From the IMG/VR virus record IMGVR_UViG_3300022074_005634, positions 1 to 23,505 of that record: a DNA stretch of 23,505 nucleotides. One strand, 5' to 3'. This DNA is from a virus. The notes beneath the pieces are model-generated. The model was not told where the DNA came from, did not search any database, and saw nothing but the letters and a program-made list of their open reading frames with translations. Positions 1 through 23,505 of the stretch are shown here, in pieces. The translations under genes were made by a program, and so were the position numbers. Positions within the stretch are counted from its first letter, which is position 1; the number at the start of each line of letters is the position of its first letter.

Positions 1-939
1 AGTACGGTCATCAACGAGGCATTGAAGTTGGGAACCGATGTTAACTTTGGCTATGACTATAAGCTAGACTTTGAAGAGAGATTCAAAATCAAACAAAGAG
101 ATCCAATCACAACAGGTTGGAAAGAAATCGATGCGATTTGCAAAGGTGGGTTAGGAAATGGAGAGTTGGGTGTTGTTATTGCTCCAACTGGGGCTGGTAA
201 ATCTATGGCTCTGGTACATCTCGGAGCGCAAGCAGTAAAACTAGGCAAGACGGTTATTCACTATACTCTTGAGATGGCTGAGACATCCATCGCTGGTCGC
301 TATGATAGTTGCATTACTGGATTAAAATTGAAAGAAATGTTCCAGTTCAAAGAGCAGATTCACGAAAGAGTTAAAGACATTGAAGGCAATGTGATTATCA
401 AGGAGTACCCAACCAAGTCAGCGACCACCACCACGATTAAGAATCATCTGGAGCGAATAAAGTCCAGAGGAATTAAAGTTGACATGATCATTGTTGACTA
501 CGCAGACTTGCTCCGCCCGGTAATTAATCGTAGATCAAATGAGAAAAGACACGATTTGGAATCTATATATGAAGAACTCCGTGGTTTATCTCAGGTCTTT
601 GAGTGTCCAATCTGGACTGCCTCGCAAACTAATCGAAGTGGATTGAATGCTGAAATCGTTACAATGGAAGCTATCTCAGAAGCGTTTAACAAATGTTTTG
701 TGGCTGACTTCATCTGCACCATTTCCAGAACAGTCGAAGATAAGAAGTCTAACAAGGGCAGGATCTTTGTTGCGAAGAATAGAAATGGTATTGACGGAGT
801 TGTCTTTCCGATTAGAATGGATACTTCTAACGTCAATATTAAAGTATTATCTATGGGAACGGTTGAGAATGGAGCCGCCCCAACTGTGAAAAGCCAATCT
901 GAATCGTTAAGAATGAAACATAACAAACTTATGAAATAA
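1..939 (+). CDS. DnaB-type replicative DNA helicase, C-terminal part (5'-truncated)
   Basis: The reading frame is open from base 1, so the true start lies upstream; the TTG at 22 is not convincing as a start. The visible part is a RecA-like ATPase core of about 312 codons. It has a Walker A motif (APTGAGKS, about nt 181-204), a LEM segment after the next strand (TLEMAE) typical of DnaB/gp41 helicases, a Walker B strand (MIIVDYADLL, about nt 484-513) and the downstream WTASQTNRSG stretch that matches the DnaB H3 region. By family this enzyme is a hexameric 5'-3' helicase that unwinds DNA ahead of the polymerase. It fits the phage DnaE polymerase encoded 6 kb downstream. The N-terminal primase-interaction domain would be outside the window. 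A KaiC/RadA-like RecA fold is the main alternative. Confidence 0.82.
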   Translation, partial: STVINEALKLGTDVNFGYDYKLDFEERFKIKQRDPITTGWKEIDAICKGGLGNGELGVVIAPTGAGKSMALVHLGAQAVKLGKTVIHYTLEMAETSIAGRYDSCITGLKLKEMFQFKEQIHERVKDIEGNVIIKEYPTKSATTTTIKNHLERIKSRGIKVDMIIVDYADLLRPVINRRSNEKRHDLESIYEELRGLSQVFECPIWTASQTNRSGLNAEIVTMEAISEAFNKCFVADFICTISRTVEDKKSNKGRIFVAKNRNGIDGVVFPIRMDTSNVNIKVLSMGTVENGAAPTVKSQSESLRMKHNKLMK

Positions 940-956
940 ATAAAGGGGACAAGCGA

Positions 957-2825
957 ATGACAGACAAGAATAAAGTAGCAAGAGATATCTTATCTGATAT
1001 CACAGTTCATATGAAATACGCAAGATACCTCCCTGAGAAAGAACGTAGGGAGACTTGGGCAGAGATCGTGGATAGAAATAAAGCCATGCACGTAAAGAAG
1101 TACCCAGAACTAGAAGAGGAAATCAACAATGCCTACCAGATGGTATACAACAAGAAAGTATTGCCTTCTATGCGCTCAATGCAGTTTGGTGGTAAGCCAA
1201 TTGAGGTAGCACCCAATCGCATCTACAACTGTGCCTTCGCACCGATTGATGACTGGCGAGTATTCGGAGAGATTATGTTTCTTCTCCTCGGCGGAACTGG
1301 TGTCGGATACAGTGTCCAGAAGCACCACGTAGAAAAACTACCAGCTATTCAGAAGCCGACCTCGAAGAGAACACGACGCTTCTTAGTTAATGATTCCATT
1401 GAGGGATGGGCTGATTCTGTTAAAACTTTGATCCGCTCCTACTTCCAAGGCGGTTCCAAGCTACGCTTTGATTACTCAGACATTCGACCAAAGGGTGCTA
1501 GGCTTGTTACATCTGGTGGTAAAGCGCCGGGACCACAGCCACTTAAAGAGTGCTTGGTTAAACTCCAAGGTATGTTTGAAGCCAAAGAGAATGGAGATAA
1601 GCTCACAACTATCGAAGCCCACGATATGATCTGCCACATCGCGGACGCAGTATTGGCTGGTGGTATTCGTCGTGCTGCTTTGATCTCGCTATTCTCTGCT
1701 GACGACAACGAAATGATCGCAGCCAAGACAGGCAACTGGTGGGAGACAGCCCCACAAAGAGGTAGAGCAAACAACTCCGTTGTGCTCCTTCGCCACAGAA
1801 TTACCAAAGAATACTTCCAAGATTTATGGGAGAGGGTAAAAGAATCAGGTAGTGGAGAGCCCGGTTTTTATTTTTCAAACGATAAAGACTGGGGAACTAA
1901 TCCTTGCTGTGAAATTGCCCTACGACCTTACCAGTTCTGTAATCTAACAGAGGTGAATGTAAGCGACGTAGAGAGCCAAGGCGAGTTGAATAGCAGAGTA
2001 AAAGCCGCAGCGTTCATTGGGACGCTCCAAGCAGGCTACTCTGATTTCCACTACCTGCGCGACATCTGGCGTAGAACCACGGAGAAGGAAGCACTTATCG
2101 GCGTTAGTATGACGGGGATCGCTTCCGGCAAGGTTCTCAACCTAAACACGACAGAAGCAACTAAAGTAGTAATGATTGAGAATGAAAGGGTTGCTAAACT
2201 CATTGGGGTTAATAAGGCAGCCAGAACCACAACAGTCAAGCCAGCAGGCACGACCTCTCTGGCTTTGGGAACATCTAGTGGTATTCACGCATGGCACAAT
2301 GACTACTACATCCGTCGCCTTCGCGTAGGAAAGAACGAAGCAATCTATAGTTACTTGTCTCTCTATCATCCAGATATGGTTGAGGATGAATACTTTAGAC
2401 CACACGATACAGCAGTGATCTCTGTTCCGCAGAAAGCCCCAGAGGGTGCGATTATGAGAACTGAAAGCGCCCTACAGTTGTTAAAGCGAGTAGCTAAGGT
2501 CAGCACAGAGTGGGTCAACCCCGGAACAAGAAGCGGACAGAACACTCACAATGTATCAGCCACCATCTCTATCAAGGAAGCCGAATGGGTTGATGTTGGA
2601 GAGTGGATGTGGGACAACCGAGATGTATACAACGGTCTATCTGTATTGCCTTTCTCAGATCACTCCTACAAACAAGCACCTTTTGAGGATTGTTCCAAGG
2701 AAACATACGAAGCATTACTGGAAAGCCTAGAGGAGGTAGACTTGACCAAGGTGATAGAGGTAGACGACAACACAGACCTTTCAGGCGAACTTGCTTGTGC
2801 AGGTGGTGCTTGTGAGATTACTTAA
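957..2825 (+). CDS. nrdJ: Adenosylcobalamin-dependent (class II) ribonucleoside-triphosphate reductase
   Basis: This is a 622-residue monomeric class II reductase resembling the Lactobacillus leichmannii RTPR type, which makes dNTPs from NTPs using vitamin B12 coenzyme. Visible residues are C92 (RIYNCAF), the N315-x-C317-x-E319 active-site triad in NPCCEIAL, C328 in QFCNL eleven residues later, and a C-terminal redox pair C614/C619 (CAGGAC) whose five-residue spacing matches the RTPR re-reduction cysteines. KPAGTTSLALG at about 428-438 matches the phosphate-binding loop near the active site. The ATG at 957 follows an AAAGGGG ribosome site. The protein is shorter than the roughly 740-residue bacterial RTPR. 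An extra Cys (C318) stands where most relatives have Gly. It needs neither a partner subunit nor oxygen, and relies on cobalamin made or imported by the host. Confidence 0.93.
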   Translation: MTDKNKVARDILSDITVHMKYARYLPEKERRETWAEIVDRNKAMHVKKYPELEEEINNAYQMVYNKKVLPSMRSMQFGGKPIEVAPNRIYNCAFAPIDDWRVFGEIMFLLLGGTGVGYSVQKHHVEKLPAIQKPTSKRTRRFLVNDSIEGWADSVKTLIRSYFQGGSKLRFDYSDIRPKGARLVTSGGKAPGPQPLKECLVKLQGMFEAKENGDKLTTIEAHDMICHIADAVLAGGIRRAALISLFSADDNEMIAAKTGNWWETAPQRGRANNSVVLLRHRITKEYFQDLWERVKESGSGEPGFYFSNDKDWGTNPCCEIALRPYQFCNLTEVNVSDVESQGELNSRVKAAAFIGTLQAGYSDFHYLRDIWRRTTEKEALIGVSMTGIASGKVLNLNTTEATKVVMIENERVAKLIGVNKAARTTTVKPAGTTSLALGTSSGIHAWHNDYYIRRLRVGKNEAIYSYLSLYHPDMVEDEYFRPHDTAVISVPQKAPEGAIMRTESALQLLKRVAKVSTEWVNPGTRSGQNTHNVSATISIKEAEWVDVGEWMWDNRDVYNGLSVLPFSDHSYKQAPFEDCSKETYEALLESLEEVDLTKVIEVDDNTDLSGELACAGGACEIT

Positions 2826-2833
2826 AAAAGTGC

Positions 2834-2861
2834 TTGACTTTTTCTCAAAAATGATTATAAT
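2834..2861 (+). promoter_or_regulatory. sigma70-like promoter for the GapR-like/GroES unit
   Basis: A -35 box TTGACT (2834-2839) and a -10 box TATAAT (2856-2861) are separated by 16 bp, immediately after the nrdJ stop codon and 33 bases before the next start. A second TATAAT at 2863-2868 is too far from the -35 box (23 bp). The CTTGACT start of the motif recurs in the other promoters of this window. Confidence 0.75.
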
Positions 2862-2893
2862 ATATAATGTAAAGACAACCAACGGAGGAAAGA

Positions 2894-3139
2894 ATGTCTG
2901 ACGATAAAACTAAACAAGAGTATATTGGAAACTTTATTCGTGCCCTCGCAGAGGTGGAGGCAGAGATGCTGCCTTACCAAGAGCACCGTAAAGATCTCAA
3001 AAAGAGCTACGTTCAAAACGGATGGCTTAGTAAAGAAGAACTCTCTTCTGCTATCCGCGCCTACCGTATGTTGAAGAATGATGAGGACATCGAACAGTTG
3101 CTTGACATGTACGAGAAAGTAGCCAAGGTTCCATACTAG
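2894..3139 (+). CDS. Small helical protein, possibly GapR/DUF2312-like
   Basis: An 81-residue, charged, all-helical protein with an AACGGAGGAAAG ribosome site before its ATG. The pattern resembles the GapR (DUF2312) family of small DNA-binding proteins. A first helix with a regular charged/hydrophobic repeat (residues 9-33) is followed by a second helix, a NGWLS turn, the basic segment IRAYRMLK (around 55-62) and a terminal acidic helix with LLDMYEKV. GapR in alpha-proteobacteria binds overtwisted AT-rich DNA ahead of forks and transcription complexes. The match was judged by eye and is weak, and a coincidental coiled coil is possible. The gene shares a promoter and terminator with the GroES-like gene 8 bp downstream. 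Confidence 0.4.
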   Translation: MSDDKTKQEYIGNFIRALAEVEAEMLPYQEHRKDLKKSYVQNGWLSKEELSSAIRAYRMLKNDEDIEQLLDMYEKVAKVPY

Positions 3140-3147
3140 GGGGTATT

Positions 3148-3450
3148 ATGAATTTCAGACCACAAAATAGATATCTACTAGTTCAGACCCAAGCGCAGCA
3201 GGACGCCGAGAATACCGGCGTTCTTTTGCCCGAGGGCTATAGTTTACCCAAGGACAAGTATGTTATGGCTACGGTACTAGATAGTGCCGATGACTGCAAG
3301 AAAGAACAAATTTATAATGGCGTTCTCTACCAGAGGGGCAGCAAAATTGTTGTTGATGCATCGATGGTTGAGAACGTAAGCGTATCAGGGGAAACCTATG
3401 AAATCGTTTTGGAAAACTATGTTGTAGGTTTTATGCAAGATAACGAGTAA
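3148..3450 (+). CDS. groES: GroES-like co-chaperonin (Cpn10)
   Basis: A 100-residue protein that follows the Cpn10 layout. It opens with FRPQNRYLLVQ (compare RPLHDRVLVKR in bacterial GroES), followed by a polar mobile-loop segment leading to TGVLLPEGY, whose hydrophobic VLL would dock on GroEL. Later come VMATVLDSAD, then GSKIVVD and the closing strands YEIVLENYVVGFM (compare YLILREDDILAVI). By family, seven copies cap the GroEL ring to enclose a folding substrate. Phages use such proteins (T4 gp31 is the classic case) to fold the major capsid protein. The start is supported by a strong AGGGGG site at 3138-3143. It is the last gene before the terminator at 3495, and a phage GroEL lies at 21984, so the pair is split. 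Confidence 0.8.
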   Translation: MNFRPQNRYLLVQTQAQQDAENTGVLLPEGYSLPKDKYVMATVLDSADDCKKEQIYNGVLYQRGSKIVVDASMVENVSVSGETYEIVLENYVVGFMQDNE

Positions 3451-3494
3451 AATAAGTTCTTTTAATTAAGGTAAAGACTAATTACAACCGTAAC

Positions 3495-3520
3495 AAGGCA
3501 CCCCGAGTGCCTTATTTTTT
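3495..3520 (+). terminator. Rho-independent terminator after groES-like gene
   Basis: A perfect 7-bp stem, AAGGCAC (3495-3501) with GTGCCTT (3507-3513), has a 5-nt loop CCCGA and is followed by A and a run of six T (3515-3520). It closes the unit that starts at the 2834 promoter. Confidence 0.88.
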
Positions 3521-3536
3521 ATAAGAGGTGTTTATA

Positions 3537-3860
3537 ATGAGATTTACGATTGTCGCTTTTACTTTGATTATGGCTATGGCGGGACCAGTCCTTGCCGAAC
3601 AGCCAAATGAAGCGGACTACATAACTTACAAGATTAAGATTGATAGAGATGAGAACTATGATAAAATGCTTGAGGACAACAAAGAGATCTTTGAACAACT
3701 TAAGAACCACAATCTCTTCTCTAACTGGACCAAGAAGGGAGAACAAATCCCAGAGAACGCTAGCGAAGTCTATAAAAAGCCATCGTTTGATGATAGTATT
3801 GAAGCCAACAAAGAAGAGGCTGGCTACATCAAATGCGTAAGAGGCACCACTACCAAGTAG
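3537..3860 (+). CDS. Small exported protein with signal peptide, unknown function
   Basis: A 107-residue protein whose N-terminus is a textbook Sec signal: M-R-F, a hydrophobic core (TIVAFTLIMAMAG) and the cleavage-site pattern PVLA|EQ near residue 20. The mature part is charged and probably helical, with no recognised motif. I chose the ATG at 3537 over an upstream GTG at 3528 because AAGAGGTG at 3523-3530 is well spaced from it and because the signal peptide then starts properly. The gene is the first after the terminator at 3495. Its 3' end overlaps the next gene by 28 bases, so the two are probably translated together. The product would act in the periplasm or envelope. No function is inferred. 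Confidence 0.7.
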   Translation: MRFTIVAFTLIMAMAGPVLAEQPNEADYITYKIKIDRDENYDKMLEDNKEIFEQLKNHNLFSNWTKKGEQIPENASEVYKKPSFDDSIEANKEEAGYIKCVRGTTTK

Positions 3861-4708
3861 ACAAGCTAGTAATAGGCACAGACCTTGCTGCCTTAATCTA
3901 CGCCTACCTAAACAACTGCACGTTCATTTTTAAAGAGATAGTCCACCCCACTCCATTCGAGTTCCTGCCGCTGGACTTCCCTTTAAATCTGTTTAATCAT
4001 GACAAAATAGAAATAGAGATGACCAGCCTTGATGGAGTGGTCAAGTTCGGCACACCAAAGATAGAGTTGTGGAACAGGCTTGTCTTTGTTATGTCCTCGG
4101 CTGGTCTCCTACCCTTTGGTCTCAAAGAGGTAACCGTTAGAGAAGAGGACGACTTGGTGGTGGTCAAAACCAAATCACGCAACTACTATTACGAAGCAGC
4201 CGAGGTCATAAAAATAAAGAATACCTTCCACAGATACACAGCGTTTGATTGGATCAACGTTAGGTCTTGCGGTGCAAACCATCTACAGTATGTAAGCACC
4301 GACGACAAGTTCGTATCAGAAGTGTTCTTCTACCCTTCAGGGCGACACGGAGCCAAACAAGGCGACAACGACATTGCAATAATCTCAAGCCTATCTGAAA
4401 CACAACTACAACTATTTGATTATAGCGAGACGATGACTAGGATAAGGGTCAAGGTTTTGCTGCACGAGTTGGGCATCAAGGGACCAAGGAACGGCAAGAA
4501 CCCGACCTACCCTAGATCGCCAGAGAGATACAAGTACGCGCCTATAAAACTAGAGCACGATCATAGGGAGATAAGAAGAACTAAAACCAACAACAGTGAA
4601 CTAGAAATAGTACAAGACTTCTTACAGGAGCAAAAAGAACTATCAGAGGATACTTATCTGTATAAGTTTAACAGCAGAGTTTCGCAGAGGAGCCTGTTGA
4701 GAAAATGA
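3833..4708 (+). CDS. Hypothetical protein of 291 residues
   Basis: I do not recognise this protein. It opens with a basic stretch, then VDKLVIGTDLAALIYAYLN, which resembles the first strand and helix of a Rossmann nucleotide-binding fold but lacks the full GxGxxG. The middle is strand-rich (for example DLVVVKTKSRNYYYEAAEVIK). The last 70 residues are charged, with the basic patch REIRRTKT followed by a helical tail. Its 5' end overlaps the secreted-protein gene by 28 bases, and its stop overlaps the cysteine synthase start by four bases (ATGA). It is therefore firmly part of the operon. The product is soluble, with no membrane segment seen. An FAD/NAD-dependent or sugar-modifying enzyme is conceivable given the nucleotidyltransferase-fold neighbour two genes on, but this is only a guess. 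Confidence 0.65.
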   Translation: MRKRHHYQVDKLVIGTDLAALIYAYLNNCTFIFKEIVHPTPFEFLPLDFPLNLFNHDKIEIEMTSLDGVVKFGTPKIELWNRLVFVMSSAGLLPFGLKEVTVREEDDLVVVKTKSRNYYYEAAEVIKIKNTFHRYTAFDWINVRSCGANHLQYVSTDDKFVSEVFFYPSGRHGAKQGDNDIAIISSLSETQLQLFDYSETMTRIRVKVLLHELGIKGPRNGKNPTYPRSPERYKYAPIKLEHDHREIRRTKTNNSELEIVQDFLQEQKELSEDTYLYKFNSRVSQRSLLRK

Positions 4709-5826
4709 TTAGAGAAGGAATAAGGGCTACAGGCTCTGGTGGGAAAGGCGGAGCACCCGCAGCACCAGTAACTAGCCAGAAGGTCACACCAGCAGATGGC
4801 TGTGCGACAACAGGAGATGAGAACAACAATGGCGTCGAGGTGCGTGATGCATTAGGTGCCGATACTAACATACCCAGCGAAGCCAATTGCTATCAGAATA
4901 TGAGTTCTGAACAGGTTTTGCAAATCGCTGGTAAATCTAAAATAGGTGGGACAAAGACAATGGACTTAGGTAGTTTGGTGGGGAGCACACCCTTAATAAA
5001 ACTTGGAGATAAGTTGTATGCGAAGTTTGAAACATACAATCCAAGTGGCAGCATCAAAGATAGAATAGGATATTATATTCTTTCCAAGGCAGAAGAGAGG
5101 GGAGACCTCAAGCCGGGAGATACAATCGTAGAAGCCACCAGCGGCAACACGGGCATCGCTGTATCTATGTTTGGCGCTCACAAAGGATACAAGGTCATCA
5201 TTGTTATGCCTTGCAATATGAGCGAAGAGCGCAAGCAGATGATGCGTATGTTTGGCGCAGAGGTGATTGAAGTAGAGGCAGGAGATTTCGACAGGGCTAT
5301 TGCAATGCGAGATCACATCTGCAAAGAGGACGGCTTTTTCAACTTCAATCAGTTTCACAACCCAGATAACATCGCCTGTCACTACGAGACGACGGGTGTC
5401 GAGATCCTAGACCAGACGCGAGGGCTGGAGATCTCTGCTTTTATCGACGGAACAGGCACGGGGGGAACCTTGATGGGCGTAACTGAAAGGCTAAAAGAAC
5501 GTTACCCCAGAGTCCAGACAGTAGCAGTAGAGCCAGCAGAGTCTCCAGTTATGAGCGGTGGTGAGGCAGGGCTACACGGCATCCAAGGAATTGGAGACGG
5601 ATCAAAGTTTTTAGTTGACTTAAAAAAAGTAGATGATATAATGGTAATCTCAACGGAGGATGCTAAGTCTAGAATGAAACAACTAATAGGAACAGGCTTG
5701 TTGGTTGGTATAAGTTCTGGCGCAAATGTGTTGGCATCTGAAAGATGGATTGAACAAAACAATCCTGATGGTATTGTAGTCACAATACTGTGCGACAGGG
5801 GCGAACGTTACCTTTCATGCATGTAA
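4705..5826 (+). CDS. cysK: Cysteine synthase-like PLP enzyme with N-terminal extension
   Basis: Residues from about 86 onward match O-acetylserine sulfhydrylase, which makes cysteine from O-acetylserine and sulfide using pyridoxal phosphate. Visible motifs are LVGSTPLIKL, the PLP lysine K118 in PSGSIKDRIG, the substrate loop TSGNTGIAVS, the PLP-phosphate loop GTGTGGTLMG, VAVEPAESPVM, IQGIGDG and the final ISSGAN...CDRGERYLS. The protein stops just after GERYLS, so the last roughly 15-20 residues of bacterial CysK are missing. The first 85 residues are an extra, low-complexity Gly/Ala-rich segment. The ATGA overlap with the upstream gene supports the ATG at 4705. A second start at 4960 (M86) has AGGTGGG nine bases upstream and would give a normal-length core, so both forms may be made. 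Threonine-synthase-fold relatives such as cystathionine beta-synthase are less likely. Confidence 0.88.
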   Translation: MIREGIRATGSGGKGGAPAAPVTSQKVTPADGCATTGDENNNGVEVRDALGADTNIPSEANCYQNMSSEQVLQIAGKSKIGGTKTMDLGSLVGSTPLIKLGDKLYAKFETYNPSGSIKDRIGYYILSKAEERGDLKPGDTIVEATSGNTGIAVSMFGAHKGYKVIIVMPCNMSEERKQMMRMFGAEVIEVEAGDFDRAIAMRDHICKEDGFFNFNQFHNPDNIACHYETTGVEILDQTRGLEISAFIDGTGTGGTLMGVTERLKERYPRVQTVAVEPAESPVMSGGEAGLHGIQGIGDGSKFLVDLKKVDDIMVISTEDAKSRMKQLIGTGLLVGISSGANVLASERWIEQNNPDGIVVTILCDRGERYLSCM

Positions 5827-6695
5827 GACATTTAGCTGGCATTGTTCCTGTAGCAGGACAGCCACTTGATTTTAATTTTCCTTGGCACGATTGCCTGCAA
5901 CCAATCGGACCAGACTACCTAGCAGTCGAGCGAGCCATCTTGGAGTGTGCATACGCTGGTTGTGATACAATATGGCTGACTTGCCACACTGATATGCAGC
6001 CCCTTATCAAGAAAAGACTAGGAGACTTTGTTGAAGATCCGGTCTACATTAATCGAAAATACGATCCCGGATTCCCTTCGGAAAGAAGAAAGAAGATCCC
6101 AATATATTATGTTCCAATTCACCCCAACGACAGGGATAAGCGAGACTGCCTTGCTTGGAGTGTTTTGCACGGAGCCAACACAGCACACTACATCAGCAAG
6201 AATATAAGCAAATGGATAACCCCAGACAAATTCTACACAGCATTTCCTTATGGAGTTTATGATTTTAAATTCTTGAGAGAATACAGAAAGAAGATTCTAA
6301 GTGATGAAGGCTTCTTTGTAAGTTGGAATGGCGCAACAGTTAAGGACGGTCATTATCTTGGCTTCTGTTTCACACCCGAGGAGTTCAAAGAATACCGCCG
6401 ACACTTACGCACCGAGGCAACTGGGGCATACTATAAGTCGGAGGACGGCGAGCTGCCAACGGTAAAGCTACCAATTGAAGAAAGATACTCAGCCCGTCAT
6501 TTTTCTCTTGACAAAGTGTTTGGAATAGGCGATACTAGTGGAGCAAATATAGCTTGTGTTCATGACTATTTTAATATAGATAGTTGGGAGGGCTTGCGAG
6601 CCTACTTGGGATCTGACCACAGAATCTATAGGCACAATACATTATTAGCAGGAAAGAAGTTTAATAGGATAGGAGAGGATATTGAAGAAGAGTAG
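5817..6695 (+). CDS. Nucleotidyltransferase-fold protein, divergent
   Basis: A 292-residue protein whose start resembles the GT-A/NTP-transferase fold of sugar-nucleotide pyrophosphorylases. It has a GIVPVAGQPL strand-loop (residues 8-17), a QPIGP element near 28-32, then AVERAILECAYAGCDTIWLTC, equivalent to the helix and strand that end in aGc..I.lv in that family. The usual GxGTR and PKP signatures are altered: the loop reads AGQPLDFNFPWHDC, without the catalytic Arg and Lys in their normal places. It may therefore bind a nucleotide or sugar without classic pyrophosphorylase activity. I chose the ATG at 5817, which overlaps the cysteine synthase end, because family members begin a few residues before this first strand. 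A GTG at 5790 would add nine residues. The 3' end overlaps the polymerase gene. Confidence 0.55.
   Translation: MHVRHLAGIVPVAGQPLDFNFPWHDCLQPIGPDYLAVERAILECAYAGCDTIWLTCHTDMQPLIKKRLGDFVEDPVYINRKYDPGFPSERRKKIPIYYVPIHPNDRDKRDCLAWSVLHGANTAHYISKNISKWITPDKFYTAFPYGVYDFKFLREYRKKILSDEGFFVSWNGATVKDGHYLGFCFTPEEFKEYRRHLRTEATGAYYKSEDGELPTVKLPIEERYSARHFSLDKVFGIGDTSGANIACVHDYFNIDSWEGLRAYLGSDHRIYRHNTLLAGKKFNRIGEDIEEE
6671..6675 (+). promoter_or_regulatory. Ribosome binding site deciding the TTG start of dnaE
   Basis: AGGAG lies six bases before TTG at 6682, inside the end of the upstream gene. It supports a rare TTG start for the polymerase. The following codons give KKSSIPFVGLHAHS, which is the expected N-terminus of the PHP domain. 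Confidence 0.65.
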
Positions 6696-9600
6696 CATAC
6701 CATTCGTAGGATTACACGCCCACTCAGTAGCGGGTTCGCCCTTTGACGCACTAGGGTACCCACAGGATCATATGGATTACGCATATGAGAATGGCGGCGA
6801 AGCGCTAGCACTAACAGACCACGGCAATATGAATGGCATGGCTTACCAAGTTCTACACGCCAAGAAGATGAAAGCCGAGGGTAAGAACTTCAAACCTATC
6901 TTTGGTGTAGAGGCTTACTTCATCCCCAGTCTTGATGTCTGGAACGAGGAGCGAGACAGGGCTAAGACTGATAAGAAGAGAGCCAGCGAACTTAAAGACA
7001 GCACAACTATGTCTGTTGAGAATGAAGGCGAGACTAAGAGATCTAAAAGCATTCTAAACCAACGCTCGCACCTCATCCTCTTAGCGCAGAACCAGACAGG
7101 GCTAAACAACATCTTCGCTATGATCTCTAAATCTAACTCAGATAAATACTTCTTTCGGTATCCACGAGTAGACTACGAGGTATTGCGAGAGCATAGTGAA
7201 GGCGTCATCGCTGCCTCTGCTTGTATGGGTGGTGTGTATGCGGCTAACTTCTGGAAGCACTGGGACGGGGAGAAAGAGATTGTAACCGATCCAGAGGCTT
7301 GTACTGATGCGTTTAGAGAGACTACTAGGAATATGATAGACATCTTTGGTGACCGCTGGTACGGCGAGCTTCAATGGCACACCGACAAGAAGCAGCATAT
7401 GATTAACAAACTAGTCATCCAAATGCACAAAGAGTTCGGCATCAAGTTGATCTCTACGGCAGACAGCCACTACCCAACACCCACTGCTTGGAAGGATAGG
7501 GAACTCTATAAGCGACTAGGATTTCTAGGCAAAGGAAAGCCGTCTTGGTTGTCGGATGAGCTACCAGAGAGCGTAGCAGAAGTTGGCTACGAACTCTACC
7601 CAAAGAACGGCGACCAGATGTGGGAAAGTTATAAACACTACACAGAACTTGTAGGAGAAGACTATGATGATGATTTGGTTATGGATTCCATCACAGAGAC
7701 GCACAACATAGCATTTAACCGCATCGAAGATTTTATGCCGGATAACGAGGTAAGACTGCCTTCTTTTGTTGTTCCCGATGGATACACGGCTGATGCCGCC
7801 CTAGAGACAACTAGCCTAGAAAGTCTCAATAAACTTGGGCTCTTAACCAATCCTGAGTACAAGGCAAGACTAGAAGAAGAACTGTCTGTGATTTCTGACC
7901 GAGGGTTTAGTAAATACTTTCTTACAATGAAAGCCATCGCAGACACAGCAACGGAAAACCAACTGGCTGGTCCGGGTCGAGGCTCTGCTGCTGGTTCCCT
8001 TGTGGCTTATGCTCTAGGCATCACACAGGTAGATCCAATCAAGTACGGACTACAGTTCGCTCGTTTCCTTCGTAAGGATGCGACAGACTATCCTGATATT
8101 GATTATGATGTATCCAGCCCTATGGAACTCAAAGAGATTATGCAGGAGAAGTGGGGGCATACAACTGTTGTTCCTATCTCTAACTTTAACACCCTACAAC
8201 TGAAGTCTCTGGTTAAGGACATCTCAAAGTTATACGACATCCCATTCACAGAAGCCAACGCAGTCACATCTCGTATGGTTGCAGAGGCTACACCAAAGGC
8301 TAAGGCAAAGCATGGCATCAAGGCTGGTATGTACATCCCAACCTTTGAAGAGCTAATGGAATTCTCCGACAGCCTACAAGACTACCTCCAAAGGTATCCA
8401 CACATCAAAGACCACATTAAGGTTATCTATGGTCAGGTCCGCAGCACAAGCAGACACGCAGGTGGAGTTGTGGTTGGGGAGGACCTAGACAAACATATGC
8501 CCCTGATTAGAAGTGGAGGCGTCATCCAGACACCGTGGTCAGAAGGTCAGAACGTCAGGCACTTAGAGCCACTAGGCTTTATTAAGTTTGATGTGTTGGG
8601 TCTAGCCTCTCTGCGTATGATTGAGACAGCGGTGCGTCACATTCTTAAACGACACCACAACAACCCTGACCCAACCTTTGATGATGTGAGGGCTTACTAT
8701 GATGAGCATCTACACCCAGAGAAGATTGACTTATCGGACCAGAAGGTATACAAGAACATCTTCCACAAAGGTAAGTGGGCTGGTATCTTCCAGTTCACAG
8801 AGAGCGGAGCGCAGAACTTCTGTAAGCAAGCCAAGCCAAAGAACATCATTGATATCTCTGCTATCACCAGTATCTATCGCCCCGGTCCCCTTGGAGCCAA
8901 CGTAGATAAGAAGTATGTGAAAGCCAAGGAAAACCCACGAGGTATTGATTACATTAACAAATACGTAAAGGATGTGACCAAGGAAACTTATGGCTTCCTT
9001 ATCTTCCAAGAACAGATCGCTTCACTAGCACACGAACTAGGAGAAGGAGTTAGTCTTGACGAGGGCAACCTGCTCCGTAAGTTGCTAACTAAAAAGGGAA
9101 CTGGTAAAGGAGCGCAAGAGAAAGAGAAGATCCGCAAGAAGTTTGTTAGTGGCTGTCTCAACAAGAAGATGACCGAGGACCAAGCAGTAGAACTATGGAA
9201 TAACTTTGAGTATTTCTCTGGCTATGGCTTCAACAAGTCTCACGCGGTGTCCTACTCTATCCTATCATTCCAGTGCGCTTGGTTGCTGAACTACTATCCA
9301 GCAGAATGGATGGCTGCTTTCCTCGACAAAGAGCCCGACAGTAAAAAAGAAAAGGCTATCGGCATTGCGAAGAGTATGGGCTTTGGTATTGAGCCACTCA
9401 ACATCAACACCTCTGGTAAGGTCTGGGAGATTAGCGACGATGGTAAGACACTCATCCAGCCTCTGACTTCTATCAAAGGGCTCGGTGGTTCAGCGATGGA
9501 TCAAATCCTAATGCACCGACCATTCAATACGATTGAGGAGTTCTTGTTTCATAAAGAGGTTACATACTCAAAGCTAAACAAGAAAGCCCTCGACGTTCTT

Positions 9601-10116
9601 TGCAGGTCAGGTGCTCTCAAATCTCTACAGGACGACAGGTTTACGGGGGCTAAACACTTCTGGTCTTGTGTCGCAGTAGATAGACCAAGGAAAGAGAGCG
9701 CGTTGCTGGGCAACATTGAGACCTACGCAGATGAAGGTGACTTCTCAACAGAGGAGAGGATTCAATATCTAACCGACTTGACTGGTATGTTCCCTATCAA
9801 CCTAGTGATGAAAGGCGATACACTAAGCCAACTGGTAGATAATGGTGTGCCTGCTATCTCTGAGTATGACCCTGACTTGAAGTTGGTGTGGTTTATTCCT
9901 CGCAAGGTCACAATTAAAAAGACTAAGAACGACAAGGCATACTATGTCTTGGAAGTCATCGACGACAACAATGTAATCACTACGATTAGGTGTTGGGGCG
10001 TGAAGTTAGAGAAGGACCGCGTTCAACTCAACAAGCCTTACATGGCTAAACTAGATTACAACGATCAATGGGGTTTCTCTACTAGATCTATGTACCACAA
10101 CTTCAGAGTGCTATGA
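6682..10116 (+). CDS. dnaE: DNA polymerase III alpha subunit, DnaE type, with PHP domain
   Basis: A 1144-residue C-family replicative polymerase. The N-terminal PHP domain (about 1-280) shows H12/H14 (GLHAHS), D46-H47 (LTDHGN), E77 (GVEAYF), H130 (HLILLAQN), C181 (ASACMGG) and D261/H263 (ADSHY). The palm carries the catalytic aspartates D472/D474 in YPDIDYDVSS and D637 in IKFDVLGL. GPGRGSAAGSLVAYALGI (about 430-447) and SIYRPGPLG are further DnaE signatures. A helix-hairpin-helix (IKGLGGSAM, about 930-940) and an OB-fold (VTIKKTKNDKAYYVLEV, about 1075-1091) follow. The length is close to bacterial DnaE (about 1160). The gene overlaps both neighbours (14 bases upstream, ATGA downstream). It should be the phage replicase, working with the helicase at position 1. 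No separate DnaQ exonuclease is seen in the window. Confidence 0.95.
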   Translation: MKKSSIPFVGLHAHSVAGSPFDALGYPQDHMDYAYENGGEALALTDHGNMNGMAYQVLHAKKMKAEGKNFKPIFGVEAYFIPSLDVWNEERDRAKTDKKRASELKDSTTMSVENEGETKRSKSILNQRSHLILLAQNQTGLNNIFAMISKSNSDKYFFRYPRVDYEVLREHSEGVIAASACMGGVYAANFWKHWDGEKEIVTDPEACTDAFRETTRNMIDIFGDRWYGELQWHTDKKQHMINKLVIQMHKEFGIKLISTADSHYPTPTAWKDRELYKRLGFLGKGKPSWLSDELPESVAEVGYELYPKNGDQMWESYKHYTELVGEDYDDDLVMDSITETHNIAFNRIEDFMPDNEVRLPSFVVPDGYTADAALETTSLESLNKLGLLTNPEYKARLEEELSVISDRGFSKYFLTMKAIADTATENQLAGPGRGSAAGSLVAYALGITQVDPIKYGLQFARFLRKDATDYPDIDYDVSSPMELKEIMQEKWGHTTVVPISNFNTLQLKSLVKDISKLYDIPFTEANAVTSRMVAEATPKAKAKHGIKAGMYIPTFEELMEFSDSLQDYLQRYPHIKDHIKVIYGQVRSTSRHAGGVVVGEDLDKHMPLIRSGGVIQTPWSEGQNVRHLEPLGFIKFDVLGLASLRMIETAVRHILKRHHNNPDPTFDDVRAYYDEHLHPEKIDLSDQKVYKNIFHKGKWAGIFQFTESGAQNFCKQAKPKNIIDISAITSIYRPGPLGANVDKKYVKAKENPRGIDYINKYVKDVTKETYGFLIFQEQIASLAHELGEGVSLDEGNLLRKLLTKKGTGKGAQEKEKIRKKFVSGCLNKKMTEDQAVELWNNFEYFSGYGFNKSHAVSYSILSFQCAWLLNYYPAEWMAAFLDKEPDSKKEKAIGIAKSMGFGIEPLNINTSGKVWEISDDGKTLIQPLTSIKGLGGSAMDQILMHRPFNTIEEFLFHKEVTYSKLNKKALDVLCRSGALKSLQDDRFTGAKHFWSCVAVDRPRKESALLGNIETYADEGDFSTEERIQYLTDLTGMFPINLVMKGDTLSQLVDNGVPAISEYDPDLKLVWFIPRKVTIKKTKNDKAYYVLEVIDDNNVITTIRCWGVKLEKDRVQLNKPYMAKLDYNDQWGFSTRSMYHNFRVL

Positions 10117-11027
10117 ACCCGCAAGATAGATTTAAAGACTACCAAGGCGACAAGTGCTGGCAAGCCTACATCTCTGAAGTCAATCGGGGCGAGGACTTGC
10201 TGGCTGCTGGCTTAACAGAGGAAGAGGCATCAATGTTGCGAATTGATGACTTTGTGTTTGAGTATGTTGATAAGGAGAATAAGCAACTATGTAAAGAGGT
10301 AAAAGAGTTTATTATGCGACACGAGTGGCTAGCTAAACTCCCCAACCGACCGACACATAGGTTTACAGCGAGGCTTAAGAAAAATGGAATCTTGGCAGGC
10401 ACTATCATTATGGCAACCCCAAATGCGTTTTCTAACCTTTTGGGCAAAGAAAACAAAGACAAAGAAAAGCTAATCTCTCGTGGTGCCTGTATCTCTTGGG
10501 GTCCAAAGAACCTAGGCTCTTGGTTGATCATGTCTTCAGTCCGTTGGATGACTGAGAACACAGACTTCCGATACTTCACAGCCTACTCTGACCCAGAGGC
10601 TAAGGAGCTAGGAACAATCTACCAAGCCTGTAACTTCCAATACCTTGGGCAGACAAGCGGCACAGCCAAGCAATACCTCGACCCAGACTACCCAGAGAAA
10701 GGTTGGTTCTCCGATAGAGAGTTCAGAAAGAAGTCTAAGTACCAAAGATATGCTGAAGCAATCGGCATAGACAAGCAGACTTGGAAAGGCTGGATGAAGA
10801 AGTATTCTCCAGACTGGACCGCTGTCCCGCCAGACATCAAGGTCAAGATCAAGGCAGAAGAAAAGAGATATCGGGATAGTTGCAAGTCCAGAGCAGTCCC
10901 TGCAAAGCATAAGTATGTTTGTATTCTCGGTCGAACTCAGGGCGAGACAAAGTATTACAGGCGTATGTTTAAGAAACTAAACCCTAAGAAGGCAAATCTG
11001 CCTTATCCACAGGAGCGAGGCAAATGA
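10113..11027 (+). CDS. Mom-like GNAT-fold protein, candidate DNA adenine modification enzyme
   Basis: A 304-residue protein that resembles the phage proteins annotated as Mom-like. By family, Mu Mom has a GNAT-type fold and converts adenine to a carbamoylmethyl form that blocks many restriction enzymes. Visible here are a GNAT-like core with GTIIMATPNAFS (about 96-107), ISRGACISWGPKNLGSWLIM (about 123-142), YFTAYSDPEAKELGTIYQAC and NFQYLGQTSGTA. After a basic linker comes a C-terminal KHKYVCILG...LPYPQER segment, which is characteristic of that group. The assignment is from remembered family patterns, not a search. A different N-acetyltransferase activity is the main alternative. ATGA overlaps join it to the polymerase upstream and to the membrane protein downstream. 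It sits next to the restriction-modification-like genes. Confidence 0.6.
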   Translation: MNPQDRFKDYQGDKCWQAYISEVNRGEDLLAAGLTEEEASMLRIDDFVFEYVDKENKQLCKEVKEFIMRHEWLAKLPNRPTHRFTARLKKNGILAGTIIMATPNAFSNLLGKENKDKEKLISRGACISWGPKNLGSWLIMSSVRWMTENTDFRYFTAYSDPEAKELGTIYQACNFQYLGQTSGTAKQYLDPDYPEKGWFSDREFRKKSKYQRYAEAIGIDKQTWKGWMKKYSPDWTAVPPDIKVKIKAEEKRYRDSCKSRAVPAKHKYVCILGRTQGETKYYRRMFKKLNPKKANLPYPQERGK

Positions 11028-11371
11028 ATAAAGCACTACTGCTAGGGACACTGCTATTCCTAACAGGGCAGACTCTCGTGTGGTTCCAGACCAACTCACA
11101 ACTGGTGTGGGAATGGTGGAAAGATAAGCCGATTGTGTCAGCACTAGTGTTTTCTCTACCCATTGCCTTGGCATTCTGGTATGGTACAAAGTATATCTAC
11201 GAAGCAACGGGAGAGCTTTGGACTGCTAGGTATGTTGCCTTTGGGGTCTCCTATATCACATTCCCATTCCTAACTCAGTATTTTCTAGGCGAGTCTATGT
11301 TCACAGCAAAGACGTTGGTATGCACTGGGCTGGCAATTATTATTGTTTGCATTCAATTTTTTTGGAAATAA
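11024..11371 (+). CDS. Small four-helix membrane protein
   Basis: A 115-residue hydrophobic protein with about four predicted membrane segments: residues 3-20 (ALLLGTLLFLTGQTLVWF), 37-54 (IVSALVFSLPIALAFWYG), 69-85 (YVAFGVSYITFPFLTQYF) and 92-113 (TAKTLVCTGLAIIIVCIQFF). The size, four helices and the closing LGES...GLAIIIV pattern recall half of a drug/metabolite transporter (EamA or SMR type), but no family signature is certain. It could also be a holin-like or superinfection-exclusion protein. ATGA overlap ties it to the Mom-like gene. A promoter for the next unit begins directly after its stop. Confidence 0.6.
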   Translation: MNKALLLGTLLFLTGQTLVWFQTNSQLVWEWWKDKPIVSALVFSLPIALAFWYGTKYIYEATGELWTARYVAFGVSYITFPFLTQYFLGESMFTAKTLVCTGLAIIIVCIQFFWK

Positions 11372-11374
11372 TGC

Positions 11375-11403
11375 TTGACTTCTACTTCGACCTCCCTTAT
11401 AAT
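11375..11403 (+). promoter_or_regulatory. sigma70-like promoter for the restriction-modification-like unit
   Basis: TTGACT (11375-11380) and TATAAT (11398-11403) are 17 bp apart, in the only gap (61 bases) before the nuclease-like gene. The surrounding bases closely resemble those around the promoter at 13915. A GGAG ribosome site follows about ten bases before the ATG at 11433. Confidence 0.8.
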
Positions 11404-11432
11404 CGTATCATAATTTAAAACAGGAGAGTGAT

Positions 11433-11933
11433 ATGACCGCCAAAGAGAAATACATTCAACTATACCAAGAGATGGCTGACCTTTGCGAACAAGAAGGGTG
11501 GGGCGACCCATTCTCATACGCTCGGTCCAAGGAGATTTACGCAGCTTGTGTTCTGGGACATAGGATGCCCGGTCCCAGCGATTACTCTGGGGCAGATGCA
11601 ATTAATGAACACGGCGAGGAAGTTGAATACAAGTCTACAATCGGAAAGTCTGTTAAAGGCTCCTACACGGGTATCTCTGTTCAGCCTACTTGGGAAGAAC
11701 AAGATCGATATCTTCGAGAGGAGAAGCTAGCTAAGTACCCGGAGCACTTCTACAATCGATTCGATGGAGGTAAACTCGTTGAATCTTGGAAATTAACTGG
11801 TCGACAGGTTTACGACATTCTTCTACCAAAGCTACGCAAGAAGTACCCAACCATCCTCCAGAAGAAAGACCCACGTCTGTCAGCCGATATTACTACTGGC
11901 GACCTCAAACAACATGGAACAAGGGTGCTATAA
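11433..11933 (+). CDS. Putative PD-(D/E)XK restriction endonuclease
   Basis: A 166-residue protein paired with a DNA methyltransferase whose start codon directly follows its stop codon. The region YSGADAINEHGEEVEYKST (residues 51-69) has the D55...E65-x-K67 spacing of a PD-(D/E)XK nuclease core: an acidic residue at the start of one strand, then E-x-K on the next. The later part, SWKLTGRQVYDILLPKLRKK (119-137), is helical and basic and could contact DNA. The size is small for a Type II enzyme but within range. The family and recognition site are not identified. The alternatives are an orphan phage nuclease used for host DNA breakdown, or a structural look-alike. The ATG at 11433 has a CAGGAGAG ribosome site. 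The gene is driven by the promoter at 11375, so it is probably made together with the methyltransferase. Confidence 0.5.
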   Translation: MTAKEKYIQLYQEMADLCEQEGWGDPFSYARSKEIYAACVLGHRMPGPSDYSGADAINEHGEEVEYKSTIGKSVKGSYTGISVQPTWEEQDRYLREEKLAKYPEHFYNRFDGGKLVESWKLTGRQVYDILLPKLRKKYPTILQKKDPRLSADITTGDLKQHGTRVL

Positions 11934-12821
11934 TTGAAAGTGCTAGACAACGTATTCGTATTTAATGAAGAAGGGATAGAGTTCTTGTCTAAGATACAAG
12001 ACAACTCGATTGACCTTATCTTGACTGACCCTCCCTACATCACATCTAGAGAGACTGGTATGGACAAGTGGGTCGACCACGTTGCAGGGCAAGATAAGGA
12101 AGGTGCAAAGAACATTAAGTCTGAAGAGGAATGGCTGTCTTACAAGACAGAGGGCGAATGGGATATGTGGATGAGTAACGGAAACATACCTGCCGAGAAG
12201 AGAGGCAAGAAGCTTCAACAGTTGAAGAAAGATTATCTCAAGTACGGCAGCATCTACGGCAAGAAGTTTGCTGTCACCACAGACTATGGTGAGTGGGACA
12301 GTGAGTTCACTATGGAGAAGCTACATCTATTCATGAAGCATTTCTATCGAATCCTAAAGGATGGTGGAAGCTGTATTATCTTTTTTGATATTTGGAAGCT
12401 GTCTTATCTGAAAGAGATGATGGAGGAAGAGAAGTTCAAGCAGCCTAGATTCATTGAGTGGATTAAGACTAACCCTCAACCAATCAACAGCAGTCGTAAC
12501 TATCTGACAAACTGTAGAGAGATTGCATTGACTGGCGTAAAGAAAGGAAGCAGCACATTCAACAGCAAGTATGATAATGGTATCTACAAGTATCCTTTGC
12601 AAGGAGGCAAGTGGAGGTTTCATCCGACTCAAAAGAGTCTGCCATTGTTTGAAGACTTGATTTTGAAGCACTCTAACGAGGGAGACACTGTATTGGATTG
12701 TTTCCTTGGTTCAGGCACAACTGCTGTAGCAGCAGCAAAGAACAATAGAAAGTTTGTTGGTTGTGAAAAAAGTGAAGAATATTTTGAAAAAAGTGTTGAC
12801 AGATTGAAAAATCAGTGTTAG
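11934..12821 (+). CDS. Beta-class DNA methyltransferase, probably N6-adenine
   Basis: A 295-residue SAM-dependent methyltransferase with motif order IV, target-recognition region, X, I. Motif IV is SIDLILTDPPY with the catalytic DPPY at 32-35. The motif X-like HPTQKSLPLFEDLI lies at about 230-243. Motif I, VLDCFLGSGTTAVAAA, is near 253-268, followed by FVGCEKSEEYF. This order defines the beta class, and DPPY favours N6-adenine, although N4-cytosine cannot be excluded. The central region (about 40-220) should choose the target site. The start is a TTG directly after the stop of the nuclease-like gene, with AAGGGTG upstream, so translation is coupled. A GTG two codons later is an alternative start. 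By context it protects phage DNA from the partner nuclease or from host restriction. Confidence 0.88.
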   Translation: MKVLDNVFVFNEEGIEFLSKIQDNSIDLILTDPPYITSRETGMDKWVDHVAGQDKEGAKNIKSEEEWLSYKTEGEWDMWMSNGNIPAEKRGKKLQQLKKDYLKYGSIYGKKFAVTTDYGEWDSEFTMEKLHLFMKHFYRILKDGGSCIIFFDIWKLSYLKEMMEEEKFKQPRFIEWIKTNPQPINSSRNYLTNCREIALTGVKKGSSTFNSKYDNGIYKYPLQGGKWRFHPTQKSLPLFEDLILKHSNEGDTVLDCFLGSGTTAVAAAKNNRKFVGCEKSEEYFEKSVDRLKNQC

Positions 12822-12824
12822 AGT
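12796..12824 (+). promoter_or_regulatory. Possible promoter inside the end of the methyltransferase gene
   Basis: A perfect -35 box TTGACA (12796-12801) is 17 bp from TAGAGT (12819-12824), a 4/6 match to TATAAT that is preceded by TGT as in extended -10 promoters. It would give the unknown gene at 12853 its own transcript. The -10 box is weak, so this is a candidate only. Confidence 0.4.
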
Positions 12825-12852
12825 AACGAAGTAATTAATTGAGGAGATTAAG

Positions 12853-13911
12853 ATGAACGAAGAACAATATAACTATATGATTAAGACTTACGGTCAGCCA
12901 TTTCTAGATAGTATAGAAGAGATTGACCCCGGAGATGTGAAGTCATTTAACCAGAGAGCTAGAGTTAACGGCAATCAGCAAAACAATATTAGTAGGTACA
13001 CGCAGCAATTTTTGAATGGGACGGAGCAAAAAATCCCCGTATCTCTTCGAGGCAGTGAGTGTATGGAGGGTACGAGTCGCGCAAAATCCAAACAACAAGC
13101 ACATAGGGCTGACAAAAAGCAAAGACTTAAAGCCACAAATTATATGCACGAGGTGCTTGGGTGGACTGACGAAGAGTGGGAGGAATTCCAAGACAACGCT
13201 AACGATCATGCTGGTAATTCTCCCGCTACGGACGATGATATGGAAGCAGCAGTAGAGAGGCGGATACAGAACCATCGCATGGACACCATTGTCAAAAATG
13301 TGACTGGGAAAATTTTGAACCCAAGAAAAAAGCCGGAGGATTTGGAAGAATATGTAGAAGCCGCTGGTCGATATATGAAAGAAAACGTTTTTCCCAAGTC
13401 GCCTCGAACAAACGTTTGGTTTAAAAATAGAGTTAGAGACTTTCTTAAGAACGATGTTAACAAAGTTAGCAGCCGAAAAACATATACGCCAGTTGATAAT
13501 GCAAAATTCTTTCGTGATTCAGGTCATTCTAAGTGGAGTGGTCATTCAACTGCTACAGTTGACAAAAATGAGCACCTGATTGTTATCAACTCCAAAAGCA
13601 AATTTGATCCAAACATCAGCGGAGCGCTGACTCACCAAGTAAGAGAGTATCCCCACATTAAGCAAACCGTCGCAATCAGTTTGAGCAACTTGACTGGTTT
13701 ATCAGATTCCGATATTGACAAGATAAGGCAAGATATTGTAACTCTGGTAAAACGAACTGTCGCAATGTTTAAAAACCCACCCAATGTTCAGGTAGTTTCT
13801 TTCCATCAGAAAGCGTCGGATTCTCACGGTGTTACGTTGCTATGGGATTCTAAAGAAGAGCAACAAGAGGAGGACGTAAAGCGTATGATTTCTGCACTAC
13901 AAGGTAAATAA
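12853..13911 (+). CDS. Hypothetical protein of 352 residues downstream of the R-M-like pair
   Basis: No family is recognised. The protein is hydrophilic and has no signal or membrane segment. Residues 1-60 are Gln/Asn-rich. Residues 70-200 are charged and probably helical, with an acidic patch (TDEEWEEFQDNAND). The C-terminal half is more regular: DSGHSKWSGHSTATV, a strand EHLIVINSKS, then a helix-strand series TQ..VAISLSNLTGLSDSDIDKIRQDIV and VQVVSFHQKASDSHGVTLLWD. The ATG follows a strong GAGGAG site. Codon use looks less uniform than in its neighbours, with more AAA and AAT, which may point to separate acquisition, but this was not counted. It lies between the methyltransferase and the UvsE promoter, so it may be a third member of that cassette (specificity, control or anti-host factor) or an unrelated insertion. 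Confidence 0.6.
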   Translation: MNEEQYNYMIKTYGQPFLDSIEEIDPGDVKSFNQRARVNGNQQNNISRYTQQFLNGTEQKIPVSLRGSECMEGTSRAKSKQQAHRADKKQRLKATNYMHEVLGWTDEEWEEFQDNANDHAGNSPATDDDMEAAVERRIQNHRMDTIVKNVTGKILNPRKKPEDLEEYVEAAGRYMKENVFPKSPRTNVWFKNRVRDFLKNDVNKVSSRKTYTPVDNAKFFRDSGHSKWSGHSTATVDKNEHLIVINSKSKFDPNISGALTHQVREYPHIKQTVAISLSNLTGLSDSDIDKIRQDIVTLVKRTVAMFKNPPNVQVVSFHQKASDSHGVTLLWDSKEEQQEEDVKRMISALQGK

Positions 13912-13914
13912 TAC

Positions 13915-13943
13915 TTGACTTCCATTTAATCCTACCTTATAAT
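13915..13943 (+). promoter_or_regulatory. sigma70-like promoter for the uvsE operon
   Basis: TTGACT (13915-13920) and TATAAT (13938-13943) are 17 bp apart, in the 61-base gap before the UvsE gene. The flanking bases match those of the promoter at 11375 at most positions, including CTTGACTTC, CCTTATAATC and CATAA downstream. It probably drives the tightly packed genes up to 18361. Confidence 0.8.
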
Positions 13944-13972
13944 CAGACCATAACTTTTACAGAGGAGATAGT

Positions 13973-14890
13973 GTGAATAATATCGGATATGCTTGTATCA
14001 ATATGGATTTGTCTGAACAGCCCAAGTCTAAGCGCGTGACTACCAATAGATCTATGATTAAACGCACCTTCCAAGAGAAGGGCGTTGCATACGCTTCTGA
14101 ACTGGCGTTGGCAAACTGCCGAGACCTTCTCACTATCTTGAAGTGGAACGAGGCACACGGGTTCAGCTTCTTTCGTTTATCGTCAGAACTGTTCCCGTGG
14201 GCTTCCGAGTATAAGATGTCTGACCTACCAGACTTTGATGACATCTGCTTGGCTCTACAAGAGGCTGGTGACTTCATCGAGGACCATGGTCATCGTATCA
14301 CATCCCACCCCGGACCATTCAACAAGCTGACTTCTCCAAGAGAAGAGGTAATCCAAAACACTATTCGTGACTTGGAGATCCACGGCGAGGTCTTTGATAT
14401 GCTTGGCTTGTCCAGAACACCATACAACAAACTAAACATTCACGTCGGGGCTCACTATAATGATAAGCCCATGGCTCTCGGAAACTTCTGTAAGAATTTT
14501 CACAGACTATCAGATGCAGTCAAGTCTCGCCTTACAGTAGAGAACGATGACAAGGCTTCTCTCTACTCAACCAAGGAACTGTATGATAGTGTATACCAAG
14601 AGATTGGTATTCCCATCGTACACGACCAGCATCACCACCTATTCTGTACTGGCGGTCTAGACCAAGAGGAAGCAATGCTTACTGCTGCTATGACTTGGGG
14701 TGACATTACACCAGTCATCCATTACAGTGAAAGCCGACCAGAAGAGCAGAACGATCCCAAGATCAAACCACAGGCTCACTCTGATTATGTCTACAAGAAG
14801 ATTGATACATTCGGTTTGGATGTAGATGTAATGGTAGAAGCCAAAGCCAAGGAACGAGCAGTCCAGCGATACAAGGAGTTGTGGGGATGA
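13973..14890 (+). CDS. uvsE: UV-damage DNA endonuclease (UvsE/UVDE family)
   Basis: A 305-residue TIM-barrel endonuclease that nicks DNA 5' of UV photoproducts in alternative excision repair. Visible family signatures are IGYACINMDL at the N-terminus (compare LGYVCINL), NCRDLLTILKWNEAHGFSFFRLSS, HRITSHPGPFNKL, LNIHVGAHYNDK, LTVENDDKASLY, the His cluster IPIVHDQHHHLF that supplies metal ligands, and a late VIHYSESR. The length is typical of UvsE. The start is a GTG after a GAGGAG site, fixed by the position of the first barrel strand. It is the first gene of the operon behind the 13915 promoter. The presence of this repair enzyme suggests exposure of virions or infected hosts to sunlight. Its stop codon overlaps the next gene (ATGA). 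Confidence 0.93.
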   Translation: MNNIGYACINMDLSEQPKSKRVTTNRSMIKRTFQEKGVAYASELALANCRDLLTILKWNEAHGFSFFRLSSELFPWASEYKMSDLPDFDDICLALQEAGDFIEDHGHRITSHPGPFNKLTSPREEVIQNTIRDLEIHGEVFDMLGLSRTPYNKLNIHVGAHYNDKPMALGNFCKNFHRLSDAVKSRLTVENDDKASLYSTKELYDSVYQEIGIPIVHDQHHHLFCTGGLDQEEAMLTAAMTWGDITPVIHYSESRPEEQNDPKIKPQAHSDYVYKKIDTFGLDVDVMVEAKAKERAVQRYKELWG

Positions 14891-15222
14891 AAGATAAAAT
14901 ATATTATGATGACAAATGCTATGTGTGTTCCTTTGAGATAAATGCTGTAAGGAAACGAGGCGAAGCCTGTGGCATAGAGTTTGTAGACATCAGCGAAGAG
15001 GGTTTTGACCTTGAGGGCGATTACGACACAGAGATGGTCGGAGAGTTTGAAGGCAAGCAAACGATAGGAATAGAAACCTTTAGGCTTATGTATGAGAAAA
15101 TGGGATTCCGACGAGCAGTAGCGTTCAGCAGACTACCAATCATCAAGCAGCTATTCGACGGAGGCTATTGGGTATTCGCACACTGGATTAGGTCCAATCT
15201 GCCTAAGCGAGGTAAAGAATGA
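14887..15222 (+). CDS. DCC-family (DUF393) thiol-disulfide protein
   Basis: A 111-residue protein with the DCC signature at its N-terminus, IYYDDKCYVCSFEINAVRK (C11 and C14 in a CxxC pair after the acidic residues). The rest has the family's usual FRLMYEKMGF helix and a C-terminal WVFAHWIRSNLPKRGK, matching the W..IR..LP ending of DUF393. By family these are thioredoxin-like proteins of unknown substrate. I chose the ATG at 14887 because it overlaps the UvsE stop as ATGA, rather than the TTG two codons earlier. It could help recycle the active-site disulfide of the class II reductase at 957, but nothing here proves that. Confidence 0.8.
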   Translation: MKDKIYYDDKCYVCSFEINAVRKRGEACGIEFVDISEEGFDLEGDYDTEMVGEFEGKQTIGIETFRLMYEKMGFRRAVAFSRLPIIKQLFDGGYWVFAHWIRSNLPKRGKE

Positions 15223-15431
15223 AAAAGGAAATGGTTGATCACCCAGCCCACTACAATGCTTCCAGTATGGAAGTCATTGATGCTATTGATGGGTTGGGTT
15301 ATGCCGAAGGGTTCTGTGTCGGCAGCATCATCAAGTATGTTACCAGATACAAACACAAGAGTGGTATTGAGGATCTGAAGAAAGCCAAGTGGTACATAGA
15401 TTATTTGATAAAGAATTATGAAAACAATTGA
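15219..15431 (+). CDS. DUF3310 phage protein
   Basis: A 70-residue protein with the DUF3310 pattern: a VDHPAHYN opening, MEVIDAIDGLG, then GSIIKYVTRYKHKSGIEDLKKAKWYIDYLI. This small domain is common in phage nucleotide-metabolism and replication regions and its function is unsettled; some entries are labelled nucleotide kinase-like. It starts with ATGA over the DCC stop and ends inside the start of the Smr gene, so the three are translationally coupled. Confidence 0.88.
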   Translation: MKKEMVDHPAHYNASSMEVIDAIDGLGYAEGFCVGSIIKYVTRYKHKSGIEDLKKAKWYIDYLIKNYENN

Positions 15432-15636
15432 TTTACACGGCACAAAGCACGAAGAAGCAGAGAACAAGTTGATTGATTTTGTTGTATTCAATGATCCTCC
15501 ATTTAGAATCGTAACTGGTAACTCTCCGAAAATGAAAGAGATTGTTGAAAAAGTTATTGACAAGTATGAATATTTTTGCTACGCTGAGAGCGTTCATAAT
15601 CAGGGTAGCGTAATTGTAACCGAGAAGGAGTGGTAA
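15418..15636 (+). CDS. Small MutS-related (Smr) domain protein
   Basis: A 72-residue stand-alone Smr domain. It has TIDLHGTKHEEAENKLIDFV (residues 3-22, the LDLHG motif and its helix) and RIVTGNSPKMKEIVEKVI (compare the family TGKG...L...V). The usual TGKG or TGRG glycine is replaced by TGNS. By family, Smr domains nick branched DNA or cut RNA; the LDLHG residues are important for activity. It overlaps the DUF3310 gene by 14 bases and meets the dUTPase gene at TAATG. Its role may be in recombination or mRNA turnover. Confidence 0.8.
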   Translation: MKTIDLHGTKHEEAENKLIDFVVFNDPPFRIVTGNSPKMKEIVEKVIDKYEYFCYAESVHNQGSVIVTEKEW

Positions 15637-16106
15637 TGAACTTAAAGTTTTATAGAATGAGAACAAACGCAAAACTACCAGTTAGGGCACACAGAACAGA
15701 CGCAGGCATGGACTTGTTCTACTGCCCCAATGGTGACCGTGGAGTCTGTACGGAAGACAGCGGCGACTACTGGATCCCAGCCAGAGGAAGCAGCCTCGTC
15801 TCGACTGGGCTAAAGACAGAGATCCCAGAAGGCTATATGCTGGAGGTCAAGAACAAGTCAGGCATTGCCTCTAAGCGACAACTAGTTGTGGGTGCCTGCG
15901 TTGTCGACCCCGGCTATGACGGCGAGATCTACGTCAATCTACACAACATTGGTGTGGAGACACAGGTGATCAAGCCGGGAGACAAGATTGCTCAGGCAGT
16001 TCTAGTCCCAATCGTCCATTGCGGCATTGAGGAAACTACCGAGGATAATCTCAATAATGGCTCTTCTCGTGGCGACGGGGGCTTCGGCTCAACTGGTGAC
16101 CGCTAA
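15636..16106 (+). CDS. dut: dUTP diphosphatase (trimeric dUTPase)
   Basis: A 156-residue homotrimeric dUTPase that hydrolyses dUTP to dUMP, keeping uracil out of DNA and supplying dUMP for dTMP. All five motifs can be seen: AGMDL (23-27), NKSGIASK (73-80, motif 2, with Lys where Arg is usual in PRSG), VVDPGYDGEI (89-98, with Asp in place of the usual Arg of YRG), PGDKIAQAVLVP (114-125) and RGDGGFGSTG (145-154) at the flexible C-terminus. The acidic and tyrosine residues of motif 3 are kept. I chose the ATG at 15636, which shares a base with the Smr stop (TAATG), rather than a GTG two codons earlier; GAAGGAG lies just upstream. An insert CPNGDRGVCTEDSGDY (30-45) separates motif 1 from the next strand. 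Confidence 0.94.
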   Translation: MNLKFYRMRTNAKLPVRAHRTDAGMDLFYCPNGDRGVCTEDSGDYWIPARGSSLVSTGLKTEIPEGYMLEVKNKSGIASKRQLVVGACVVDPGYDGEIYVNLHNIGVETQVIKPGDKIAQAVLVPIVHCGIEETTEDNLNNGSSRGDGGFGSTGDR

Positions 16107-16381
16107 TGGGCAAACTATCCAAGAAGGTCGGCAGAAAAAAGCAAGTCCAAGCAAAGAAGGACGCACAGGAGAAACTCGTTCGTAGCGTATCTATGTTCGG
16201 TCTCCGCCCTGATGCTTGCTCAACCTGCTCGGCTCCCTTTGATAAGAACAGCAGAGAGATGGCTATGACTTGGCGAGTAGTCACCAACGAAGAAGAGAAG
16301 CGAGTAACCCTAATCTGCCCCGACTGTCACCAAAAGATTGACGAGGGCATACAAAAAGTATTTGGAGAAGACAATGACTAA
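16106..16381 (+). CDS. Small basic zinc-ribbon protein
   Basis: A 91-residue protein with a very basic N-terminus (KLSKKVGRKKQVQAKKDAQ) and two CxxC knuckles: C38/C41 in ACSTCSAPF and C71/C74 in LICPDCHQK. These could hold one zinc ion. The stretch between them (EMAMTWRVV...EEKRVTL) would be the beta hairpin. The architecture suggests nucleic-acid binding, but the family is not recognised by name. The start overlaps the dUTPase stop as TAATG, and the last codons overlap the next gene. Confidence 0.65.
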   Translation: MGKLSKKVGRKKQVQAKKDAQEKLVRSVSMFGLRPDACSTCSAPFDKNSREMAMTWRVVTNEEEKRVTLICPDCHQKIDEGIQKVFGEDND

Positions 16382-16745
16382 GGATGAATACAAGCAATTC
16401 TGCTTGGACAACAACCTGCGCTACAAGAAAGATGGCTGTGGAGATCCTATCTCACCCAGCAGGAAAGGCTTGAAGACAGATCAGATCTACTGGACAGGCG
16501 AAGATGAACTCGGAGTTTATGCCGAGAGAGAGACACAGAAGAAGTTTACTTTCCTAAAGAAGAAGTTAGTTGAAGAGTATGGTCTCAAGCTAAACCAAGA
16601 CGGGGACACGGACTCCACATTCATAGCAACCAAAGAGCAAGCAATCAAAGTCGCTTCCTTCCTTGGTTGCGCCAAGAATGCTGTATCCCAAGCAACACGA
16701 GATAAGATGAGCAGACTAATGAAAGAGAGGTTGCACAGTGACTAG
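16374..16745 (+). CDS. Hypothetical phage protein of 123 residues
   Basis: This is a soluble, charged protein with no confident family. It contains GCGDPISPSRKG, a YWTGEDELGVYAERET motif in the middle, KFTFLKKKLVEEYGLKL, then TFIATKEQAIKVASFLGC and a helical tail. The last half may be a helix-turn-helix-like fold, but no signature is clear. I chose the ATG at 16374, preceded by TTTGGAGAAG, over an upstream in-frame start at 16338 that would overlap the zinc-ribbon gene much more. Its end overlaps the GTG start of the next gene by eight bases. Similar small proteins occur in phage operons, but I cannot name a function. Confidence 0.6.
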   Translation: MTKDEYKQFCLDNNLRYKKDGCGDPISPSRKGLKTDQIYWTGEDELGVYAERETQKKFTFLKKKLVEEYGLKLNQDGDTDSTFIATKEQAIKVASFLGCAKNAVSQATRDKMSRLMKERLHSD

Positions 16746-17751
16746 CTTAAGTTTTGATGATGTCCTGCTGGTCCCCCAGTATTCAGACATCGAAAGCAGA
16801 AAGAGTTTAACAACCAGCAATGAGTTGGATGATACAACTACACTGCAACTCCCAATCATTTCCAGCCCAATGGATACTGTAACAGAGGTTGACATGTCTT
16901 TGGCTATGGATACTCACGGAGGGCTTGGCATCATTCACCGATACAATAGCCCAGCAGAACAAGCCAAGTTGGTTAAGCTAGCCAAACTAAAAGGGCTGAC
17001 CAATGTTGGAGCAGCCATCGGCGTGACTGGTGATTACTTGGAGAGGGCACAGGTGCTTGTAGAAGAGGGAGCCAATGTTCTCTGCGTTGACGTAGCACAC
17101 GGGCACCACTCAATGATGAAAACAGCCCTCAACAAACTCAAGGAGACCTTCGGAGATAGTGTCCACCTTATGGCAGGCAATGTAGCCACGGGCGAAGGAG
17201 CAAGGGGCTTAGCTAACTGGGGTGCTGATAGCGTTCGTGTCGGCATCGGCGGGGGAAGTATCTGCTCCACGAGATTGGTAAGTGGTCACGGCATTCCAAC
17301 CCTACAGTCTGTTATTGATTGTGTTGAGTATGGTTGTCCTGTTCCTATCATTGCCGATGGAGGTATAAAAACAAGTGGAGACGTTGTGAAGGCTCTGGCT
17401 GCTGGTGCTGACTTTGTTATGCTTGGCTCAATGTTGGCTGGAACAACTCAATCGCCCGGACAAGTATTCGACAACGGCAACAAGAGATACAAGGTCTATC
17501 GAGGCATGGCGTCAAGTGAAGCCCAAGTTAACTGGCGAGGCAAGACGTCCACACCAGAGGGTGTCTCCACTACCATTCCATACAAGGGCGATGTGAATAA
17601 CATCTTGGCTGATATAAAAGGCGGCATCCAAAGCGGTATGTCCTACTCTGGTGCAAGGACCATTAGGAACTTACAAGCCAAGGCACAGTTTACTCGTCAG
17701 ACGCCAGCCGGTCAGGCAGAGAGTTACACACACATTCTATCAAGGAATTAA
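16738..17751 (+). CDS. IMP dehydrogenase/GMP reductase family enzyme without CBS domains
   Basis: A 337-residue TIM-barrel enzyme of purine metabolism. IMPDH makes XMP from IMP; GMPR returns GMP to IMP. Visible signatures are [12 protein letters not shown] at the start, [42 protein letters not shown], the active-site loop [11 protein letters not shown] with catalytic C176, [12 protein letters not shown] and [10 protein letters not shown]. The barrel continues directly from residue 70 to 90, so the Bateman (CBS) insert of most IMPDHs is absent. The C-terminus [11 protein letters not shown] and [11 protein letters not shown] is IMPDH-like, whereas PYKGDV and the short flap (about 258-275) without the IMPDH Arg-Tyr pair recall GMPR. 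Which reaction it runs is therefore unsettled. The start is GTG after a GAGAGG site. Confidence 0.88.
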
Positions 17752-18095
17752 TGAGCGACAGTCACGAAATAGATTACGGCAATCTCAAGAAGGTCATCCA
17801 GTTTAAGGAGACCGACAAGAGACACGCAGATCTACGCATTCGTCTTCACTACGATGGTTTTTATCAGGGCGAGTTCTTTAGGGACATTGTAACGGGCTAT
17901 ATTAGTGGGGACGAAAACCTCATCGCTTATGTAGAGAAAGTTAAGGAAGAGAAGAGAAAGTTTAACAAGGGCAAGCTAAAGAAGGGCAAGTCCTTGAGAA
18001 AGAAAGGAAGAGAAGTGGAGAAGCAATTTGCTTTAAAAGACGAAGAACTTGAAAGCATCTTTGATATTATTGAACAGGAGTTTCCAGACCTATGA
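17751..18095 (+). CDS. Hypothetical basic phage protein
   Basis: A 114-residue protein. It has a first part rich in charged residues (HADLRIRLHYDGFYQGEFF, about 25-43), an IVTGYISGDENLIAYVEKVK helix, a strongly basic centre (KFNKGKLKKGKSLRKKGREV, about 69-88) and an acidic tail (EELESIFDIIEQEF). The basic stretch suggests nucleic-acid binding, and the acidic tail could bind a partner. No family is named with confidence. It is coupled to its neighbours by TAATG at its start and by ATGA with the sigma-like gene at its end, so it may work with that protein in transcription control. Confidence 0.6.
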   Translation: MSDSHEIDYGNLKKVIQFKETDKRHADLRIRLHYDGFYQGEFFRDIVTGYISGDENLIAYVEKVKEEKRKFNKGKLKKGKSLRKKGREVEKQFALKDEELESIFDIIEQEFPDL

Positions 18096-18361
18096 AATGT
18101 TTTAAACAATGTGAATCAGAAAATGAACCTTGCGATCAGACACAGTGTAGATTGTGGATAGATTACGAGGACGACTTGAACTGCACGATGGTAGCAGTTA
18201 GTAAAAATCCAGATAGCAAAATGACTCTTAGAGAAGTGGCAAATAGGCTTGGTATTTCTTTTGTTAGAGTTAAGCAGATAGAGGAAAAAGCGCTCAACAA
18301 ACTAGGTATAACTGGAAAAGGACTTAAAATGTTCCTAGAGAAAAATGAACCCGAGCATTAA
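18092..18361 (+). CDS. Cys-rich sigma-region-4-like DNA-binding protein
   Basis: An 89-residue protein. Residues 45-72 (TLREVANRLGISFVRVKQIE followed by EKALNKLG) match the helix-turn-helix of sigma70 region 4, compare TLEEVG...TRERIRQIEAKALRKL. In sigma factors this part contacts the -35 box and the RNA polymerase beta flap. No region 2 is present, so it cannot be a complete sigma factor. The N-terminus has a Cys cluster (C3, C7, C14, C19, C31, around RLWIDYEDDLNC) that probably binds zinc or a metal. Such mini proteins could redirect host RNA polymerase or act as a repressor. It is the last gene of the operon, just before a weak terminator and the acidic structural-type gene. Confidence 0.75.
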   Translation: MKCFKQCESENEPCDQTQCRLWIDYEDDLNCTMVAVSKNPDSKMTLREVANRLGISFVRVKQIEEKALNKLGITGKGLKMFLEKNEPEH

Positions 18362-18384
18362 AGGCATAATTTTATGATGCTTTT
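18360..18384 (+). terminator. Weak candidate terminator after the sigma-like gene
   Basis: AAAGGCAT (18360-18367, beginning in the stop codon) can pair with ATGCTTTT (18377-18384) through one G-U pair, leaving a 9-nt loop. Only one further T follows, so the T tract is mostly inside the stem and termination would be inefficient. The AT-rich gap to 18452 holds nothing else certain. Confidence 0.35.
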
Positions 18385-18452
18385 TAGCATTCGTATTACT
18401 ATTTATTAATGATTTTGTTTCGTTTTTTTATAAATACAAGGAGATATTAGAA

Positions 18453-19118
18453 ATGAAAAAGGATAATATGTTGAATGAAAGCACCATCCGTCGCTTCATG
18501 AAGTTGGCGACCATCGATGGTCTTACTGATAAGTTCGTCGCTGAAAACCTCGAAGAAGTAAATGATGATGTTGAAGAGGGAATGAGAAGAGCCAAGCGTG
18601 ACGACAAGGTTGCCAAGCGTGATGACGAAGAGATCGAAGAAGGCAAGCACGAAGACGACGAGAAGATGGAAGAGGCTGCTCACGAAGACGACGAGAAGAT
18701 GGAAGAGGCTGCTCACGAAGATGACGATAAGGTGGAGGAATCCACAGACGAGCTTGACGAGATGGGTGGTGAAATGCCTATGGATCGCGACGAAGACGAA
18801 GTAGAGATGGACTTAGGAATGGACGCCGAAGAGCCAGCCGCAGAGGCAGGTGGAATGGTTTCCGTTGATCAGTTGATGTCCGCACTTGAAAGAGCACTCG
18901 AAGATGTACTCGGACAAGAAGTCGAAGTTTCCCAAGACGACGAAGAAGAGGCGGGTATGGACGCTGAGATGGACTTGGACGCTGACGCTGGTTTGGATAT
19001 GGCTGCTGATGCAGAAGAGGAAGAAGAACTCGAAGAAGTCAATGACGATGTTATCGAAGAGGTCTTCGCCCGAGTCATCCAGAGACTTACGAAAGAAACA
19101 AAATCAAACAAAAAGTAA
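18453..19118 (+). CDS. Very acidic repeat-containing protein, probably structural or head-associated
   Basis: A 221-residue protein made almost entirely of Glu, Asp, Met, Ala and Lys. The N-terminus MLNESTIRRFMKLATIDGLT (from residue 6) is an amphipathic segment I associate with structural proteins of T4-like marine phages, from memory only. A repeat HEDDEKMEEAA (residues 66-98) occurs twice perfectly and once changed. LEEVNDDV appears near both ends. The C-terminal helix EEVFARVIQRLTKET could be a binding element, and MVSVDQLMSALERALEDVLG forms a short hydrophobic helix in the middle. Long acidic disordered proteins of this sort often act in scaffolding, packaging or DNA mimicry; which applies here is not known. 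The start at 18453 follows AAGGAG at 18438-18443. It is framed by a weak terminator upstream and a promoter and hairpin downstream. Confidence 0.65.
   Translation: MKKDNMLNESTIRRFMKLATIDGLTDKFVAENLEEVNDDVEEGMRRAKRDDKVAKRDDEEIEEGKHEDDEKMEEAAHEDDEKMEEAAHEDDDKVEESTDELDEMGGEMPMDRDEDEVEMDLGMDAEEPAAEAGGMVSVDQLMSALERALEDVLGQEVEVSQDDEEEAGMDAEMDLDADAGLDMAADAEEEEELEEVNDDVIEEVFARVIQRLTKETKSNKK
18648..18746 (+). repeat. Tandem 33-bp coding repeat
   Basis: Two identical 33-bp copies (18648-18680 and 18681-18713) encode HEDDEKMEEAA, and a third, diverged copy follows (18714-18746, HEDDDKVEEST). Perfect identity at the DNA level implies recent duplication or slippage inside the acidic protein gene. Confidence 0.9.
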
Positions 19119-19126
19119 ATTAACAG

Positions 19127-19155
19127 TTGCATTTCTAATGTATCTTTGGTATAAT
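19127..19155 (+). promoter_or_regulatory. sigma70-like promoter before the membrane-anchored protein
   Basis: TTGCAT (19127-19132) and TATAAT (19150-19155) are 17 bp apart. The predicted start near 19162 falls inside the 5' arm of the hairpin at 19159-19190. The -35 box is weaker than in the window's other promoters. Confidence 0.6.
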
Positions 19156-19158
19156 ACA

Positions 19159-19190
19159 GGGGCGATCCAATAATGGATCCCCCTTTTTTT
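19159..19190 (+). terminator. Terminator-like hairpin overlapping a promoter start
   Basis: GGGG and GATCC (19159-19168 with a bulged C at 19163) pair with GGATC and CCCC (19175-19183) around the loop AATAAT, then seven T follow (19184-19190). This has the form of an intrinsic terminator for the acidic-protein transcript. It also sits at the very beginning of any RNA made from the promoter at 19127. Confidence 0.8.
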
Positions 19191-19203
19191 GTTTGGAGGC
19201 AAT

Positions 19204-19575
19204 ATGGAACTTTGGCTAGCGGCTTCTTTATTCTTTGGTGGTGCTCTTTGCTATGGCATTGTCGCCAAGGTGATGGACATTGGGCACAGCTACGAGTTTG
19301 TGAAGAAGACAACCGACCAAGTTGTAATGCTTCTTATCTCAACTTCTCAGGATGTTGCCTTCATTAAGTCTATTAAGTATGAGACAATGGAAAGCATGGA
19401 CATCCCAGACGAGCAGCTTGAGTTGGTTAAGAAGTTGGACGCCGAGACATTCAGGGCTTGGAAGGAAATAACATTCCTGAAGATGGTTGAGATTTACCCA
19501 AAGCACTATGCAAAAATGCTCAACAACTATGACTGGTCCAAGGTGACCCAAAGCGTAGATAAGTTGTACAAATAA
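19204..19575 (+). CDS. Small protein with N-terminal membrane anchor
   Basis: A 123-residue protein. Its first 22 residues form one hydrophobic segment (LWLAASLFFGGALCYGIVAK), followed by a charged helical body (VKKTTDQVVMLLISTSQDVA and EQLELVKKLDAETFRAWKEI). It has no recognised family; the topology suggests an anchored cytoplasmic or periplasmic helical domain. I chose the ATG at 19204, four bases after GGAGG (19195-19199), over a TTG at 19189 that lies within the terminator T run. It begins the unit that continues with the next two genes and the ClpP-like protein. Confidence 0.65.
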   Translation: MELWLAASLFFGGALCYGIVAKVMDIGHSYEFVKKTTDQVVMLLISTSQDVAFIKSIKYETMESMDIPDEQLELVKKLDAETFRAWKEITFLKMVEIYPKHYAKMLNNYDWSKVTQSVDKLYK

Positions 19576-19576
19576 T

Positions 19577-19861
19577 ATGCTACCAAGGAAAGACATAATA
19601 GATTTTATAAAGAGGTACGACAATACTTTTAAGATAAAGCAGAACATTTATTATGCCACGAGAGCATTCAAAACAAACTCGGTGATTAACTACTTGGGAG
19701 AGATGAAAGATACCGACAATCTGAATTATGATGAGGCAGAACAGGTATTTAATCTTTTGGTAAAGTATTTAAAAGGAGAGGCGGATGTAATCTGGGAAGA
19801 TGGAAGGGTACTATTTAAACTAATAGAGGGAGACATTCAAGATGAGCAGCAAGATAGTTAG
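19577..19861 (+). CDS. Hypothetical protein of 94 residues
   Basis: A small charged protein with probable helices: RKDIIDFIKRYDNTFKIKQN, YATRAFKTNSVINYLGEM and AEQVFNLLVKYLKGE. It ends with strands ADVIWEDGRVLFKLI. No family is recognised. The ATG lies one base after the stop of the previous gene with no strong ribosome site, so reinitiation is likely. Its 3' end overlaps the ClpP-like gene by 20 bases. Confidence 0.55.
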   Translation: MLPRKDIIDFIKRYDNTFKIKQNIYYATRAFKTNSVINYLGEMKDTDNLNYDEAEQVFNLLVKYLKGEADVIWEDGRVLFKLIEGDIQDEQQDS

Positions 19862-20558
19862 CACCAAGAGAAAGAAGAAAAAGGAAGAGCCCGTCGAAGA
19901 GGTCGAGCAGGTAGAAGAAGAGCAGCAACAGCCAACAGAGGAAGAGATGGAAGAACTCGCTGCCTTCCTTGAGCAAGCTATGGGTCCTAAGTCATCCCCA
20001 GCATCAGAACTAAGAGTGGCTCAACTCTATGGTCCTATCGACGACAAGATGGCTACCGACATTATCTCTGCTTTCCTTATCCTGAAAGAGTCAGGCAAGG
20101 AACAGTTTATGGAAGAAGGTAAGGATGAGCCGACAACTGTCTACCATCCATTTGAACTTATCATTTCTACTCCCGGTGGAACTGCTGTTGATATGTTCTC
20201 TATCTATGATGTGATGAGACAGACAGAGGAAGAGTGTGAGATCCACACTTACGGTCTTGGTCGCGTAATGTCGGCTGGCGTTGTGCTCTTAGCAGCAGGC
20301 ACCAAGGGCAAGCGCAAGATTGGTGCTAACTGTAGAGTAATGATACACAGTGTGATAGGCGGACATCACGGAGCCATCCACGACTTAGAGAATGAGATGG
20401 AAGAGGTCCGTTGGGTGCAAGAGCAATACAACAAAGCACTCTGCGCCGAGACAGACCTTACACCAAGAATGCTAAAGAAACTAATGTCTCGCAATGTGAA
20501 TGTATATCTCACAGCACAAGAAGCAGTTGAGTATGGCATTGCCGACATTATTGTTTGA
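19842..20558 (+). CDS. ClpP-like serine protease with altered catalytic Asp
   Basis: A 238-residue protein of the ClpP/crotonase fold. Residues 1-50 are an added Lys- then Glu-rich segment not found in ClpP. The core shows LYGPIDDKMATDIISAFLIL, FELIISTPGGTAVDMFSIYD (the oxyanion-loop PGG), the nucleophile S144 in GRVMSAGVVLLAAG, and the general base H169 in VMIHSVIGGHHG. The C-terminal SRNVNVYLTAQEAVEYGIAD aligns with RDRFLSAPEAVEYGLVD of ClpP and puts N220 in the place of the catalytic Asp. Activity may thus be weak, use another residue, or be absent. By family it would form barrel-shaped oligomers and work as a head maturation protease or as a modulator of host Clp. It follows small unknown genes and precedes a 449-residue unknown. 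The ATG overlaps the previous gene. Confidence 0.82.
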   Translation: MSSKIVSTKRKKKKEEPVEEVEQVEEEQQQPTEEEMEELAAFLEQAMGPKSSPASELRVAQLYGPIDDKMATDIISAFLILKESGKEQFMEEGKDEPTTVYHPFELIISTPGGTAVDMFSIYDVMRQTEEECEIHTYGLGRVMSAGVVLLAAGTKGKRKIGANCRVMIHSVIGGHHGAIHDLENEMEEVRWVQEQYNKALCAETDLTPRMLKKLMSRNVNVYLTAQEAVEYGIADIIV

Positions 20559-20567
20559 GGATAAAGA

Positions 20568-21917
20568 ATGAAAGAACTAGACCAACTTGTAGAAAACTTC
20601 TTCCAGCCTAAGTCAGAGAGACTTAGCATAAATCAATTGAGCGAAATGATTAACGAAGTCATTAGCGAGCAAGAGAGACGTTTCAGTATGACAATACCGA
20701 TTCCAAAGCTAGCACCAACTGAGGCTTGGGGTGACCCTAAATCCCAAAGCAGACAAGAGATAGATAAGGTGTTTGCTAGCATTAGCGGTGGAGCGGATAT
20801 AAAAGAAAGAATTCAGAATATCAATAGGTTCCTCAATACTGAGTCTGCAACTCGCAAAAGATCCCCATCAAACATTCTCAATATGATGATGATTACTGAG
20901 GCTTTGCAAGCTACCCTAAACGATTTTGGTGATAGCCCATCTGGCTTTGTGTTCGAGGGCTTCTTATCCGCATTGCTCGGTGGTCGCCAACAAGCCGACA
21001 AAGTTTCAGGGACGTTGCCTATCGAAGATTTCGTTGCCTTCTCTGAGTTTGGAAAGGACATACCAGTCAGCCTTAAGTTGTTGTCCGGCAAGACCCCGAT
21101 TAAAGGAAGCTACACAAATCTTGCAGACTTCCTCGTCGTCAGGGGCACACCGGCTATTAAGTATTTGATTGCCTACAAGCAAAAGACCGGAAAGGGTGTC
21201 GTTGAGAAGCTAAACATTTTGGCATTCGATATAACTTTGGAAAACTTTGTTGATTTTATGAAAGTCGTTTCTGGAGGCAGTCAATTAATCAAGCCAGATA
21301 AGAAAGCAGAATACTACACAAACGCTCGCGAACTTGATAAACACTTAAAAGCCTTTGCTGCTAATCCTAGTAACGAGGACTTGCAAAATGAAGCAGCTAT
21401 GGCAATACACGGAACGCAGGGCTACAATAGAAAAGCGGGTCAGATAGACAAATGGTTTGATGCTTCAGGCAATGAGGAGTATGGGCGAGAGCCTTCCGAG
21501 GATGAGAAAGAGAAAGCAGAAAAGGAGAAAGCAGCAAGATCTCAACAAGATTTTGAAAAAACCAAAATCGATGAGCCAGTCAGCGAAGAGCTTTTGCTTG
21601 AAGCAGGAGAAAGACAGTGGGCTGCTTCGTTGTCACAATTAAAAAGCATAGCAAGTATAGCAAATCTAGAAAGCTATGGTGTCCTTGATTTGTCACAGCA
21701 GAACATCGATGAGCTAGTAGAGATTTACACCAAAAAGCTAGGCAATGAGATCATGACCTTGTTAGAAACAACTAAAAAATTGACAGAAAACATTGGCACA
21801 TACTTTTCTTCAGAGCAGAGAGGAGAAGCTCAACAGGCTAACAAAGAAGCTCAGACCAACTCCGAGGAGGTAAAGGGCTTGCTGGTCGATGATCCCCTTA
21901 AAGACACTCAGGTATAA
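20568..21917 (+). CDS. Hypothetical 449-residue protein, possibly nuclease-fold
   Basis: I do not recognise a named family. Residues 1-40 are helical (ELDQLVENFFQPK, NQLSEMINEVISEQERR). The middle has GFVFEGFLSALLGGRQ (127-141), IEDFVAF (152-158), DIPVSLKLLSG (164-174), then GSYTNLADFLV and KYLIAYKQ. The order E130, D154, S-L-K170 recalls a PD-(D/E)XK-like core with Ser for the second acid. A charged, probably disordered linker (EPSEDEKEKAEKEKAARSQQ, about 310-330) leads to a helical C-terminal third, including EELLLEAGERQWAASLSQL. The ATG has AGGATAAAG just upstream and lies nine bases after the ClpP-like stop. A structural or assembly protein is the plain alternative, given its position. 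Confidence 0.55.
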   Translation: MKELDQLVENFFQPKSERLSINQLSEMINEVISEQERRFSMTIPIPKLAPTEAWGDPKSQSRQEIDKVFASISGGADIKERIQNINRFLNTESATRKRSPSNILNMMMITEALQATLNDFGDSPSGFVFEGFLSALLGGRQQADKVSGTLPIEDFVAFSEFGKDIPVSLKLLSGKTPIKGSYTNLADFLVVRGTPAIKYLIAYKQKTGKGVVEKLNILAFDITLENFVDFMKVVSGGSQLIKPDKKAEYYTNARELDKHLKAFAANPSNEDLQNEAAMAIHGTQGYNRKAGQIDKWFDASGNEEYGREPSEDEKEKAEKEKAARSQQDFEKTKIDEPVSEELLLEAGERQWAASLSQLKSIASIANLESYGVLDLSQQNIDELVEIYTKKLGNEIMTLLETTKKLTENIGTYFSSEQRGEAQQANKEAQTNSEEVKGLLVDDPLKDTQV

Positions 21918-21925
21918 AATAACAC

Positions 21926-21954
21926 TTGACAAACCCACCACAATAGACTATAAT
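21926..21954 (+). promoter_or_regulatory. Consensus sigma70 promoter for groEL
   Basis: A perfect -35 box TTGACA (21926-21931) and a perfect -10 box TATAAT (21949-21954), 17 bp apart, lie in the 66-base gap before groEL. This is the strongest promoter match in the window and predicts high expression by host RNA polymerase. Confidence 0.88.
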
Positions 21955-21983
21955 ATATCCACTAGACTAACAACGAGGTAGAA

Positions 21984-23505
21984 ATGTCTAAACAATATGA
22001 ATCAGGTCAGACCCTTCAACAGAAGATTGCTAGGGGCATTGACATCTTGGCTGATAATGTAGCAGCCACAATGGGACCACGAGGACGCAATGTCATCCTA
22101 CACCAAGAAGGTTCCAACCCAATCATCACAAAGGACGGAGTAACAGTCGCCAAGTTCGTTGACTTGGAAGACCCCTTTGAGAATGTCGGCGTCCAAATCC
22201 TAAAGCAAGTTGCTGACCAGACCAACTCTGATGCTGGTGATGGGACAACAACTTCCACAGTTTTGGCTCGTGCTATCTACAAAGCAGCCCAGCAATATGT
22301 TCTCGCTGGCTCATCCCCAACAGAACTCAAGCGAGGTATGGAGAAGGCAGTAGCTACCATTACCAGCAGACTGAAAGACAGTGCTCATCCAATCAAAACC
22401 AAAGAAGACATTGAGCACATCGCCACCATCTCAGCCAACGGTGACAAGACCATCGGCAGCCTGATTGCTACAGCAGTAGACAAGGCAGGAAAAGACGGGG
22501 CTATTACCGTAGAAGAGGCTCGTTCAATGAAGACGACCTTGGACATCGTTGAGGGTTTCCGCTTTGATTCTGGCTTCTTATCTCCACAGTTTATCAACGA
22601 TGAGCGACGTTCTGCGATTACCTACCATGACCCAATGATACTCGTGACTGATGAGAGAGTAGATTCTGTTGAGGATATGCTACCCGCACTTGAACTGGTG
22701 GCGCGAGAGGGCAGACCATTCCTAATTGTAGCCGAGGAAGTTGAAGGGCAAGCACTTGCTGCCTTGATTATGAATGCTGTCCGAGGCACAATGAAGGTAG
22801 CAGCAGTCAAGGCTCCTCGCTACGGTGAAGAGCGACGAAACATTCTTAATGACCTAGCGCTTTCTGTCGGAGGAACTCTTATCACAAAAGAAAAAGACTT
22901 GTCCTTGCGTGACGTAAAGCTAGAACACTTTGGTACTGCCAAGAAGATTGACGTGACTAAGCACTTGACGACTTTGATTGACGGAGTTGGAGAGGGCAAG
23001 GACATCCAAGAGAGGATTGCAATCTTACGAGAGCAAGTAGCACAATCCCAGACTGACGCCGAAGGCGAAGCAATCCAAGAACGTATCACCAGACTAGCCA
23101 GCGGTGTCGCCATCATTCGTGTTGGAGCGTCGACTGAAGTAGAGATGGTCGAGAAGCGTCACAGGATTGAGGATGCACTGGAAGCAGTCAGGGCAGCCAA
23201 GGACGACGGAATTGTAACTGGAGGTGGCACTGCACTCCTGCGAGTTGTGCAAGACCTTGAGGTAGAGACAGAGAACGCTGAGCAAGCCCAAGGTGTTGAA
23301 ATCATTAAGGAAGCCTGCTACGAACCAATCAAACAGATCTTAAACAACGCAGGCAAATCGGCTGATGTCGTCATCAACAACATCTTGCAAAGCGACCAAA
23401 CCGACATCGGGCTTGACGTTGCAACTGACCAGTATGTTGATATGTTTGAGGCAGGTGTCGTAGATCCAGTCAAGGTTACTTGCTGCGCTGTGCAAAATGC
23501 TATGA
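21984..23505 (+). CDS. groEL: GroEL-like chaperonin (Cpn60), 3'-truncated by the window
   Basis: The frame is open for 507 codons and runs past the right edge; about 35 residues should remain by comparison with GroEL. The ATG at 21984 follows a CGAGG site. ATPase residues are kept: the TKDGVTVAK loop (D52 equivalent), GDGTTTSTVLA (D87 equivalent), and DALEAVRAAKDDGIVTGGG (D398 equivalent). The apical part contains VEGFRFDSGFLSPQF, compare EGMQFDRGYLSPYF. By family it forms a double seven-membered ring that folds proteins with GroES. A GroES-like gene exists at 3148, so this phage appears to carry both halves. Whether they work together or with host partners cannot be told. Strong promoter drive suggests large amounts are needed, for example for capsid protein folding. 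Confidence 0.95.
   Translation, partial: MSKQYESGQTLQQKIARGIDILADNVAATMGPRGRNVILHQEGSNPIITKDGVTVAKFVDLEDPFENVGVQILKQVADQTNSDAGDGTTTSTVLARAIYKAAQQYVLAGSSPTELKRGMEKAVATITSRLKDSAHPIKTKEDIEHIATISANGDKTIGSLIATAVDKAGKDGAITVEEARSMKTTLDIVEGFRFDSGFLSPQFINDERRSAITYHDPMILVTDERVDSVEDMLPALELVAREGRPFLIVAEEVEGQALAALIMNAVRGTMKVAAVKAPRYGEERRNILNDLALSVGGTLITKEKDLSLRDVKLEHFGTAKKIDVTKHLTTLIDGVGEGKDIQERIAILREQVAQSQTDAEGEAIQERITRLASGVAIIRVGASTEVEMVEKRHRIEDALEAVRAAKDDGIVTGGGTALLRVVQDLEVETENAEQAQGVEIIKEACYEPIKQILNNAGKSADVVINNILQSDQTDIGLDVATDQYVDMFEAGVVDPVKVTCCAVQNAM

What the first reader, a model, noticed from the sequence alone, without database searches (positions are those of the whole stretch)
6682..7480. Phage DnaE with a complete PHP metal-ligand set, suggesting built-in proofreading
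H12, H14, D22, H47, E77, H130, C181, D261 and H263 reproduce the nine-ligand pattern of active PHP domains such as mycobacterial DnaE1, whereas E. coli DnaE has lost it. No DnaQ-like exonuclease is seen in the window. The phage polymerase may proofread with its own PHP site. D22 is one position off the expected spacing.
Basis: partly seen in the sequence, partly recalled or inferred. Interest (0 to 1): 0.6.

Follow-up and report, generated by a model that had tools for sequence, protein, structure and literature searches.

The report
Phage DNA polymerase with built-in proofreader
This uncultivated phage copies its DNA with a bacterial-type (DnaE) polymerase that keeps all nine metal-binding residues of an inbuilt error-correcting nuclease, and across many phages that site is intact where a separate proofreading enzyme is missing and lost where one is present; the site is of a known kind, but the pattern in phages appears not to have been described.

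Summary
Observation confirmed. The 1144-aa ORF at 6682-10116 is a full-length DnaE-type DNA polymerase, and its PHP domain carries the nine-residue motif HHDHEHCDH (H12 H14 D22 H47 E77 H130 C181 D261 H263). All nine are invariant in all 79 relatives that cover the domain (64-99% identity). The 'one position off' D22 is a one-residue loop insertion; other intact phage DnaEs have 1-5 extra residues there and keep the Asp.
I found no DnaQ-like exonuclease in the window or in 45 relative records, including a 190-kb contig with terminase, portal, head and tail-sheath genes. In 147 DnaE-encoding phage records the PHP motif is intact or wrecked, with nothing between. A DnaQ-like exonuclease occurs in 23/30 records with a wrecked motif but 4/117 with an intact one (at least 100 kb: 15/15 versus 1/26). 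The motif was lost at least three times among phages, each time in a group where an exonuclease is found.
The best explanation is intrinsic zinc-dependent 3'-5' proofreading, as in Thermus and mycobacterial DnaE. The protein is a new member of a known kind. The PHP-or-DnaQ rule, known for bacteria, appears to hold in phages too; I found no earlier report of that in the library searched.

The parts
6682..10116 (+). dnaE-like gene: C-family DNA polymerase, 1144 aa, TTG start with AGGAGAGG upstream
   Evidence: ORF; Pfam and PHROG domains; AF2 model's best Foldseek hit is mycobacterial DnaE1 7pu7, E 7.5e-50
6682..7551 (+). PHP domain, residues 1-290
   Evidence: PF02811; AF2 model of residues 1-320 pLDDT 89.6, pTM 0.90; VIA-align Z 28.9 to Thermus 2hpi and 28.7 to Mtb 5lew
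6715..6723 (+). metal ligands H12 and H14 (motif HAH)
   Evidence: invariant in relatives
6745..6747 (+). metal ligand D22, after a one-residue loop insertion
6820..6822 (+). metal ligand H47
6910..6912 (+). metal ligand E77
6913..7068 (+). long loop between E77 and H130; matches in position the Mtb DnaE1 long loop that lines the primer groove
   Evidence: loop lengths; Mtb loop role from PMC5636811
7069..7071 (+). metal ligand H130
7156..7161 (+). R159-Y160, aligned with Mtb K136-W137 of the primer path; R159 invariant, position 160 Tyr or Phe in the family
   Evidence: Mtb mutants in PMC5636811
7222..7224 (+). metal ligand C181
7462..7470 (+). metal ligands D261 and H263 (motif DSH)
8095..8592 (+). 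stretch holding the polymerase catalytic residues D472, D474 and D637 (palm), invariant in the family
   Evidence: assignment by alignment to C-family polymerases (established knowledge)

Best explanation
The protein is the phage's replicative C-family polymerase and carries its own proofreader. Shown: it has a complete DnaE core and a PHP domain with all nine metal-ligand residues, held under strong purifying selection; no DnaQ-like gene was found in the fragment or in far larger relatives. Inferred: the nine residues bind a trinuclear zinc centre, a mispaired primer end is moved from the palm through the groove beside the long loop into the PHP site, and the PHP site removes the wrong nucleotide 3'-5', as in Thermus and mycobacterial DnaE.
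For: (1) Motif HHDHEHCDH fulfils the published criterion for an active PHP, HHDHEH[C/H]DH (PMC12926913). (2) Ligands are invariant in 79 relatives. Across 119 phage DnaEs and E. coli DnaE the number of canonical ligands is 9 (85 sequences) or at most 4 (35), with nothing between. (3) dN/dS of the PHP domain is 0.03-0.05 in the three usable comparisons, like the polymerase part. (4) A separate exonuclease and the intact motif are nearly exclusive: exonuclease in 23/30 records with a broken motif versus 4/117 with an intact one, and 15/15 versus 1/26 in records of 100 kb or more. On the polymerase tree the motif is lost in at least three phage groups, each with exonuclease-positive members. (5) No RNase_T, DNA_pol_A_exo1, RNase_H_2 or DNA_pol_B_exo1 domain in the family, and no hit of a phage-exonuclease profile that passes leave-one-out controls. 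(6) The PHP profile is nearest to the proven exonucleases: Thermus 5e-74 and Mtb 3e-70, against E. coli 7e-42, and the PHP model superposes best on the same two. (7) Two residues matching the Mtb primer path, R159 and Y160, are conserved in kind.
Against: No activity data. Geobacillus PolC has eight of the nine ligands and binds metal, yet no exonuclease was detected (PMC3666897). The E77-H130 loop differs greatly from Mtb and residues 106-112 are poorly modelled. Model coordinates could not be measured, so metal geometry was not tested. A host exonuclease could serve in trans. The window and most relatives are genome fragments. A few intact-motif phages (Bacillus phage PS1 and a relative) also encode a strong RNase_T protein.
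Confidence: 0.77

Rival explanations
1. The site binds metal but serves mainly to hold the polymerase together; there is no meaningful proofreading, as reported for Geobacillus PolC.
For: PHP domains stabilise Pol III, and ligand mutants of the E. coli and Mtb enzymes lower stability (PMC3666897, PMC5636811). Geobacillus PolC binds metal without detected exonuclease activity.
Against: A structural role does not need the nine metal ligands: E. coli-type PHPs keep the fold without them. It does not explain why the ligands vanish in the phages that have a separate exonuclease. Geobacillus PolC lacks the position-8 Asp, which is present here (D261).
Confidence: 0.13
2. Proofreading is supplied in trans by the host's epsilon (DnaQ) protein or by an unrecognised phage exonuclease.
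For: The host is unknown and may have DnaQ; E. coli epsilon binds the PHP surface of its polymerase (PMC3919608). The window covers only part of the genome.
Against: Phages whose PHP is broken nearly all bring their own exonuclease instead of relying on the host. Neither four exonuclease families nor a tested phage-exonuclease profile is found in large relatives. It leaves the nine invariant ligands unexplained.
Confidence: 0.08
3. The PHP site acts on something other than the mispaired primer end, for example as an AP-endonuclease, 3'-phosphatase or pyrophosphatase.
For: [quoted passage not shown] a pyrophosphatase role was once proposed for polymerase PHPs (PMC3666897).
Against: The domain is far closer to DnaE PHPs than to PolX (Z 28.9 against about 7.9). 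The exclusivity with DnaQ-like exonucleases points to proofreading.
Confidence: 0.02

Closest known systems
Mycobacterium tuberculosis DnaE1 PHP-exonuclease (5lew, 7pu7)
   Same: All nine ligands HHDHEHCDH; same domain order; best Foldseek match of the full model; long E-to-H loop; a basic-aromatic pair at the primer-path position
   Different: 27% identity over aligned residues; D22 one residue further on; loop E77-H130 53 versus 34 residues; the phage enzyme is untested
Thermus aquaticus / T. thermophilus Pol III alpha (2hpi, 4iqj)
   Same: All nine ligands; zinc-dependent exonuclease demonstrated for Thermus; PHP model matches at Z 28.9, rmsd 2.7 over 251 residues
   Different: Shorter E-to-H loop (22), canonical H-D spacing of 7
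Actinobacteriophage, Bacillus-phage and gut-phage DnaE-like polymerases (for example Streptomyces phages Caliburn and LilMartin, Brevibacillus phage Sundance)
   Same: Phage-encoded DnaE with an intact nine-ligand PHP, mostly without a separate exonuclease
   Different: About 25-31% identity; from cultured phages of other hosts; no record in the phage collection reaches 60% identity to the window protein
E. coli DnaE and phage DnaEs with a dead PHP (Pseudomonas phiKTN6, Xanthomonas Carpasina, Escherichia ECML-117, Rhizobium N1_15, Vibrio VA-RY-3)
   Same: C-family polymerase with a PHP-like N-terminal domain
   Different: PHP ligands lost; a DnaQ-like exonuclease is encoded, in four of the five phages in the gene next to dnaE

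Membership tests
C-family (DnaE-type) DNA polymerase III alpha | PHP, palm, finger and (HhH)2 domains in order, with palm aspartates | tested here: met
   Pfam order PHP, DNA_pol3_alpha, finger, HHH_6; D472, D474, D637 invariant
C-family (DnaE-type) DNA polymerase III alpha | Fold of solved DnaE structures | tested here: met
   Foldseek 7pu7 E 7.5e-50; VIA-align Z 36-38 to 5lew, 2hnh and 4iqj over about 790-840 residues
C-family (DnaE-type) DNA polymerase III alpha | OB domain placed after the (HhH)2 motif (DnaE form, not PolC form) | tested here: met
   Model aligns to Thermus 2hpi and 3e0d through residue 1144, and residues about 1050-1144 match OB folds at a borderline Z of about 8, after HHH_6 at 901-986
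Active PHP-exonuclease of DnaE | Nine-residue motif HHDHEH[C/H]DH | tested here: met
   criterion from PMC12926913
Active PHP-exonuclease of DnaE | Ligands conserved in relatives and under purifying selection | tested here: met
Active PHP-exonuclease of DnaE | Residues converge on three metal ions in the fold | not testable with these tools
Active PHP-exonuclease of DnaE | 3'-5' exonuclease activity, lost on ligand mutation | not testable with these tools
   needs biochemistry
DnaQ-dependent replicase (E. coli type) | Separate DEDD exonuclease encoded with the polymerase | tested here: not met
   none in the window or 45 relative records; three further exonuclease families absent in 20 records. 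The records are mostly fragments
DnaQ-dependent replicase (E. coli type) | PHP ligands degraded | tested here: not met
   HHDHEHCDH against RHDFDHGDR in E. coli

The most novel reading that the evidence does not exclude
Phage-encoded C-family replicases follow a near-strict either-or rule, an intrinsic PHP proofreader or a DnaQ-like exonuclease, with repeated independent switches. This large group of uncultivated phages is a PHP-proofreading lineage with an enlarged primer-path loop not seen in the characterised enzymes.
Probability: 0.65. Interest if true: 0.55.

Novelty: new member of a known kind. Interest (0 to 1): 0.42.

Why it matters
It would show that proofreading by the replicase itself is common among phages that use bacterial-type polymerases, and that the bacterial PHP-or-DnaQ trade-off was replayed several times in phages. 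That offers natural replicates for asking why and how a replicase swaps one proofreader for another, plus single-protein proofreading polymerases for biochemistry.

Tried and rejected
Rejected: that D22 is misplaced or that the motif is broken. Other intact phage DnaEs carry 1-5 extra residues in the same loop and keep the Asp. Rejected: that a DnaQ-like gene lies elsewhere in close relatives. A first home-made exonuclease profile used wrong reading frames and was rebuilt and checked by leave-one-out. A first full-length structure model with close homologues only was weak around residues 16-24 and 101-126; a PHP-only model with a diverse alignment fixed the first but not 106-112. The GenBank start of the Streptomyces phage Blueeyedbeauty dnaE hides its first three ligands; the upstream in-frame sequence restores them. 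Single-protein searches with Brevibacillus- and Bacillus-phage DnaEs gave few relatives. The 2011 survey of viral replicases (doi 10.1093/nar/gkr604) is not in the library, so prior discussion of phage PHP domains there could not be checked. Literature searches found no paper on PHP proofreading by phage DnaE. dN/dS for the PHP domain could not be computed for three of six pairs (no valid dS, probably saturation).

Full report
What is there. The window is a 23,505-base virus record of IMG/VR. The ORF at 6682-10116 encodes 1144 residues with the domain order PHP, DNA_pol3_alpha, finger, HHH_6, and the phage family phrog_405 'DNA polymerase' covers residues 5-1116. Neighbours include a DnaB-like helicase, a class II ribonucleotide reductase, a Mom-like protein, a DNA methylase, UvdE, a dUTPase and GroEL, so dnaE sits in a replication and nucleotide-metabolism block.

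Alignment to known enzymes. In one alignment the nine columns read HHDHEHCDH for the window, Thermus 2hpi and mycobacterial 7pu7, and RHDFDHGDR for E. coli DnaE. A profile of the PHP domains retrieves Thermus (5.1e-74) and Mtb (3.2e-70) well before PolC (1.6e-45) and E. coli (6.5e-42). The published rule for an active PHP is HHDHEH[C/H]DH (PMC12926913). In Mtb DnaE1 nine conserved residues hold three zinc ions, and D23N or D226N abolishes exonuclease activity (PMC5636811); the aligned residues here are D22 and D261. D22 lies 8 rather than 7 residues after the second His. Of 86 intact sequences (phages plus the two reference chains), 65 have spacing 7, 17 have 8, and four have 10-12, always with the Asp, so this is a tolerated loop insertion.

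Conservation. In IMG/VR, 80 relatives (64-99% identity) were fetched. One (L009) is truncated; in the other 79 and the window all nine positions are invariant. In a 63-sequence alignment at 35% mean identity the invariant columns are H12, H14, S19, D22, H47, G75, E77, H130 and C181, with D261 and H263 at 90% or more. dN/dS of the PHP domain is 0.03-0.05, like the rest of the protein, in the three pairs where it could be computed.

Structure. The full-length AF2 model (pLDDT 78.6) has mycobacterial DnaE1 as its best Foldseek match (7.5e-50). The PHP-only model (pLDDT 89.6, pTM 0.90) superposes on Thermus 2hpi at Z 28.9, rmsd 2.7 over 251 residues, and on Mtb 5lew at Z 28.7, rmsd 2.7 over 262. 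E. coli DnaE, with a dead PHP, scores 26.9, so the fold alone does not tell active from inactive. The loop between E77 and H130 is 53 residues (34 in Mycobacterium, 22 in Thermus). In Mtb this loop lines the primer groove. R159-Y160 sit at the Mtb K136-W137 position and are R and Y/F throughout the family.

Is there another proofreader? No RNase_T domain in the window or in 45 relative records up to 190 kb. No DNA_pol_A_exo1, RNase_H_2 or DNA_pol_B_exo1 domain in 20 records including the largest. A profile built from seven phage exonucleases finds each one when held out (E 3e-6 or better) but nothing better than E 0.77 among 7,209 translated pieces of the family loci and of the 190-kb record. 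That record carries terminase, portal, major head and tail-sheath genes, so it is a large part of a contractile-tailed phage; its completeness was not formally estimated.

The comparison across phages. I took 22 records from the phage collection that encode DnaE, spread over the range of similarity, and 79 further IMG/VR records of 39 kb or more with DnaE, reached through six scans. PHP status was read from alignment columns and RNase_T was sought in the whole records. Among 120 sequences the number of canonical ligands is 9 in 85 and at most 4 in 35, with none between. Counting the window family, RNase_T occurs in 23 of 30 records with a broken motif and 4 of 117 with an intact one; in records of 100 kb or more the figures are 15 of 15 and 1 of 26 (tallied by hand; tested; Fisher p 6e-17 and 3e-10, which ignore shared ancestry). 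On a tree of the polymerase core the state changes five times by parsimony. The phage losses are a Rhizobium-phage group (24 sequences), a Vibrio-Pseudomonas-Escherichia-Xanthomonas-phage group (6) and a pair (L217, L274); each has exonuclease-positive members. One further broken sequence, L245 (55-kb record), sits by E. coli DnaE and has no hit. In four of the five broken-motif cultured phages the exonuclease is the gene next to dnaE. Exceptions with both are Bacillus phage PS1 and a relative (strong hits) and two weak hits.

Reading. Barros et al. 2013 reported that bacterial Pol III PHP loss goes with an epsilon subunit (PMC3666897), and the 2026 survey found that most DnaE1-only bacteria have a single candidate proofreader, PHP or DnaQ (PMC12926913). 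The same rule appears here within phages. That makes catalysis the likeliest reason for keeping nine ligands, over a structural role, and it argues against dependence on the host's epsilon, because phages that lost the PHP site carry their own exonuclease. Mechanism by analogy (inferred): a mispaired 3' end leaves the palm, passes the groove beside the long loop and R159/Y160, and is cut at a trinuclear zinc centre.

Limits. No biochemical evidence; Geobacillus PolC shows that a nearly complete site may be inactive. Most records are fragments, sampling was through similarity searches, and only RNase_T was sought outside the window family. Independent losses are few (at least three). The finding as given is an ordinary, well-conserved member of a known kind; the pattern across phages is the more interesting part.

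Noticed in passing
window 10113-11027 and 11934-12821: A Mom-like DNA modification protein follows dnaE directly, and an N6/N4 DNA methylase lies 900 bases further: the phage may carry modified adenines.
   Followed up: no
window 957-2825, 4705-5826, 13973-14890, 16738-17751, 21984-23504: Host-like metabolic and repair genes: class II ribonucleotide reductase, PLP-dependent enzyme, UV-damage endonuclease UvdE, IMP dehydrogenase/GMP reductase domain protein, GroEL chaperonin (cut by the window end).
   Followed up: no
L086 2992-3100 (MH536814, Streptomyces phage Blueeyedbeauty): The annotated dnaE start is too late: the in-frame upstream sequence TELHLHDYYSTLDG restores the first three PHP ligands.
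   Followed up: yes
L354 6554-8167 and 13632-16879 (190-kb relative record): The large relative encodes a Nol-like carbamoyltransferase and glycosyltransferases, perhaps for sugar decoration of DNA or virion.
   Followed up: no
L217 and L274: Two related viral DnaEs show an unusual PHP pattern (S/N-H-Y-Y-D-H-T/S-N-H), three ligands left, sister to an intact one: a possible recent loss.
   Followed up: partly
L081/L362 (Bacillus phage PS1) and L195: Intact PHP and a strong RNase_T exonuclease in the same phage: an exception to the either-or pattern worth testing.
   Followed up: partly
window 5790-6695: A 301-aa gene overlapping the dnaE start by 14 bases has no Pfam or PHROG match.
   Followed up: no

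What the first reader, a model, noticed from the sequence alone, without database searches (positions are those of the whole stretch)
10113..13911. DNA modification and restriction island in a phage: Mom-like enzyme, nuclease and methyltransferase pair, plus an unknown partner
Next to the replicase gene lie a Mom-like DNA-modifying candidate, a membrane protein, a PD-(D/E)XK-type nuclease candidate (D55, E65, K67), a beta-class adenine methyltransferase and a 352-residue unknown. The nuclease and methyltransferase are adjacent end to start behind a dedicated promoter. Complete restriction pairs are uncommon in lytic phages, where lone methyltransferases are usual. Such a set could destroy host or rival phage DNA while the phage's own DNA is methylated and also modified by Mom.
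Basis: partly seen in the sequence, partly recalled or inferred. Interest (0 to 1): 0.8.

Follow-up and report, generated by a model that had tools for sequence, protein, structure and literature searches.

The report
Phage-borne restriction-modification cassette, partly swappable
This phage carries a DNA-cutting enzyme related to the bacterial restriction enzyme PvuII, paired with a DNA methyltransferase that probably protects the phage's own DNA; related viruses keep the cutter but swap its partners, so phages appear to run restriction systems of their own.

Summary
The 166-aa protein (NUC, 11433-11933) is a PvuII-like PD-(D/E)XK nuclease: its AlphaFold model has pLDDT 94, the 12 best PDB fold matches are all R.PvuII, and D55/E65/K67 align with PvuII D58/E68/K70. 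NUC is a virus family (406 viral-contig relatives, 1 in genome contigs). In 39 of 45 NUC clusters a DNA methyltransferase lies within two genes, of two unrelated kinds: the beta-class MT of this window, or a 176-aa NPPF-type enzyme (c11). At the window's own locus, close relatives carry NUC-MT-X, NUC-c11, no cassette, or a different nuclease-methyltransferase pair. The '352-residue unknown' (X) is a ParB/sulfiredoxin-fold protein keeping the GxxR nucleotide-binding motif. In relatives its place is taken by GHKL-ATPase, putative SF2-helicase or DUF262/HNH-like proteins. NUC and X are each optional; MT is the hub. Mom and the membrane protein are not part of the unit: they share the hot spot but come and go independently. 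Best reading: a phage-encoded Type II R-M cassette with a swappable third component, cutting unmethylated host or rival DNA. Activity, site and role are untested.

The parts
11360..11432 (+). Promoter-like region and RBS of the cassette (TTGACT 11375 - 17 nt - TATAAT 11403); left copy of a direct repeat
   Evidence: 45/74 identical without gaps to 13900-13973; single copy at the cassette-free locus of L093
11433..11933 (+). NUC: PvuII-like PD-(D/E)XK nuclease (PHROG 35715, 166 aa)
   Evidence: AF2 pLDDT 94.1; Foldseek top 12 PDB hits all R.PvuII, E 4e-6 to 5e-5, prob 1.00; profile hit 3ksk E 0.0027; 22 of 58 members hit PF09225 Endonuc-PvuII, best 3e-4
11595..11633 (+). Catalytic triad codons D55, E65, K67 (PvuII D58, E68, K70)
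   Evidence: invariant in 58 homologs; aligned with PvuII
11934..12821 (+). MT: beta-class N6_N4 DNA methyltransferase, DPPY at 12027-12038, motif I DCFLGSGTT at 12696-12722
   Evidence: searches (1.7e-33; PADLOC MTase_II 2e-48; PDB: DpnA-type adenine MTase 1.7e-31, CcrM), motifs invariant or nearly so in 30 homologs
12796..12824 (+). Promoter-like site before X (TTGACA-17-TAGAGT, 10 of 12)
   Evidence: consensus match only
12853..13911 (+). X: ParB/sulfiredoxin-fold protein (352 aa), GxxR at 13069-13080 (G73, R76), N117
   Evidence: profile A3: KorB 8.1e-5, sulfiredoxin 1.8e-4; G73, R76 and N117 invariant in 33 of 33; BFVD ParB/sulfiredoxin matches
13900..13973 (+). Right copy of the promoter repeat, in front of UvdE
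10113..11027 (+). Mom-like DNA modification enzyme: neighbour in the same hot spot, not a member of the cassette
   Evidence: present without the cassette in L091, L093, L094, L096
11024..11371 (+). Small membrane protein found with Mom; not a member of the cassette
   Evidence: no family; present without the cassette in L093 and L094

Best explanation
The stretch 11360-13911 is a mobile, phage-encoded Type II restriction-modification cassette. NUC is a PvuII-fold restriction endonuclease; MT methylates (most likely adenine in) the same site on phage DNA, so NUC can cut unmethylated DNA (host chromosome for nucleotide supply, or a co-infecting phage) without harming the phage. X, a ParB-fold nucleotide-binding protein, is an optional NTP-dependent third component, probably a second effector or motor/clamp protected by the same methylation. 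Shown here: fold, catalytic residues, MTase motifs, operon coupling, recurrent linkage, partner swap at one locus, empty site. Inferred: cleavage, common recognition site, protection, the biological role, and what X does.
For: NUC fold and triad equal PvuII. NUC lies within 2 genes of an MTase in 39 of 45 clusters at 90% identity, in 45 distinct flank pairs; the six exceptions are contig ends or fragments (L047, L013) or an MTase slightly further off (L042, L053, L070, P-SSM2). In reference phages, NUC and the ~80%-identical c11 occur in exactly the same 6 records. Gene joints of mostly -4 to +3 nt. Window NUC-MT-X against L004/L005 NUC-c11 between the same flanks; empty site in L093. Other REase_II + MTase pairs in the same slot: L106 3e-9, L137 1e-5, L165 2e-5, L124 0.0025. 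NUC dN/dS 0.02. No integrase (PF00589) in 12 long contigs, controls positive.
Against: No activity, recognition site or virion methylation is known. Sequence similarity of NUC to PvuII is weak on its own (E 0.0027 / 0.055); the case rests on fold plus triad. TM-scores of 0.56-0.60 mean a clearly divergent member. In P-SSM2 the MTase is 7 kb from NUC. MT occurs without NUC in 11 of 46 well-covered clusters. That MT methylates adenine is inferred from DPPY only.
Confidence: 0.77

Rival explanations
1. NUC is a modification-dependent nuclease (BisI-like, Type IIM/IV) that cuts methylated or modified DNA of rivals; the adjacent MTases do something else.
For: The next fold matches after PvuII are Eco15I and NhoI, 5mC-dependent enzymes of the BisI family, whose closest canonical relative is PvuII (PMC11347163).
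Against: PvuII matches are about 50-fold better in E-value and far better in TM-score; constant linkage to adenine-type MTases would be pointless or suicidal if NUC needed their mark.
Confidence: 0.08
2. X, not NUC, is the main partner of MT, and NUC is an accessory nuclease; the cassette is an NTP-dependent system (ParB/DUF262/GHKL/SF2 partner + MTase) distinct from Type II.
For: 8 of 46 well-covered MT clusters have X but no NUC (L097, L192, L194, L222, L226, L228, L233, L236); four unrelated protein types occupy the X place; a three-gene ATP-dependent R-M precedent exists (CglI/NgoAVII, PMC4267653).
Against: 8 of 46 clusters have NUC and MT without X, and X was never seen in NUC-c11 cassettes, so NUC+MTase stands alone.
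Confidence: 0.2
3. The MTases only shield phage DNA from host restriction; NUC is an unrelated recombination or repair nuclease.
For: Lone phage MTases are common and usually protective (established knowledge); a repair gene (UvdE) lies nearby.
Against: PvuII-branch fold, exact co-occurrence with c11 in reference phages, coupled operons across 45 flank contexts.
Confidence: 0.07
4. One reading: Mom, membrane protein, NUC, MT and the 352-aa protein act together, Mom adding a second layer of protection.
For: Adjacent and co-oriented in the window.
Against: Mom and TM are present without the cassette in L091, L093, L094, L096 and the cassette stands next to other genes elsewhere.
Confidence: 0.05

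Closest known systems
PvuII restriction endonuclease (PF09225)
   Same: Size (166 against 157 aa), fold, catalytic triad spacing D-x9-E-x-K, pairing with a beta-order N6_N4-type MTase
   Different: About 19% identity; PvuII's DNA-recognising D34 aligns with Y29 here, so another site is expected; no C-protein regulator seen; encoded by phages; partner MTase has DPPY rather than the N4C type
BisI family (Eco15I, NhoI)
   Same: Same branch of the PD-(D/E)XK fold
   Different: Weaker fold match; those enzymes need methylated cytosines
CglI / NgoAVII three-gene R-M systems
   Same: Nuclease + NTPase + MTase gene set
   Different: There an R-protein with a DEAD-family helicase/ATPase; here a PvuII-type nuclease with ParB, GHKL, SF2-like or DUF262/HNH-like partners, each optional
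MORC/paraMORC (GHKL) R-M systems and Mza (MzaB)
   Same: GHKL ATPase beside MTase and nuclease in some relatives (L010, L042)
   Different: GHKL is only one of several alternatives at that place
ParB-CTPase-fold phage proteins (PMC12704722)
   Same: ParB fold with GxxR P motif; phage versions often fused to N6_N4 MTases
   Different: Stand-alone gene beside MT with its own C-terminal domain; no ParA seen
Phage P1 EcoP1I and chlorovirus R-M enzymes (own knowledge)
   Same: Virus-encoded restriction with self-methylation
   Different: P1 carries a Type III system in a temperate phage; chloroviruses infect algae

Membership tests
PvuII-like restriction endonucleases | PvuII variant of the PD-(D/E)XK fold | tested here: met
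   Foldseek top 12 all PvuII, E 4e-6 to 5e-5, prob 1.00, model pLDDT 94
PvuII-like restriction endonucleases | Triad D-x9-E-x-K | tested here: met
   D55/E65/K67, invariant in 58, aligned with D58/E68/K70
PvuII-like restriction endonucleases | Match to the Pfam model PF09225 | tested here: inconclusive
   22 of 58 members match at E <= 1, best 3e-4; the window protein itself does not
PvuII-like restriction endonucleases | Cleavage of CAGCTG | not testable with these tools
   Recognition residue D34 of PvuII is not kept, so a different site is expected
Type II restriction-modification system | REase gene next to an MTase gene | tested here: met
   39 of 45 clusters; operon spacing
Type II restriction-modification system | REase and MTase recognise the same site; methylation blocks cleavage | not testable with these tools
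   Needs biochemistry or methylome data
N6_N4 beta-class DNA MTase | DPPY before the FxGxG motif, SAM-MTase fold | tested here: met
ParB-CTPase fold (X) | Sequence relation to ParB/sulfiredoxin N-domain | tested here: met
   Family profile hits KorB 8e-5, sulfiredoxin 2e-4; the window member alone is not recognised by Pfam
ParB-CTPase fold (X) | P motif GxxR | tested here: met
   33 of 33; R to A in this motif abolishes nucleotide binding in tested relatives (PMC12704722)
ParB-CTPase fold (X) | Nucleotide binding | not testable with these tools
   needs a binding assay
ParB-CTPase fold (X) | Solved-structure fold match | tested here: inconclusive
   Noc and ParB among the top PDB hits but E 0.05-0.1
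Mom (10113-11027) | Mom family profile | tested here: met
   PF25680 above cut-off, phrog_1384
Mom-R-M unit | Conserved linkage of the cassette with Mom | tested here: not met
BisI family (modification-dependent) | Dependence on methylated cytosine | not testable with these tools
   Fold match weaker than PvuII

The most novel reading that the evidence does not exclude
A modular virus-borne restriction system in which one conserved methyltransferase marks self DNA for two interchangeable kinds of effector, a PvuII-type nuclease and a nucleotide-driven partner taken from several folds (ParB-CTPase, GHKL, SF2, DUF262/HNH), carried in a swap site that other phages of the lineage fill with unrelated R-M pairs.
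Probability: 0.3. Interest if true: 0.85.

Novelty: new variant of a known kind. Interest (0 to 1): 0.66.

Why it matters
Complete restriction systems are regarded as bacterial weapons, with phages mostly carrying lone methyltransferases. A nuclease family found almost only in viruses, constantly linked to methyltransferases in marine phages including the isolates P-SSM2, P-SSM5 and P-TIM68, suggests that phages use restriction offensively. It turns the question of how such phages dismantle host DNA and shut out rivals into a direct test with cultured cyanophages, and offers a new PvuII-branch enzyme family with unknown specificities and an unexplained link to ParB-type nucleotide switches.

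Tried and rejected
The 'type II restriction endonuclease' beside Mom in Synechococcus phage DSL-LC03 is not a NUC homolog. Profile comparison of X with the GHKL and DUF262/HNH-like alternatives gave no relation, so these look like replacements, not divergent copies. A search for repeats of the exact long promoter pattern was badly phrased and uninformative, replaced. MED4-213, whose ParB/sulfiredoxin protein resembles X by fold, has it about 1 kb from a DNA methyltransferase but not adjacent. P-SSM7 gave no sequence-level X match. Literature searches found no description of this cassette; subscription papers are not covered. Prediction of the target site from site avoidance was considered and dropped, because self-methylation removes the pressure. 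The reading of L036-type X as DUF262/HNH and of L009-type as SF2 helicase rests on motifs seen by eye and weak Pfam hits.
Full report
What is there. The window is a whole IMG/VR fragment of 23,505 bp of a phage with DnaE-type polymerase, ribonucleotide reductase, UvdE, dUTPase, IMP dehydrogenase and GroEL (UvdE confirmed by family search, the others read from sequence or from relatives). All five ORFs of the finding are real and correctly placed.

The nuclease. The 166-aa protein has no meaningful Pfam, NCBIfam, PADLOC or PDB hit alone and is PHROG 35715 of unknown function (1.4e-58). Relatives were collected from viral contigs (406 in all, 80 kept), reference phages (6 records: P-SSM2, P-SSM5, P-TIM68) and bacterial/archaeal genomes (only 1, in a small MAG contig). 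A profile of 12 finds R.PvuII first in the PDB (E 0.0027), a profile of 58 again (0.055), and 22 of 58 members hit the Pfam PvuII model (best 3e-4). The AlphaFold model (58 sequences, pLDDT 94.1, pTM 0.89) has R.PvuII as all of its 12 best PDB matches (E 4e-6 to 5e-5, probability 1.00), followed by the BisI-family enzymes Eco15I and NhoI, whose closest canonical relative is PvuII (PMC11347163). D55/E65/K67 align with PvuII D58/E68/K70, same spacing, invariant in all relatives (PvuII numbering and roles from own knowledge). PvuII D34, which contacts DNA, corresponds to an invariant tyrosine, so another target is likely (inference). Weak alone, these lines together identify a PvuII-branch restriction nuclease.

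The methyltransferases. MT (11934-12821) is a beta-order N6_N4 MTase with intact DPPY and motif I. In other loci NUC is followed instead by c11, a 176-203 aa NPPF-type MTase (PHROG 799). With loci dereplicated at 90% NUC identity, 39 of 45 clusters have MT or c11 within two genes. The remaining six: L042 has MT three genes away behind a GHKL gene, L047 runs into the contig end, L013 is a fragment, L053 has an N6_N4 MTase about 4 kb away, L070 has c11 about 3 kb away, and P-SSM2 has c11 7 kb away. In the reference phage collection c11 at 80-90% identity occurs in exactly the six records that hold NUC. Cassettes lie in 45 distinct flank contexts, and genes are coupled with joints of mostly -4 to +3 nt.

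Same locus, different contents. The window, L003, L004, L005 and L088-L096 are close relatives. Between the same flanks the window has Mom-TM-NUC-MT-X, L004/L005 have NUC-c11, L093/L094 have Mom-TM directly followed by UvdE, L091 Mom and a 212-aa gene, and L092 a 228-aa protein with a PDFII...FKECKS motif plus an MTase. In the window the cassette lies between two copies of a promoter-like repeat (11360-11433 and 13900-13973, core TTGACTTC...TTATAATC), which is single at the empty site of L093: insertion or exchange through promoter repeats is the simplest inference. Other members of the DnaE lineage carry, in the same slot, further pairs of an N6_N4 MTase with a PADLOC REase_II match (L106 2.8e-9, L137 1.4e-5, L165 2.1e-5, L124 0.0025). 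So this is an R-M slot, and Mom and TM are separate tenants.

X. The 352-aa protein has divergent relatives (11-50% identity) between NUC and MT or after MT. A profile of 18 matches KorB (8.1e-5) and sulfiredoxin (1.8e-4) in its N-terminal half. G73, R76 (the GxxR P motif) and N117 are invariant in 33 of 33. In tested ParB-fold proteins R to A in this motif abolishes nucleotide binding, and phage versions are often fused to N6_N4 MTases (PMC12704722). The full model has modest confidence between domains (pTM 0.54), no significant PDB match, and viral ParB/sulfiredoxin matches. In some relatives the place of X is taken by a GHKL ATPase (HATPase_c_3 2e-18 and 3.5e-24; MzaB 6e-10), a 639-aa protein that looks like an SF2 helicase, or a protein with DUF262-like and HNH-like ends (the last two by motif only). 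Reciprocal analysis on MT: of 46 clusters with full context, 27 have NUC and X, 8 NUC only, 8 X only, 3 neither. MT is thus the hub; NUC and X are each optional. X was not seen in c11 cassettes.

Mechanism. Shown: fold, triad, MTase motifs, linkage, partner swap, empty site, purifying selection (NUC dN/dS 0.02 against L003). Inferred: NUC cuts unmethylated DNA at a site that MT or c11 methylates; the phage uses this to break down host DNA or exclude rivals, as T4 does with its own nucleases and modified cytosine (own knowledge); X adds an NTP-dependent step or a second effector. No integrase profile hit in 12 long contigs fits a lytic life but does not prove it.

Comparison and novelty. PvuII-type R-M is known; three-gene NTP-dependent R-M is known (CglI/NgoAVII, PMC4267653); GHKL R-M systems are known (PMC2292703); temperate P1 carries a Type III system (own knowledge). 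Not found described in the papers searched: a PvuII-branch family living in phages, partnered with two unrelated MTases and an exchangeable third component. I class it as a new variant of a known kind.

Noticed in passing
L086 2445-3615 (Synechococcus phage DSL-LC03, OR003938 68307-69477): A 185-aa protein annotated as type II restriction endonuclease overlaps a Mom-like gene by 38 bp; unrelated to NUC, possibly a nuclease whose protective mark is the Mom modification.
   Followed up: partly
L106 8507-9809, L137 12120-13689, L165 12456-13987, L124 11470-12973, L092 11318-12876: Five further nuclease-candidate plus N6_N4 methyltransferase pairs in the slot next to DnaE in related phages, four with PADLOC REase_II matches.
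   Followed up: partly
L097 5215-7242 and 7 other MT clusters (L192, L194, L222, L226, L228, L233, L236): MT with an X-type partner but without NUC; the function of this two-gene form is open.
   Followed up: no
window 4705-5826: A CysK-like cysteine synthase homolog in a phage genome, read from sequence only.
   Followed up: no
L006 and L008 4274-5260: Adenylosuccinate synthetase homologs (PF00709; PHROG 1211, labelled 2-aminooxy adenylosuccinate synthetase) just upstream of NUC in related phages, which could hint at a modified adenine in their DNA.
   Followed up: no
L084 3958-5163: Two c11 methyltransferase genes in tandem after NUC.
   Followed up: no
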